NCBI RefSeq assembly: GCF_004343035.1
Contig: NZ_SMCQ01000018.1
Coordinates: 1-61,623, forward strand
Length of the DNA: 61,623 bases
Source of the DNA: Longibaculum muris
GTDB taxonomy: Bacteria > Bacillota_I > Bacilli_A > Erysipelotrichales > Coprobacillaceae
Direction of reading: 5' to 3'
The notes below the pieces were generated by a model. It made no database searches. It saw nothing but the letters and a program-made list of their open reading frames with translations, and was not told where the DNA came from. The stretch's first letter is position 1. Each line of letters opens with the position of its first letter. Positions 1 to 61,623 of this stretch are shown here, one piece after another. Made by a program: the position numbers and the translations under genes.

Positions 1-36
1 ATAAAAAATAACTTAATGTGTTTTTTAGTTATCAAA

Positions 37-80
37 GAAAAAAAGGACTGAGCGTCCTAAATGGTTCAAAAACCACTTAG
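37..80 (-). terminator. Terminator after the solute-binding protein operon
   Basis: Read on the minus strand, a CTAAGTGG/CCATTTAG hairpin (57-80) is followed by a five-pair AGGAC/GTCCT hairpin (44-58) and a run of eight T. It lies just past the stop of the gene ending at 94 and closes the operon. Confidence 0.75.
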
Positions 81-93
81 TCGTTACAGCCCC

Positions 94-1380
94 TTAATCC
101 TTAAGATATTGATTCATTTGTTTTTGTAAATCAATTAATGATGTATCTATATCAGCATTATTATCAATAATTTGTTGAATATGCGTTGTTAATAAATTAA
201 GGGCAGATTCATATTTTTTAAATTGATTATGATTCATAGCATTTTCCATAACATCTTTAAGTAAACTCAAATTAACCTGACTATCACCAGCTTCTTCTTT
301 TAAAATATCTAATGTATGCTTAGATTCACTGACTGTCTTTAATGATGAGATACCTTGTGAGTATTCTATTAATTCAGTTTGAGTTTGCTGATCATAAGTT
401 AATGTCTTTAAAAATTCCCAGGCAAGTTGTTCATGTTGACTTCTTGAAGATAACCCCATTAATAATGTCGAGATTTGACTATGTCCTTGTTGATTGGATA
501 GAGAAGGCATTTTGACACAATCCCATTCAAATTGAGAATATTTTTTGACTCTCCAAGGATATGGTTTATAGGTTCTATATTGTGATAGAGGCATTGGTGA
601 AAAGGCAACTTGTCCTTTATCAAATTGTTCAGCACTAACACGATAACCTTGATTTAAAGCTGTCAACTTTTGTAAAAAGACTAATGAATCTTTAACTGAT
701 TGTTGATTGAGATAACACATTGTTCCATCTTCATTAAATAATTGTCCCCCATGACCATAGATAGAATCTAACCAATCATAATTATAATAACCGTATTGAT
801 CTATAATTCCATCATGATTACTATCTTTTGTCACTTTTTGACATATTCTATAAAAATCATCTAAACTCCAATCATTATCTGGAATAGAGATTCCTTCTTT
901 TTTTAATAATGTTTTATTAACAAACATCAAAGTTGGATTACTTTCATAAGGCAAGGCATATTGTTTTTTTTGAAAAATGCCAGCTTGTAAAACACTTTGA
1001 TAATAAAGTGATGTATCAAACTGATGATCTTGTTTCATAAATCCATGTAAATCTTTTAATGCTCCTAATGAACTTAACGTATTAAAATCTTCACTTAAAA
1101 TCATGAATACATCTGGTTCTTCTCCCTTTAATATTTGTTGCGAAAGCCAAGCAGAATAATCTTCTTTTAAGATACCACTTTGATATTCAATTTCAACATT
1201 CTTATGTTTTTTTTCAAATCTTTCAATTGCATGATCAATAACATAATAACTATCACCACTTGGCACATCCCAATTACTTCCTGCAAATATCCCCAGTTTA
1301 ATAACAACCTTATGAGGCCAACAGATAAGTAAGAAAATCAAACCTATACATAATAATACAATGATGGCTTTTTTATTCAT
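94..1380 (-). CDS. Extracellular solute-binding protein (sugar ABC type), membrane anchored
   Basis: About 428 residues. A short basic N-terminus and one hydrophobic segment (about residues 5-23) are followed by a mature region resembling family 1 extracellular solute-binding proteins (residues about 30-420, with typical stretches such as EPDVFMI and SNPTLMFVNK). It should bind a sugar or oligosaccharide outside the membrane. There is a Cys in the hydrophobic segment but no good lipobox, so an uncleaved anchor is likely. The ATG at 1380 is chosen because AAAGGA sits 8 bases upstream; a TTG at 1386 is too close to it. It is the last gene of a four-gene operon and overlaps the response regulator by a few bases. 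No permease or ATPase is next to it, so it may serve sensing or feed a transporter encoded elsewhere. The ligand is unknown. Confidence 0.8.
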   Translation of the reverse strand: MNKKAIIVLLCIGLIFLLICWPHKVVIKLGIFAGSNWDVPSGDSYYVIDHAIERFEKKHKNVEIEYQSGILKEDYSAWLSQQILKGEEPDVFMILSEDFNTLSSLGALKDLHGFMKQDHQFDTSLYYQSVLQAGIFQKKQYALPYESNPTLMFVNKTLLKKEGISIPDNDWSLDDFYRICQKVTKDSNHDGIIDQYGYYNYDWLDSIYGHGGQLFNEDGTMCYLNQQSVKDSLVFLQKLTALNQGYRVSAEQFDKGQVAFSPMPLSQYRTYKPYPWRVKKYSQFEWDCVKMPSLSNQQGHSQISTLLMGLSSRSQHEQLAWEFLKTLTYDQQTQTELIEYSQGISSLKTVSESKHTLDILKEEAGDSQVNLSLLKDVMENAMNHNQFKKYESALNLLTTHIQQIIDNNADIDTSLIDLQKQMNQYLKD

Positions 1381-2047
1381 AATCAAAATCCTTTGTTGTT
1401 TGTCCTGTTTGTACTGCCCATATAGCTAATTGTGTACGATCTCTTAAATTTAATTTTGAAAGAATAGAACTTAGATAATTTCTTACAGTTCCTTCTGATA
1501 AAAACAATTTTTGTGCAATTTCTTTATTAGAAAGACCAAAACCAACTTGTTGAATGACCTTCCATTCTGGTTTACTTATCTCTTTAATTCCACTATCTTC
1601 AACACGAATAGAATAATTGTTTTGTGACATTTTAGAAAACATACTAAATACTTTTGTGGCAATATCAGGATTAATCATTCCTCCACCATGATAAACAGTT
1701 AAAATGGATTGATACAATTCATCCATACTTACCCCTTTTAATAAATATCCACTTGCTCCAAATTTTAATGCACTAAACACAAAATCATCATCATCAAAAG
1801 TTGTTAAAATAATAATCTTTGTTTGTGGATATTGTTCTTTAACTGCTTTTGTACACATAACGCCATCCATATGTGGCATACGAATATCCATAAGAATAAT
1901 ATCTACTGGATTTCTTTTTAAAATATCTAAAACCTCAAACCCATCACTTGCAACACTAACAACTTGTATATCTTCATGTGTTCCTAAGACAATCTTCAAT
2001 GACTCTCTAATGAGCTCTTGATCATCAGCAATCACAACTTTAATCAT
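1373..2047 (-). CDS. NarL/LuxR-family response regulator
   Basis: 224 residues with an N-terminal receiver domain (about 1-120). The acidic pair D8-D9, the phospho-acceptor D54 in the LMDIRMP motif, the TT of IILTT and the Lys of the GYLLKG motif are all present. The C-terminal LuxR-type HTH (about 160-215) contains the typical GLSNKEIAQKLFLSEGTVRNY. It should bind DNA when phosphorylated by the kinase encoded just upstream, with which it overlaps by 8 bases. Targets are unknown; the flanking solute-binding protein genes or a sugar transporter elsewhere are reasonable guesses. Confidence 0.93.
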   Translation of the reverse strand: MIKVVIADDQELIRESLKIVLGTHEDIQVVSVASDGFEVLDILKRNPVDIILMDIRMPHMDGVMCTKAVKEQYPQTKIIILTTFDDDDFVFSALKFGASGYLLKGVSMDELYQSILTVYHGGGMINPDIATKVFSMFSKMSQNNYSIRVEDSGIKEISKPEWKVIQQVGFGLSNKEIAQKLFLSEGTVRNYLSSILSKLNLRDRTQLAIWAVQTGQTTKDFDYE

Positions 2048-3350
2048 AATTTTCTCCCCTTTGCATTGGTATTTTAATAATTGTTAAAAAACCATTATGT
2101 CCATCATATAACACTTCACCATTAATAACTGCAACCCTTTCTTGCATCTGTTTTAAACCAAAACCATAATGAATATCCTCACAACCACTACCATTATCTT
2201 GAATCTTTAAATATAAATGATAATCTTCCTGATAAATAATAATTTCTATATGAGTTGCACCCCCATGACGAAGTGAATTTGTAATACTTTCTTGAATAAC
2301 CCGAAACAATATATCTTCTTTTGTATTTTCAAAATCTACTTTTTCTAATCGATAATCTAATACAATATCCAAATCACTGACACTCATAAATTCTTCAATC
2401 ATTGATTCAATTGCCCCTTTAAAGCCATGAGCTTCTAATGCGCCTGGACGTAACTTATTTAAAGAATTACGAACATCCCCAATCCCTTGTCGCACAACTT
2501 TAGAGACAACTTGTAATTGTTGCTTAGTTGCTTGAGGATTTATATCTATCATTGCAATACAAGCATCCACACCAGCTGCAATCCCAGTCAAAGCATGACC
2601 CAAAGTATCATGAATTTCTCTTGCTAATCGTTTTCTCTCGTTATTTTCACCAATTTTTTCTGTCACCGCTGCATAATTTTGTAATTCTTTATTCACCTGA
2701 TGAATCATATCTAATTCTTTTGAAATATTCTCATTTTCTTGAATCTGATCAGCTATATAAAGAATCATATAAACAATAAATAATAAGATATTTAATGTTT
2801 CTAATACATTCTTTGCAATCATCAGCATTCCTCTTATATTCGCATTAAAAATCTGAAAGTATGCTTGTGGATTTGTGAGTGGAATAACTGTTGAAAAAAC
2901 ATCATAATTAGAAATCAAATAAACAAGAATAACGGCACCTAATATCCATTTTGTTGTTTTATCATCTTTTAAATGATATATACTATTACAAAACACTAAT
3001 AAAATAATACCATTATATCCCATATACAATAAATAAATAATACCAAAACAAATCAACAATTCAACGAAACTCAAAATCATATTCATCTTATGTTGAATAA
3101 TATCATGTTCTTGACGATAATACATAATTGATAAAAGAATAATAAATAATAAAATACTTCCAAAGAATACAACAAGTGGATGATGAGGAATATGATTGAT
3201 TTTATCTAAAAAATCTCTTGTCATCTGATAATCAATAACATATTTTGTTGCAAGTAAAAAAACACTGCCATAAAAAACAATGATAATAAAATTCAAAAGA
3301 ATCATAAAAACTCTTAAAGATGACAAAGATTGCCAATAACTCCGATTCAT
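2040..3350 (-). CDS. NarL-type sensor histidine kinase with multi-span membrane domain
   Basis: About 436 residues. Roughly five or six membrane segments fill residues 12-200, then comes a HisKA_3 dimerisation/phosphotransfer helix with H247 in REIHDTLGHAL, and a GHKL ATPase domain with SITNSLRHG (N box) and GYGFGL-type DNGSG and GFGLKQM motifs. There is no large extracellular sensor loop, so the signal may come through the binding protein encoded immediately upstream. The ATG at 3350 forms TAATG with the stop of that gene and has a GGGGTGG site upstream; a GTG at 3359 is an alternative. It is the partner of the regulator at 1373-2047. Confidence 0.92.
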   Translation of the reverse strand: MNRSYWQSLSSLRVFMILLNFIIIVFYGSVFLLATKYVIDYQMTRDFLDKINHIPHHPLVVFFGSILLFIILLSIMYYRQEHDIIQHKMNMILSFVELLICFGIIYLLYMGYNGIILLVFCNSIYHLKDDKTTKWILGAVILVYLISNYDVFSTVIPLTNPQAYFQIFNANIRGMLMIAKNVLETLNILLFIVYMILYIADQIQENENISKELDMIHQVNKELQNYAAVTEKIGENNERKRLAREIHDTLGHALTGIAAGVDACIAMIDINPQATKQQLQVVSKVVRQGIGDVRNSLNKLRPGALEAHGFKGAIESMIEEFMSVSDLDIVLDYRLEKVDFENTKEDILFRVIQESITNSLRHGGATHIEIIIYQEDYHLYLKIQDNGSGCEDIHYGFGLKQMQERVAVINGEVLYDGHNGFLTIIKIPMQRGENYD

Positions 3351-4303
3351 TATTGCCACCCCGTTTCATCAAAATCATCAATATTCTTTTTGGTTATTAA
3401 AGTCACAGGAACAATAATATTAGAATCAACTGTTTTATGAGCCAATAAATCATACATCTTTAAAGCTGCAGTATAACCAAAAGATATTGGAGATTGTGCA
3501 ACTGTTCCAGCAACCATTGGTGTTTGACGAATCAATGATTTAACATCTGGAGTTCCATCAACACCATATACTTTAACATTTTTCATCCCATTATTTTCTA
3601 AAGCTGCTAAAGCACCTAGAGCACTCGGATCATTAAGTGCCATAACAACATCAATATCGCGATGTTTTTTTATTATTTTTTGCATTAATGGCATAGCAAG
3701 TTCTAATTGCCCCTCACATTCTCCTTCGTCAACAATTTGATATTGAGGATGAGATTGGATTGTATCTAAGAAACCATCAATTCGGTCTTTAGCTGATTTT
3801 GCACTACTATGTTTTAATAAAACAATTTTAGCTGATGACATTGTATTCATCATATCATTGGCACATTGAACACCAGCATTATAGTTATCTGAAACAATTG
3901 TACAGTTGACCAGTTCTTTATTTTTAATAGGTGCATCAACAACAATAATTGGTATATGTGCTTTTTTAGCTGCTAATAAAGCTGGTTGTATTTGTTTATA
4001 ATCTATTGGGTTAACGAATATTCCATCAACATTTTGATTGATAAAGAAATGAATCTGTTCATTTTGTTTTATCACATCTAAAGCTGGATCCAAGGTAATA
4101 AGTCGATCCCCGTTTTGATCAATCACTTTTTCTAATTCATTATTAATAATTTCATAAAAAGGATTATTCATTGTCATATAAGTGACACCAAAAACCTTAT
4201 GATGAGATGAAGGACGACTATAGCTTGTATAAATCAAACCTACAATCATCATTGCAATTGTCACTATAATCCCAAAAAGAGCCTTCTGATTTTGTTTATG
4301 CAT
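3350..4303 (-). CDS. Ribose/galactose-type periplasmic binding protein, membrane anchored
   Basis: About 317 residues. One N-terminal hydrophobic segment (about 9-27) precedes a Peripla_BP_4 domain of the RbsB/YtfQ type (mature start VFGVTYMTMNNPFY, then VDGIFVNP, IPIIVVDAP, ALNDPSALGALAAL and GVDGTPD). It should bind a monosaccharide. It is first in the operon with the kinase and regulator, an arrangement like the XylFII-LytS/YesN three-component sensors of clostridia, so a sensory co-receptor role is inferred. The ATG at 4303 has AGGTG six bases upstream; GTG at 4312 is the alternative. A short inverted repeat (ATGAT/ATCAT, 4335-4348) lies in the promoter region. Confidence 0.85.
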   Translation of the reverse strand: MHKQNQKALFGIIVTIAMMIVGLIYTSYSRPSSHHKVFGVTYMTMNNPFYEIINNELEKVIDQNGDRLITLDPALDVIKQNEQIHFFINQNVDGIFVNPIDYKQIQPALLAAKKAHIPIIVVDAPIKNKELVNCTIVSDNYNAGVQCANDMMNTMSSAKIVLLKHSSAKSAKDRIDGFLDTIQSHPQYQIVDEGECEGQLELAMPLMQKIIKKHRDIDVVMALNDPSALGALAALENNGMKNVKVYGVDGTPDVKSLIRQTPMVAGTVAQSPISFGYTAALKMYDLLAHKTVDSNIIVPVTLITKKNIDDFDETGWQ

Positions 4304-4372
4304 ATCTATCACCTACACTCTTTTTTATTTTAACATGATTTCTATCATAAATAAAAGTGACAAAAGTCATAT

Positions 4373-4400
4373 AAAAAGAATGAGCTGTTTTGTCTCATTC
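4373..4400 (-). terminator. Terminator after the P-type ATPase gene
   Basis: On the minus strand a GAATGAG/CTCATTC stem with a nine-base loop is followed by TTTTT. It overlaps the TGA stop of the ATPase gene. Confidence 0.8.
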
Positions 4401-6707
4401 TCGATCTAAATAAATATTCACAAAATGTGAGATGATTGCTGCTAAAATCATACCAATGACAATTATAATCAATATATATTGGAATAATTGCATTGTAAGT
4501 GGAGCAAGCTGTAACCAATCCCAGAAGATATATGTGGCCATACAAAAGCCAATAATATCTATAATCAATACAAATGTACGATACCAATTAATTGGACTAT
4601 AAATACGATAAATCATATGAATAGAAATTAATGAAGTTGAAAAATAAAGAATTGTAAAGACTTCATGTAATTCTAAAGATAATATAGGGGCAAGAAGTTT
4701 TAATGCAATGACACTTAAAACAATAACCAAAGCATTAGGTAATGAATAACGCATCGCATGTCTACCAATCGATTCTTTTTGTTTATCGATATTCTTTTCA
4801 AATAAAATCATAAAAGAAGGAAAACCTTCAATAAAATTATCTAATAAAGTCATTTGAAAAGGAATAAAAGGATAAGGCATATTTAATAATACAGTTGAAA
4901 TAGCAATCAATATTGTATAGATTGTCTTAAGATAATACATAGATGCTGAACGTGTCACATTATTAATATCTAAACGTCCTTCTTTGACAACATCTACCAT
5001 TGTTGATAGTTCACCATTAATCACAACAAACTGAGAGATTTGTTTAGCAGCATCTGAGCCAGATCCCATCGCGATTGAAACATCGGCATCTTTTAAAGCT
5101 AAAACATCATTAACTCCATCACCTGTCATTGCGACTTTTTGTTTATGTTTTTGTAAAGTTAAAATCATTTGATGTTTTTGTTTTGGGGTAGCCCGACCAA
5201 TCACATTGTAATTCATGATTGCATTTTCTAATTCTTCATCGGTTGTCAAAGTAGATGCATCAATATAGTGATGAGCATCTTTGACTCCCGCTTGTTTCGC
5301 TAATGAACTTACAGTTATTGGATTATCCCCAGAAATCACTTTAATATCTACATCATTTTCTTGAAAGAAAGCCAGTGTTTCTTTCGCATCATCTCTTAGA
5401 GGATCTAAAATAATAATTAAAGCTAGTGGTGTTGCTTCATGAAGATGTTCTTGAAAAGTTTGAAAATCAGCATGATGAGCAACCATTAAAACACGAGCTC
5501 CACTATTTTGAGCTTCTTGAATATATTGTAGTAATTGATATTGAGGTACAATAAACTCTGGTGCTCCTACAATAATCGTTCCAATACCTTCTAGTTCCTG
5601 TGCACTCCATTTTCTAGCTGAAGAAAATGGGACACGATTTTTCACTTCATAACATATCTCATCTTGAAAGTATTGCTTTAATGTTTGATAAGTTGCATTA
5701 TTATCAACACTTTGTCCAACAAATGAACTCATGACTTTTTGCATATCAAGTGATAAAGGATTGGCTAAATCAACAACCTCTTGAACCTTCATTTTCCCTT
5801 TTGTTAAAGTTCCTGTCTTATCAAGACATAAAACATCAACACGGGATAAAGTTTCAATACTAAACATTTCTTGAACAAGCACTTTTCTTTTTCCTAGACG
5901 CACAACACTGGCAGCTAAAGAAACACTTGTCAATAATACTAATCCTTTAGGTAACATTCCAAGTAAGGCTGTTGAAGTATTGACAATTGCTGTCGCAAGT
6001 GATTCTTCTCTCACCCCTAAAGCTTGATACAACATCAAAACACTCAATGGAACAACTAAATAACTGGTAAATTTTGTTACTTTATTAAAAACATTAACCA
6101 ACTCAGATGTCACTGGTTTTCTTTGTCTTGCCTCATTAGCAAGATGAGTCGCATAATTATCTATTCCTACATGTTCAACTCTTGCATAACATGCACCAGA
6201 AACAATAAAACTTCCTGACAATAAATGGTCACCTATATTTTTCAATACAGGGTCAGCTTCTCCTGTAAGTAAAGATTCATCAACTTCAACAGCTGTATCT
6301 AACACAATAGAATCAGAAGAAACTTGATTTCCAGTTTCAAAATAAACCACATCATTTAAGACAATTTCTTCATTATCAATCTCTTGTATTGTGTCATCAC
6401 GTAATACTTTTGTTTTAGGTGAAATAATTAAATTTAACTTAGCAACCATATTACGAGAACGTATCTCTTGATAAATTCTAATAACTGTATTGGCACTTAC
6501 AATCACAACAAAGAATAAACTTGACCATGCTTGAACAAATACCAATGCACATGCTATAACAAAGTTATAAGCATTAAACAAATTAAAAACATGTTCAAAT
6601 ATAATTTGTTTATTTGTCTTAACTAATGGTTTTGGAGATATATTCATATGCCCTAAATCAATTTGATCTAAGACCTCTTGATTTGTTAATCCCTTTATTT
6701 TTTGCAT
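4395..6707 (-). CDS. CtpE-like cation-transporting P-type ATPase
   Basis: About 770 residues. Numbered from the longer start at 6731, it has the A-domain motif LLTGEAD (about 154-160), the phosphorylation motif DKTGT with D304, and the hinge motif MTGDGVNDVLALKDADVSIAMG. Two membrane helices precede the A domain (about 50-85), two follow it (about 222-275), and about six are C-terminal, the usual P-type layout. The transmembrane-4 motif reads LPKGL rather than IPEGL, so the usual ion-binding Glu is replaced by Lys. Family resemblance is to CtpE-type (calcium-related) pumps, but the ion cannot be read from the sequence. The ATG at 6707 is preferred (GGGTG upstream); ATG 6731 is possible. The gene appears to be monocistronic. 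Confidence 0.88.
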   Translation of the reverse strand: MQKIKGLTNQEVLDQIDLGHMNISPKPLVKTNKQIIFEHVFNLFNAYNFVIACALVFVQAWSSLFFVVIVSANTVIRIYQEIRSRNMVAKLNLIISPKTKVLRDDTIQEIDNEEIVLNDVVYFETGNQVSSDSIVLDTAVEVDESLLTGEADPVLKNIGDHLLSGSFIVSGACYARVEHVGIDNYATHLANEARQRKPVTSELVNVFNKVTKFTSYLVVPLSVLMLYQALGVREESLATAIVNTSTALLGMLPKGLVLLTSVSLAASVVRLGKRKVLVQEMFSIETLSRVDVLCLDKTGTLTKGKMKVQEVVDLANPLSLDMQKVMSSFVGQSVDNNATYQTLKQYFQDEICYEVKNRVPFSSARKWSAQELEGIGTIIVGAPEFIVPQYQLLQYIQEAQNSGARVLMVAHHADFQTFQEHLHEATPLALIIILDPLRDDAKETLAFFQENDVDIKVISGDNPITVSSLAKQAGVKDAHHYIDASTLTTDEELENAIMNYNVIGRATPKQKHQMILTLQKHKQKVAMTGDGVNDVLALKDADVSIAMGSGSDAAKQISQFVVINGELSTMVDVVKEGRLDINNVTRSASMYYLKTIYTILIAISTVLLNMPYPFIPFQMTLLDNFIEGFPSFMILFEKNIDKQKESIGRHAMRYSLPNALVIVLSVIALKLLAPILSLELHEVFTILYFSTSLISIHMIYRIYSPINWYRTFVLIIDIIGFCMATYIFWDWLQLAPLTMQLFQYILIIIVIGMILAAIISHFVNIYLDRE

Positions 6708-6856
6708 ATTCACACCCACTTTATTTATCATATTTTTCCATATATCATGATATTTTAATCAGAATTTTATCATATCTTAACACCATTATATGGATATCAT
6801 ATGAATATATGGTAAAGAATTTCTTAAGAATATCTAAAGAAGATCAAAATCAAATC

Positions 6857-9265
6857 TTAATAACAATCCCAAGTATATATAACCTGATCAAATCTTTTAT
6901 TTTTCAAATCATCCTTATCAATAAGAAAATGACATGTTCCATAATCTCCCCACATCATATGTGTTTCATCACTCAATAATTGAAGCAAAATAAGCATTGA
7001 CTCACTTCCTCTAGAATCCTCTTGAGCAAAAGATCCCTGTCCTAACATTTGATTATTTTCATTAAATTCAACGTACTCATAAAGAGCATCCATAAATCCA
7101 TCATTATTTTCAAAATCCTTTGGTAATAAATCATCACACAATTTCTTTAAACGATCGATAAATTGAAAATCACTTACTGATAGTCCTTCAACTTGTTGAA
7201 TAGATAAATTCAAACGATATTCTCCATGCAGTGGTGATTCTTCATTAATATATTCAACATCTTGACGAAGTGGTGCTATATAATCAACTTTTTCGTGATA
7301 AACAACACGATATTTAGGATTATCTACATTAAAATCAAAGTCACATCCATAAACATCATCACATTTGATAAAGAATTGCAACATTCCATGATCTGGTAAA
7401 TCCCCAACTGTTTTTCCTTTAAGTTCATCAAAATTAATTTGTGCCAACAATATTAACGGTTCATTTCCATCACAAGGAATATTTTCACCCTCTAATAAAT
7501 AAGGTAATCCACCTAATTTACTACAATAACGATTAACTGGTAAATCACTATATTCCAAAACAATCACATCTTCTTTAAATTCTTTTAATCTATCAATAAT
7601 AGGTTGCATATCATATTCTTCAACAATTTCATATTCTTCATTTTGTTTCACTATTTTTACTTCTTTTCTATGTTGAATATAACGTATAAAAATGTAAATT
7701 GATTTAGCCAGTTCAATGCTCACAATTAAAAATATCAACATACATAAAGATTTTTGCCATCCTTTTATTAAACTTCTTATAAAAGAATACAATATAAATA
7801 ACAAAAATGCTCTTTTTTCATAATTATGAACATTATGTTCTTGTTGTAGAATTGCTTTTAATTTTTTTAAATACATTGGAAAAACAAACAATTCTCCAAC
7901 AAAGATAATACCAAAAGCTATCCATATTGTTTGAATAGATTCTTCCATTATTCCACTTACCCATATTTGAATTGGTTTCACAAATAACCAAACTAAAAAA
8001 ATAATCCAAATACAAATCAAATGATAAAGTGTTCTCGTACTCCTATAAGTAAATTCATTGTAATAAGTTTGAATTTGCTCAGATGAACACCAACGCACAG
8101 GTTTAAAATAATTAACTGGAAAAAATGCCGACCATAGACCATATAGTATCATTCCAATTCCAACAATTATACTCATCACAATATTAAATAACCAACTATT
8201 TTTCTCTTTAACTTCATCATCATTTTCTTTGGCATCTGCTTTTTTCTTACGGACAAAACGATGCTTTTCTATTAATTGATAACTTTCATCAATTTCCCAG
8301 TCTTTATTTTTTAAGACTTCTACCTGAAAAGGAACATCTTCATAAGCTAAACGCATTAAAAGTTTATTCATAAATTGAAGATCATAATACATCTTCTCAT
8401 CAAATGTATAAAATGGCTGATGTTTTATAATAGCACGCATACAATCATCACGATCAAATCCAAATTCCACTAAAATATTTAAAGCTTTATCAATTCTTCC
8501 ATCATTTATGATATATACACGCGCTTTTTGTGAAAGATCAACTTCACCTAAACGACCATCATGATATAAATTCTGATAATCAATCATATCGATATCCATT
8601 TTCTTCATCAATCGACTTGCTAGTAAAGTTCTAGCTGCCTGATAAGCAAAAAACGAAACAATAATAGTGATTAAGGCAATCTTTACTAAATCCTCAAAAA
8701 CTGATCCTCTTAAAAATAATATAAATAAAAAAGCTATAACAAGTAAAAGTATAGTTACCCATTGTACATATCTTAACGTCTTTTTTTGATAAACTTCTTT
8801 TTCACTATTTATTCTTTTTTGTACCATAAAATATGCAACGATAAAAACAATAATTGCATAAAAACATAAATAGAAACTAATAATGGAAATCGGAAAAGTA
8901 AAAGAAGCTGCAGTGACTAAAGCACTATACATGATCATGATAAAACCAGGTATTATTGATAAAAAAGCCACGGGTAAATAGTGAATCCTTTCATGAACTG
9001 AATGATGTTTTGTAGAAATATAATGCCCATACAATACATATAAACATCCTATTCCTCCTATGATACAAAAAACCGACAATCCTAAAAAAGCAAAATAAGT
9101 ATCATATATATAAATATATGGCAAAATAGAAGGCAAGGTTGTTATGGCATAAAATAAACCTACTACACCAAAAAATACTGATAAAAACAAACTTACCTGA
9201 TATGCATTTGTATCATCAAAAGTATCAAGCATATCCTGAATAAATCTTTCCCTATTATCTTTCAT
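6857..9265 (-). CDS. Large membrane protein with C-terminal DUF1963 (YwqG) domain
   Basis: 802 residues in three parts. An N-terminal membrane region (about 20-215, around six helices) is followed by a cytosolic linker with a Lys/Glu-rich stretch (about 225-360). A second membrane region (about 360-540) follows. The soluble C-terminus (about 560-802) matches the DUF1963/YwqG family: SKLGGLPYL, then LLAQINFDEL, DLPDHGMLQFFIK, a YRVVYHEK stretch and the final MWGDYGTCHFLI with FDQVIYTWDCY. YwqG proteins are usually stand-alone soluble proteins of about 250-280 residues whose role is unknown. Fusion to a double membrane block is unusual. The start has a GGGGAAA site upstream. No operon partner is evident; the ATPase gene downstream is separated by 150 bases. 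Confidence 0.85.
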   Translation of the reverse strand: MKDNRERFIQDMLDTFDDTNAYQVSLFLSVFFGVVGLFYAITTLPSILPYIYIYDTYFAFLGLSVFCIIGGIGCLYVLYGHYISTKHHSVHERIHYLPVAFLSIIPGFIMIMYSALVTAASFTFPISIISFYLCFYAIIVFIVAYFMVQKRINSEKEVYQKKTLRYVQWVTILLLVIAFLFILFLRGSVFEDLVKIALITIIVSFFAYQAARTLLASRLMKKMDIDMIDYQNLYHDGRLGEVDLSQKARVYIINDGRIDKALNILVEFGFDRDDCMRAIIKHQPFYTFDEKMYYDLQFMNKLLMRLAYEDVPFQVEVLKNKDWEIDESYQLIEKHRFVRKKKADAKENDDEVKEKNSWLFNIVMSIIVGIGMILYGLWSAFFPVNYFKPVRWCSSEQIQTYYNEFTYRSTRTLYHLICIWIIFLVWLFVKPIQIWVSGIMEESIQTIWIAFGIIFVGELFVFPMYLKKLKAILQQEHNVHNYEKRAFLLFILYSFIRSLIKGWQKSLCMLIFLIVSIELAKSIYIFIRYIQHRKEVKIVKQNEEYEIVEEYDMQPIIDRLKEFKEDVIVLEYSDLPVNRYCSKLGGLPYLLEGENIPCDGNEPLILLAQINFDELKGKTVGDLPDHGMLQFFIKCDDVYGCDFDFNVDNPKYRVVYHEKVDYIAPLRQDVEYINEESPLHGEYRLNLSIQQVEGLSVSDFQFIDRLKKLCDDLLPKDFENNDGFMDALYEYVEFNENNQMLGQGSFAQEDSRGSESMLILLQLLSDETHMMWGDYGTCHFLIDKDDLKNKRFDQVIYTWDCY

Positions 9266-9438
9266 ATCATTTCCCCAAACTTTCTTTATTCTTTTATTTC
9301 ATTATACAGTTTTGATTATTTTTCTTCAATCAAGTTTTAAAAAACAAAATATCTACCTTTTTTGTTAAACATTTTTGACCTAATATGAAGAAATACTAAC
9401 TTTTTATTTACTTTCTTATATTTCAATGAAATAAATAA

Positions 9439-9465
9439 ACCTCAAATGCCAAAGACATTTGAGGT
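9439..9465 (-). terminator. Terminator after the PTS IIC gene
   Basis: An ACCTCAAATG/CATTTGAGGT hairpin is followed on the minus strand by TTATTTATTT. It lies about 60 bases beyond the PTS gene stop, in the 9266-9527 gap, which otherwise holds only AT-rich sequence that must include the promoter of the DUF1963 gene. Confidence 0.65.
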
Positions 9466-9527
9466 AAAACAAAATTGAATGATAGAAATGAAGTTATGGT
9501 GTGTAAGTTTATCTTCTTTTTTATAGA

Positions 9528-10898
9528 TTAAATGTTTTGAACTCCATTTTCTTCATCTAATTTTTGTTTTTCCATAAGTTTAAAGAATGGATAATAAAGA
9601 CACATATCTAATATAATTAATCCAATAACAAGTATTCCTGCTTTGATATCCATACATCCTAAAGCTGCACCTAATGGAGCGGGTGTTGTCCATGGTGTTT
9701 CTATAACACCTTTTCCAACAATATGGAATGCCATACATGCATAAGCAATAATAGAATTCACGACTGGTACAAATATAAATGGAATCATCATTAATGGATT
9801 TAAAACCATTGGTAAACCAAAGATAATTGGTTCATTGATATTAAAGATAGCTGGTCCAATTGATAATTTACCAAGTGTTTTTAACTCTACAGATTTAGAG
9901 CGCAACAATAAGATACATAAACCTAAAGTGGCTCCTCCTCCACCAAGAGTAATGACATAAGACCAAAATGGTTGTGTAAAGAAATGAACAACTGGATCAC
10001 CTGCAGAAAATGCTGTAATATTAGCAACTAAGTACATTTGCATAAATGGCAAACGGATAGGTTGTGTAATACTTGCACCATGTAATCCAAAGAACCAAAA
10101 TGTTTGTGCAATAATTGTAATTAAACAAATTCCAAGTAATGAATCTAATCCTGAAATAGCTGGTGCAAGTAATGTCATAATCATACTTGGCAACAATTCA
10201 CCACTTATATTTTGAACAAATAGTGAAAGTGCATAGAAAACAACCACACATACAAACAATGGAATAATCGCATCAAATGATGAAGCAATTGCTGGTGGTA
10301 CCCCTTCAGGCATTTTAAAGCGAATATTTTTCTTCAACATAAAATGCATAATTTCAACGCATCCAATGGAAACAATAATAGCTGTGAAAATCCCTTTGGC
10401 ATCCAAGAATGTCGTTGGGATATAGTTCCCTGCCTTTGTTAGAAGATCTGTCATATTTGCCCCTTCACTCATTAAGCTAGCTGGCACAGCAGACACAACT
10501 GGTGATGAAACAATTAAAAATACTGCGGTTGAGACAATTGCTACATTTAATGTTGGCATCTCATATTTCTTAGCCAAATGATAAGCAATCGCAAAAGCCA
10601 CAAACAATCCCATTAATGCCATTGTCATGTTATAGGGTAATTGTAACATTGCTTTATTTGCTTGCGCCCAATTATACCATCCCATTAACATATCGCTAAT
10701 GACTCCCCAATTTGGTAATGTTTCTGGTTTAAATGGAGGTGTTGAAATAATTAAACAAACACCACCTAGAATTGATAGTGGAATCGCAACAACCATCCCA
10801 TCACGAATAGCTGCAAGATGTCTTTGATTCCCCAATTTATTTGCTAAAGGTAGTAAAGTACGATCAGCAAGTTGATTAAATTTTTCCATGAATTTCAT
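9528..10898 (-). CDS. celB: PTS lactose/cellobiose-family EIIC permease
   Basis: 456 residues, the normal size for a Lac/Cel-type EIIC, with about ten membrane helices. The conserved FFGLHG stretch (H273) and the NINEPIIFG motif (N355, E356) that contacts the sugar are present. It should import and phosphorylate a beta-glucoside such as cellobiose or chitobiose together with EIIA and EIIB proteins, none of which is encoded in this window. GGGAGG lies 8 bases before the ATG. The promoter at 10929-10958 and the tandem operators at 10962-11000 point to control by an RpiR-type regulator, plausibly the one at 12634-13434. Confidence 0.9.
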   Translation of the reverse strand: MKFMEKFNQLADRTLLPLANKLGNQRHLAAIRDGMVVAIPLSILGGVCLIISTPPFKPETLPNWGVISDMLMGWYNWAQANKAMLQLPYNMTMALMGLFVAFAIAYHLAKKYEMPTLNVAIVSTAVFLIVSSPVVSAVPASLMSEGANMTDLLTKAGNYIPTTFLDAKGIFTAIIVSIGCVEIMHFMLKKNIRFKMPEGVPPAIASSFDAIIPLFVCVVVFYALSLFVQNISGELLPSMIMTLLAPAISGLDSLLGICLITIIAQTFWFFGLHGASITQPIRLPFMQMYLVANITAFSAGDPVVHFFTQPFWSYVITLGGGGATLGLCILLLRSKSVELKTLGKLSIGPAIFNINEPIIFGLPMVLNPLMMIPFIFVPVVNSIIAYACMAFHIVGKGVIETPWTTPAPLGAALGCMDIKAGILVIGLIILDMCLYYPFFKLMEKQKLDEENGVQNI

Positions 10899-10928
10899 AG
10901 ATATTCCTCCCTTCTCAAATGTACCTGA

Positions 10929-10958
10929 ATTATATCTTTTTCAACACTCTTTTGGCAA
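10929..10958 (-). promoter_or_regulatory. Promoter of the PTS IIC gene
   Basis: On the minus strand TTGCCA (10953-10958) and TATAAT (10929-10934) are separated by 18 bases, about 31 bases before the IIC start codon. Confidence 0.65.
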
Positions 10959-10961
10959 TTC

Positions 10962-11000
10962 TTTTCCATATTGTCGAAATTATTTCCACATTGTGGAAAT
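10962..11000. promoter_or_regulatory. Tandem inverted-repeat operators upstream of the PTS promoter
   Basis: Positions 10982-11000 form a perfect 9-bp-arm palindrome around a central base (arms ATTTCCACA and TGTGGAAAT). Positions 10962-10980 are a degenerate copy with three differences. Their centres are 20 bp apart, two helical turns, and the inner one abuts the -35 box. That geometry suits an activator or cooperative dimer pair. The RpiR gene at 12634-13434 is the nearest candidate regulator. Confidence 0.7.
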
Positions 11001-11089
11001 GTGTTGATTTTTCAATGTAATTAAGATATATTATTAATTTAGCGCTACATAATTAGGAATATCATAAATTTAAAATAAAAATTATTTTC

Positions 11090-11117
11090 TTGACACTATC
11101 AAAAAATCACTTATAAT
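11090..11117 (+). promoter_or_regulatory. Promoter of the NagB/YieK-like gene
   Basis: Perfect TTGACA (11090-11095) and TATAAT (11112-11117) boxes are separated by 16 bases, divergent from the PTS promoter. The 270-base gap between the two genes holds both promoters and the operators. Confidence 0.8.
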
Positions 11118-11168
11118 GTGACTTGTGTAAGTTTTATCTTCTTGATATAAATCAAGGAGGAAAGAATT

Positions 11169-11888
11169 ATGAAATTAATTATTGAAGAATCAGAACAAAA
11201 AATGAGTGAAAGTGCAATGCACATTTTACTCGGTGCTATGATGCAAGACAAACGTGTGAATATTTCTTTAACAGCTGGGAAATCACCTGTCAATCTTTAT
11301 AAGATGATGATCCCTTATATCAAAGACCAAGATAAATTTAAGGATATTGAGTATTGGTTATTTGATGAAGCACCATATCTTGATAAACCATATGGTCCTA
11401 ACTGGGAAGAAATGCAAGAACTTTTCTTTAAAGATGCTCATATTCCTGATGAACGCATTCACACAACAACAATGGAAAATTGGGAAACTTATGATCAAGA
11501 AATCCGTAACGCTGGTGGTATTGATGTGATGTTGATTGGTTTAGGATTTGATGGTCATTTCTGCAGTAATTGTCCAAGATGTACACCAATGGATAGTTAT
11601 ACTTATCCAATGGATCGTAAAACAAAAAATGCAGCTAATCCTGGATATCCTGAAAAACCACATTTACCAATCACTCTTACAATGGGACCAAAAAGTTTAA
11701 TGCGTGTTAAACATTTGGTAATGATTGTGACAGGAAAAGAAAAAGCTGAAATCTTAAAACAAGTTTTAGATTCACCGATTACAGATGAATTACCTGCAAC
11801 AATCTTAAAATTACATCCTAATTTTACTGTGATTTGTGATCAAGATGCTGCATCATTATTAAATTTAGAAGATTACAAAAGATTATAA
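11169..11888 (+). CDS. NagB-like sugar-phosphate isomerase/deaminase (YieK-like)
   Basis: 239 residues of the glucosamine-6-phosphate isomerase/6-phosphogluconolactonase fold. The phosphate-binding LTAGKSP (34-40), the FDE motif (65-67, cf. MDE in NagB) and GLGFDGHF (D128, H130) replace the NagB catalytic GIGxDGH stretch. The canonical NagB lid sequence is not seen, so the exact reaction is uncertain. It most resembles E. coli YieK, which sits near the bgl beta-glucoside genes. Next to a cellobiose-type permease, a role in handling a sugar 6-phosphate is inferred. The AAGGAGG site and the consensus promoter suggest strong expression. Confidence 0.8.
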   Translation: MKLIIEESEQKMSESAMHILLGAMMQDKRVNISLTAGKSPVNLYKMMIPYIKDQDKFKDIEYWLFDEAPYLDKPYGPNWEEMQELFFKDAHIPDERIHTTTMENWETYDQEIRNAGGIDVMLIGLGFDGHFCSNCPRCTPMDSYTYPMDRKTKNAANPGYPEKPHLPITLTMGPKSLMRVKHLVMIVTGKEKAEILKQVLDSPITDELPATILKLHPNFTVICDQDAASLLNLEDYKRL

Positions 11889-11898
11889 TTGATTTCTA

Positions 11899-11926
11899 AA
11901 GAAGATGAATTTTCATCTTCTTTTTG
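11899..11926 (+). terminator. Terminator after the NagB/YieK-like gene
   Basis: GAAGATGA/TCATCTTC hairpin (11901-11920) followed by TTTTTG. Confidence 0.85.
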
Positions 11927-11947
11927 TTTCCAAGATTTGGAAATGAA

Positions 11948-11977
11948 TTGATGAATGATAAATGACTTTGTTATAAT
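11948..11977 (+). promoter_or_regulatory. Promoter of the RDD membrane protein gene
   Basis: TTGATG (11948-11953), an 18-base spacer and a perfect TATAAT (11972-11977), about 29 bases before the start codon. Confidence 0.6.
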
Positions 11978-12006
11978 TTTAAAAAGTTTATTTTGAGGTG
12001 AGAAAA

Positions 12007-12570
12007 ATGTCAAAGAAAAAAGTTACAAATAAAAATGATATTATTGAATTAAGAGTAAAGAGATTTTTAGCAATGGTTATTGATTGGTACTTAACAAACA
12101 TGTTAGCTGTTATTCCTATCACTTTCTATTTTCGTAATGGTGATTATTTACAGCCTTATATGTTTGATTTTATCCATTATGATTTTCAAACAGCACTTTT
12201 ACTTATTTTATATGGTATAGCAATTGGTTTGATATATTACATAATCATTCCTGTATTCCTTTGGAAAGGACAAACATTGGGTAAAAAAATATGTAAGATT
12301 CAAATTGTTGATATCAATGAAAACAATATTACTTTAAAGACAATGTTATTAAGGGAACTTGTTGGAGCAACACTATTAGAAGGTGGTATTGTCATAACCG
12401 CAACTTACTTAAGAAAACTATTACCTGTGTTAGGTTTTACAAGTTTTGTTGAGCCACTAAAGTATCTTGCTTATGGATTAACTTTACTGTCTATTTTATA
12501 TGCTTATTTTCAACCAAATTCCCAATCTTTTCATGATAAAATAGCCCAAACAATTATCATAAAAAAATAA
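12007..12570 (+). CDS. RDD-family membrane protein
   Basis: About 187 residues with about four hydrophobic segments. The RDD-family signature is present: Arg and Asp at the first membrane helix (KRFLAMVIDWY) and the GQTLGKKICKIQIVD loop before the later helices. The family is widespread, and some members have been linked to Na+/H+ transport or export, but no role can be assigned here. The ATG at 12007 has GAGGTG six bases upstream; the GTG at 11998 lies within that site. It has its own promoter and is followed by the RpiR gene on the same strand. Confidence 0.8.
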   Translation: MSKKKVTNKNDIIELRVKRFLAMVIDWYLTNMLAVIPITFYFRNGDYLQPYMFDFIHYDFQTALLLILYGIAIGLIYYIIIPVFLWKGQTLGKKICKIQIVDINENNITLKTMLLRELVGATLLEGGIVITATYLRKLLPVLGFTSFVEPLKYLAYGLTLLSILYAYFQPNSQSFHDKIAQTIIIKK

Positions 12571-12633
12571 ATTGTATTTCCCCTCCTTTCGTGATATATA
12601 TAATATAATCATATGTCGAAAAGAGGAAAAAAT

Positions 12634-13434
12634 ATGTTTAATCTTATGATTATCTTGCTATCTACTATTAATAGTGAGCCTATTGATTCAAACAATTATA
12701 AAATCGCAAAATTTTTGATTGAAAATATTCATGATTTAGAAGATATTACATTAACAGATTTAGCCAAACAATGTTATGTTTCTAATTCCAGTATTTCACG
12801 TTTTTGTCGTGATATTGGTTTAAATGATTTCAACGCACTTAAAAGTCAAGTCGCTAGATTTGCAATTGAACATGAACATGCTAAAAAGAAATATGATTTT
12901 AAATCTTTTGAAGCTAGCTCTTTATGTAAATCTTATATTTTAAGCGTGATGGATAATTTAAAATCACTTTATAATAGTGTGATTGAAGAAGATATTCAAA
13001 ATCTTGTTAAAGATATTTATCAATATAAAAAAGTGGCTGCTTTTGGTTATATGCAATCTGAAAATATTGCTTTAAACTTGCAGTTTGATTTACAAACGAG
13101 TGGCAAAATTTTATTTACTTGTATTAAGTTTATTAATCAAGTGGAATATATTCAAAATGCTGATGAAGAAACATTAATCATTATTTTTTCTGAATCTGGT
13201 ACTTATTTTGATCGTGTATTTCAGCGTAGTAAACCTTTTAAAAACTTAAAAGTTAAACCTAAGATTTATATGATTACATCTAATTTTAATATATCCCTTC
13301 CGTATGTAGATGAATATATTCGCTATCATAGTCGTAAGGACTATGCAAGTCATCCTTATCCTCTTGCTATTATTGCTGATTTAATTTGTATTCAATATGC
13401 ACAACTTTTACAAGAAAAAGAAAAAACCTTATAG
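12634..13434 (+). CDS. RpiR-family transcriptional regulator
   Basis: About 266 residues. The N-terminal RpiR HTH domain (about 10-75) includes TLTDLAKQCYVSNSSISRFC. The C-terminal SIS sugar-phosphate-binding domain (about 105-245) has FGYMQSENIAL and the FSESGTYFDRV phosphate loop. It should respond to a sugar phosphate such as a beta-glucoside 6-phosphate. The ATG at 12634 has GAGG seven bases upstream; the ATG at 12613 lacks a site. Proximity makes it the likely regulator of the PTS gene through the palindromes at 10962-11000. Confidence 0.88.
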   Translation: MFNLMIILLSTINSEPIDSNNYKIAKFLIENIHDLEDITLTDLAKQCYVSNSSISRFCRDIGLNDFNALKSQVARFAIEHEHAKKKYDFKSFEASSLCKSYILSVMDNLKSLYNSVIEEDIQNLVKDIYQYKKVAAFGYMQSENIALNLQFDLQTSGKILFTCIKFINQVEYIQNADEETLIIIFSESGTYFDRVFQRSKPFKNLKVKPKIYMITSNFNISLPYVDEYIRYHSRKDYASHPYPLAIIADLICIQYAQLLQEKEKTL

Positions 13435-13457
13435 AGAATTTTCTCTATAAGGTTTTT
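13424..13457. terminator. Bidirectional terminator between rpiR and ilvB
   Basis: A near-perfect palindrome (AACCTTATAGAGAA/TTCTCTATAAGGTT) flanked by A5 and T5 serves the convergent rpiR gene and the end of the leu/ilv operon. Confidence 0.9.
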
Positions 13458-13459
13458 GA

Positions 13460-15136
13460 TTATTCATTAACATCATTTTGATCAAAGACTTCATCAATAG
13501 CAGCTCCTGGAGCAACCATTGGGAAGACTTTATCATCTTCTTGAATCATACATTCAATCACAACTGGTCCATTATAATCCATTGCTTCTTGAATAGCTGG
13601 TGCAACTTCTTCTTTCTTAGTAACTTTAATAGCTTTACATCCTAAACCTTCAGCTACCTTACAGAAATCAACTTTATCATTTAAAACAGTTGCAGAATAA
13701 CGTTTACCATAGAATAAAGTTTGCCATTGTCTAACCATTCCTAAGACATGGTTATTTAAGATAACTTCAATAATTGGTACATTATAACGAGAAGCTGTTG
13801 CTAATTCATTCATGTTCATTCTAAAACATCCATCTCCAGCAATATTGAAAACATATTGTTCTGATTTTCCATATTTACAACCAATAGAAGCACCTAAACC
13901 ATATCCCATTGTTCCAAGTCCACCACTTGTAATCAATTGACGTGGTCTCCTAAAATGATAATATTGTGCTGCCCACATTTGGTTTTGTCCTACTTCTGTA
14001 CAAATAATTGCATTACTATCAGTTAATGCTTCAATTTGTTCAATAACATATGGTCCTGTTAAAACATCAGGATTATAGCTTAATGGATATTGATCTTTTA
14101 AAGCACGAATTTCTTTAAGCCATTGTGGATGGTTTTGTTGTTTCAATAATAAATTTAATGCACTTAATACACTTTTGGCATCACCAACAATACCTAAATC
14201 AACCATAACATTCTTATTAATTTCTGCTTCATCAACATCAATATGAATAATTTTCGCATGTTTTGCAAACTTCTTAGCATTTCCCGTCACACGATCACTA
14301 AATCTTGCTCCAACAACAACTAACAAGTCACATTGAGAAACACCTAAGTTACTTGCTTTTGTTCCATGCATTCCTAACATTCCAGTATAACGTGGATTTG
14401 TTCCATCAAAAGCTCCTTTTCCCATTAAAGAATCAGTAACTGGAGCATCAATTTTTTCCACAAATTCTTTTAATTCAGCTGATGCATTAGCTGCAACAGC
14501 ACCCCCACCAACAAATACAAATGGTTTTTCACTTTCTTCAATCATTTCAATTGCTTTTTTAATTGTTGAAGTTGGGTAAGTATAATTACGTCTTTCAATA
14601 TGTTCAGGTTCTAAATGTTTATATTCACAATGTGCTAAAGTCACATCTTTAGTGATATCAACCAAAACAGCCCCTGGTCTACCTTCTTTAGCAATCTGGA
14701 ATGCTTTACGAATTGTTGGTGCTAAATCTTCAACTCTCTTAACAATAAAATTATGTTTTGTAATTGGCATTGTTACTCCAGTAATATCAACTTCTTGAAA
14801 ACTGTCTTTTCCTAGTAGTGGTACAACTTGGTTGGCAGTAATTGCAACAAGTGGAATAGAATCCATTTGAGCAGTTGCAATACCGGTAACAAGATTAGTA
14901 GCTCCTGGTCCACTGGTTGCCATACAAACACCAACTTTTCCAGTCGCACGTGCATATCCATCAGCCGCATGAGCAGCCCCTTGTTCATGAGAAGTTAAGA
15001 CATGGTTAATCTTATCTTGATATTTATATAAACTATCATAGATTTCTAGTATTGTTCCGCCTGGATAACCGAACACAGTGTCAACACCTTGTTCAAGTAA
15101 ACATTCAACAACAATATCTGATCCTTTCATTTCCAT
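13460..15136 (-). CDS. ilvB: Acetolactate synthase, large (catalytic) subunit
   Basis: 558 residues, normal for the family. It has an N-terminal TPP-binding pyrimidine domain with the catalytic Glu in SHEQGAAHAADGYA, a central FAD-like domain, and a C-terminal TPP domain with GDGCFRMNMNEL followed by NNHVLGMVRQWQ. It condenses pyruvate (or pyruvate plus 2-oxobutyrate) to acetolactate or acetohydroxybutyrate, the first common step of branched-chain amino-acid synthesis. It needs the ACT subunit encoded at 20804-21313, which is unusually six genes away at the other end of the operon. An AAGGAGG site precedes the ATG. It is the last gene of the operon. Confidence 0.97.
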   Translation of the reverse strand: MEMKGSDIVVECLLEQGVDTVFGYPGGTILEIYDSLYKYQDKINHVLTSHEQGAAHAADGYARATGKVGVCMATSGPGATNLVTGIATAQMDSIPLVAITANQVVPLLGKDSFQEVDITGVTMPITKHNFIVKRVEDLAPTIRKAFQIAKEGRPGAVLVDITKDVTLAHCEYKHLEPEHIERRNYTYPTSTIKKAIEMIEESEKPFVFVGGGAVAANASAELKEFVEKIDAPVTDSLMGKGAFDGTNPRYTGMLGMHGTKASNLGVSQCDLLVVVGARFSDRVTGNAKKFAKHAKIIHIDVDEAEINKNVMVDLGIVGDAKSVLSALNLLLKQQNHPQWLKEIRALKDQYPLSYNPDVLTGPYVIEQIEALTDSNAIICTEVGQNQMWAAQYYHFRRPRQLITSGGLGTMGYGLGASIGCKYGKSEQYVFNIAGDGCFRMNMNELATASRYNVPIIEVILNNHVLGMVRQWQTLFYGKRYSATVLNDKVDFCKVAEGLGCKAIKVTKKEEVAPAIQEAMDYNGPVVIECMIQEDDKVFPMVAPGAAIDEVFDQNDVNE

Positions 15137-15154
15137 AGTGTTTCCTCCTTCTCT

Positions 15155-16819
15155 TTATTTGACTTTTAATACGGCTCCTGTGTTTGCTGAAGTAACCATT
15201 GCTGCATATTTTTTCAAATATCCTTTAACTTCAGGTACTTTAGGTTGCCAGTTTTTCTTTCTTTTTGCTAATTCTTCATCACTGACTAATAATTCAATAC
15301 GATGATTAGTAATATCAATATCAATCATATCGCCTTCTTCAACGAAAGCAATAGGTCCACCAACTGCTGCTTCTGGTGAAACATGTCCAATAGAAGCACC
15401 ACGTGTTGCTCCAGAGAAACGACCATCAGTAATTAAAGCAACATCTTTATCTAATCCCATACCTGCAATTTCTGATGTTGGTGATAACATTTCTCGCATT
15501 CCTGGTCCACCTTTAGGTCCTTCATAACGAATGACCACAACGTCTCCAGCAACAATCTTACCAGCACGAATAGCAGTTATTGCTTCTTCTTCGCTATCAA
15601 AGACTCTAGCTGGTCCTTTATGTTGTAACATTTCAGATGCAACTGCACTTTGTTTTACAACACAGCTATCAGGTGCTAAATTTCCTTTTAATACAGCAAT
15701 ACCACCTGTTTGACTATATGGGTTATCAATTGGTCGAATGATGTTTGGATCTAAGTTCACACATCCTTCAATATTTTCTTTTAATGTTTTTGTTGTACAA
15801 GTTAAGACATCAGTGTGTAAAACACCTAATTTATCTAACTCATTCATCACTGCATAAACCCCACCAGCTTCATTTAAATCTTCAATAAATGTATCTCCAG
15901 CAGGAGCTAAGTGACATAAGTTTGGTGTTTTTTGACTAATTTCATTGGCAATTTCTAAATTTAATTCAACACCTGCTTCATATGCAATAGCAGGTAAATG
16001 TAACATAGAGTTTGTTGAACATCCAAGTGCCATATCTACTGTCATAGCATTTAAGAATGCTTCTGTTGTCATGATATCTCTTGGTTTGATATCTTGTTCA
16101 ACTAATTTCATAATTTGCATACCAGCATGTTTAGCGAGTCTAATTCTTTCACTATAGACAGCTGGAATGGTTCCATTTCCTTTTAATCCCATTCCTAAAA
16201 CTTCAGTTAAGCAGTTCATTGAATTGGCTGTATACATACCTGAACATGATCCACATGTTGGACAAGCTTTTTCTTCAATTTCTTTTAATTTTTCTTCAGT
16301 GATCTTCCCAGCGTTCAATTGACCAACAGCTTCAAACAATGAAGATAAACATGTTTGTTTTCCATCTACACGACGACCAGCTAACATTGGTCCACCACTC
16401 ACAAAGATGGTTGGAATATTTAATCTCGCAGCTGCCATTAATAAACCAGGAACGTTCTTATCACAATTAGGAATCATAACTAAACCATCAAATTGATGAG
16501 CATTTGCTAAACATTCTGTACTATCACAAATTAATTCTCTTGTCACTAAAGAATATTTCATTCCTGTATGATTCATTGCAATTCCATCACAAACAGCAAT
16601 AGCAGGAACTTCAATAGGTGTTCCTCCAGCTAAATAAATTCCTTTTTTAACTGCTTCAGCAATCTTATCTAAATTCATATGTCCAGGAACAATTTCATTA
16701 TAAGAATTAACAACCCCAATTAATGGTCTTGATAATTCTTCTTCTGTCATTCCTAAAGCATTAAACAACGATCTATGTGGTGCTCTTTCAGCCCCTTTTT
16801 TGACATTATCACTTCTCAT
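15155..16819 (-). CDS. ilvD: Dihydroxy-acid dehydratase
   Basis: About 554 residues. Iron-sulfur Cys residues are visible in NCDKNVPG and in [18 protein letters not shown], with SDGRFSGAT-type ([11 protein letters not shown]) and [11 protein letters not shown] motifs near the C-terminus. It dehydrates dihydroxy-isovalerate and dihydroxy-methylvalerate to the 2-keto acids. ATG 16819 is chosen because GGGGAGG sits six bases upstream and the sequence from MRSDNVKKG is the family N-terminus; the frame is open further upstream into leuB. It lies between leuB and ilvB. Confidence 0.97.
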
Positions 16820-16833
16820 ATGTGACCTCCCCA

Positions 16834-17916
16834 TTATAAATTTTCCACAATCAAGTCGCCCATCTTCGAACAAGTAACTTGTTGTTTTCCTTCTGACATA
16901 ATATCAACAGTACGATATCCAGCTTTTAAAACCTTCTCAATGGCATCTTCAATAGCCTTTGCTTCATCATCCATATCAAATGAATAACGTAACATCATAG
17001 CCGCTGAAAGAATTGTTGCAATTGGATTTGCAATATCTTTTCCTGCAATATCTGGTGCACTTCCATGACTTGGTTCATACATTCCAAGTTTATCTTCTCT
17101 TAGTGATGCACTTGATAACATACCAATTGATCCTGTTACCATACTTGCTTCATCTGATAAAATATCACCAAACATATTTTCAGTTAAGATTACATCAAAT
17201 TGACGTGGATCTTTTACCAACTGCATCGCACAATTGTCTACTAACATATGTTCTACTTCAACTTCTGGATAATCTTTTGCCACCTCATTAACAATCTTAC
17301 GCCATAAACGAGATGTATCTAAAACATTAGCTTTATCCACACTTGTAACTTTCTTTCTTCTTTTCATGGCTATATCAAAACCACGTTTGGCAATTCTTCT
17401 AATTTCTTTTTCACTATAAACCAAATTATCATGAGCCACCATTTGTCCATCAATCTCTTTGGTTTCTCTTTCCCCAAAATATAATCCACCAGTTAACTCA
17501 CGCATAATCATCATATCAAAACCACCTTCAGTGATTTCTTCTTTTAAAGGACAAGCGCTCTTTAATTCATCATATAAATAAGCTGGTCTTAAATTAGCAA
17601 ATAAACCTAATTCTTTACGCATCTTTAATAAACCTGCTTCTGGTCTTAAAGATGGTTCTAACTGATACCAAGGTGATGTATTGGTATCACCACCAATGGA
17701 ACCTAGTAATACAGCATCACTTGCTTTAGCAATTTTGATAGCTTCATCAGTTAATGGAACTCCATATTCATCAATTGAAGCCCCACCCATTAAAATATTT
17801 TGATAATGAAATGTATGTTTATATTGACATGCAATCGCATCTAAAACCTTAATCGCTTGATTAACAATTTCTGGTCCGATTCCATCGCCTTTAATAACTA
17901 CAATATTCTTTTCCAT
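16834..17916 (-). CDS. leuB: 3-isopropylmalate dehydrogenase
   Basis: 360 residues, the typical length. GDGIGPEI at the N-terminus, the substrate-binding Arg series around [33 protein letters not shown], the metal-binding Asp region ([10 protein letters not shown]) and the NAD-selecting [15 protein letters not shown] are all present. It oxidises and decarboxylates 3-isopropylmalate to 2-ketoisocaproate. An AGAGAGG site precedes the ATG; it lies 3 bases after leuD. Confidence 0.97.
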
Positions 17917-17919
17917 AAT

Positions 17920-18414
17920 TTAACCTCTCTTTTTCTCATTTACATAATTCACTAAACCATTGACTTGAATCATTTTTTGTAAGAATTCAGGGAAAGGTTG
18001 TGCCTGATATTCTTTATGCTTTGTTTGATTATAAATTTTTCCTGTATCAAAATCAACTTCTACAATATTTCCTTCATCAATATCATCAGCGGCTTCTTCA
18101 CATTCCAAAATTGCAAATCCAATATTAATTGAATTACGATAGAAAATTCTCGCAAATGATTTGGCAATAACACAACTCACACCTGCTGTCTTTAAAGCTA
18201 AAGGAGCATGTTCACGAGACGAACCACAACCAAAGTTCTTTCCTGCCACCATAATATCTCCAACTTCCACTCGTTCTACGAAAGTGGGATCAATATCCAC
18301 CATCGCATGACTTGCAAGTTCTTTGGCATCAAATGAATTTAAATAACGGGCTGGAATAATAACATCTGTATCAACGTTATCTCCATATTTTAAAACTTTA
18401 CCATTGGCTTTCAT
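17920..18414 (-). CDS. leuD: 3-isopropylmalate dehydratase, small subunit
   Basis: About 164 residues, the short form of LeuD found with the approximately 420-residue LeuC type. The swivel-domain motifs [11 protein letters not shown] and [17 protein letters not shown] are present. With LeuC it isomerises 2-isopropylmalate to 3-isopropylmalate. ATG 18414 starts one base after the LeuC stop (TAAGATG) with a GGGAG site, which implies translational coupling; the longer open frame upstream only overlaps leuC. Confidence 0.96.
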
Positions 18415-18415
18415 C

Positions 18416-19687
18416 TTATTCTCCCACCTTTCTTGGATCAGCAATATATCCAGCAATTGCACTTGCAGCAGCAACTTCAGGTGAAGCTAAGTAAATCAAA
18501 GCTTCTGTATCACCCATTCTTCCAACAAAGTTACGATTTGTTGTAGAAACACATTTTTCACCTTTAGCCATGACTCCCATATGACCACCCATACAAGGTC
18601 CACAACTTGGTGTATTAAAAGCACATCCTGCTTCAACAAAGATTTCTGCCAAACCTTCACGAATACATTCAACAAAGATCTTTTGAGTTGCTGGAACAAC
18701 CATGACACGCACTCTATCAGCCACTTTTTTACCTTTTAAAATAGCTGCTGCTTTACGTAAATCACTCATACGTCCATTCGTACATGAACCAATCACAACT
18801 TGATCAATATAAATCTTTTCCTCATTATTGATTTCATCCATTGTATGTGCATTTCCTGGTAAATGTGGGAATGCAACTGTTGGCATAATCTTTGATAAAT
18901 CAATTTCAATGACTTCATCATATATAGCATCTTCATCTGCCACATATTCTTTATAAACTTTCTTTGAATGCTTTTGCATATATTCTCTTGTTTTATCATC
19001 AACTGGAAAAATCCCATTTTTAGCTCCAGCTTCTATCGCCATATTACAAATAGTAAAACGATCATCCATAGATAACTCAGCGACACCTTCACCAACAAAT
19101 TCCATAGATTTATATAAAGCCCCATCAACCCCAATTTGGCCGATAATGTGTAAAATCACATCTTTACCACTTACATAAGGTTGTAATTTTCCTTTTAAAA
19201 CAAATTTGATAGCACTTGGAACTTTAAACCATAATTCACCAGTTGCCATACCTGTGGCAATATCAGTTGTTCCTACCCCTGTAGAAAAAGCTCCCAATGC
19301 ACCATAAGTACAAGTATGAGAATCAGCTCCAATAATACATTCACCAGCTACAACAATACCCTTTTCTGGTAAAATCGCATGTTCAACACCACATTTTCCT
19401 TGTTCCATATGATGAGTTAAACATTGATTTAATGAAAATTCACGAATAGCTTTAGAATTTTCTGCTGATTTAATATCTTTATTTGGTGTAAAATGATCAG
19501 GCACCAATACAACTTTATCCTTATCAAACACCTTATCAGCCATTTGTTTAAAAATTGGTAATGCCATTGGTCCAGTAATATCATTGGCCATAACCACATC
19601 CAATTTTGCTTCAATTAACTGACCAGCAACAACTTCTTGCATTCCTGCATGATCAGCCAAGATTTTTTGTGTCATTGTCATTGACAT
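18416..19687 (-). CDS. leuC: 3-isopropylmalate dehydratase, large subunit
   Basis: 423 residues, the archaeal/clostridial-type LeuC. The [4Fe-4S] ligands are visible in VIGSCTNGR and in [10 protein letters not shown], with [13 protein letters not shown] near residue 120. It forms isopropylmalate isomerase with LeuD. A GGGGGAA site lies before the ATG. The 83-base gap to ilvC upstream contains two intercistronic hairpins. Confidence 0.96.
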
Positions 19688-19723
19688 ATGAATTCCCCCT
19701 TTACCCCTTTGTATGTCATCACT

Positions 19724-19769
19724 AAAGAGTCAATAGACTCTTTACTGAACACACACAAAGTGTGTGTGT
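19724..19769 (-). other. Two intercistronic hairpins between ilvC and leuC
   Basis: ACACACACA/TGTGTGTGT (9 bp, 3-base loop, 19749-19769) and AAAGAGTC/GACTCTTT (8 bp, 4-base loop, 19724-19743) stand side by side just after the ilvC stop. There is no T-run, so they are not standard terminators. Stabilising or processing the upstream leuA-ilvH-ilvC message is a reasonable inference. Confidence 0.75.
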
Positions 19770-19770
19770 A

Positions 19771-20799
<1,029 letters not shown>

Positions 20800-20803
20800 C
20801 TAT

Positions 20804-21313
20804 TTAGTTATCTTCTTTTTTTATATCAAAATCACTAAGACCTCTTGCAATACCAGATAAACCAGTACGTACGATCTCAACGATATTGAAACCATCTAAC
20901 ATGGCTAATAAGCCATCAACCTTTCCATGATCACCAGTCACTTCAATAACCATTGAATGCGGTGATACATCCACAATCTTTGCTCTAAAAATATCAACAA
21001 TTGAAACAATATCAGCTCTTGTTGTTTGATCAGCTTCAACCTTAACCATCACAAGTTCACGATAAACTGATGATGAACGAGGTAAAGCAAAGATTTCAAT
21101 CACATCTTCTAACTTTCTTAATTGCTTTTCAATTTGTTCAAGAATTTGTTGATCACCATGAGCAACCACTGTCATTCTTGAAACTCCCTCAGTGTTCGTT
21201 GTTCCTACTGTTAAACTATCAATGTTGTAGCCACGTCTTGCAAACAAGCCACTGACACGAGTTAAAACTCCAGAACTGTTATGAACAAGAATAGATAAAA
21301 CAAGTTCTTCCAT
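20804..21313 (-). CDS. ilvH: Acetolactate synthase, small (regulatory) subunit
   Basis: 169 residues. The N-terminal ACT domain (about 3-75: VHNSSGVLTRVSGLFARRGYNIDSLTVG) binds valine for feedback control; a second ACT-like domain follows (about 80-160). It regulates and activates the catalytic subunit encoded at 13460-15136. It lies only 3 bases after leuA with an AAGAAGG site, and the catalytic subunit is the last gene of the same operon. Confidence 0.96.
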   Translation of the reverse strand: MEELVLSILVHNSSGVLTRVSGLFARRGYNIDSLTVGTTNTEGVSRMTVVAHGDQQILEQIEKQLRKLEDVIEIFALPRSSSVYRELVMVKVEADQTTRADIVSIVDIFRAKIVDVSPHSMVIEVTGDHGKVDGLLAMLDGFNIVEIVRTGLSGIARGLSDFDIKKEDN

Positions 21314-21316
21314 ATA

Positions 21317-23002
21317 TTAACCTTCTTTCTTGATATTTCTATAAATTCGATTCATTGCTGAAATCATGGCTTTAATTGTTGCTGTTGTAATATTAGCATG
21401 AACTCCTACACCATATTCACAAACCGCACTTCCTTTAGGACGAAGTTGTACATAAGCTGCAGCCTTAGCTGATGAACCAGATGTTAAAGCATGTTCACTA
21501 TAATCTAATAAATGTGTATATAAGAAATCATCTGATGAGTTCAAAGCATTCTTTACAGCATCGATAGGTCCATTTCCATAACCAATTAAAGTCTTGACTT
21601 CTCCATGATCTTCAATTGTCACTTCTGCCCTTCTTTCATATTCACTATCATCATCACTTAAATCAATAAGTCTTTGTTTAATAAATTTATATGGTTCCTC
21701 AATATCAATATATTCCTTTTTAAATGTATCATATATTCTTTCAGGTGATACTTCACCTTCAGTTTCACTAATATCTTGAATTGCTTTAGCAAAATCAGCT
21801 TGCAATGCTTTTGGTAAATGATAACCAAAGACAGTATCCATCACAAAGGCAACTCCACCTTTACCTGATTGAGAATTAATACGAACAATTGGTTCATATT
21901 GACGATTCAAATCAGCTGGATCAATTGGTAAATAAGGAACTTCCCAAACATCTTGTCCTCTTTGCTGATAAGCATGCATTCCTTTATTAATAGCATCTTG
22001 ATGACTACCAGAGAATGCTGTAAAGACAAGTTGACCAGCATATGGATGACGTGGTGGAACTTCCATCTTTGTACATTTTTCATAAATAGCTTTAATCTGA
22101 TTCATTTGACTCAATTCAAGTTTTGGATCAATACCATGAGTAAACATATTAAGCGCCAATGTAATAATATCCACATTACCTGTTCTTTCACCATTACCAA
22201 ATAAAGTTCCTTCCACTCTATCAGCTCCAGCTAACAATGCCAATTCAGTTGTTGCTACTCCACAACCTCTATCATTGTGTGGATGAACACTCACAATGAC
22301 TCGTTCTCTATCTTTAAAATTTCTACACATCCATTCAATTTGATCAGCATAGACATTTGGTGTATCCATTTCAACTGTTGAAGGTAAATTAATAATCACT
22401 TTATTATCAGAAGATGCCCCCCATGTATCAAGTACAGCTTCACATACATCAAGTGCATAATCAACTTCTGTACCAGTAAAACTTTCAGGTGAATATTCAA
22501 GAATAACTTTTCCCTCAAATTCTTGAGATAATTCTTTAACAAGCTTTGTTCCTTCAACTGCAATCTTTTTAATTTCTTCTTTACTCTTATTAAAAACAAC
22601 ATCTCTTTGTAGGATTGAAGTTGAATTATAAATATGCACAATAGCTTTATCTAATCCTTTTAATGATTCAAATGTTTTTCTAATAAGATGTTCTCTAGCT
22701 TGAGTTAAAACTTGAACAGTGACATCATCAGGTATCAAATGTTCATCAATCAACAATCTTAAAAAATCATATTCAATTTGTGAAGAAGAAGGAAAACCAA
22801 CTTCAATTTCTTTAAACCCCAAATCAACTAATAATTGAAACATTTCCACTTTTTCTTCAATCTTCATTGGTGTAATCAAAGCTTGATTTCCATCACGTAA
22901 ATCCACTGAACACCAAATCGGTGCCTTTTCAATTTCTTTGTCAGGCCAAGTACGATCTTTCAATTTAATCGTTTCAAATTTCTTATACTTTTTATAATTC
23001 AT
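21317..23002 (-). CDS. leuA: 2-isopropylmalate synthase (long, type 2)
   Basis: About 561 residues, the long LeuA type. The TIM barrel has DLRDGNQ with its metal-binding Asp, and HPHNDRG with the metal His pair. The C-terminal LeuA regulatory dimerisation domain (about 430-561) binds leucine. It condenses acetyl-CoA with 2-ketoisovalerate, the committed step to leucine. ATG 23002 is chosen because AGGAGG lies seven bases upstream; the open frame extends into the T-box terminator. First gene of the operon. Confidence 0.97.
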   Translation of the reverse strand: MNYKKYKKFETIKLKDRTWPDKEIEKAPIWCSVDLRDGNQALITPMKIEEKVEMFQLLVDLGFKEIEVGFPSSSQIEYDFLRLLIDEHLIPDDVTVQVLTQAREHLIRKTFESLKGLDKAIVHIYNSTSILQRDVVFNKSKEEIKKIAVEGTKLVKELSQEFEGKVILEYSPESFTGTEVDYALDVCEAVLDTWGASSDNKVIINLPSTVEMDTPNVYADQIEWMCRNFKDRERVIVSVHPHNDRGCGVATTELALLAGADRVEGTLFGNGERTGNVDIITLALNMFTHGIDPKLELSQMNQIKAIYEKCTKMEVPPRHPYAGQLVFTAFSGSHQDAINKGMHAYQQRGQDVWEVPYLPIDPADLNRQYEPIVRINSQSGKGGVAFVMDTVFGYHLPKALQADFAKAIQDISETEGEVSPERIYDTFKKEYIDIEEPYKFIKQRLIDLSDDDSEYERRAEVTIEDHGEVKTLIGYGNGPIDAVKNALNSSDDFLYTHLLDYSEHALTSGSSAKAAAYVQLRPKGSAVCEYGVGVHANITTATIKAMISAMNRIYRNIKKEG

Positions 23003-23030
23003 GCTTCTACCTCCTATCCCTATATAATAA

Positions 23031-23331
23031 AAAACCTCGCTCCTCATTATGAAAAAATCATAATAGAGGACGAGAGTTAATCACTTCGTGGTTCCACCTC
23101 ATATTCATTATTACCTCACAGTAATAACCTTATCAAGTACGCTTATCAATAAGTTCATACTCTAGCGTGATAACGGTCGCAAGTTCCGTAGCAGCTTACT
23201 CCACATGTTTCAGTGCTCCACTCAAGGACGAGTTCAATAATGAAGTCATGACTCTTTACACCATCCAGAGCCTCTCTATGCTTTCTACACTACCTACTAT
23301 TTCCTATCTTTGTATTTCTTATAGGGTTGTT
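23031..23331 (-). promoter_or_regulatory. Leucine T-box riboswitch leader
   Basis: On the minus strand the leader shows Stem I, with a CTC leucine specifier codon in GAACTCGTCC (about 23227-23236). The T-box core AGGTGGAACCACG (23087-23099) follows. A strong terminator (CTCGTCCTC...GAGGAGCGAG then TTTTTT) occupies 23031-23078. Uncharged tRNA-Leu should pair with the specifier and T-box and favour the antiterminator. It controls leuA and the seven genes behind it. The 433-base gap between leuA and the next gene is explained by this leader and its promoter. Confidence 0.95.
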
Positions 23332-23337
23332 GCATAT

Positions 23338-23366
23338 ATGATATACCTTTTCCAATTTTTAGTCAA
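23338..23366 (-). promoter_or_regulatory. Promoter of the leu/ilv operon
   Basis: TTGACT (23361-23366) and TATCAT (23338-23343) with a 17-base spacer on the minus strand, just ahead of the T-box leader. Confidence 0.75.
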
Positions 23367-23435
23367 CATTATTTTCATAATTTTGTTTGTGAATTTTTAG
23401 TTTTAGAAAATTTCATATACTAATTTTCGTATTTA

Positions 23436-24242
23436 TCAAAATTTTAAACAATTCTTAATAAACTCATTATAATTATATACAATTGTATCATTAGAAATAG
23501 TACGATAACCTTGATTTTTTTGTGTCACTTGCCCCATAATCTCTACACCATTATCAATATATTTACCTTGATAAACAAATAAATAAGAATCCTCATTTCC
23601 TTTCATCGTCTCATGATCAATATATACTCCTTCTTCAGAGCGTTCATGTGAAACAATTTTAATAATTGCATTAACATTCTTAATTTCTTTAATAAAACGT
23701 TGAGCAATCTCCTGACTTTCACAAATAATAATAAAATATAAAGGTATTGGTTTTTCTTCAAATAGTTTTGTTATATCTTGATGTTTATAAACTTGAAACT
23801 GCTTTGGATACATTTTATTATATTTTTCATGAATCATTTGATCATCATTAGGAATTTCTTTATCTACAGTCGTATTAGGTGAGTAAGAATCATAAGCATT
23901 TCGTAAAGAAACATCAATATTTTGGCAATCTATTTTCTGTTTTAGTTCATTTTCATGTTCATACATATAAATACTATGAAGTTGAGAAAAAAATCCATAT
24001 TCATTATTAATAAAATAATCATCTTTCTTGTCTGAACAAGATATTCTCCAATAACTATATTTATCTCCCTTAGCATTTTGCTCAGATTGTGTATGTTCCT
24101 TTTTTATATGATATTTTCCAAAAAAGCTTTCCATTACATCTTGATACTCATAAGGATAAAATTGCTGTCTCAATATATCCACAGTTAAACTTGTCACGAT
24201 AAATAAAACAAACACTATTATTACAGTTAATAATTTCTTCAT
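23436..24242 (-). CDS. Membrane-anchored protein of unknown function
   Basis: 268 residues. A short N-terminal hydrophobic segment (about 4-22) without a lipobox is followed by a polar, Lys/Glu/Tyr-rich region that should lie outside the cell. I do not recognise a family. A mixed stretch (about 165-200, LYFIIICESQEIAQRFIKEI) looks like a small alpha/beta fold. It sits at the end of the ABC transporter cassette, 84 bases beyond the small two-helix protein. A terminator between them suggests that part of its expression is independent. Two Cys (residues about 69 and 105) could form a disulfide. An accessory or immunity-like role is only a guess from context. Confidence 0.6.
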   Translation of the reverse strand: MKKLLTVIIVFVLFIVTSLTVDILRQQFYPYEYQDVMESFFGKYHIKKEHTQSEQNAKGDKYSYWRISCSDKKDDYFINNEYGFFSQLHSIYMYEHENELKQKIDCQNIDVSLRNAYDSYSPNTTVDKEIPNDDQMIHEKYNKMYPKQFQVYKHQDITKLFEEKPIPLYFIIICESQEIAQRFIKEIKNVNAIIKIVSHERSEEGVYIDHETMKGNEDSYLFVYQGKYIDNGVEIMGQVTQKNQGYRTISNDTIVYNYNEFIKNCLKF

Positions 24243-24310
24243 ACTATCATCCTCGCTCTCTTTTATCCTACCATTTCTCTTAATAAAAGTTATTAAGATT
24301 TAATTAATAA

Positions 24311-24335
24311 AATAAAAAAACGAGAATTAATCTCG
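24311..24335 (-). terminator. Terminator after the two-helix small protein
   Basis: CGAGA/TCTCG hairpin with an ATTAA loop followed on the minus strand by seven T. It overlaps the stop of the 24327-24542 gene. Confidence 0.75.
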
Positions 24336-24542
24336 CTTTTTCAATATCATCATTACCCCTAAACAACAACTCAAAAAACTCAAAGCCATCAATATCCACA
24401 CAATATAGATATTTCCTTTATCAGCAAACTGTTGTAAAGTATACTGCTCATCTAATCCTATTCCATATCCATACATTGTGTACATACATAAGATTAAACT
24501 AACCATACTCATAACCGTTTGCAACATTACTATTTTTTTCAT
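24327..24542 (-). CDS. Small two-helix membrane protein
   Basis: About 71 residues. Two hydrophobic segments (about 3-23 and 46-66) are joined by a polar loop with GLDEQYTLQQFADKG, and the tail is KKRD. No family is recognised. The ATG at 24542 has AAGGAAG seven bases upstream; ATG 24548 is the alternative. It is about 87 bases downstream of the second ABC-FtsX protein and closes that operon at a terminator, so a subunit or immunity-type helper of the transporter is possible. Confidence 0.6.
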   Translation of the reverse strand: MKKIVMLQTVMSMVSLILCMYTMYGYGIGLDEQYTLQQFADKGNIYIVWILMALSFLSCCLGVMMILKKRD

Positions 24543-24628
24543 ATTCATTCTTCCTTTTTGTACGCTATTCTTGCGCTTAATAGATTTTTTAAAAATGCTT
24601 TGTCTGTTCTATATGCGATATCATTTTA

Positions 24629-26443
24629 TTAATTTCTAAATATCTTCTCTGGATTTAATTTTCTAATCATTATAACAGATAAAACTATTGAACAAATAAA
24701 ACTTACTCCCAAAACAATACCAATCTGAGAAAACAAATTAAATATTGGAATAGATAAACCTCTAAACTGTAAAATAACAATAACCAATAATGCTATTAAA
24801 AACGATGTTAACATTTTTATCAATTGATCTATACCTAAAATAATTCCCATTTCAAATCTCATGACTCCATTTGCCATTAAAATCGTTAATTCCTTTTCAC
24901 GCCTTTTCATCATCCAATAATCAAGATAAATAAACATCATAACCATTAATAAAACAGTGATGACTTTTTCCATTTGAAGCATACTTATTGTTTCATATTT
25001 CATATTAATCAATAGATTTACATCTTGGAATGTTGATAAAATATTGATATCTGGATATTTATTAGCAATATATATCATCAAACTATTTAAAGTATTAATA
25101 TTATCACAGAATAAAATATAAGTACTTTCCTTAGGTTTTCCATTTGCTTTCTTTACAAGTTGAAGAATATCTTCATAATTCATCAACATATAATCCAATG
25201 ATTTGTTATAAGCATTAATTTTTCCTATAGACATAACTCCACTTATTGGAATATCTTGTTTAACCTGAACTTTACCATTCACAATGAAGTGAGAATAAAC
25301 AGTATCTTTATTAATTTGATCTATATTTTTATAGACAACATGGTAAGAAGGATATAAATGCCTTTCCTCTTGCAATGTTTTATATAACTTACCTTCAAGA
25401 CGATTTTGCGCATATAGTGGATAAACTGGTATTTCTTCTTCATCAACAATGACACTTAAATCATAATAAGGGTATATTTCTTTAATACCTTCTTGATTTG
25501 TTATATCTTTAATAATTGAATCCTGATTATTTATTCCTGAAGTTTTATCATTATCAGTAAACTCAATCATCAGCTGATAATCAGCTAATTTATCAATTCT
25601 TGCATCAATATCATTTAAAGATTGCCATATTGTATGCTCAATTGCAGCAACACCTAAACATCCTATAGACAATATCATAATCATTAAACAATTCATCAGT
25701 TTTTCACTTTTAAAATTATGTTTTATATAAAACCATAAAAATGAATAATCTTTTTTAGAGGATAATTGTTTTCCAGGATAAACTTCATCTTTAGCTTGTT
25801 TGACAACGCATATGCCCTCACCATTTAATTCATAAATAGTATCAGCATATTCATTAGCTATATAGCTATGACTTGCCAAAATGATTGTACATTGTTGTTT
25901 TAATATTTCTTGTAATAATTCAAAAATTTCTCTTTCATTAATTTCATCTAATGCACTCGTTGGTTCATCAAGAATAATAATTTCAGGATTTTTCAGTAAG
26001 ACACATGCTATTGCGAGTCTTTGTTTTTCTCCTCCAGACAATGTTTCAATTTTTTGATCTAAAGAATTATGAAGATGAACTTTTTCTAATAATTCTGATA
26101 ATTCATTCTTATTCTCTTTTTTATTAATCAAATGACAATAATATTGAAAACATTCATAAATCGTCATATTTTCCAAAAGACAAAAGTCTTGAAATACATA
26201 ACCAATACAATATCTTCTAAGATATGCTTTTTTATGTGAAGATAGAGTCATAAGATTTTGTTCGTGATAAAAATACTTATATTGTGTTTCTTTAGATATT
26301 AAAGCAAGTTTATAAAGTAATGTTGATTTTCCACTCCCACTTAGTCCTCTTATTAATGTTATTTTATTTTCAGGTATATTTAAATTATTGATTCTAATAG
26401 AGTTTCTAGTAAATTTCATAGAAATATTTTCTAACTCAATCAT
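24629..26443 (-). CDS. ABC transporter: ATPase fused to FtsX-like permease (604 aa)
   Basis: The N-terminal ATPase (about 1-215) has Walker A GLSGSGKST, signature LSGGE, Walker B IIILDEPTSALD and an ASH switch histidine. A first membrane helix follows (about 250-270). An extracellular region (about 275-490) and three C-terminal helices (about 490-510, 535-560, 575-595) give the MacB/FtsX-type layout, ending in KLNPEKIFRN. Such transporters move peptides or signal rather than import nutrients. Its start overlaps the stop of the related 680-residue gene by 4 bases (ATGA), so the two likely form a heterodimer. Confidence 0.88.
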   Translation of the reverse strand: MIELENISMKFTRNSIRINNLNIPENKITLIRGLSGSGKSTLLYKLALISKETQYKYFYHEQNLMTLSSHKKAYLRRYCIGYVFQDFCLLENMTIYECFQYYCHLINKKENKNELSELLEKVHLHNSLDQKIETLSGGEKQRLAIACVLLKNPEIIILDEPTSALDEINEREIFELLQEILKQQCTIILASHSYIANEYADTIYELNGEGICVVKQAKDEVYPGKQLSSKKDYSFLWFYIKHNFKSEKLMNCLMIMILSIGCLGVAAIEHTIWQSLNDIDARIDKLADYQLMIEFTDNDKTSGINNQDSIIKDITNQEGIKEIYPYYDLSVIVDEEEIPVYPLYAQNRLEGKLYKTLQEERHLYPSYHVVYKNIDQINKDTVYSHFIVNGKVQVKQDIPISGVMSIGKINAYNKSLDYMLMNYEDILQLVKKANGKPKESTYILFCDNINTLNSLMIYIANKYPDINILSTFQDVNLLINMKYETISMLQMEKVITVLLMVMMFIYLDYWMMKRREKELTILMANGVMRFEMGIILGIDQLIKMLTSFLIALLVIVILQFRGLSIPIFNLFSQIGIVLGVSFICSIVLSVIMIRKLNPEKIFRN

Positions 26444-28482
26444 TCTTTTTCACCCCTAACTATCAATAATGGAATCCCTGCTTCAATAATAAAAGATAAT
26501 ATTATACAAAATAGAAAAAATGAGAGATGAATAAAAATAAACTCTTGATAAATAAACCTCATAAAGATATATATAATGATTCCCATAGTAAGAAGTGAAG
26601 CCACTGAACATAAAATTCCCTCATATATAAAATAATATCCTAATATTTTTTTAGCTTTTTGACTTGTTATGCCACGATTTGTAAAAAATCTGACAAAATC
26701 TTGATATTCTTTTTTCTGATTATATTTGATACCAAAAAACAACATTAATGCAACACACATAATCAATGCTGATATCATTGTAACGCCTTTGTTCATATCT
26801 TTAGCAACTAACACTTGGACTTCTTTATCATAATATTCTGAATAAACACGATATCCCAAAGCTTCAATTTCTTCTTTAACTTCTGAAAAAGTAGCATTAT
26901 CATCTACTGAAAATTGATAATAAATTGGATAGAATGGTATCACAGGTTCTTTTATAATCTCACCATGACTTTCTTTTATAGCTGGTAATAATCCCTGACT
27001 TATCTTTTCACGATATTCTTTTTCAACACTTAGTGGATAGAAGATATCAGGATTAACGCTAAATTCTTTACAAAGTTTAAAATCAAGTGGTCCAGAATAC
27101 ATCCCTTTAATTTTCATTCTTATAGTCGTTTGTTTAAAATAAAGTTCTCGATATTCCTGTGATTCTACATAATAAGGTATTCCTATAGGAAACTCAATTT
27201 CAGTATCTGTATTTATACTAGACATAACTTCTTGAAATTTCATTTGATCTAAATCTACAATACTCTCCATTATTTCACCAGTTATCAAATAATAAAGAAA
27301 ATATTGATCAATATAAATTCCTTCATCAACATCAAATGTAGAAGTTAATCTTTTTTGAGAATAATCATATTCTTCATTATATGTCCCTAAATTATACTGT
27401 ATTTCACCTTTTTCTCTTACTGCAATTAATTTTTGATTTTGAAAAACACGAAATTGATTGATTATATTATCTGAGATAATATTACATCCATCATGACACA
27501 TAATATAAGGCCATATTTTATTAATATGTTTAATATTTTCAAGATTCTTTAATTCCTCCTTAGCAATTGGTGAGGAATTGTTATATAAAGTATCATCAAA
27601 AAAATCTGTATTTTTAGAAATAACCCCTGCTTTATTTACAGTCTTTAGCTCATTTTGATATTTATAAATAACAGAATTTCCATAGAATACTGAAAAACAA
27701 CTTAAACCTATTGCAATAGCCATAAAAACGATCATACATACTTTTAATATCTTTTTATGATTAAACATCTTATAAATATATTGTAAATAATGTTGAGTTG
27801 TTTTCTTTGTTAGCTTCGAAGAAGATATCTTTTTCACTTGATGATCTTGATATACACAATTTAAAATCTTATCTTCAATGAAATAAACAACATCTCCCTC
27901 ACACTTCATTAATTTATCATGAGTAAAAACAATGACAATATGTCCTTGATGAGCATATTCTTTAAGTAACTCTATAATCAACTGACTATGATGTTTATCT
28001 AAAGAAGCTGTTGGTTCATCAAATACAAGAATTTCTGGTTGATGAATCATTGCCAGTAAAATACTAATTCTAATCTTTTCGCCACCAGATAGCTGTTGTG
28101 GGTATTCGTTTAAAACATGTTGAATTTCTAAACGCTGAATGTATTCATCAATATCATATCCATCCCATAATGACTGACATAACGCTATATGATCTTTTAT
28201 TGTTAAATCATCAATAAAAGCAGGAATTTGATTCACAATCCCCATCTTTTTATTAATAAATTCCTGTTTCTGTTTATATGATAATTGACCAATATTTTCA
28301 TTATCATAATAATAATCATATTTCCCTATATTATGCAAAATTACTAACTGGTGTAATGTTGATTTACCACTACCACTTTTACCCATAACAAGTGTCAATT
28401 CATTATGATGAGCACAAAAATAGGCATCTTCATAAATGATATGTTTCCCATACTCCACATGAATATTTTTGAGTTCAAGCAT
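26440..28482 (-). CDS. ABC transporter: ATPase fused to FtsX-like permease (680 aa)
   Basis: The N-terminal ATPase (about 1-215) has Walker A GKSGSGKST, signature LSGGE and Walker B ILVFDEPTASLD. One helix (about 245-268), a large extracellular domain (about 270-560) and three C-terminal helices (about 565-585, 610-640, 645-670) follow. This is the MacB/FtsX topology used by antimicrobial-peptide export and resistance transporters. GGGAGG precedes the ATG. It is the first gene after the structured leader and candidate LytTR site at 28795-28826, so control by the adjacent AgrA-like regulator is inferred. Confidence 0.88.
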   Translation of the reverse strand: MLELKNIHVEYGKHIIYEDAYFCAHHNELTLVMGKSGSGKSTLHQLVILHNIGKYDYYYDNENIGQLSYKQKQEFINKKMGIVNQIPAFIDDLTIKDHIALCQSLWDGYDIDEYIQRLEIQHVLNEYPQQLSGGEKIRISILLAMIHQPEILVFDEPTASLDKHHSQLIIELLKEYAHQGHIVIVFTHDKLMKCEGDVVYFIEDKILNCVYQDHQVKKISSSKLTKKTTQHYLQYIYKMFNHKKILKVCMIVFMAIAIGLSCFSVFYGNSVIYKYQNELKTVNKAGVISKNTDFFDDTLYNNSSPIAKEELKNLENIKHINKIWPYIMCHDGCNIISDNIINQFRVFQNQKLIAVREKGEIQYNLGTYNEEYDYSQKRLTSTFDVDEGIYIDQYFLYYLITGEIMESIVDLDQMKFQEVMSSINTDTEIEFPIGIPYYVESQEYRELYFKQTTIRMKIKGMYSGPLDFKLCKEFSVNPDIFYPLSVEKEYREKISQGLLPAIKESHGEIIKEPVIPFYPIYYQFSVDDNATFSEVKEEIEALGYRVYSEYYDKEVQVLVAKDMNKGVTMISALIMCVALMLFFGIKYNQKKEYQDFVRFFTNRGITSQKAKKILGYYFIYEGILCSVASLLTMGIIIYIFMRFIYQEFIFIHLSFFLFCIILSFIIEAGIPLLIVRGEKE

Positions 28483-28529
28483 TAGCCAACACTCCTCCCT
28501 TTAATTAAAGTGTATCAAATAAAAATAGA

Positions 28530-28698
28530 GATGAATATAAAAACAATTCATCTTATTTATTTTTTAAATTATTAATTCTAATCTATGATATCTTATATCT
28601 ATATATTTCATTTATATATTTATCAGAGTACATCACTCAATAATAATGAGATAAATTAAAAGATAGCAAACTTATCATTTATATTAGTGCTCTGATAA
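28530..28698 (-). promoter_or_regulatory. Structured leader of the ABC transporter operon
   Basis: The 363-base gap between the kinase and the transporter holds a long-range stem, TTATCAGAGTAC (28620-28631) against GTGCTCTGATAA (28687-28698). It encloses a small CTCA/TGAG hairpin. Closer to the gene is GATGAAT/ATTCATC (28530-28552), followed on the minus strand by TCTATTTTTATTT, which looks like a weak terminator. No convincing leader peptide with a ribosome site is visible. RNA-level control such as attenuation is inferred. Confidence 0.45.
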
Positions 28699-28794
28699 CT
28701 CAGAAAGCAAATAACGAAAATATAAATAATATTTTTCCTTTATAATTAGCTAATTACATTCTAATATATTATTATTTTTAATGATAGTAGTTGG

Positions 28795-28826
28795 GGACGT
28801 TTTGCAGATATCGAGGACATTTTGCA
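28795..28826. promoter_or_regulatory. Candidate LytTR-type direct repeat site
   Basis: GGACGTTTTGCA (28795-28806) and GGACATTTTGCA (28815-28826) are 12-bp direct repeats with one mismatch and a 20-bp period. LytTR regulators such as AgrA and ComE bind pairs of about 9-bp repeats with a period near 21 bp. The site lies between the kinase terminator and the transporter leader, with an AT-rich -10-like TAATAT about 24 bases downstream on the minus strand. Confidence 0.6.
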
Positions 28827-28836
28827 AATTGTATAC

Positions 28837-28862
28837 AAAAAAACACTATTTCAATAATAGCG
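28837..28862 (-). terminator. Terminator after the AgrC-like kinase gene
   Basis: CGCTATT/AATAGTG hairpin (one G-U pair) followed on the minus strand by seven T; it overlaps the kinase stop codon. Confidence 0.8.
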
Positions 28863-30054
28863 TTATCTTTATTTCATAGTATTTTTCATTATTTTCAATA
28901 GAATATGTTCCTTGATATTGATCAATAATTCTTTTGATACTCTTTAATCCAAACCCATGATTCTCTTTATCTTTTTTAGTAATCAATTCTTTTGAAAAGT
29001 TTTTAGAATCATTATCATTTTTTACTCTTATATGCAAAAACAAATCCTCTTGAACAATATCAATAATTATTCTACCTTGAGTTAAACAATTTTCTATAGC
29101 ATTATCTAATATATTTGATAATAATTCATTCAAATCATAATCAACCATATTTATAAATTCATTAACAATAATATGACATTCTACTTGTATATTTTTAGCA
29201 TATGCTTGAATAATTTTATTATTAATAATTGTATTTAATAATTTATTATTTGATTGAATAAGCGTTGGCATATGATCTATCATTGCTTTTTTAGAAACGA
29301 TAAAATCTTTTATCTTTTCAAAGTTATTAATTTCAATATAATAATTTAACAAATCAAAATCATGTTTTAAATCATGTTTTGTTATTTTTAATTGATCATA
29401 TAAATAGGATAATGTTTCTTCATTTTTCTTTTCTTGTTTTAAACGTTTGTATTCTTCTTGTGCCAAATTCATCTTTGATATTTCCATAAACAAGAGAATT
29501 AATACAAAAATACAAAGTACCATCATTACAATCGTAATAAGTATTTCAGGTAAATCACTTTTGATAACTATGAAAAGTTGTAAAAACTGTTGTAAAACAT
29601 AATGAATAAAATACAAAATTAGTATTAACTCATAAGTAACTTTTTTATTTAGATATCTTTTCTCAAGATTTTTATTCTTTATTATTATATAAGTTCCTAA
29701 TCCATATAACATACGATTGATAAGAGAAAGATTAACTTGACTCCATTGCAACGAAATGAAAATTGTAAAACAAGTAGTTATAGTAGAAAACGCACCTTCA
29801 AAAGTTGTTATTAAAAGCAGTTCAGACCATGTATTATATGTAAAGAAATGCGAAATGATAGTTGAAGTAATAATGACAGCAGTTGATAAAAACAAATCAT
29901 ACATATTCATATAATTAGATAAAGTAATAATAGATAAATTGACAGCTGCTAATAAAAATCTATACAACCACTTTTTACACTTTATATCTACTAAAGAAGA
30001 TATAAACCATGATAAAAGAATAGATTCAATAACATTAATAATTATCCATTCCAT
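28846..30054 (-). CDS. AgrC-like (HPK10-type) sensor histidine kinase
   Basis: 402 residues. About six membrane helices fill residues 1-195, then a coiled linker leads to the phospho-acceptor H227 in KHDLKHDFD. The GHKL ATPase domain (about 285-400) has the N-box LLSNILDNAIENC and the G-box HGFGLKSI. This is the AgrC/ComD layout that normally senses a secreted peptide. No agrB or agrD-like gene is visible in the window, so the signal may be an exogenous or distantly encoded peptide. Its start overlaps the regulator's stop by 13 bases with an AAAGAAG site. Confidence 0.9.
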   Translation of the reverse strand: MEWIIINVIESILLSWFISSLVDIKCKKWLYRFLLAAVNLSIITLSNYMNMYDLFLSTAVIITSTIISHFFTYNTWSELLLITTFEGAFSTITTCFTIFISLQWSQVNLSLINRMLYGLGTYIIIKNKNLEKRYLNKKVTYELILILYFIHYVLQQFLQLFIVIKSDLPEILITIVMMVLCIFVLILLFMEISKMNLAQEEYKRLKQEKKNEETLSYLYDQLKITKHDLKHDFDLLNYYIEINNFEKIKDFIVSKKAMIDHMPTLIQSNNKLLNTIINNKIIQAYAKNIQVECHIIVNEFINMVDYDLNELLSNILDNAIENCLTQGRIIIDIVQEDLFLHIRVKNDNDSKNFSKELITKKDKENHGFGLKSIKRIIDQYQGTYSIENNEKYYEIKITLLLK

Positions 30055-30728
30055 ATCTTCTTTCTCCTATATTCCATATATGCCTTCATAAACTTATCCT
30101 TACTATTTCTAACAAAATTAATATTGTTTTGTTGAGTTAAGCATATATATTGTTCTCTAACATCAATAACATGTCTAAAGTTAATAATTGTATAAGAATT
30201 AAATCTAAAAAAACTAGATTGATCTAATTGTGTTAATATTTCTTTTAAAGATGATTTAATAACATATTTGTTATAGGTTGTATGAATTGTAGCTGTATTT
30301 TTAGATGAATTTATATAAATAATCTCACATTGTAAGATATCTATATCTCCTTTGATTGTTAATATTTGTTTATCATTTAATTGACTTTGATTGTATTTTT
30401 TATAAAATTCTTTTAAATCAGGGTATAAATTTGATTTTCTAACAAAATAAAATGTTTTTTGTTTATAACTTTCAAAGACAAAATGTTCAACACTAGAAAT
30501 ATATACTAAAGTTGTATGGGGAAAAACAGTCAAAATCTTTTCACCTTCATTAAAACTTTTTTTATCATATAATAAAACATCTAGAAAGAGAATATCAAAT
30601 TCTTCTTTATATAATTCATCTGATATCTCTTGATATCTTTTTATTTGTACTTGAGAAAAGAGTTGTTCTAATTCTTTATTTAAAACTTCAGCAAATTCCT
30701 TATCATCATCTATAATCCCTATCTTCAT
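30042..30728 (-). CDS. AgrA-like LytTR-family response regulator
   Basis: About 228 residues. The receiver domain (1-115) has the acidic triad start DDD (7-9) and D50 in LFLDVLL. The C-terminal LytTR DNA-binding domain (about 130-225) contains FFRFNSYTIINFRHV. It should bind paired direct repeats, of which 28795-28826 is the best local candidate. ATG 30728 has GGTG six bases upstream; ATG 30740 overlaps that site. It is first gene of the pair with the AgrC-like kinase and probably drives the downstream ABC transporter operon. Confidence 0.9.
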   Translation of the reverse strand: MKIGIIDDDKEFAEVLNKELEQLFSQVQIKRYQEISDELYKEEFDILFLDVLLYDKKSFNEGEKILTVFPHTTLVYISSVEHFVFESYKQKTFYFVRKSNLYPDLKEFYKKYNQSQLNDKQILTIKGDIDILQCEIIYINSSKNTATIHTTYNKYVIKSSLKEILTQLDQSSFFRFNSYTIINFRHVIDVREQYICLTQQNNINFVRNSKDKFMKAYMEYRRKKIWNG

Positions 30729-30777
30729 ATCTATCACCATTTTTATTTTAACATAATTCTTCTTTTACGATAAGGCT

Positions 30778-30801
30778 AAAAAAGGAAAGGTCTCCCTTTC
30801 C
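30778..30801 (-). terminator. Terminator after murF-ddl
   Basis: GGAAAGG/CCTTTCC hairpin with a four-base loop followed on the minus strand by six T; it abuts the stop codon. Confidence 0.85.
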
Positions 30802-33188
30802 TATCTATCAAAAGCTAAATCTATTAATTTATCAATTAAATCACTATAGGCTATACCATAATCAGCCATTAATTGTGGATACATAGAAATACGCGTAAAT
30901 CCTGGCATTGTATTAATTTCATTCAAATAAACCTTGTTTGTTTTCTTATCTAAGAAGAAATCAACACGAGATAATCCATGTCCATCAATAGCTTTAAATA
31001 CCTTTAAAGCATAACCTCTTATTTCTTCTTGAATCTTTTCATCAACTAATGCTGGAATACATGTTTTACTTTCTTCATCTTCATATTTTGATTCAAAAGT
31101 ATAAAACTCTCCATGTGGCATAATTTGTCCAACACGTGAAACAATAGGATCATCATTTCCTAATACTGCAGTTTCTAGTTCAATACAATCAACACATTCT
31201 TCAATGACAATATGACTATCATATTTTGCTGTTTCATTTAATTTATCATAGAAATCTTCTTCTTTATCCACTCTATAACATCCTACACTTGAACCAGAAC
31301 GACTAGCTTTCATAAAGCATGGGAATCCCATTTTATCTTTAACAGCTTGAATAATATCAGTAGATTCATTAAATTCATGATCTACAACAACCAATGTACC
31401 ATCATATCTTTTTTTCACGTATAAAGATTGGACTTGAGGAATACCTACAGTTTCTAATATCTTCTTTGTATAGATTTTATCCATTGCAACACTTGAACCC
31501 ATTGTACGACATCCTACATATGGAACTTGAGCAAGTTCTAATAAACCTTGAATTGTTCCATCTTCCCCATATTGACCATGTAAAACTGGGAATACAACAT
31601 CTTGTTTCTTTAATAATCCATAGATATCTTCAATTGGTAAAGCATTATCTAACCATGTATCTTTTGCTAAATCTTCTTGATTTTGATCTAATAAATACCA
31701 TGTTCCATCTTTATCAATTCCAGCTAAAGTTAATTCATATTTTTCCAAATGAATATTATTTAACACTGACGTACAAGACATTCTTGAAATAATATGTTCA
31801 GTTGATTGTCCCCCACAAATAACTAATAATTTTTTCATAGCTTTTCTCTCCTTCAAATGTTCAACAACTTCTTTAAGATGCATACCATTAGATCCTTTAA
31901 CAAGTAAAACATCATCTTTTTCTAAAAGTTCATCTAAATATTCAATCAATGCTTGATTATCTTCAAAATGATAAGCTTGTTTTAAGCCTAACTCCTGTGC
32001 TTTATCTACCATATACTGACAAGCTTTACCAACGCATAAAAGCTCATCAATTCCTTTTTCAACAACATATTGTCCTACTTCTTCATGTAATGCTTGTTCA
32101 TATTCTCCAAGTTCTAACATATCTGCTAAAACTGCAATTTTTCTTGTTTGATATTGTCCTAAAACATCTAAACTTGATTTCATAGAATCTAAATTTGCAT
32201 TATAAGTTCCATCAATAACCTTTATTCCATCTGCTAAATCAAGTACATCCATACGATTCTTTGTTAATTCAAAATGTTCTACACCTTCAATACATCTTTC
32301 CATATCAATATCCAATGTCAATCCAATCGCAATCGCAATTAAAGCATTATAAACAAAATGAATCCCTGAAACAGGAACATGAACTTGATAAGTCTTTCCT
32401 TGATAATCAATATCAAAATAAGATTCTTCCAATCTTAAATCAACATTTCTAGCTTTTAAATCACAACCATCATTTTGACCAACTCTTAATAAATGATGAT
32501 CACTTAAAGAAACAGTATGAAGCATATCATTATCATCATTAATAACCAATGTTCCTTGTTTTGCTAAAGCATTTACAATTTCCATCTTTGCTTTTAAAAT
32601 ATTTTCTCTTGAACCTAATTCTCCAATATGTGCAGTTCCTACATTCGTAATTGCTGCAATATCTGGACAAGCAATATGTGTTAAATGATCAATTTCACCT
32701 AAATGATTCATTCCCATTTCTAAAATCATAACTTCTTCATCTTGATATCTTAACATTGTTAATGGTAAACCAATATGATTATTATAGTTTCCTAATGTTT
32801 TTAATGTTTTATATTTTGTTGAAACAACTGAATAAATCATATCTTTGGTACTTGTTTTACCAACACTACCAGTAATCCCTACAACCTTAACATTGCGATG
32901 AAGTCTTAAATATCTTGCCATATCACTCATTGCCTGAAGGGTATCTTCAACCAAGATAACATTCTTATCAGGATAATCTACAACCTGTGATGTTATGATT
33001 GAACTTGCACCTTGTTGAAATGCCTGTTCAATATAAGCATGTCCATCACTCTTTTCACCAATTAAAGGAATATATAAATCCCCTTCTTTAATCTTTCTTG
33101 TATCTTGAGTAAATCCTAAAATATCATCATCTAAATTCCCACTCAATAATTTTCCATTTGTCGCATCAATAATTTCTTTTATAAGCAT
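30801..33188 (-). CDS. murF-ddl: MurF-Ddl fusion: UDP-MurNAc-tripeptide D-Ala-D-Ala ligase plus D-Ala-D-Ala ligase
   Basis: 795 residues in one open frame. Residues 1-450 are MurF: Mur N-domain, ATP loop GITGSVGKT (104-112), EMGMNHLGEI, and NVGTAHIGELGS. Residues 451-795 are a complete D-Ala-D-Ala ligase: ICGGQSTEH, GCRTMGSSVAMDK, the ATP-grasp KASRSGSSVGCY and the C-terminal NEINTMPGFT. Ddl makes D-Ala-D-Ala and MurF attaches it to the peptidoglycan precursor, so the fusion joins two consecutive steps. There is an internal ATG (M451) with its own AAGGAG site at 31846-31853, so free Ddl may also be made. The ligase tail carries the family motifs without a visible defect. Confidence 0.93.
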   Translation of the reverse strand: MLIKEIIDATNGKLLSGNLDDDILGFTQDTRKIKEGDLYIPLIGEKSDGHAYIEQAFQQGASSIITSQVVDYPDKNVILVEDTLQAMSDMARYLRLHRNVKVVGITGSVGKTSTKDMIYSVVSTKYKTLKTLGNYNNHIGLPLTMLRYQDEEVMILEMGMNHLGEIDHLTHIACPDIAAITNVGTAHIGELGSRENILKAKMEIVNALAKQGTLVINDDNDMLHTVSLSDHHLLRVGQNDGCDLKARNVDLRLEESYFDIDYQGKTYQVHVPVSGIHFVYNALIAIAIGLTLDIDMERCIEGVEHFELTKNRMDVLDLADGIKVIDGTYNANLDSMKSSLDVLGQYQTRKIAVLADMLELGEYEQALHEEVGQYVVEKGIDELLCVGKACQYMVDKAQELGLKQAYHFEDNQALIEYLDELLEKDDVLLVKGSNGMHLKEVVEHLKERKAMKKLLVICGGQSTEHIISRMSCTSVLNNIHLEKYELTLAGIDKDGTWYLLDQNQEDLAKDTWLDNALPIEDIYGLLKKQDVVFPVLHGQYGEDGTIQGLLELAQVPYVGCRTMGSSVAMDKIYTKKILETVGIPQVQSLYVKKRYDGTLVVVDHEFNESTDIIQAVKDKMGFPCFMKASRSGSSVGCYRVDKEEDFYDKLNETAKYDSHIVIEECVDCIELETAVLGNDDPIVSRVGQIMPHGEFYTFESKYEDEESKTCIPALVDEKIQEEIRGYALKVFKAIDGHGLSRVDFFLDKKTNKVYLNEINTMPGFTRISMYPQLMADYGIAYSDLIDKLIDLAFDR
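31836..31853 (-). promoter_or_regulatory. Internal ribosome binding site and start for the Ddl half
   Basis: AAGGAGAG (31846-31853 on the minus strand) lies seven bases before an in-frame ATG (31836-31838) that matches the usual Ddl N-terminus MKKLLVICGG. Confidence 0.75.
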
Positions 33189-33245
33189 ACTTTTCCCTCA
33201 TTTTTAATATATGCACTATTATAGCACAGTTTTCTCACAATAAAA

Positions 33246-33276
33246 TAGAAAAAAGAAAAAAGCCTTCCAGCTTTTC
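33246..33276 (-). terminator. Terminator after the zinc-ribbon/DUF5050 gene
   Basis: AAAAGCtggaaGGCTTTT-type hairpin followed by T-rich sequence on the minus strand, just past the stop of the gene ending at 33278. Confidence 0.65.
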
Positions 33277-33277
33277 T

Positions 33278-34531
33278 CTAAATAAAATCACCTTGTCCAT
33301 CAGTAAACAATCTTTGCTGATTTTCTCCATTAAAATCCATAATAACTTGATAAGCATTATCACTATAACTTCCACCAGTCATTAAAATCAACTTATCACC
33401 AATAATTTGTCCACCTGTAATATATCCACTATAAATCTTTGTTTTCTTCTTTGTTTTCAAATCATATTTCATAACATTCATATCATTTGTATAATAAAAC
33501 AAATTGTGATCACTCATATTTATAAACATTTGAACATTCTTATCATAAGTCTGTGTTTCTTTATTTTTAATATCATAAGACATTAAACTTCCATCAGTCT
33601 TACCACAATATAAATAACCATCTTGATAAATCAAATTATAATACTTACCACTTAATAACTTTTCTTCACCCTTACCATCTAATCCAATACTATAAATCCC
33701 ATCACTACTTGTAAAATAAATCTTATCATCTAAAATATTTAAACTAAAAGATTGACGTTCATTCAACTTTGTTTCTTTCTTTGTTTTTATATCATATACA
33801 TATAAAGCTTCATGATCCTCATCTAACTGATAATAAATCTTATCATCTTTGACAATCACATAATAAACGGCTTTATTTATTAATATCTTTTTATCTTTTC
33901 CATCTAATGATGACTGACACAAATAATTATCTTTATTTGCATAATAAATCATATCTTTTGTCACATTCACATATTGAACAGATTCATTAAGAATCGTTTG
34001 ACGATTCTTTAAATCTTTATCCATACTTACAAGATGACCTTGATCATCACAAATATAAAACTTATCTTCACTTTGATAAACTAAACCAGATAAATTAATA
34101 TTACCAGTAAATGTTGCATAAGATGTTGTTCCACCAATACTTTGTTGTTTCACTTTAATTTGATGAGAAGAATTATCTCTAGCTAGATTCAAAGCTGGTC
34201 CATGATAGAGATAAAGATAAGAAATACCTGTTAACGCTATTAAAATAGCAACTCCAATACCAATAACTTTCTTATTCACCTTATGACTAACTGGAATATC
34301 TTCAAAGTCAACAGTTTCCTCTTTTAAATTATCTTCATCACCTAATGGTTGATAAAAACCACCTACTCCTTGAGGAACATCTTCATATAAACGTTCTCCA
34401 CAATGTGAACAGAATTTAGCATTTGGAAGTATTGGCTGATGGCAATGTGGACATCTTTCTATTTTTAAACCACATTGAGGGCAAAAACTCATATCATCAT
34501 TTAATTCACTTTTACATCTTGGACAAATCAT
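33278..34531 (-). CDS. Zinc-ribbon membrane protein with DUF5050-like propeller
   Basis: 417 residues. Two N-terminal CxxC zinc ribbons (residues 3-20 and about 27-45), an acidic linker, one membrane helix (about 88-108) and an extracellular repeat region (about 150-410). The repeats (DKIYYQLDED, DKIYFTSSDG, GYLYCGKTDG, HNLFYYTNDM) resemble a DUF5050/TolB-like beta-propeller. The zinc ribbons face the cytosol. Function is unknown; a sensor or scaffold is possible. AGGAGG precedes the ATG. It follows the small membrane protein at 34559-34837 closely. Confidence 0.82.
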   Translation of the reverse strand: MICPRCKSELNDDMSFCPQCGLKIERCPHCHQPILPNAKFCSHCGERLYEDVPQGVGGFYQPLGDEDNLKEETVDFEDIPVSHKVNKKVIGIGVAILIALTGISYLYLYHGPALNLARDNSSHQIKVKQQSIGGTTSYATFTGNINLSGLVYQSEDKFYICDDQGHLVSMDKDLKNRQTILNESVQYVNVTKDMIYYANKDNYLCQSSLDGKDKKILINKAVYYVIVKDDKIYYQLDEDHEALYVYDIKTKKETKLNERQSFSLNILDDKIYFTSSDGIYSIGLDGKGEEKLLSGKYYNLIYQDGYLYCGKTDGSLMSYDIKNKETQTYDKNVQMFINMSDHNLFYYTNDMNVMKYDLKTKKKTKIYSGYITGGQIIGDKLILMTGGSYSDNAYQVIMDFNGENQQRLFTDGQGDFI

Positions 34532-34558
34532 AAAACTCCTCCTTTATACAAAAACACT

Positions 34559-34837
34559 CTAATGAGTGTTATCTTGTTCTTCTTCATCTACAACTTTATA
34601 ATCTACATCAATGATATCAGGATTTGTTGGTTCTTCTGGTTGTTGATACATTGATTCATAATATGTACGATCATCAGTTGAGGTTGTTTGCCTTCTATGT
34701 CTACGTCCAAATAGAATTCTTAAAATCCACACAATAACAAGTACGGGAATTAAATAAATAAGAAAAGGCAAAAAGAATCTCAATGCTAACATTAATAATA
34801 TTAAAACACAAAATAAATATATAAAACCATATCCCAT
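34559..34837 (-). CDS. Small membrane protein with acidic tail
   Basis: 92 residues. Two adjacent hydrophobic segments (about 4-22 and 24-42) are followed by a basic GRRHRRQ stretch and an acidic soluble tail rich in Glu, Pro and Asp. Not assigned to a family. AAGGAG site before the ATG. It lies between the XRE regulator (about 46 bases upstream) and the zinc-ribbon protein (27 bases downstream), so cotranscription is plausible. Confidence 0.6.
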   Translation of the reverse strand: MGYGFIYLFCVLILLMLALRFFLPFLIYLIPVLVIVWILRILFGRRHRRQTTSTDDRTYYESMYQQPEEPTNPDIIDVDYKVVDEEEQDNTH

Positions 34838-34883
34838 ATATATTCTCCTTTTTTACATTTCTAGTCTATACGACAAATATAAA

Positions 34884-35120
34884 CTATAAATGAACTGATT
34901 CATCACCATCATGCCATTTAAACAAATAATAGACAGGAACTCTTAATCCCGCTGCAAATTTTTCTACAACCTTAATAGATACATTACGTCTCCCTCTTTC
35001 TACATCCGAAACATAGTTTTTAGAAAGCTGACAACGGAAACCTAATTCTTCTTGCGAAATATTTTGTCTTAAACGTAATTCTTTAATTCTTCTTCCAAAT
35101 AGTATATTAATATTTTCCAT
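34884..35120 (-). CDS. XRE-family helix-turn-helix regulator
   Basis: About 78 residues, a lone HTH_3 domain: RIKELRLRQNISQEELG, then CQLSKNYVSDVERGRRN with the usual recognition helix. It should act as a small repressor or SinR-like regulator; the target is unknown. ATG 35120 comes one base after the whiA stop (TAATATG) and is preferred over ATG 35129, which lies inside whiA. Its place directly behind rapZ-whiA is unusual. Confidence 0.85.
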   Translation of the reverse strand: MENINILFGRRIKELRLRQNISQEELGFRCQLSKNYVSDVERGRRNVSIKVVEKFAAGLRVPVYYLFKWHDGDESVHL

Positions 35121-35121
35121 A

Positions 35122-36069
35122 TTAATCATTCTCCATTTGTTTTAATTTTTGAGCTTCTTCTTTAATCTTTTTAAAACGATGATGTAATCCTGATTTACTA
35201 ATGGTTTGCCCCGTCTGCTCATAATAAGCATCCGCTAATTCATTCAAGGTTAACTCTGGATTCTCTAAACGAAGTAACGCGACAATTCTCGTCTTATCAT
35301 CTAAGATTTCTATTCCAGCCTTATCAATAACATAAGCAATATCTTCAATTTGTGCCGTAGAAGCACTCATTGCCTTCACCTCATTAGCAATATCACAGTT
35401 ATTCCAACGATTAACGGTATTTGCCATTGAACGATCAATTCTTGTCATTTCAAAATCCATGACTGATTGACTTGCCCCAATAGCTCTTAAAAAATCACCA
35501 ATTCTTTCTGCTGATTTCATATAAATAACATATTTATTACGACGTTTAATAACCTTTGCATTAAGTTCATAACGATTCATTAATTCTTCTATAAACAAAG
35601 CAAAATCTTCTTCATTAACACTCATTTCTAAATGATAATTAGAAGTATCGGGATTATTCACACTTCCACAAGCAAGAAAAACCCCTGCTAAATAAGCTCT
35701 TTTTTGTGAATCTGTCTCTAATAATTGAGCATCTGGTACACTTTGAATACCAATACCCTCCATCAAATGTAAATCATCTAAGATTTCTCTAGCTTTAGAT
35801 ACAATTAATATATAGACATTGTTTTTTTTAAGTTTCATTTTTTTAGACACACGAAACTCAATATGTGGTTGATATAAATCCTTTAATAATTTATGCAATT
35901 TTGATGCAATTTTTGCATTTTCAGTACGTAATGTTAGTGATAATCCTGATTGGTTTAAAGATAATGTTCCAATAATTTTAATCATTGCACAAAGAATAGC
36001 TTTTTCACAATCTAAATCAAAATCATTAAAAACAATTTCTTCTTTTACAACTCTTGAAAAAGATATCAC
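35122..36069 (-). CDS. whiA: DNA-binding protein WhiA
   Basis: 315 residues. The N-terminal and LAGLIDADG-like domains (about 1-220; RAYLAGVFLACGSVNNP) precede the C-terminal WhiA HTH (about 225-305; LTLNELADAYYEQTGQTISKSGLHHRFKKI). WhiA affects cell division and chromosome segregation in Firmicutes and sporulation genes in actinobacteria. A GTG start with an AAGGAGG site is used. It lies 12 bases after rapZ; the usual intervening glmR/yvcK gene is absent. Confidence 0.95.
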   Translation of the reverse strand: MISFSRVVKEEIVFNDFDLDCEKAILCAMIKIIGTLSLNQSGLSLTLRTENAKIASKLHKLLKDLYQPHIEFRVSKKMKLKKNNVYILIVSKAREILDDLHLMEGIGIQSVPDAQLLETDSQKRAYLAGVFLACGSVNNPDTSNYHLEMSVNEEDFALFIEELMNRYELNAKVIKRRNKYVIYMKSAERIGDFLRAIGASQSVMDFEMTRIDRSMANTVNRWNNCDIANEVKAMSASTAQIEDIAYVIDKAGIEILDDKTRIVALLRLENPELTLNELADAYYEQTGQTISKSGLHHRFKKIKEEAQKLKQMEND

Positions 36070-36081
36070 TTTCTTCCCTCC

Positions 36082-36930
36082 TTAATGATCAGCATCTCGA
36101 TGCCATTTATAAACTTGATAATACTTAGAATAATAATCAGCAAAATAATTTGTTAAAGTCACTGAACGATGTTGTCCACCAGTACAGCCAATTCCAATAA
36201 TCATTTGCATTTTTCCTTCTTCTTCATATTTCTTTAATAAATAATCATAATAAGTAATTGTCTTTTCAATAAACTCTTTAGTTTCGGCTTGTTCCATAAC
36301 ATAATCATAAACGGCCTTATCATTTCCTGTTAAATTTCTTAACTCCTCAATATAGAAAGGATTAGGTAAGAAACGCACATCTAATAATAAATCAGCATCT
36401 CTTGGTACCCCATGTTTATAACCAAAAGAAACAAAAGAAACTCTAAAAGTATCTTGATTTCCTTTATGAAAATATATTTCTAACTTATCTTGAAGCTTAG
36501 TTGGCTTTAACAATGTAGTATCAATAATAATATTTGCTAGCTTACTTACTGGATCAGCCATTTCTCTTTCAAAGTGAATAGCTTCCATTAAAGAAGATGC
36601 CATATTACCAATCATCAATGGATGAGAACGACGTGTTTGTTTATATCTAGAAAGTAAAACTTCATCATCACAATCTAAGAAAATCACAGTTAAATCTATC
36701 CAATCCATATTAGATAGCACACGCACTGCTAAAATAGCGTCTCCTAATGAAACAGCCATAGCAACTTTGGCATATTTTGTAGATGTACGCATCAAATCAC
36801 CAAACTCTTTTAACAATGCAACTGGATAATTATCAATGCAACGATATTCCATATTTTCAAAGATTGCCATTGCCTGTGTTTTACCAGCTCCAGACATTCC
36901 AGTGACGACTACAACTTCAATTTTATCCAT
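36082..36930 (-). CDS. rapZ: RapZ/YvcJ nucleotide-binding protein
   Basis: About 282 residues. Walker A GMSGAGKT near residue 12, Walker-B-like VIFLDCDDEVLLSRYKQTRRSHPL, and the C-terminal domain with GCTGGQHRSV. RapZ controls GlmS levels through small RNAs in enterobacteria; the Firmicute homologue YvcJ is a nucleotide-binding protein with a less clear role. ATG 36930 has GGGGATG upstream. It leads the rapZ-whiA-XRE operon. Confidence 0.94.
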   Translation of the reverse strand: MDKIEVVVVTGMSGAGKTQAMAIFENMEYRCIDNYPVALLKEFGDLMRTSTKYAKVAMAVSLGDAILAVRVLSNMDWIDLTVIFLDCDDEVLLSRYKQTRRSHPLMIGNMASSLMEAIHFEREMADPVSKLANIIIDTTLLKPTKLQDKLEIYFHKGNQDTFRVSFVSFGYKHGVPRDADLLLDVRFLPNPFYIEELRNLTGNDKAVYDYVMEQAETKEFIEKTITYYDYLLKKYEEEGKMQMIIGIGCTGGQHRSVTLTNYFADYYSKYYQVYKWHRDADH

Positions 36931-37035
36931 AAACTCATCCCCTTTTGTCATTTATACTATATCAAAAAACACATCATAAGTGTACTCTTTTTTCAATCTC
37001 AATAAAATTATCTTTCCTCATTGACACCATTAAAC

Positions 37036-37058
37036 AAAAAAGGAAGAAAAAATCTTCC
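37036..37058 (-). terminator. Terminator after trxB
   Basis: GGAAGA/TCTTCC hairpin followed on the minus strand by six T. Confidence 0.8.
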
Positions 37059-37059
37059 C

Positions 37060-37962
37060 TTATTTTAACAATGAAGCAATATATTGTCCAGCAATGGCAC
37101 CATCATTTGCTGCCGTAATAACTTGACGTAAATTCTTAGCTGTTACATCTCCACCAGCAAAGATTCCTTTAACCTTTGTTTCTTGATTTTCATTAACTTC
37201 AATATATCCTTTATCATCCACAATTCCTAAATCACTAACAAATCCACTAATAGGATCCAAACCAATAAATGGGAAGATACCATTCGTTGGAATTGTTGAC
37301 AATTCACCAGTCTTAGAATCTTCAATCACTAAACCACTTACTTTTCCATCCTTCTTTTCAATCGCATGTGGTTTCTTTAAATAATGCATTTCAATATTAT
37401 CCTTTTCCTTCATTTTATCAATTAAATATTGATCAGCTCTTAAAACATCACGACGAACAATAATATGCACATGACTTGCTATATCACTTAAATAAAGTGA
37501 TTCCTCAATCGCACTATTACCACCACCAACAACACATACAACCTTATTTTTAAAGAATGGCCCATCACAAACAGCACAATAAGAAACTCCATGTCCAGTC
37601 ATTTCTTCTTCACCAGAAATACCCATTTTTCGCTCTTTTGTTCCCGTTGCAATAAAGACATATTTTGTCTCATATTTTTCTTTAGCCGTATAAACAATCT
37701 TATGATCACCTAAATCTTCAATTTTTGTAACTTCACCAAATTCATATTTAGCGCCAAATGATAAACATTGTTCATACATTGAATAAGCTAATTCAGGTCC
37801 TTTTTTCACAACTCCTGGATAATTTTCAATCTCAGCAGTTAAATTCAACTTACCACCTGGTGCTCCTCCATCTAATACAATCACACTTGCTCCTGCACGA
37901 GTTGCATATAAAGCTGCAGTTAATCCCGCAGGTCCAGCTCCAATGACAATTAAATCTACCAT
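37060..37962 (-). CDS. trxB: Thioredoxin reductase
   Basis: 300 residues. FAD-binding GAGPAG (8-13), redox-active CAVC (C129, C132), the NADPH-binding GGGNSA and the C-terminal GGDVTA that contacts FAD are present. It passes electrons from NADPH to thioredoxin. It starts one base after the upstream HAD phosphatase gene, with AAAGGATGG as binding site. Confidence 0.95.
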   Translation of the reverse strand: MVDLIVIGAGPAGLTAALYATRAGASVIVLDGGAPGGKLNLTAEIENYPGVVKKGPELAYSMYEQCLSFGAKYEFGEVTKIEDLGDHKIVYTAKEKYETKYVFIATGTKERKMGISGEEEMTGHGVSYCAVCDGPFFKNKVVCVVGGGNSAIEESLYLSDIASHVHIIVRRDVLRADQYLIDKMKEKDNIEMHYLKKPHAIEKKDGKVSGLVIEDSKTGELSTIPTNGIFPFIGLDPISGFVSDLGIVDDKGYIEVNENQETKVKGIFAGGDVTAKNLRQVITAANDGAIAGQYIASLLK

Positions 37963-37963
37963 C

Positions 37964-38611
37964 TTAATCCATCCTTTCTATAAAATGTATAATATCCTTC
38001 ATTTCATCAATCATCAAATCAGGATTCAACTTCTCCATCTCACTTGTTCCTTTTGGTGTCCACTTTACACCAGCAGTATGAACACCAGCATTTTTACCAG
38101 CTAAGATATCACTTGTATTATCACCAACATAAAGTGCTTTTTTACAATTTGTTTGATTCATAGCCTTTAAAATACCCTCTGGATCAGGTTTAACCCGATT
38201 CACATTATCCATTCCTAAAACAACATCAAAATATTGGGTTAAATCAAATAAATCCAAACCTAAATAAGCCGCTTTAGAATACTTCGTTGTAACAACTGCT
38301 AAAGGATATCCCTTATTTTTCAAAGTCTCAAGCGTTTCCTTTACGGTTGGATAAATCGTTACAAAATCCTCATGATGTGCATGATTATAATCACGATAAT
38401 ATTCTATCAATTCATCACTCATTGATTCAGGAAAATATCTAGCAAAAGTATCTTTTAATGTTGGTCCTAAAAAAGATAAATGTTCCTCTTCACTCAAGAT
38501 ATATCCAGGTTTATATTTTTCAAAAACATGATCAAATGTTTTGTGAATCAATAAATCAGTATTTAATAATGTTCCATCTAAATCAAATATAACTGCCAAA
38601 TCTTTTTTCAT
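37964..38611 (-). CDS. HAD-superfamily phosphatase (PpaX/Gph-like)
   Basis: 215 residues. HAD motif I FDLDGTLLNTD, motif II VVTTK, motif III Lys in RVKPDPEG and motif IV VGDNTSDI. A helical cap domain lies at about 20-85. It is in the phosphoglycolate/pyrophosphate phosphatase group (Gph, PpaX), but the substrate cannot be told from sequence. AGGAGG precedes the ATG. It forms an operon with trxB. Confidence 0.88.
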   Translation of the reverse strand: MKKDLAVIFDLDGTLLNTDLLIHKTFDHVFEKYKPGYILSEEEHLSFLGPTLKDTFARYFPESMSDELIEYYRDYNHAHHEDFVTIYPTVKETLETLKNKGYPLAVVTTKYSKAAYLGLDLFDLTQYFDVVLGMDNVNRVKPDPEGILKAMNQTNCKKALYVGDNTSDILAGKNAGVHTAGVKWTPKGTSEMEKLNPDLMIDEMKDIIHFIERMD

Positions 38612-38672
38612 AAAGTCCTCCTACAACGCATTATATCATACAAAATTAACATCTCAAACGAATATGCTTAGC

Positions 38673-38700
38673 AAAAGAAAGATAAAAAACTTATCTTTCT
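38673..38700 (-). terminator. Terminator after hisC
   Basis: AGAAAGATAA/TTATCTTTCT hairpin ending in TTTT on the minus strand; it overlaps the hisC stop codon. Confidence 0.8.
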
Positions 38701-39749
38701 TTTAAAATATCTTCAATTGTTAGTATTAATGTTTCCATTTGTTGTTGTGTTCCAATTGTAATTCTTAAATATTGATTAATTCTTGGTTTAGCAAAATAAC
38801 GAACCAATATTCCTCTTTCTCTTAATTGAGTAAATAATGTTTGAGCATCATAATCTGGATGCTTAACAAAAATAAAATTAGCATAAGAATCAGGCATCTC
38901 AAAACCTAAAGCTTTTAATTTATCTTTTGTATATTCTCTTGTTTTAATAATCTTTTGAGCATTTTTCTGAATATAATCACTATCATCCATACTCGCTTTA
39001 CCAATCACTTGTGCCAATCTATCAATTGGATAAGAATTAAAAGAATTTTTCACATCATATAATTTTGATATCAATGTCGGATTCCCTAATGCAACCCCCA
39101 AACGGATTCCCGCAAGAGAACGGAATTTTGAAAAAGTTTGAATAATCAATAAATTTTCATATTTCTCTAATAACGAAACTGCACTTTCTCCTCCAAAATC
39201 AATATAAGCTTCATCAATCACAACAATACTATCTGGATTATGTTTTAAAATATCTTCAATAAAATCCAACGTCACTAATAAACCAGTTGGAGCATTTGGA
39301 TTAGGAAAAATAATTCCAGAGTTTTCTTGATAATAATCTTCTTTAACAATTTCAAAGTTTTCATTAAGAGGAACCATTTGATAATTCATTTGATACAATT
39401 CACAATATACTGGATAAAATGAATAACTAATATCAGGAAACAAAACTGGTGCTTCGCCATTAAAACAAGTTAAAAATGTTAATGCTAAAACTTCATCAGA
39501 ACCATTTCCTAAAAAGACTTGTGAATCCTTTAAACCATGATATAAAGCCATACTATGTTTTAAATCATCTGCATCAGGATTTGGATATAATGGTAACTGT
39601 GAAGAATCAAATTGATTGATTGCTTCTTTCACAAGGCATCCTGGATCATATGGATTCTCATTTGTATTTAATTTAATGAGATTCTTTATTTTAGGTTGTT
39701 CCCCTGCCTGATATGGTTCAACCTTTCTTAATTTATCTTGCCAACTCAT
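38691..39749 (-). CDS. hisC: Histidinol-phosphate aminotransferase family (class I/II PLP enzyme)
   Basis: 352 residues. KLNTNENPY at the N-terminus, GNGSDEVL, FPNPNAPTG, DEAYIDF and the PLP Lys K208 in TFSKFRSLAGIR match the HisC group. It would transaminate imidazole acetol phosphate; in organisms lacking a full his operon such proteins can serve aromatic amino acids. No other his gene is near. It overlaps the upstream Cof-type phosphatase gene by 17 bases. Confidence 0.9.
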   Translation of the reverse strand: MSWQDKLRKVEPYQAGEQPKIKNLIKLNTNENPYDPGCLVKEAINQFDSSQLPLYPNPDADDLKHSMALYHGLKDSQVFLGNGSDEVLALTFLTCFNGEAPVLFPDISYSFYPVYCELYQMNYQMVPLNENFEIVKEDYYQENSGIIFPNPNAPTGLLVTLDFIEDILKHNPDSIVVIDEAYIDFGGESAVSLLEKYENLLIIQTFSKFRSLAGIRLGVALGNPTLISKLYDVKNSFNSYPIDRLAQVIGKASMDDSDYIQKNAQKIIKTREYTKDKLKALGFEMPDSYANFIFVKHPDYDAQTLFTQLRERGILVRYFAKPRINQYLRITIGTQQQMETLILTIEDILKER

Positions 39750-40536
39750 CTTTATTTCCCCCTAACATATCTTCAATAACCTCATAAACATAATGAACAT
39801 GACGCTTCGTTTGACTTTTAATATCATCATGTGCATGAATAAATGTATAACCATAATCAGCAGATTGAATCATTGATAAATCATTATACGAATCCCCAAT
39901 CGCATAAACTTCATCAATATCTTCTTCAATCAAGGTTAATAGTTTTTTTATTCCACTTCCTTTAGAACACCCCTTAGGAACAACATCAACAAAATGCATA
40001 TTAAAATAAGCTTCAACACTATCACTATAATTTTCTAAAATATAATCATAACATGCCTTTGTATTTTCAATACCTTCATCCTCTTGATTAAAGGCAATAA
40101 TTTGAAAATGTGATGCTTGTTGATAAGCTTGATGAAAATCAACATCAATCTTAGGTTTTCCCTTAGCCCCATGATTAATCGTTTGACCATCTATATAACC
40201 ATAATTAACATGACCATCACAATAATATGCCCACATTCCAGCATAACTTGTTAAATGTTTTAAAATATCAACACCAATTTCATGGTCAATATGCTTTTCA
40301 TAGAGTGTTGTTAGATTCTTATCTAAGATTTGACCCCCATTATTTAAAATTAAATAATCATAAGAAAAATCAACACAATCAATTAATTCTTTAACTTCCA
40401 TAAAATTACGTCCTGTACATAACGCAATCAAATGACCTTGTTTTTTTAATTCTTTGAGTGCTTCGATATTTTTAGGTGATATACTTGTATTTTCATTAAC
40501 TAATGTTCCATCTAAATCACTTATTAATATTTTCAA
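39733..40536 (-). CDS. Cof-type HAD phosphatase
   Basis: 267 residues. HAD motif I SDLDGTLVNEN, then ALCTGRNF, a C2-type cap, and the C-terminal GDSYNDLSMIQSADYG. Members dephosphorylate sugar phosphates, FMN or PLP; the substrate is not predictable. The start is TTG (40536) with GGGGGA six bases upstream. It overlaps hisC by 17 bases, so the two are cotranscribed. Confidence 0.88.
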   Translation of the reverse strand: MKILISDLDGTLVNENTSISPKNIEALKELKKQGHLIALCTGRNFMEVKELIDCVDFSYDYLILNNGGQILDKNLTTLYEKHIDHEIGVDILKHLTSYAGMWAYYCDGHVNYGYIDGQTINHGAKGKPKIDVDFHQAYQQASHFQIIAFNQEDEGIENTKACYDYILENYSDSVEAYFNMHFVDVVPKGCSKGSGIKKLLTLIEEDIDEVYAIGDSYNDLSMIQSADYGYTFIHAHDDIKSQTKRHVHYVYEVIEDMLGGNKDELAR

Positions 40537-40588
40537 GATGATTCCCCCTTTGTTTTAAATATTATAGCGAATATATTAATAAAAGCAA

Positions 40589-40612
40589 AGAAAAAGAGGT
40601 TAAAGAACCTCT
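40589..40612 (-). terminator. Terminator after the zinc-ribbon gene
   Basis: AGAGGTT/AACCTCT hairpin followed on the minus strand by T5; it overlaps the stop. Confidence 0.8.
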
Positions 40613-41417
40613 AGTTGATATAATCTTTTAAAGAATGAGTATATGTTAATACAGAATAATATGTTTTTTGATAACGATGAACAACAAATGATGATTCACC
40701 TTTATAATTTCCAATTCCATAATGCCCTAAAGTTTTCTTCTTACTTTCAAATTCATCTTGACGTTTTGCAAAATCATCCATCAATTGATTAGTAACTGTT
40801 TGAGGACCACTATATGTTTCAAATAAAGCCTTTTGTTCATCAGTTAAAAATAATTCATCAAAACTTTGTGCATTATCCTTTTTAAAAACAATCTTTTCTT
40901 CATTATATTGATGAGCACGATCATAATAACGTTCAATTGATAAAGTAACATGTTCATTAATCTTTGTTGTATAAGTGAAATCATAATAGATATTATAATT
41001 ATCTAAAACCTGAATCTTATAATCCTTATCAAAAGTATAATCATGAATTGCAAATAAAATCTTTTCATAATCAGCAATAGATTGAACAATTCCATCAACA
41101 TTACTAAACTGATTCTTAAAATCAGCTAATGTATCATAATTCGCTAAAATCTTTGTTGGTTCTTCATCAACAATAGCTGGAAGCTTTGTTTTCTCATCAC
41201 CAATTTCATTCATACTACTTCCAATATCACTTAAAATACGACCATAAAGTAAAGGAATAGTAATAAAAGAGAAGAATATAATCACATATAATAAATAAGT
41301 CATTGATTTATTCTTAGGTTTAATTGGTCGATATCTAACTTGTAAGTCTAAACCACAATGTGGACAATACTTTTCATCATCTTTAACTTCATATCCACAT
41401 CTAGGACATTTCTTCAT
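40611..41417 (-). CDS. Zinc-ribbon membrane protein of unknown function
   Basis: 268 residues. One CxxC zinc ribbon (C4, C7, C18, C21), a Pro/Lys linker, a membrane helix (about 38-60) and an extracellular region (about 65-268) with mixed alpha/beta character and no family I can name. The topology matches the protein at 33278-34531, but without the propeller. It starts 3 bases after the thioredoxin-like lipoprotein gene, so they form an operon and may act together at the cell surface. Confidence 0.75.
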   Translation of the reverse strand: MKKCPRCGYEVKDDEKYCPHCGLDLQVRYRPIKPKNKSMTYLLYVIIFFSFITIPLLYGRILSDIGSSMNEIGDEKTKLPAIVDEEPTKILANYDTLADFKNQFSNVDGIVQSIADYEKILFAIHDYTFDKDYKIQVLDNYNIYYDFTYTTKINEHVTLSIERYYDRAHQYNEEKIVFKKDNAQSFDELFLTDEQKALFETYSGPQTVTNQLMDDFAKRQDEFESKKKTLGHYGIGNYKGESSFVVHRYQKTYYSVLTYTHSLKDYIN

Positions 41418-41420
41418 TGC

Positions 41421-41927
41421 TTAATCCTCCTTGAAATAATCATCCATAAAGCTTTGAAATTCATCTAAAAATTCTTGTTTTCTTTGTAATTGTTTTTCTC
41501 TATCCTTAATTTTAAAATAATCTTCATCTAAATACTGATATGTTTTTATAAAACGTCCATTAGAAACAACATGAATTGTTGGTGTCCAATCAAAATCTAA
41601 TTCCTGATAAAGATTCTTATAAAAATCTTTTTCTTCTTGAGTTGCATCTTTTTGATTTGCTCGATCTCTAAATGCTTTAACATTTAAATAATATAGACCT
41701 GTTCCTTTATGACTCGTCACATATTTTTCTAATACTGGATAGAATTCTTGGCAATCACCACAATCAGGCCTACCAATATACAACATAAATGTAACATCTG
41801 AATTTAAATTCTGTGTTAACTCTTGATACTCAATTTCTTGGATTCCATCAATCTTTAATCTTTGACTCGTTGTTTGACAACCAACGAGTAATAAGATAGT
41901 TAATAAAAAACAAGTTATTTTTTTCAT
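41421..41927 (-). CDS. Thioredoxin-like lipoprotein
   Basis: 168 residues. Signal peptide with lipobox LLVGC (lipidated C17), then a thioredoxin fold (about 40-160) with PDCGDC (C56, C59) and the cis-Pro in WTPTI. It resembles the bacteriocin-accessory/PedC-like thioredoxin group. It should act as an extracellular thiol oxidoreductase on the membrane surface. It is cotranscribed with the zinc-ribbon protein at 40611-41417. Confidence 0.85.
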   Translation of the reverse strand: MKKITCFLLTILLLVGCQTTSQRLKIDGIQEIEYQELTQNLNSDVTFMLYIGRPDCGDCQEFYPVLEKYVTSHKGTGLYYLNVKAFRDRANQKDATQEEKDFYKNLYQELDFDWTPTIHVVSNGRFIKTYQYLDEDYFKIKDREKQLQRKQEFLDEFQSFMDDYFKED

Positions 41928-41971
41928 TGAATCACTCCATTTTGTTTAAATATATCATAATCAAAGGCAAA

Positions 41972-41997
41972 AGAAAAGGAATAAGAAATTCTTATTC

Positions 41998-41999
<2 letters not shown>
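41972..41999 (-). terminator. Terminator after the 6-phospho-beta-glucosidase gene
   Basis: GGAATAAGAA/TTCTTATTCC hairpin followed on the minus strand by TTTTCTTTT; it overlaps the stop codon. Confidence 0.8.
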
Positions 42000-43440
<1,441 letters not shown>

Positions 43441-43442
43441 CT

Positions 43443-43471
43443 ATCATAAGAAATTCTTTAACTTTTTTCAA
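43443..43471 (-). promoter_or_regulatory. Promoter of the 6-phospho-beta-glucosidase gene
   Basis: TTGAAA (43466-43471) and TATGAT (43443-43448) with a 17-base spacer on the minus strand, 26 bases before the start codon. Confidence 0.75.
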
Positions 43472-43488
43472 GACCTATCCAATCAAAA

Positions 43489-43544
43489 GCAACATTGTAA
43501 CCATATTTTAAATAAATTCTCAAGAAAAGTGCAACAATGTAACC
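43489..43544. promoter_or_regulatory. Paired operator repeats upstream of the bglA promoter
   Basis: GCAACATTGTAACC (43489-43502) and GCAACAATGTAACC (43531-43544) are direct repeats differing only at the central base. Their centres are 42 bp apart, four helical turns, and lie at about -59 and -101 from the predicted start. The ACAWTGT core matches the PTS operators at 10962-11000. The adjacent RpiR protein is the likely binder, and the upstream location suggests activation. Confidence 0.7.
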
Positions 43545-43546
43545 TA

Positions 43547-44371
43547 TTATTTAATATAGACTTCTCCATAAGCTTCATTAAACTCAATAATTGAACGATA
43601 ATTATCACTTAACATCAAAGAAAATATACAATTAAAAATATATTGTGTAGAGATTTGAAAAATCATATCCCTAAAATCAGCAAACGAATTAATATGAATA
43701 GCTGGAATCACCTCATCACAGCACTTTGCTAGAGTACTTTCTACTCTCCCTGTAATCGCAATTGTATAAACGCCCTTTTTACGAAATTCACGGGCAACCT
43801 TAACAACTCTTTTATCTTCACCCATACGACTAATCAACACAATAGCATGATCTTTAAGCGGTGTCATCGTTAAATATAATTGTAAATTTGTTGCTGTATA
43901 ATTGGTTGCTATTTTTTGAGCAAGAAAAAACAAATGACAACCATAATCTCCTAAACATGTATTTGCATCATTACTGATAAAATCAATATAAGTTATCTTT
44001 TGAAAATGTTGGGCAACTCTTTCTAATTGTTGAACTGAAAGTTGATTTTTAGTTTTCTCAATAACATTCTTTTCTAATTCACTGATTTTATCAATAATTG
44101 AAATACTCATTTCTTTTTCTCTTATTTTTACATCTTCTAATTGAGCATCCTTTAAATCACGAACCAGATGAACTTTAAAATCATTATAATTCTCATAACC
44201 TAATTTCTTAATAAATCTAATAATTGTTGAAGCATTGGTATAAGTTTTTTTAGCCAGTGTTCGAGCACTCATTTGAGGTATTTCTTCACTATGTTGTAAT
44301 ATATATTGACTAATACTTTGTTGAGTTTCATTCATTTTCTCTTGATTTTTTAAACGTTCTATTAAATTCAT
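43547..44371 (-). CDS. RpiR-family transcriptional regulator
   Basis: 274 residues. RpiR HTH domain (about 1-75) with MSARTLAKKTYTNASTIIRFIKKLGY, and a SIS domain (about 110-250) with a LISRMGED phosphate loop and GVYTIAITG. It should sense a phosphorylated beta-glucoside and act on the repeats at 43489-43544, which begin just beyond its stop codon. Its -10 box TATAAT (44389-44394) lies only 17 bases before the ATG. Confidence 0.9.
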   Translation of the reverse strand: MNLIERLKNQEKMNETQQSISQYILQHSEEIPQMSARTLAKKTYTNASTIIRFIKKLGYENYNDFKVHLVRDLKDAQLEDVKIREKEMSISIIDKISELEKNVIEKTKNQLSVQQLERVAQHFQKITYIDFISNDANTCLGDYGCHLFFLAQKIATNYTATNLQLYLTMTPLKDHAIVLISRMGEDKRVVKVAREFRKKGVYTIAITGRVESTLAKCCDEVIPAIHINSFADFRDMIFQISTQYIFNCIFSLMLSDNYRSIIEFNEAYGEVYIK

Positions 44372-44418
44372 GTTTCATCACCTCTTTTATTATACAAGAT
44401 TTATGTATTCAAAAGAAG

Positions 44419-44443
44419 AAAAAAAGAGATTCCTTAGAATCTC
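44419..44443 (-). terminator. Terminator after gpmI
   Basis: GAGATTC/GAATCTC hairpin with a four-base loop followed on the minus strand by TTTTTTT. Confidence 0.85.
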
Positions 44444-45961
44444 CTATTTTAATAGACTTTCTCCAGTCATTTCTTTAGGTTGTGGTAATCCTAATAATTG
44501 TAAGATTGTTGGAGCTAAATCTCCAAGTTTACCATCTTCTCTTAATTCTAAATGTGTATTTGTAAGAATTAATGGTACTGGATTTGTTGTATGAGCTGTG
44601 AATGGATTATCATCTTCATCTAATAATCTTTCACTATTTCCATGATCAGCAGTAATTAACATAGTTCCACCTAATTCAAGAACTTTTTCATAAACTTCAC
44701 CAACACATTCATCAACAACACTCACTGCTTTAATAGCTGCTGGAATAATTCCAGTATGTCCAACCATATCACAGTTTGCAAAGTTTACAATCACAACATC
44801 ATGAATATCTTTATCTAATTCTGCAAGTAATGCATCTTTCACTTCATAAGCACTCATTTCAGGTTGTAAATCATAAGTGGCAACTTTTGGTGAATTGATT
44901 AAAACACGAGTTGCTCCTTCGATTTCTTTATCAACTCCACCATCCATGAAGAATGTAACATGAGCATATTTTTCAGTTTCAGCAATTCTTAATTGTTTCA
45001 AACCTTGAGCTGATAAGTAATCACCTAAAGTATTTGTTAAATCTAATGAATGGAATGCAATTTCACCATTAACAGTGTCAGCATAACGCATCATACATAC
45101 AAAGAAAATATTTGTTGGTTTATCTGCTGGTTTAAAATCTTCATAAACATCAGCAGTGAAAACATTAGACATTTGAATAGCTCTATCAGGTCTAAAGTTA
45201 GCAAAGATAATAGAATCATTATCGCTTACAGCACCATCAGTTGCTGGATTATATCCAGGAATAACAAATTCATCGTAAACTTCTTTTGCATATGAATCTT
45301 TAACATATTGAACTGGATCACTATATGTTTCTCCAGATTTACCAACTAATGCATTATAAGCTAATTCAACACGATCCATTCTCTTATCTCTATCCATAGC
45401 ATAATATCTACCAGAGATAGAAGCGATTTGTCCAACACCAATTTCATTCATCTTATCTTGTAATTCTTGAACGAAATCAGCACCACTATCAGGAGCAACA
45501 TCTCTACCATCTAAGAATGCATGCACATAAACTTTTTCTAAACCTTGATCTTTAGCTAATTTTAATAATGCATAGATATGTTCATTTGATGAGTGAACAC
45601 CACCATTTGATAATAATCCCCAAATATGTAATTTTGAATTATTTTCTTTGGCATGATTGATTGCTTTTAAGAAAGTTTCATTTGTAAAGAAAGTTCCATC
45701 TTCAACAGCTTTATTAATTAAAGTTAATGATTGATAAACAATTCTACCAGCACCAATATTTAAGTGTCCAACTTCACTATTTCCCATTTGTCCTTCTGGT
45801 AATCCGACTGCATTTCCACTTGCTTTAAGAGTTGTTGTTGGATACATTGCCATTAAATCATCTAAGTTTGGTGTATTTGCTAATTTCACAGCATTTCCAT
45901 CAACTCTTTCAGTTAAACCATAACCATCTAAAATACATAAAACCACTGGTCTCTTTTTCAT
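44444..45961 (-). CDS. gpmI: 2,3-bisphosphoglycerate-independent phosphoglycerate mutase
   Basis: About 505 residues, normal for the family. The metal-binding D12 in ILDGYG and the phospho-acceptor Ser S62 in GNSEVGH are present, with [18 protein letters not shown] and TADHGNSE further on for the second metal site. It interconverts 3- and 2-phosphoglycerate in glycolysis, with manganese. ATG 45961 is supported by GGAGG eight bases upstream; the ORF opens five codons earlier. It appears monocistronic. Confidence 0.96.
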
Positions 45962-46120
45962 TTCATATACCTCCATATGCGCTCATTATACAAAATTATA
46001 ACCAAAAAATAAAGTTATAAGATGAATTTTTTCACATAAGTCAAAAACACCTTAGATTTTTATATTTTTATTCAATAAAACAAAGAAAGTTCCTATCCTC
46101 AATATAGACAAGAACCCATA

Positions 46121-46306
46121 TTACTTTCTTCTTTTCACTGGTGTAGATATCATATAAATTCCAATAAAACTCAATATCAATGGCCAATATGTTTTCACCA
46201 TCACCTCAATTTGTTTTATTAAATCCTTTTGTTGTTCACCTTGATTAATTGTCAACAAAACACCTAACATCATCATAATAATACCTAGATTTTTTCTTAA
46301 ATTCAT
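46121..46306 (-). CDS. Small membrane protein, LiaI/LiaF-like transmembrane pair
   Basis: About 61 residues with two hydrophobic segments (about 6-22 and 39-55) and a basic end (KRRK). The KNLGIIMMMLGVLL start and YWPLILSFIGIYMI resemble the DUF5668/LiaI-LiaF-like membrane module. Role unknown. ATG 46306 has GGTG six bases upstream; further ATGs lie 6 and 12 bases upstream. It lies 29 bases after the 46336-46737 gene. Confidence 0.6.
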   Translation of the reverse strand: MNLRKNLGIIMMMLGVLLTINQGEQQKDLIKQIEVMVKTYWPLILSFIGIYMISTPVKRRK

Positions 46307-46335
46307 TATCATCACCATGATGACTATATCATAAA

Positions 46336-46737
46336 TTATCTACGAACTTTGTCACTCTTAAGAATCGCATGACAAAAATTCAATAAACCTTGTAAATCAA
46401 TTGGTTCTCTACCCTTTTGTGAATAAACAACAACTTCTAAACGCGTATACTCAAATCGATTGGAATGAATAATACTATTCATATCCCGTCTTAATTCCTC
46501 AGGTGTGACAATAAATAAATTTTCTGACATTTTCCTAAGTAATATACAAAGTGTTGCTAAGGAGAGTTCTAAATCCAAAACAGTTTTAGAACGATCATGT
46601 GATAAAATATAAGCATCAAAGACACCTTTCTTTTGTTCAATTTGATTCAGTCTATTCAATATCATTTCAACAGAAACAACACTATCCTCTAATGCTTCCA
46701 TATAACATAATTCTTTTAATTCCCGATTACTTCCCAT
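46336..46737 (-). CDS. Unknown soluble alpha-helical protein
   Basis: About 133 residues, no membrane segment, largely helical with a hydrophobic/charged heptad-like stretch at about 10-30 (EALEDSVVSVEMILNRLNQI). I recognise no family. A conserved-looking end (REPIDLQGLLNFCHAIL) suggests a real protein. AGGTG lies six bases before ATG 46737 and a TATAAT box just 17 bases before it. It is followed by the small membrane protein at 46121-46306. Confidence 0.6.
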   Translation of the reverse strand: MGSNRELKELCYMEALEDSVVSVEMILNRLNQIEQKKGVFDAYILSHDRSKTVLDLELSLATLCILLRKMSENLFIVTPEELRRDMNSIIHSNRFEYTRLEVVVYSQKGREPIDLQGLLNFCHAILKSDKVRR

Positions 46738-46833
46738 GTTCATCACCTGATTTTATTATACAAGAAAACAATCAAGAAATATATGTTTATTCGCTAATAA
46801 TATAATTATATGTCGTTTATTGCCGAGGAAATA

Positions 46834-46858
46834 GAAAAAATCAGCCATAAGCTGATTT
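46834..46858 (-). terminator. Terminator after pgsA
   Basis: AAATCAGC/GCTGATTT hairpin followed by T-rich sequence on the minus strand. Confidence 0.85.
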
Positions 46859-47416
46859 CTAATCTTCTTTATATAAATGATATAATCCTTGTCCATAATA
46901 AATCATTGCTATTGCCATTAAAGCAACAGTTGAATAAATCATCACAGTTGATGCAATTGTATTAGGTATATAGAAAGCAATCAATAATATAGAAACAACA
47001 AAGAATACAGCCGTTGCGATTTTCCCAGGCATTTCTGCTTGCGCCAAATGTCGCCCCTTTTTACGATAAATAAACCATCCTACAAACAACAACATACCAT
47101 CCTTTAAAACAATAATTGCAACTAACCACGCATAAGCAGGATAGGTATACATAAGTGTACATGCCACAACAAATTGAGTTAATTTATCAGCTACAGGATC
47201 AATCAGTTTACCAAGTTCAGTAATCATATCATATTTTCTAGCAATATAACCATCAAAGAAATCACTTAAACTAGATAATATAAGTATTCCAGCTGATAAA
47301 AAATGTCCCCCACTTGTTTCCGCAGTAAAATAAGCATACAAAAACACTGGTACTAATGCAATTCTAAAATAACACAAAATATTTGGAATACTAAAGATTT
47401 CTTTTTTTGTAAACAT
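46859..47416 (-). CDS. pgsA: CDP-diacylglycerol-glycerol-3-phosphate phosphatidyltransferase
   Basis: 185 residues with about five membrane helices. The CDP-alcohol phosphotransferase signature is exact: SDFFDGYIAR then eight residues, G, three, D, three, D (GKLIDPVADK). It makes phosphatidylglycerophosphate for phosphatidylglycerol and cardiolipin synthesis. Homologous to Bacillus PgsA in length and N-terminus (NIPNILCYFR-like start). Monocistronic. Confidence 0.92.
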   Translation of the reverse strand: MFTKKEIFSIPNILCYFRIALVPVFLYAYFTAETSGGHFLSAGILILSSLSDFFDGYIARKYDMITELGKLIDPVADKLTQFVVACTLMYTYPAYAWLVAIIVLKDGMLLFVGWFIYRKKGRHLAQAEMPGKIATAVFFVVSILLIAFYIPNTIASTVMIYSTVALMAIAMIYYGQGLYHLYKED

Positions 47417-47484
47417 ACTAGTCCCTGCCTTTACATATCACCTATTATAAGGAAAATATATGTTGAAGTCAAACGATTCTCATA

Positions 47485-47988
47485 CTAGGCATGAATTATG
47501 TCACAGATTTTTTCTACTGTTTGTTCAATTGTTAAATGTGTTATATCAACTTTAATAGTATTTAAATCATGATACATAGAAAGTCTTTCTACACTTCTTT
47601 TTAGCACATCTGCTTTTCTTATTCCTAAATCAATATCTTTTTGAATATGTTTTTCTAAGGCTTCTTTTGAACATATTAAAGAAATAGGATAAACCTCACA
47701 ATTTGATACATCTAATCTTGATAAAAGCTCATCAATAATACTTTGTTGATGCATCACCCAACAAAAGATAATATTTTCTATCTTTGAACAATGAATAAAT
47801 TGATTTAATTGATAAACAATATTATTCATCACCATTGTTTTTGTTTCTTCATCAACAATAAAAGGATGCATATCCCAACACCAATCACCATCTAAAAAAA
47901 CACAATTATCTAATTGATATTTTAACAAAGAGGAAGTTGCTGTTTTTCCAACTCCCATTGTCCCTCCAATCAATATTAATCTTTTCAT
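47485..47988 (-). CDS. P-loop kinase-like protein
   Basis: About 167 residues. Walker A GGTMGVGKTATSS (about 8-20), then an LDGDWCWDMHPF stretch typical of small AAA_33/nucleotide kinase-like proteins, and a lid region with Arg residues (RKADVLKRSVERL). It probably phosphorylates a small molecule such as a nucleotide or cofactor; the substrate is not predictable. ATG 47988 has GGAGG at good spacing; the frame opens nine codons earlier. It lies just after ftsX on the minus strand with a terminator between. Confidence 0.8.
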   Translation of the reverse strand: MKRLILIGGTMGVGKTATSSLLKYQLDNCVFLDGDWCWDMHPFIVDEETKTMVMNNIVYQLNQFIHCSKIENIIFCWVMHQQSIIDELLSRLDVSNCEVYPISLICSKEALEKHIQKDIDLGIRKADVLKRSVERLSMYHDLNTIKVDITHLTIEQTVEKICDIIHA

Positions 47989-48013
47989 AACTACCTCCAT
48001 ATATCTGCTATTC

Positions 48014-48039
48014 AAAAAAGATGAGCCTATAGACTCATC
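48014..48039 (-). terminator. Terminator after ftsX
   Basis: GATGAG/CTCATC hairpin with inner palindrome, followed on the minus strand by six T. Confidence 0.75.
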
Positions 48040-48944
48040 TAGAATTTCAAGAATTTTCTTACTGAAACAAAACTTCCAATTAAACCAACACCACTACCTA
48101 ATCCAACTAATAAACCAGCACATTGCCAGATAAATGGATAAGGTTCTCTTAAAGAAAACATCACAGGTAAAAATGTTGAAGCACTCTCATAGAAGAAATT
48201 ATAACCAAAATAAACAACTAAGATAGGAATAATTGCTCCAATAATTCCAATAAAGATTCCTTCTAACATATATGGCAAACGAATATACCAGTTGCTTGCT
48301 CCAACCATACGCATAATGCTTATTTCTGTTTGTCTTGAAGTAATTGTAATCTTAATTGTATTCGCAATCATAAATAAAGCTACTACAGTTAACCCGACAA
48401 CAAAGATAGCTCCTCCATTACGCACAGCCTCTAAACTGTTGACTAATGAATTTGTTGAACTTCCACCATATTGAGGTTCATTGATATGTTCAATATCACC
48501 AATCTGACTCGCAACATTATCAATATGTTTGGCATCTTTTACTTCTACAACAAAAGCTGCACCAAGAGGATTGTTCTTACGATATGTTTCAAATAATTTT
48601 TTACCATCATCATCTTGTTGAGCAATCATTTTATCTAATTCATCTGCTTTAGAAGAAAATGTAACTTTTTTAACTCCTGCAATTTTTTCAATTTGTGGTT
48701 GAATTTTTTGTGCTTGTTTATCTGTTAATTCACGATCAACCTTGGCATAAATCGTTAAATTATCTTCAATACTATAAGTCATATCTTGAATATTAATCGC
48801 AATAACACCAATCACAGCAATCAAAATCAATGTAATTGTCACAGCAAAAATAGATGAAACAGACATAACACCATTTCTCCAAATATTTTGAAAAGCTGTT
48901 TTACAGTGTTTTGGAAAGTTTTTTACACAACTAATGAACTCCAT
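48039..48944 (-). CDS. ftsX: Cell division ABC transporter permease FtsX
   Basis: 301 residues. One N-terminal helix (about 22-50), an extracellular domain (about 52-170) and three C-terminal helices (about 175-200, 220-245, 270-295): the FtsX topology. NTIKITITSRQTEISIMRMVGASNWYIRLPY is the family hallmark. With FtsE it controls peptidoglycan hydrolases at the division site. Its start overlaps the ftsE stop by 14 bases with an AGGAGG site inside ftsE. Confidence 0.94.
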   Translation of the reverse strand: MEFISCVKNFPKHCKTAFQNIWRNGVMSVSSIFAVTITLILIAVIGVIAINIQDMTYSIEDNLTIYAKVDRELTDKQAQKIQPQIEKIAGVKKVTFSSKADELDKMIAQQDDDGKKLFETYRKNNPLGAAFVVEVKDAKHIDNVASQIGDIEHINEPQYGGSSTNSLVNSLEAVRNGGAIFVVGLTVVALFMIANTIKITITSRQTEISIMRMVGASNWYIRLPYMLEGIFIGIIGAIIPILVVYFGYNFFYESASTFLPVMFSLREPYPFIWQCAGLLVGLGSGVGLIGSFVSVRKFLKF

Positions 48945-49623
48945 CTACATAACCTCCTACACTTGTATCTGTTTTAATGCATCCATCTTCAATTAAGATT
49001 GTTCTTTTCTTGTATTTTTGAACAATTTCTTTATCATGCGTAACAACTAAGATTGTTGTATGATTCACTTCATTAATCCGTTCTAGAAGTTCAATGATTT
49101 CTACAGATGTATCAGGATCAAGGTTTCCTGTTGGTTCATCAGCAATTAAAACTTTAGGATTATTAACGATAGCTCTTGCGATTGCAACACGTTGTTGTTG
49201 TCCACCAGATAATTCATGTGGAAAAGCATTAGCTTTATCTTCAAGACCAACAAGTTCTAATGTTCTTCTGACCTTTTTTCTAATTTCTACTTTAGGTGTA
49301 TCAGTTACCTCTAAAGCAAAAGCAATGTTTTCAAAAACAGTCTTTTTTGGTAAAAGTCTAAAGTTTTGAAAGACAATTCCGATATTTCTTCTAAAATAAG
49401 GAACCTTACGATCTTTAATCTTAGAAACATCCTCTCCAGCAACAATAACTTTACCAGAAGTTGCTTTTTCTTCTCTATATAATAACTTAATAAAAGTAGA
49501 TTTTCCTGCTCCAGTAGGTCCAATTACATAAACAAATTCACCAGGACCAATATTGACATTCATATTGTTAACGGCTCTTACGCCAGTTTTATAAACTTTT
49601 GTAACATTTTCGAGTTTTATCAT
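48931..49623 (-). CDS. ftsE: Cell division ATP-binding protein FtsE
   Basis: 230 residues. Walker A GPTGAGKST (34-42), signature LSGGQQQRVAIARA, Walker B VLIADEPTGNLD and the switch HD. It powers FtsX. The -10 box TATAAT (49644-49649) is 20 bases before the ATG, so the message leader is very short. First gene of ftsEX. Confidence 0.95.
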   Translation of the reverse strand: MIKLENVTKVYKTGVRAVNNMNVNIGPGEFVYVIGPTGAGKSTFIKLLYREEKATSGKVIVAGEDVSKIKDRKVPYFRRNIGIVFQNFRLLPKKTVFENIAFALEVTDTPKVEIRKKVRRTLELVGLEDKANAFPHELSGGQQQRVAIARAIVNNPKVLIADEPTGNLDPDTSVEIIELLERINEVNHTTILVVTHDKEIVQKYKKRTILIEDGCIKTDTSVGGYVDGVH

Positions 49624-49698
49624 CTTATCACCATCCTGTCCTCATTATAACACATATTCTGTCTAAAAAAATGGAAAATAACGGTTTTTTGATGTTAG

Positions 49699-49750
49699 AA
49701 AAAAGGAAACAAGCTCATTTGCTAGATATCATGGGCTTATTTCCTTTTTA
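49699..49750 (-). terminator. Terminator after the DUF5714 gene
   Basis: GGAAATAAGCC/GCTTGTTTCC hairpin (two mismatches) with a long loop, followed by TTTTTT on the minus strand and flanked by T-rich sequence on the plus side too. The ftsE promoter follows it. Confidence 0.6.
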
Positions 49751-50302
49751 TTATTTTTTATGAAAGGGACAACGTTCTTTGATACATTGTTTATTTCTAT
49801 GAGAAAATTCACATTCAACTTGATGACTTGCTAATTCGATACCATATTTATCCTTCACAAAAGCTATCGCTGTTTGTAAAGAAAGAAAAGCATTTCTCTT
49901 ACAACATCTTGGTCCACCAATTTCACCAATATGACTTAAAGCTTGTGAAGTTAGACGCATATTATCCTTATAATATTCATTATTTGATAAAGGTCCAGTA
50001 TCATGAATAATTGCTAAAGCTGCCCCTATTGATGAAGCCGAACCGCATATTCCCCATTGTCCACATGTTGCCCCTGGCATCTTTAAGCCACGATTTGCAA
50101 GTTCATCTAAAGCCGTCGCTAAATCAAAACTTGGTTCAACATTATGAATTGCAGTCAATAAAGCTGAACCATCTAAAATATGATGTTCTGGTCCATGCAT
50201 ATGAATCATTTCATTCTTCATCATTTTCACAGCAATTTCTATTGGATCCTTACTCGTTTCTTTAAGACACAGCGCTTTTATCATCATTAATTTTTCATCC
50301 AT
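49751..50302 (-). CDS. DUF5714-family Cys-rich protein
   Basis: About 183 residues. Conserved Cys/His positions: HMHGPEHHILDG, GATCGQWGICGSASS, GGPRCCKRNAFLSL and a tail with CEFSHRNKQCIKERCPFH. The pattern matches the DUF5714 family found in clostridia and methanogens, often near methyltransferases. A metal-binding role is inferred from the Cys/His set. ATG 50302 has GGAG seven bases upstream (alternative ATG 50308). It stands alone between purH and ftsE. Confidence 0.75.
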   Translation of the reverse strand: MDEKLMMIKALCLKETSKDPIEIAVKMMKNEMIHMHGPEHHILDGSALLTAIHNVEPSFDLATALDELANRGLKMPGATCGQWGICGSASSIGAALAIIHDTGPLSNNEYYKDNMRLTSQALSHIGEIGGPRCCKRNAFLSLQTAIAFVKDKYGIELASHQVECEFSHRNKQCIKERCPFHKK

Positions 50303-50375
50303 ACTCATTCTCCTATGCCAAAATATATTCCTATCCCAATTATAATATCTATAACAAAATTTTCAAAGATATTTT

Positions 50376-51548
50376 TTAATGATGAAATAAACGAAGATGT
50401 GTACAAGCCATAACAATCTGATATTTATCACAAGTTTCAATCACATGGTCATCTCTAATGCTTCCACCTGCCTGAGCTACATATTTCACTCCACTTTTAT
50501 ATGCGCGTTCAATATTATCCCCAAATGGGAAGAACGCATCTGAACCTAAAGAAACATCAGTTAAAGTGGCTAACCATTCTTTCTTTTCTTCTCTAGTAAG
50601 AGGGGTTGGCTGTTCAGTAAAAAACTGTTGCCACATTCCATCACTTAAGACATCTTCATAATCATCTGACATATAGACATCAATTGTATTATCACGATCA
50701 GCACGACGAATCTTATCTTTAAATGGTAAGTTTAAAACTTTTGGATGTTGGCGTAAATACCAAGTATCAGCTTTACTACCAGCAAGTCTTGTACAATGAA
50801 TACGTGATTGTTGACCAGCTCCAATCCCTATTGCTTGTCCATCTTTCACATAGCATACTGAATTGGATTGGGTATATTTTAAAGTAATCATTGAGATTAA
50901 TAAATCTCGTTTTGCCCCTTTAGGTAATTCTTTATTTTGTGTTGGAATATCTTCAAATAAATCTTCTGTGATTTTTGCATTGTTTCTTCCTTGTTCAAAA
51001 GTTATACCAAAAACATCTTTTGTTTCAATCTCATTAGGTACATAATCAGGATCAATTTGAATTATCAAATAATTTCCTTTTTTCTTTTTCTTTAAAATCT
51101 CTAAGGCTTCTTTTGTATAAGAAGGAGCAATAACTCCATCACTCACCTCTCTTGACAAATATCTTGCACATGATTCATCACATTCATCACTTAAAGCTGC
51201 AAAGTCACCATAACTAGACATACGATCACTTCCACGTGCTCTCACATATGCCACAGCAATCGGAGATAATTTTAAACCTTCAGTAAAATAAATCTTTTCT
51301 AATGTCTCATCTAATGGAACATATACAGCCGCTCCAGCTGGAGAAACATGCTTAAAACTTGCAGCACTAGGTAATCCTGTAGCTTCTTTTAATTCTTTAA
51401 CCAATTGCCAGCTATTGAATGCATCCAATAAGTTAATATACCCAGCTTTTCCATTTAAGATTTGAATAGGTAATTCACCATCTTTCATATAAACCCTTGC
51501 TGGTTTTTGATTAGGATTACATCCATACTTTAATTCTAACTCCTTCAT
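50376..51548 (-). CDS. purH: AICAR transformylase (stand-alone PurH formyltransferase)
   Basis: 390 residues, only the C-terminal formyltransferase half of classical PurH; the IMP cyclohydrolase half is missing. The Lys-His pair in SFKHVSPAGAA, GIGAGQQSRIHCTRLAGSKAD, and the terminal SDAFFPFGDNIERA with AQAGGSIRDD are present. It formylates AICAR from 10-formyl-THF, the penultimate purine step. IMP cyclohydrolase must be encoded elsewhere. An AGGAGG site precedes the ATG. Expression should be controlled by the ZTP riboswitch at 51579-51667. Confidence 0.93.
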   Translation of the reverse strand: MKELELKYGCNPNQKPARVYMKDGELPIQILNGKAGYINLLDAFNSWQLVKELKEATGLPSAASFKHVSPAGAAVYVPLDETLEKIYFTEGLKLSPIAVAYVRARGSDRMSSYGDFAALSDECDESCARYLSREVSDGVIAPSYTKEALEILKKKKKGNYLIIQIDPDYVPNEIETKDVFGITFEQGRNNAKITEDLFEDIPTQNKELPKGAKRDLLISMITLKYTQSNSVCYVKDGQAIGIGAGQQSRIHCTRLAGSKADTWYLRQHPKVLNLPFKDKIRRADRDNTIDVYMSDDYEDVLSDGMWQQFFTEQPTPLTREEKKEWLATLTDVSLGSDAFFPFGDNIERAYKSGVKYVAQAGGSIRDDHVIETCDKYQIVMACTHLRLFHH

Positions 51549-51578
51549 TATTTTTCCTCCTCAACGATTTATTGAAAA

Positions 51579-51667
51579 AGAGCCGCAATCTGGACTCTTT
51601 GCCCAGACGGTCGGCTCTTAACATTATATTTCCTGTGGTCAATTCCACTTCCGTCAGTCATATAACT
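51579..51667 (-). promoter_or_regulatory. ZTP (pfl) riboswitch with terminator
   Basis: On the minus strand the leader shows ATGACTGACGGAAGTGG, then CCACAGG, a short linker and GCCGACCGTCTGGGCA, the hallmarks of the ZTP/pfl aptamer. The aptamer's 3' part is built into a strong terminator (AGAGCCG/CGGCTCT with an inner CTGG/CCAG stem, 51579-51618, then TTTTT). Binding of ZTP, which builds up when 10-formyl-THF is scarce, should break the terminator and turn on the AICAR transformylase. Confidence 0.92.
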
Positions 51668-51673
51668 ACCTTT

Positions 51674-51702
51674 AGATTAACACTTTTTATTTATAAAAGC
51701 AA
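51674..51702 (-). promoter_or_regulatory. Promoter of the ZTP riboswitch/purH gene
   Basis: TTGCTT (51697-51702) and TAATCT (51674-51679) with a 17-base spacer on the minus strand. Confidence 0.6.
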
Positions 51703-51728
51703 GCTTGACCTCCACAATCATTCTCATC

Positions 51729-52004
51729 TTATAAACACCTAAGATATAGAATCCATAATCCCACTTGTCCTAACAAAATAATTGGTAATCCATAAACAAA
51801 ATACCAATGTTTTGTCTTATGATGAAAAGTATACATTCCTATGATTGTCCCTAAACTTCCACCTATAAGACTAATCAAGAAAAATGACTTTTCATTTATA
51901 CGCCATGCATGATGTTTAGCTTTATATTTATCCACTGCCATCATTATAAAACCAATCACATTCATAATCACCAAATATATCAACAATAATTTCATACCTA
52001 TCAT
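51729..52004 (-). CDS. DUF1294-family membrane protein
   Basis: 91 residues with three hydrophobic segments. MAVDKYKAKHHAWRINEKSFFLISLIGGSLGTIIGMYTFHHKTKHWYF is the DUF1294 signature in two parts (the DKYxAxxxxWRI-type motif and GGxxG...H). Role unknown. The start overlaps the stop of the DUF1905 gene by 4 bases (ATGA), so the two are coupled. Confidence 0.85.
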   Translation of the reverse strand: MIGMKLLLIYLVIMNVIGFIMMAVDKYKAKHHAWRINEKSFFLISLIGGSLGTIIGMYTFHHKTKHWYFVYGLPIILLGQVGLWILYLRCL

Positions 52005-52270
52005 TCTCTTTCTTGAATTTTCACATGAACAATATCTCCAGGCTGTTTTTGAATTTGCGCACGTATATCTTTACGTAACCCAATAATATGCCCTGGTGTT
52101 TTCATTCGTACTAAACTCCCTTGATAAATAACATGATCAAAAGTTACTGTGACTTTCACTCGTCCTTTGCCAAATTCTTTTTTAACATCATAGGGAAATT
52201 CTATATAAGCTCCATCTATATTGGGAACTTTTTGAATAACTGCATCAAATTCATAAATTTTTGTATTCAT
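52001..52270 (-). CDS. DUF1905-family protein
   Basis: 89 residues. EFDAVIQKVPNIDGAYIEFPYDVKKEFGKGRVKV and the later PGHIIGLRKDIRAQIQKQPGDIVHVKIQ stretches fit the DUF1905 beta-barrel family. Function unknown. It is translationally coupled to the DUF1294 gene that follows. Confidence 0.85.
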   Translation of the reverse strand: MNTKIYEFDAVIQKVPNIDGAYIEFPYDVKKEFGKGRVKVTVTFDHVIYQGSLVRMKTPGHIIGLRKDIRAQIQKQPGDIVHVKIQERE

Positions 52271-52396
52271 TTGCTTCTCCTTATATTACATTGATTATAT
52301 CATATTATCCCTTTTGTAAAAGATTTTATATATTTTCTTTTTGATGTTTGTTTTAAGTTTTATTTTCTGTATAATAATATGTAGAGGTGAAGAAAA

Positions 52397-52588
52397 GTGA
52401 GAAAATGTCCAAGGTGTCATAAGGAAATGAAAGAAGATTGTTATGTCAAAGATACGGCTCAAGCAATTAGTGATTTTGTTGTTGTGGAAAAGAAAGAGGA
52501 TCTTAAAAAAAAGGAATTTCCCTTAAAGGCTGCTGTTTGTAAATCATGTGGTTATGTAGAGTTGTATGTTGATGTTAATGAGGAGTAA
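52397..52588 (+). CDS. Small zinc-ribbon protein
   Basis: 63 residues. Two CxxC pairs, C4/C7 in RKCPRCHKEM and about C48/C51 in VCKSCGYVELY, form a zinc ribbon. GTG start with GAGGTG seven bases upstream. A nucleic-acid-binding or protein-binding role is possible but unassigned. It has its own terminator. Confidence 0.75.
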   Translation: MRKCPRCHKEMKEDCYVKDTAQAISDFVVVEKKEDLKKKEFPLKAAVCKSCGYVELYVDVNEE

Positions 52589-52599
52589 AATCCTCTTTT
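52580..52599 (+). terminator. Terminator after the small zinc-ribbon gene
   Basis: GAGGA/TCCTC hairpin followed by TTTT; it overlaps the stop codon. Confidence 0.6.
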
Positions 52600-52617
52600 C
52601 ATTTATTTTTAATATTT

Positions 52618-52648
52618 TTTACACCTAGTCTAAAAAAAATGGTATAAT
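52618..52648 (+). promoter_or_regulatory. Promoter of asnB
   Basis: TTTACA (52618-52623) or TTACAC one base on, with 18-19 bases to a perfect TATAAT (52643-52648), 24 bases before the start codon. Confidence 0.6.
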
Positions 52649-52672
52649 GCTTTCGCAAAGGATGTGATATAA

Positions 52673-54505
52673 ATGTGTGGAATAGTAGGATTTGCTCCAG
52701 TTAATGAAAATGCTCCTGAAGTCTTAAAGAAAATGATGGAGCGTATTGCGCATAGAGGACCTGATGGTGAAGGTCAATATATTGATGAAAATGTTGCTTT
52801 AGGGCATCGTCGTTTATCTATTATTGATTTAGCCGGTGGGAATCAACCTATGAAAACAAATCATCTTGTAGTTGTTTTTAATGGGGAGATATATAACTAT
52901 TTAGAATTAAGAAAAGAATTAGAAGAAAAAGGTCATCATTTTAAAACTAATAGTGATACAGAAGTATTGTTACATGGTTTTGAAGAATATCGTTATGAAA
53001 TTGTGAATTATTTAAGAGGTATGTTTGCTTTTGCTTTATATGATACTTCAACTCATGAATTATTCTGTGCTAGAGATCATTTTGGAATTAAACCTTTTTA
53101 TTATTACTACGATAAAGAACATTTGTTATTTGGTAGTGAAATTAAGAGTTTCTTAGATCATCCTGATTTTAAGAAAGAATTAAATACAGATGTTTTGGAT
53201 ATTTATTTAAAAATGAATTTTGTATCTGGTGAAAATACATTCTTTAAGAATGTAAAACAGTTGTTACCTGGACATTATTTTATTTATAAAGATCAAAAGA
53301 TTGAAATGAAACGTTATTATTCTATTCAATTTGCTGATCAATACAAGAGTAATCAAGAAATGGTTGAAGCTATTGATCAAATTATGAAAGATTCAGTCAA
53401 ACACCATTTACTTGCGGATGTTGAAGTTGGATCATTTTTAAGTAGTGGTATTGATTCATCTTATCTTGTTTCACTTGCAAGACCACAACATACTTATACT
53501 GTTGGATATAATGATGAAAGATATAATGAAATTGGTTATGCTAAAGATTTAACACAACAATTAGGTATTGAAAATAAGAGTAAGATTATTAGTAAAGAAG
53601 AATATTTAAATGTTTTACCAAAAATTATGTATCACTTAGATGAACCAACAGCTGATCCAGCTGCTGTTGCCTTGTATTTTGTGAGTGAACTTGCTAGTCA
53701 TGATGTTAAAGTTGTTTTATCTGGTGAAGGGGCTGATGAGTTCTTTGGTGGATATAATACATATCGTGGAGATATTGATAGTGGATTCTATGGTAAGATT
53801 CCTTTTGGGATTCGCCATTTGATTTCTAAAATCTGTAAACATTTACCAACTGTCAAAGGTATTCCTTTCTTGATTAGAAATGGTGAACGTGTTGAAGATT
53901 ATTATGTAGGTGTTAATCCTGTATTCTCTGAAAATGATTGTAAGCATTTATTAAGAGATACAAGTCATTTCCATTCTCATCAGGAAATTGTTGGTGATAT
54001 CTTTAAAAATCAAGGGCATGCTACAAATATTCAAAAAAGACAAGCTTTTGATTTACAAACATGGTTTATTAAAGATATCTTACAAAAAGGTGATAAGATG
54101 ACAATGGCGCATTCAATTGAAAGTCGTGTTCCTTTTACTGATAAAGAAGTCTTTCATGTAGCAAGTATGTTAAAAGATAATCAGAAAGTAACTCCTGAAA
54201 ATACCAAAGTTTTATTAAGAGAAGCAGCTAGAAAAGTCATTCCTAATGAAGCTTATAAGAAAAAGAAACTTGGATTCCCAGTCCCTTTAAGAGAATGGAT
54301 GAGAGAAGAAGATCTTTATCAAAAAGTCTATGCTGGTTTACAAACTCCAATTATTAAAAAATTATTTGATGATCAAAAATTAATTTCTATGTTAGAAGAT
54401 CACAAAAATCAAAAACATGATTATTATAAGAAGATTTGGACTGTTTATTGTTTCTCTTTATGGCATCAAGTTTTCTTTGCTGAAGAATATGAAAACCAAG
54501 CTTAA
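52673..54505 (+). CDS. asnB: Asparagine synthase (glutamine-hydrolysing)
   Basis: 610 residues. The glutaminase domain starts with the catalytic Cys2 (MCGIVGF) and has RGPDGEG, HRRLSIIDL and NGEIYNY. The synthetase domain has the ATP-pyrophosphatase loop SFLSSGIDSSYL and SGEGADEFFGGY. It makes asparagine from aspartate with glutamine as the ammonia donor; related enzymes of this size in Firmicutes (AsnO-like) can also amidate cell-wall precursors. Its stop overlaps that of the convergent dagK gene inside a shared terminator. Confidence 0.95.
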   Translation: MCGIVGFAPVNENAPEVLKKMMERIAHRGPDGEGQYIDENVALGHRRLSIIDLAGGNQPMKTNHLVVVFNGEIYNYLELRKELEEKGHHFKTNSDTEVLLHGFEEYRYEIVNYLRGMFAFALYDTSTHELFCARDHFGIKPFYYYYDKEHLLFGSEIKSFLDHPDFKKELNTDVLDIYLKMNFVSGENTFFKNVKQLLPGHYFIYKDQKIEMKRYYSIQFADQYKSNQEMVEAIDQIMKDSVKHHLLADVEVGSFLSSGIDSSYLVSLARPQHTYTVGYNDERYNEIGYAKDLTQQLGIENKSKIISKEEYLNVLPKIMYHLDEPTADPAAVALYFVSELASHDVKVVLSGEGADEFFGGYNTYRGDIDSGFYGKIPFGIRHLISKICKHLPTVKGIPFLIRNGERVEDYYVGVNPVFSENDCKHLLRDTSHFHSHQEIVGDIFKNQGHATNIQKRQAFDLQTWFIKDILQKGDKMTMAHSIESRVPFTDKEVFHVASMLKDNQKVTPENTKVLLREAARKVIPNEAYKKKKLGFPVPLREWMREEDLYQKVYAGLQTPIIKKLFDDQKLISMLEDHKNQKHDYYKKIWTVYCFSLWHQVFFAEEYENQA

Positions 54506-54522
54506 TTGCTTGGTTTTTTAAA
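54492..54522. terminator. Bidirectional terminator between asnB and dagK
   Basis: AAAACCAAGC/GCTTGGTTTT hairpin with TTTTTT on the plus side and AAAA on the other; both stop codons lie in its loop. Confidence 0.8.
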
Positions 54523-55371
54523 TGTTACAATATTTAAACACTCTGGTTTGATTTGAAAATCATAATGATCATATTGTTTTTCTTCACCATCAATATTACA
54601 AGCATATTGACAAATGACTTTTGCATTTTTTACCCGGAAATAATGAACATCTTTACGCCCATTTAATTTATGTCTTACTAAACGTTCAACCATATAGGGA
54701 ATCTTCCATTTCGGTACTTGATCAACAACACAAATATCCATATAACCATCTTGAATATCAGCATGTGGAATAATTTGAAATCCCCCACCATAATATTGTG
54801 CATTATTCAAAGTACATAAAATCATATTGCCTTGATACAATAATTTTCCATCACTATAAATAGTGACACTATGATCTTTATATTTCATTGTATTTTGTAA
54901 AATCGATATGATATAGCTTTTTGAATCTGGTACAAGTGGAATATTAGGGGTATCATGCACGTGATTAGCAATTACACTGTCTAACCCAAAACAAGCAGCA
55001 TTGATATAATATGTATCATTTAAAGCAATAGCGTCGACTTTTTGTGTTCCATATTGCAAAGATTCTTCAAGAATTTTCTTTGGTTTTTTCATGGATGTTA
55101 GAGTCCGACAAAAATCATTTCCTGTTCCCATTGGTAAAACGACAATCTCATGTTCAGTATCAATCAAACATTGAATCAAGCCATGAATTGTACCATCCCC
55201 ACCAGCTATATAAAATCTTGCCTTTTCTTTTACATTTCTTACATATTTTTGACTATCAGCCAAACAGTTACGATAAACAACCTCATAATCATATCCACTC
55301 ATAACCTCATGAATACAACTCTCAAAATCATGATGTTTTTTTGTATATTTCATCATAAAAATATGCTTCAT
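54502..55371 (-). CDS. dagK: Diacylglycerol kinase-like lipid kinase
   Basis: About 289 residues. GGDGTIHG (the ATP-binding GGDGT motif) and LPMGTGNDF are typical of the DagK/YegS/sphingosine-kinase fold, followed by a beta-sandwich region (about 130-289). It should phosphorylate diacylglycerol or a related lipid to recycle it. ATG 55371 has GGGG just before it and a TATAAT box 18 bases upstream; earlier in-frame codons lie inside the methyltransferase gene. Confidence 0.9.
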   Translation of the reverse strand: MKHIFMMKYTKKHHDFESCIHEVMSGYDYEVVYRNCLADSQKYVRNVKEKARFYIAGGDGTIHGLIQCLIDTEHEIVVLPMGTGNDFCRTLTSMKKPKKILEESLQYGTQKVDAIALNDTYYINAACFGLDSVIANHVHDTPNIPLVPDSKSYIISILQNTMKYKDHSVTIYSDGKLLYQGNMILCTLNNAQYYGGGFQIIPHADIQDGYMDICVVDQVPKWKIPYMVERLVRHKLNGRKDVHYFRVKNAKVICQYACNIDGEEKQYDHYDFQIKPECLNIVTFKKPSN

Positions 55372-55400
55372 TCCCCTCACCTCGCTTTTATTATAACGAA

Positions 55401-56336
55401 TTATATCGCTTTTTGAAAGCATAGCGTCATGTATCTTTGAAAATTTCCTTTTTTAATCATTGCCCGATCTAAAATGGTATATCCCATAGTCTCTAATTCT
55501 TGATTCATAGGAATATGTGAAACAAGTAAAAGCTTTGGAGCTAATGATAATGTTCCTTTTAAAAGTTCAAGTTGTTGTTCATAGGAAAAAGGACTATAGA
55601 CACCATAAGGAATATCTATTATCGTCACATCATATTTTTTATCAATCGTTAACATATCTTGTTTTTGTATTACTAATGGATCATAACCATAATGTTCTAA
55701 ATTAAGTCTTGCCTGATAAGAAACATAACGATTAATATCATATCCTTCAATATCAATTCCCATACTTAAAGCTTCTAAAACAACAGTTCCTACTCCACAA
55801 CAAGGATCAATGACTTTTAAAGATAAATCATTTCCAACTGCTATATTAACGATTGTTCTTGCATCTCTTAAATTTAAAGAATGAGAATAAGAATGTGGCT
55901 TTTCATAATGATCACTCCAATTCACTTCATCATGATAAATTCCAAAATACCATGTATCTTCTATTTTGGTTATTGCAAAAACAACTTTAGGATTTTGCAT
56001 ATTAACAGAGCCGTCAATCGGTAAAGCAACTCTTTTACAGTTTTCAATCGTTTCTTGATAATGTACATGTGTTATTTCATTTTTTAGATATATGACCTTA
56101 AAATCATAGTAACATAATTTTGCTTGTTCGATATAAGCAACAATTTCATCAAAGTTTTGTGATGATTGAAAGATATCCAATCTTCCTTTGATAAAAACAC
56201 TTCTCGTATAATCAAAGAATTGATTCGTAAAATAATATTTTGATTTCATTTGAGTATGAAATATTTGTCTAAATTCCATTTCACAAAGCTCTTGTTCATG
56301 GGGTGAATAGTTATAAATATATAGATATTTGTACAT
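55401..56336 (-). CDS. SAM-dependent methyltransferase, TRM11/UPF0020-like
   Basis: 311 residues. The C-terminal Rossmann domain has motif I VIDPCCGVGTVVLEAL, the acidic motif II GYDIN and the catalytic IDIPYGVYS (N/DPPY-type). The N-terminal part (about 1-130) looks THUMP-like and may contact RNA. A tRNA or rRNA base methyltransferase is likely; the exact target is not readable. AAAGAGG precedes the ATG. Confidence 0.85.
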   Translation of the reverse strand: MYKYLYIYNYSPHEQELCEMEFRQIFHTQMKSKYYFTNQFFDYTRSVFIKGRLDIFQSSQNFDEIVAYIEQAKLCYYDFKVIYLKNEITHVHYQETIENCKRVALPIDGSVNMQNPKVVFAITKIEDTWYFGIYHDEVNWSDHYEKPHSYSHSLNLRDARTIVNIAVGNDLSLKVIDPCCGVGTVVLEALSMGIDIEGYDINRYVSYQARLNLEHYGYDPLVIQKQDMLTIDKKYDVTIIDIPYGVYSPFSYEQQLELLKGTLSLAPKLLLVSHIPMNQELETMGYTILDRAMIKKGNFQRYMTLCFQKAI

Positions 56337-56426
56337 TTTGTCCTCTTTCCGTCAATTTATTTCTTACATTTTTGTTATGTTGACTTTTTATAGTATACAT
56401 AAATTTAGAAATGTTGTAAAATAAAG

Positions 56427-57638
56427 GTGCATTTTTGGGAGGTGTTTATTATTTTTGGAATAGATTATCTCAAAGAACATTTTAATCATCATCAAAGATA
56501 TATTGTGGTAGCGATATTATCATTGTTTCTTCCTTTTTATATGTGTGGTGCAGTTTTAATCTTTTTAACACTACGTCTTTTATGGAAAGGAGAAATTCAG
56601 GAAGCTTATCGACAGATTCCTAAGAGTCGTTATATTATTTATTTTTGTGGGTTGAGCTTAATTGTTTCTTTGTTGTATCAAAATTTTTATGGTGCTGCTT
56701 GTAGTATTGGAATTTTAGCAATTTTATCTTTTCTTTTATATTATCGTATTCATATTACAAGTGAGTTATTTGAATTTATTGTTGATTGTATTATTGTTTT
56801 AAGTGCTTTTGCAGCTTTTTATGGGTTGATTGAATATATTGGTATTTTAAATAAAGTTAATATTGATCAATTAGAAATTGTTATTTTTAATAAACCACAA
56901 GATCGTATTAATTCTGTTTTCTTTAATGCAAACTATTATGCAATGATGATTGAATTCTTTGTATGTTTAGCATTTTATAAGATCTTAAAATTACCAAGTA
57001 TAAGAAAGAATTTTAAAAAATTCCTATATTATGTTTGTATTATTGCGATTAATTTATTTATGTTATTGTTAACAGCATGTCGTACAGCATGGCCAGCTAT
57101 TGCTGGAGGGATATTGATTATGTTGATTATTGATAAACGCTATAGAACTTGTGCATGTATATTTGCATGTATGATGTTAGTTTGTATTTATTTTATCTTT
57201 AATCCATCGAAATTCCCTAGAGTTGATAATATTGTTGCTTATTTTATGACTCGTCAAAATATTTGGGAAGTTGCGATTGCTAATATTAAGACACATCCTT
57301 TATTTGGAGAAGGTCCTATGACATATATACATATCTATCCTTTATATCACGGTCATCCTACAGAGCATGCTCATAGTATTTACTTAGATCCAGTGCTTTG
57401 TTTTGGGGTTGTTGGATTATTAACAATTGCACCATTTATTGCTGAAAATATAAAAAGATTATATCGCTTATGGAAAAAGAATATTGATAAATCACTTGTT
57501 GCCTTAATGGTTGCTTTTACGATTATGATTTTTATTCATGGAATGTTGGATTATACAATCTTCTTTGTCCAAACGGGATTCTTATATCTCTTAGTTGCTA
57601 GTTCATTTGATATTTATAAAGAGAGCCTTGATGCATAA
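56427..57638 (+). CDS. O-antigen-ligase-like membrane protein
   Basis: About 400 residues with about ten to twelve hydrophobic segments and the Wzy/WaaL-type long extracytoplasmic loop near the C-terminus (about 280-330: TRQNIWEVAIANIKTHPLFGEGP, then HGHPTEHAHSIYLDPVL). Such proteins join glycan chains outside the membrane; the substrate here is unknown. The start is uncertain: the GTG at 56427 lacks a ribosome site, whereas GGGAGG (56437-56442) points to a non-standard ATT at about 56448. A shared terminator separates it from the convergent HAD gene. Confidence 0.8.
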   Translation: MHFWEVFIIFGIDYLKEHFNHHQRYIVVAILSLFLPFYMCGAVLIFLTLRLLWKGEIQEAYRQIPKSRYIIYFCGLSLIVSLLYQNFYGAACSIGILAILSFLLYYRIHITSELFEFIVDCIIVLSAFAAFYGLIEYIGILNKVNIDQLEIVIFNKPQDRINSVFFNANYYAMMIEFFVCLAFYKILKLPSIRKNFKKFLYYVCIIAINLFMLLLTACRTAWPAIAGGILIMLIIDKRYRTCACIFACMMLVCIYFIFNPSKFPRVDNIVAYFMTRQNIWEVAIANIKTHPLFGEGPMTYIHIYPLYHGHPTEHAHSIYLDPVLCFGVVGLLTIAPFIAENIKRLYRLWKKNIDKSLVALMVAFTIMIFIHGMLDYTIFFVQTGFLYLLVASSFDIYKESLDA

Positions 57639-57649
57639 GGCTCTCTTTT
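57621..57649. terminator. Bidirectional terminator after the O-antigen-ligase-like gene
   Basis: GAGAGCCTT/AAGGCTCTC hairpin with TTTT on the plus side; it overlaps the stop of the plus-strand gene and ends next to the stop of the minus-strand HAD gene. Confidence 0.8.
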
Positions 57650-58490
57650 AGTTTAATAATCCTAATCTTTTTAATTCATGATAAATTCCATCATCTTCAA
57701 CACTTTCACAAATTGATGATGCATACTGTTTCAATTCTTTAACACCATTTCCCATCACTACAGCATGATGACAAACTTTAATCATTTCATAATCATTCAT
57801 ACTATCACCAAAACCAATTGTATCTTCTAATGATAAACCAAGTTTTTCAGTAACAAATTGAACTGCATTTCCTTTATTTGTTCCTTTGATAATAATCTCC
57901 CCATTAATAACATCTTGAGAAAAGATTTCATGAATAATGAAATTAAATTTTTCTGATAATATTTCTTTTGGTTTTTCTAGTTTTTGTATATCATCACACA
58001 TAAAACATAATTTTTGAATAGGTTGAGGATTGTTTTCATATTCTTCTAATGAATGAATGTTAAAACGATCTTTTTGTTCATTTAATAATCTAATCATTTC
58101 TGAATTTAATCTTTCATCAGTTAAACGATGCTTAATAAATTCTTTATTCATTTCTTCATCCTGAAAAGTCATATGTGTTGCTTCAAGATTATACATAATA
58201 TGATGTTGATCAAAAACATCTCTTGCTAGTTGGAGATCCTCTTGACTTAGTGAAGATTCATAAACTTTATCTCCATTCATTTCAATATACCCACCTGCAC
58301 TACAAATAATCCCATCAAAACCAATCGGCATTAATGCACGAACCCCCGCTTTATTTCTACCTGTACATAAAAATACATAATGACCATTCTTTCTGACTTT
58401 TGAAATAGCTTCTTCTACTTTTGGAGAAACTTGTCCATTAGGTAAAGTCAATGTTCCATCAACATCTAAAAATATTGCTTTTCTTCCCAT
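57648..58490 (-). CDS. Cof-type HAD phosphatase
   Basis: 280 residues. FLDVDGTLTLPNG (motif I), FLCTGRNKAG, C2 cap (about 90-200) and GFGDSMNDYEMIK (motif IV). Substrate unknown, as for the 39733-40536 protein. An AAGAGGTGAG site precedes the ATG. Confidence 0.9.
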   Translation of the reverse strand: MGRKAIFLDVDGTLTLPNGQVSPKVEEAISKVRKNGHYVFLCTGRNKAGVRALMPIGFDGIICSAGGYIEMNGDKVYESSLSQEDLQLARDVFDQHHIMYNLEATHMTFQDEEMNKEFIKHRLTDERLNSEMIRLLNEQKDRFNIHSLEEYENNPQPIQKLCFMCDDIQKLEKPKEILSEKFNFIIHEIFSQDVINGEIIIKGTNKGNAVQFVTEKLGLSLEDTIGFGDSMNDYEMIKVCHHAVVMGNGVKELKQYASSICESVEDDGIYHELKRLGLLN

Positions 58491-58556
58491 ATTCTCACCT
58501 CTTTAACAAGTATAAGATAAATCATTCAAGAAAGAAAGTTTGTTTCATATTTTGAA

Positions 58557-58587
58557 TGAAAAGGAAAAGATAAATTTATCTTTTCCC
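58557..58587 (-). terminator. Terminator after the GGDEF gene
   Basis: Perfect GGAAAAGATAAA/TTTATCTTTTCC palindrome followed by TTTTC on the minus strand, just past the gene's stop. Confidence 0.7.
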
Positions 58588-60354
58588 TTATTCCTTAATA
58601 ATATATTGGTTTTTACCAATTTTTTTAGCCTCATATAAAGCTTCATCACTTTGATTGAAAATATCCGCATAAAGCATATCTTCCTTTACAATCGTTGCTC
58701 CTATACTACACTTTAATGAAATATCTTGAATATGAATCTCATTAAGTTTTTTCATCAAAGTCTCTAGTTTTTCTAAAAGAACTTGTTTATCTGTTAAACC
58801 TCTAGCAAAAATTTCAAACTCATCGCCACCATAACGCCCTAAGATATCATCTTCTCTAAATTGAGATTTCAAAATATCAGCAAATGCGAGTAAACATTTA
58901 TCTCCAACCGTATGTCCATACTCATCATTAATACATTTAAAATCATCTAAATCTAAGATAATAAAAGTTCCTAATTGATTTTCTTTCAATAATTGTTGTA
59001 CCAACTCTACAAAACTATTTTTCAAATAAAGCCCTGTTAAATCATCTCGTCTTGATTTTTCCTGTAATTCTTCAACCATAGCATGTTCCTTTGAATTATC
59101 AGTAATCTTATAAACAATCCCTACTGGTTTTACACTCTTTTTATTATCATCAAATAACAATGCATAATCAATCTTGCACCATTTATACATTCCATCAGAA
59201 AACTTCATTCTCACTTCATAAGGATCATTCACTTCTCCTTGGCTCATCTTTTCAAATGTATTTAAAACTGTTAAATAATCATCAGGATGTATCAGATCAC
59301 TTTGACGAATAATGCTTCTAAAGTTATGGAAAACAAGATGCTCAAGATTTAACATTTTTTTAGCATTAGAAGTAAATTTCAAAATATCTTTTTTAATATC
59401 ATATTCAGCAACAACGACATCACTAAAATTAGCAAGCAATTGAAAACGTTTTTCATTTAAATTCTTTTTCTTTTGATCATGATATACAAAATAAAGTAAT
59501 GCTATTAAAGTAATCCCTATAAAAGTAAAGACTATACTTGTTAAAACTCCTGATTCATAAGATAAACTTGACATCAATTCATCTAATTCATGACTATTTG
59601 TCATGGAAAATAAATACCAGTCATTATGTGCTAAAGGCAAGTAAGCAGCATAATATTTTTCATTATCTAATTTTAGAACTTGACTTCCTGATTTATTATT
59701 TTTTAAGTCATTGATAATTGAATCTATAGTTTCTGTTTCTTGAGTAACTGACTTTAAGTTATCGATAAGAGCAATTGAATCATTTGTAACTGTTCTTCCT
59801 TCATTTGTCAATAAATACCACTCTATATCATTTCTTAAAAAACCTGATTGTGAAGTAGATAATAAGTTTTCTACTTCTAATAAAGAATAAATAATTCCAC
59901 TCATTTTTTGATTTATATAAATAGGTGTTAACATAACAATGAATTTTGATTTTTCATTTTTATTTTGATACTCTTTTAATATAAAATCATTAAGTTTTAA
60001 ATTTGATAAAAATTCTTTATCTTTTTGATCAGTATATAAAGCTAATTGTTGTGAAGATAAATAATGAATTTCATAATTTAAATGCAATGATTCTACATGA
60101 GCTATTTTTTCTAAAATTTCCTTTTGATTCTTAGGTGTATCAAATATAACTGAATTCATTGTATTATGAACATCTTGGATATGAGCTTCTAATTCTACTT
60201 TTTGTGTTTCATTAAAAGATTCTAGATTTTTAGAAGCTAAAACATCAAAGGCATTTTCTAGTTTATTACGATAAGTCACAATTAAGATAGTAAAACTACA
60301 TAAAAATACTCCAATCACTAGTACAATAATAAGTATTTTTTTCTTTAAATCCAT
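58588..60354 (-). CDS. Membrane-bound diguanylate cyclase (Cache-PAS-GGDEF)
   Basis: About 588 residues. N-terminal membrane helix (about 5-25), extracellular Cache-like sensor (about 30-265), second helix (about 272-290), a PAS fold (about 305-420) and a GGDEF domain (about 430-588) with intact GRYGGDEF. The inhibitory-site RxxD (REDD) stands five residues before GGDEF. It should make cyclic di-GMP in response to an extracellular signal, with product inhibition. ATG 60354 is set by GAGGTG six bases upstream. Confidence 0.93.
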   Translation of the reverse strand: MDLKKKILIIVLVIGVFLCSFTILIVTYRNKLENAFDVLASKNLESFNETQKVELEAHIQDVHNTMNSVIFDTPKNQKEILEKIAHVESLHLNYEIHYLSSQQLALYTDQKDKEFLSNLKLNDFILKEYQNKNEKSKFIVMLTPIYINQKMSGIIYSLLEVENLLSTSQSGFLRNDIEWYLLTNEGRTVTNDSIALIDNLKSVTQETETIDSIINDLKNNKSGSQVLKLDNEKYYAAYLPLAHNDWYLFSMTNSHELDELMSSLSYESGVLTSIVFTFIGITLIALLYFVYHDQKKKNLNEKRFQLLANFSDVVVAEYDIKKDILKFTSNAKKMLNLEHLVFHNFRSIIRQSDLIHPDDYLTVLNTFEKMSQGEVNDPYEVRMKFSDGMYKWCKIDYALLFDDNKKSVKPVGIVYKITDNSKEHAMVEELQEKSRRDDLTGLYLKNSFVELVQQLLKENQLGTFIILDLDDFKCINDEYGHTVGDKCLLAFADILKSQFREDDILGRYGGDEFEIFARGLTDKQVLLEKLETLMKKLNEIHIQDISLKCSIGATIVKEDMLYADIFNQSDEALYEAKKIGKNQYIIKE

Positions 60355-60413
60355 GAAAATCACCTCTTTGGAATATCTTTATTAAGATAATTATATCGCT
60401 TTTTATATACAAA

Positions 60414-60450
60414 AGCAAAAAAAGGGCGAATCTTAAAAAAGATTTTCCCC
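60414..60450 (-). terminator. Terminator after the winged-helix regulator
   Basis: AATCTT/AAGATT and GGG/CCC hairpin followed on the minus strand by seven T; it overlaps the stop codon. Confidence 0.75.
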
Positions 60451-60839
60451 TATTCATAACATTCAATTAATCTATCTAATTTTTCGATAATATCATGAAA
60501 TTCATCCAATGTAAGTGATTTAATAAGTTCATCATTATTATCTTTAATTGCTCGTTTGATTTGTGGATATATTTTTTGTGTATCTTCACTTAAAAATAGT
60601 TTATCATCCTTGATTTCAATAAAATTCTTTTCTACTAAATGTTTTAAAATAAGCTTTAATAATCTTAAATCAATCTTTGTTTCAGCTTCTATTTCTTCTA
60701 CTGATAATCCTTCAGCATAGTGTAAAGCTAAAATAATTTCATAATCTTCATAAGTTAAATGATATGATTCTAGTAATTGATTGATTCGATTTCTTCTTAA
60801 ACCATACAAAATTGCTATTCTTTTTTCAATTCTATCCAT
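60450..60839 (-). CDS. MarR-like winged-helix regulator
   Basis: About 129 residues. A winged-helix core (about 30-90; YEIILALHYAEGLSVEEIEAETKIDLRLLKLILKHLVEKNFIEI) and a C-terminal helix (about 100-129). It should bind DNA as a dimer; ligand and targets unknown. ATG 60839 has AAGGTG six bases upstream and the promoter at 60859-60887. Confidence 0.8.
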   Translation of the reverse strand: MDRIEKRIAILYGLRRNRINQLLESYHLTYEDYEIILALHYAEGLSVEEIEAETKIDLRLLKLILKHLVEKNFIEIKDDKLFLSEDTQKIYPQIKRAIKDNNDELIKSLTLDEFHDIIEKLDRLIECYE

Positions 60840-60858
60840 ATTTATCACCTTTTTTACT

Positions 60859-60887
60859 ATAATACACCCATATGAATTGAATGTTAA
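60859..60887 (-). promoter_or_regulatory. Promoter of the winged-helix regulator gene
   Basis: TTAACA (60882-60887) and TATTAT (60859-60864) with a 17-base spacer on the minus strand; the -10 box is only 19 bases before the ATG. Confidence 0.65.
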
Positions 60888-60970
60888 GCTATTTTTTTCA
60901 TCTTTAATCATTATAAATTTATTCACAACTCAAATATGAATAATATTTCACTTCAAAAATTAAATACTTT

Positions 60971-61011
60971 CTCAAAAGTGGCGGAAAATCAAGGGCTTAA
61001 GCCACTTTGAG
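60971..61011. other. Long hairpin at the putative element edge
   Basis: CTCAAAAGTGGC and GCCACTTTGAG form an 11-12 bp stem with one bulge, with an internal GGCTTAAGCC palindrome. It lies in a 368-base region (60840-61207) without a gene. Confidence 0.55.
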
Positions 61012-61028
61012 AGGAAAAACAGTTGAGT

Positions 61029-61048
61029 TTTACTACACATTTACTACA
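61029..61048. repeat. Tandem TTTACTACA direct repeats
   Basis: Two exact 9-bp copies (61029-61037 and 61040-61048) with an 11-bp period. Integrase arm sites look like this, but no integrase is visible in the window. Confidence 0.5.
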
Positions 61049-61142
61049 AACGAAGAGCCTTGTTTATGACAAACTAAAAATATGCCAATCCCTATACCGC
61101 AGGTACTCGAAAAGTTAGGATTGACATAAACAGAATATACAA

Positions 61143-61187
61143 AAGGGATATTTCATTCATTCGTATTGAAATATCCCTTGATTTTTT
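61143..61187. terminator. Terminator next to the foreign gene
   Basis: AAGGGATATTTC/GAAATATCCCTT hairpin with a T6 run on the plus side and TTTTG on the minus side. It should end the minus-strand gene that stops at 61208. Confidence 0.75.
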
Positions 61188-61207
61188 ATATTCGTGAAGT
61201 ACTGTAA

Positions 61208-61623
61208 TTAACGGCGGGCACCGCAGTCGCAGTATTCGTAGTCGACATAGGTCTCGTTGTGACCATGGTCTTCCTGATGGGAACCGACCTGAACCTGTTT
61301 TGTTTCGTAGATGGTTTCCGTACGGTAACCGTCGTCGACGCCCGCAAGAATAAGTTCTTTAGCGTGAGCTTTAGCGTCGTTGATGTTATCCGTTGTGTAA
61401 CCGTCGTAGAAGAAGATGTAACGATTGCCTACAGGCACTTTCTGAGTTTCATAGTCGGGAACCGTCACCATGTTGGACACCCACTTCTGTGCGGTGTGCT
61501 GTTTCCACGAATGCTGGTGAGCAGGCTGGCTCGGCTTGTCGGAACCGCTGTTTCCAGAGTTTCCAGAATTGGAGCTGGAAGTGTCTTTTTTATTGGAATC
61601 TGTTGAACTGTTGTTATTATCTT
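61208..61623 (-). CDS. C-terminus of a Ser/Asn-rich surface-type protein (runs off the window)
   Basis: The frame is open from 61622 to the stop at 61208; the N-terminus lies outside the window. The visible part has a low-complexity linker (DNNNSSTDSNKKDTSSSNSGNS and repeats), then HQHSWKQHTAQKWVSN, VPDYETQKVPVGNRYIFFYDG and the Cys pair in YEYCDCGARR. The His/Trp/Cys-rich tail resembles repeats seen in surface proteins of mobile elements. Base composition is clearly GC-richer than the rest, so it is probably foreign DNA. Confidence 0.65.
   Translation of the reverse strand, partial: DNNNSSTDSNKKDTSSSNSGNSGNSGSDKPSQPAHQHSWKQHTAQKWVSNMVTVPDYETQKVPVGNRYIFFYDGYTTDNINDAKAHAKELILAGVDDGYRTETIYETKQVQVGSHQEDHGHNETYVDYEYCDCGARR

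Follow-up and report, generated by a model that had tools for sequence, protein, structure and literature searches.

The island and its borders

The window analyzed here is the whole 61,623 bp stretch of Longibaculum muris DNA (contig NZ_SMCQ01000018.1), which comes from the one genome of this genus in the data set. In the interval from murF/ddl to leuA it carries a five-gene island (24313-30783, minus strand; Table 1) with an intrinsic terminator at each end, which contains, in order, genes for a LytTR regulator and a GHKL kinase, a 364-bp gap, genes for two ABC ATPase-permease fusions of 680 and 604 amino acids, and a gene for a 73-aa protein. The genes listed by the first-pass annotation of this region were all recovered on the minus strand, each where it had been placed; the regulator frame can also be opened at 30740, but 30728 is the better start. 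The same annotation read an AT-rich composition as a hint of acquisition, and this holds, as the island has a GC content of 24.8% against 30.6% in the remaining window, the lowest value among all 6.5-kb stretches of the window.

Table 1. Features of the island and its immediate neighbor (positions in the window)
Feature	Position	Strand	Basis
Intrinsic terminator of preceding murF-ddl gene, upstream border of unit	30783..30802	-	terminator prediction
AgrA-like response regulator, LytTR DNA-binding domain	30042..30728	-	Pfam LytTR PF04397, E 1.1e-10
AgrC-like polytopic GHKL sensor kinase, orphan	28846..30054	-	HATPase_c_5, E 3e-20
Putative AgrA (LytTR-type) binding site, direct repeat TGCAAAATGTCC / TGCAAAACGTCC, 20-bp spacing	28795..28827	-	conservation
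MacB-type half-transporter 1, ATPase fused to 4-TM permease, 680 aa	26440..28482	-	ABC_tran, E 3e-20
MacB-type half-transporter 2, 604 aa	24629..26443	-	ABC_tran, E 2e-26
73-aa two-helix membrane protein, last gene of unit	24327..24548	-	ORF list
Intrinsic terminator closing unit, directly after 73-aa gene	24313..24343	-	folding z-score -6.5
268-aa membrane-anchored protein	23436..24242	-	beyond terminator; probably neighboring gene

The 268-aa anchored protein had also been counted as a member of this set. The closing terminator stands between its gene and the island, however, and its homologs were found only in the same genome (contig C2), in G005 and in G021, with no transporter nearby in two of these three places; for these two reasons its gene is treated as probably a neighbor outside the unit. 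An AlphaFold2 model of the protein built on a four-row alignment (pLDDT 70.6) gave no clear fold match, the best VIA Z being 4.4, to unrelated chains. The profile searches that had been suggested for this protein and for the small two-helix protein gave no Pfam or NCBIfam match for either. The 73-aa protein has no relatives in its own genome, and its position in the related G061 locus (below) is occupied by an unrelated 93-aa protein with three TM segments.

Several features of the flanking DNA deserve mention in their own right. A single 795-aa frame (window 30801-33188) encodes MurF and Ddl as a fusion; at the murF/ddl junction a TAA lies between the two genes in G021 (AAATAAATG) and none is present here (AAAGCTATG), and G005 and G006 likewise have one stop in frame. 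Upstream of leuA is a T-box leader (RF00230, 100.9 bits; window 23063-23319), which is overlapped by a plus-strand ORF (23167-23400) whose seeming conservation is probably due only to the RNA. Farther away, a ZMP-ZTP riboswitch (RF01750; window 51594-51671) lies upstream of the gene at 50376-51548.

The half-transporter pair

The two transporter proteins had attracted attention as ATPase-FtsX fusions. The fusion of ATPase and permease in one chain is real, but it is not unusual, since these are MacB-type half-transporters of which the genome has several paralogous fused pairs (among them those on contigs C34, C29, C43, C17 and C26). Both chains have intact Walker A and B motifs, signature and H-loop, and the 680- and 604-aa proteins are 47% and 50% identical, respectively, to their Massilimicrobiota homologs. 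The FtsX label did not reach the Pfam cut-off in the permease part (E 0.45), but an AlphaFold2 model of the 604-aa protein (11-sequence alignment; pLDDT 82.5) matches MacB (5lj7) from end to end, with a Z of 35.4 over 565 residues and the type VII order of nucleotide-binding domain, TM1, ectodomain and TM2-4. The Pfam FtsX profile alone is too weak to reveal this match. This fold is that of the 604-aa protein; its 680-aa partner is assigned from sequence and TM pattern, and the two different half-transporters presumably form a heterodimer. No adaptor gene was found among the island ORFs, so that MacA/TolC partners of a tripartite pump are absent there, and a plasmid search using the permease gave no match.

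Some of the paralogous pairs in the genome adjoin other LytTR regulators or helix-turn-helix regulators, one of the latter having TPR hits. Two of the helix-turn-helix genes (L014 7204-8454 and L017 9980-11215) lie directly upstream of twin-fused pairs and are possibly RRNPP-type peptide receptors. Scanning next to these own-genome pairs gave no secreted-peptide gene, save one uncertain 163-aa candidate on C29.

The best NCBIfam hit of both window ATPases is TIGR03608 (lactococcin-972 ABC), with 166.6 and 121.6 bits against a curated cut-off of 254.85. Neither permease part matches TIGR01654/DUF1430, and no secreted bacteriocin precursor gene was found at the window locus. As the ATPases fall below the cut-off, and the secreted proteins of related loci (below) have neither a family nor a mutual alignment, the locus may work like a lactococcin-972-type immunity module, yet it is not classed here as a member of that group.

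The AgrC/AgrA pair and its relatives

The kinase and regulator are true relatives of AgrC and AgrA, both by Pfam and by orthology of the kinase to agrBD-linked kinases, in agreement with their initial description as an AgrCA-like pair. The kinase is 47% identical to its closest homolog, that of G021, and 42% identical to that of G061, both of which are adjacent to agrB and agrD; its kinase motifs, including H227, are conserved. The regulator is 45% identical to the G021 AgrA encoded at the equivalent chromosomal position. Each of the five loci of this kinase clade has, after agrC, a direct repeat with a spacing of exactly 20 bp. The summed best repeat score is 49 at this spacing; the other spacings between 10 and 31 score no more than 37, and 49 was not attained in any of 1000 shuffles. 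The window repeat, the sole copy in the genome at up to three mismatches, precedes the transporter genes and is consistent with a LytTR-type AgrA site in a target promoter, to which AgrA would bind.

No peptide gene, AgrB or AgrD had been seen at the locus, and the searches bear this out: profiles for AgrB and AgrD found nothing on the window contig, and the coding strand of the 364-bp gap has no ORF longer than 25 aa. Alignment with the corresponding gap in Massilimicrobiota locus L025 scored 34, a value that 17 of 200 shuffles matched, and thus gave no significant sign that a peptide gene had been deleted. A GATGAAT...ATTCATC hairpin in the gap, placed like the L025 terminator, was rejected, its stability being no better than chance (z -1.0). 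The one agrB/agrD pair of the genome lies on contig C29 (L044 2940-3700 and L015), in the vicinity of additional LytTR/kinase genes and of two twin-fused transporter pairs. The C29 AgrD core (...SVLGMYQP) is close to that of the G061 AgrD (SRIGMYQ). The predicted rings of the autoinducing peptides (AIPs) are S-V-L-G-M for C29, S-R-I-G-M for G061 and S-R-S-G-S for G021, their boundaries being our own reading of the AgrD sequences and not tool output.

Related loci place the pair in context. In G021 the same murF/ddl-to-leuA slot holds agrA, agrC, agrB and agrD in that order (AgrB with a Pfam match of 4e-28, AgrD above the NCBIfam cut-off); a G021 transporter gene is split. The G061 order is agrA, agrC, agrB, agrD, a secreted-protein gene, ABC1 and ABC2. 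This secreted-protein gene (L063 6384-6671) is out of frame with its own ribosome-binding site and ATG, and is either frameshifted near its start or misassembled. Two Massilimicrobiota species (L024, L025) have agrA, agrC, ABC1 and ABC2 without agrBD, at another chromosomal place than the window, and in one of the two a gene for a 142-aa secreted protein lies in between. A search for the same gene order with linked peptide genes, which the first-pass annotation had proposed as a check, is thus answered by Massilimicrobiota and G061. More distant relatives of the kinase, in G003, G063, G027, G065 and G020, also adjoin agrB, and because the relatives' kinases do so, parsimony favors the view that the lineages of the window and of Massilimicrobiota lost agrBD. 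Grouping the window with Massilimicrobiota as one clade was not rejected (p 0.085), so this loss may have happened once or twice. Since the nearest relatives differ, those of AgrC being in G021 and those of the transporters in Massilimicrobiota, the island may be mosaic or recombinant instead of the product of a simple deletion.

In several relatives a Sec-type secreted protein of 95-142 aa is encoded before the transporters (132-142 aa in G030 and G021), and such a gene is absent from the window locus. These proteins could not be treated as one family, as they are not alignable and the pairwise BLAST E is 0.019 or worse. A profile search matched them to no bacteriocin family; that they are bacteriocins is what we infer.

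The ddl-leuA interval (L071, L092, L093, L095, L096) is a variable slot, because its cargo differs: G021 has agr genes there, G005 two membrane protein/ATPase pairs of lactococcin-972 type, G006 a sigma-factor-like gene with a putative partner, and two Massilimicrobiota species nothing. On contig C3 of G021, a twin-fused module and a 134-aa secreted protein have agrBDCA as a neighbor, together with canonical genes of lactococcin-972 type (an ATPase above the TIGR03608 cut-off and a membrane protein with a weak TIGR01654 match). A 195-201 aa protein with five TM segments and no family match is apparently common to G021 and G005 in the slot (L071 8319-8924, L092 2412-2999); it resembles a sensor domain without a kinase.

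Function of the island and comparison with known systems

We favor, at a probability of roughly 0.55, the explanation that the island is what is left, receptor and transporter, of a lactococcin-972-like bacteriocin locus under agr control, and that its orphan AgrCA pair answers an AIP made elsewhere and induces MacB-type immunity. An AIP from the C29 agrBD genes or from neighboring bacteria would activate AgrC; phosphorylated AgrA would then bind the 20-bp-spaced repeat and turn on the transporter operon, and the heterodimer of half-transporters would shield the cell envelope from a related secreted bacteriocin, so that immunity would be kept without the toxin. We infer both the identity of the ligand and the transporters' role in immunity, the latter in preference to export because the Sec-type N-termini of the linked proteins would need no dedicated exporter. 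The immunity role of the transporters in lactococcin 972 loci is itself unproven (PMC11796350). The overall reading in the first-pass annotation, a candidate antimicrobial-peptide response or export system, survives in its AgrCA pair, its fusions, its absent agrBD and peptide and its hint of acquisition, and not in the membership of the 268-aa protein or the unusualness of the fusions.

A nearer source of the signal could make the system an ordinary one. If the window AgrC were a second receptor for the cell's own C29 AIP, it would give a normal quorum response in trans with no eavesdropping, and the presence on C29 of the only agrB and clear agrD of the genome, with a core resembling that of G061 (the AgrC proteins of G061 and the window being 42% identical), speaks for this. 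But a kinase and regulators of their own lie near the C29 agrBD genes, AgrC receptors tend to be specific (agr groups), and the window operator occurs once in the genome, so we consider such self-sensing doubtful.

Less likely again is a Bce-like detoxification system that was never part of a bacteriocin locus, its kinase sensing an antimicrobial peptide or transporter flux and inducing a MacB-type resistance pump. The adjacency of kinase, regulator and transporters would suit such a system, as would several paralogous pairs of this genome that adjoin other regulators and have no peptide genes, but the kinase is of AgrC type (polytopic, GHKL, with orthologs linked to agrBD) and not of the two-helix BceS type, and the permease topology is that of MacB and not of the 10-TM BceB. 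It is improbable that the two transporters serve to export or mature a peptide whose gene lies elsewhere in the genome: their ATPases are closest to the putative bacteriocin export family TIGR03608, but the relatives' linked proteins have Sec-type N-termini and no clear peptide gene lies near any own-genome pair. A decaying leftover without function, to which the lost agrBD and peptide, the split G021 transporter gene and the frameshifted G061 peptide gene might point, is equally hard to credit when every window gene has its full length, the catalytic motifs are intact, the operator is conserved, and two Massilimicrobiota species also retain the receptor-transporter set without agrBD.

The reading as a remnant of a bacteriocin locus can be carried further, though only tentatively: the orphan AgrCA pair may be an early-warning receptor for the AIPs of foreign producers that induces a heterodimeric MacB-type immunity pump in a cell with no signal or toxin of its own, and the ddl-leuA interval may be an exchange slot for such quorum-regulated attack and immunity modules. 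If true, eavesdropping-controlled immunity of the pneumococcal ComR type would extend to agr-type two-component receptors in gut-type Firmicutes; a recurring module of AgrCA, a secreted beta-rich peptide and two MacB-type fusions, unnamed in current family models, would be defined; and there would be concrete AIP candidates for tests.

Among known systems, BceAB-BceRS differs most plainly, with its separate ATPase, 10-TM permease and two-helix kinase, where this locus has a fused ATPase, MacB topology and a polytopic AgrC-type kinase. MacB itself (type VII) has the same chain of ATPase, TM segment, ectodomain and three TM segments, and the 604-aa protein has its fold, but here the host is Gram-positive, the island has no MacA/TolC partner, and two different half-transporters are adjacent. 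Lactococcin 972 loci (TIGR03608 ATPase with TIGR01654/DUF1430) share the best-scoring ATPase family, and canonical members occur in the same slot (G005) and beside a twin-fused module (G021); the window differs in scoring below the family cut-offs, in the fusion of ATPase and permease and in having no peptide gene. The agrBDCA systems of Staphylococcus and others likewise have an AgrC-type GHKL kinase, an AgrA LytTR regulator and a direct-repeat operator, whereas the window locus is without agrB and agrD, its repeat spacing is 20 bp, and the target is a transporter operon. The Massilimicrobiota loci L024 and L025 have the same agrA-agrC-ABC1-ABC2 order and operator and no agrBD, but they lie in another chromosomal place and one species keeps the 142-aa secreted-protein gene. 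Finally, pneumococcal scb strains (D39-type; lactococcin-972-like streptococcin B) that are without the bacteriocin and signal gene retain scbBC and a ComR homolog, which responds to an S. pseudopneumoniae peptide (PMC11796350). That receptor is a cytoplasmic ComR homolog and not a two-component AgrCA pair, and ScbB and ScbC are separate, unlike the two MacB-type fusions here; in both cases, though, the receptor and the immunity/transport genes are kept and the bacteriocin and signal gene are gone, and the scb receptor can answer the signal of another species, as is proposed for the window locus.
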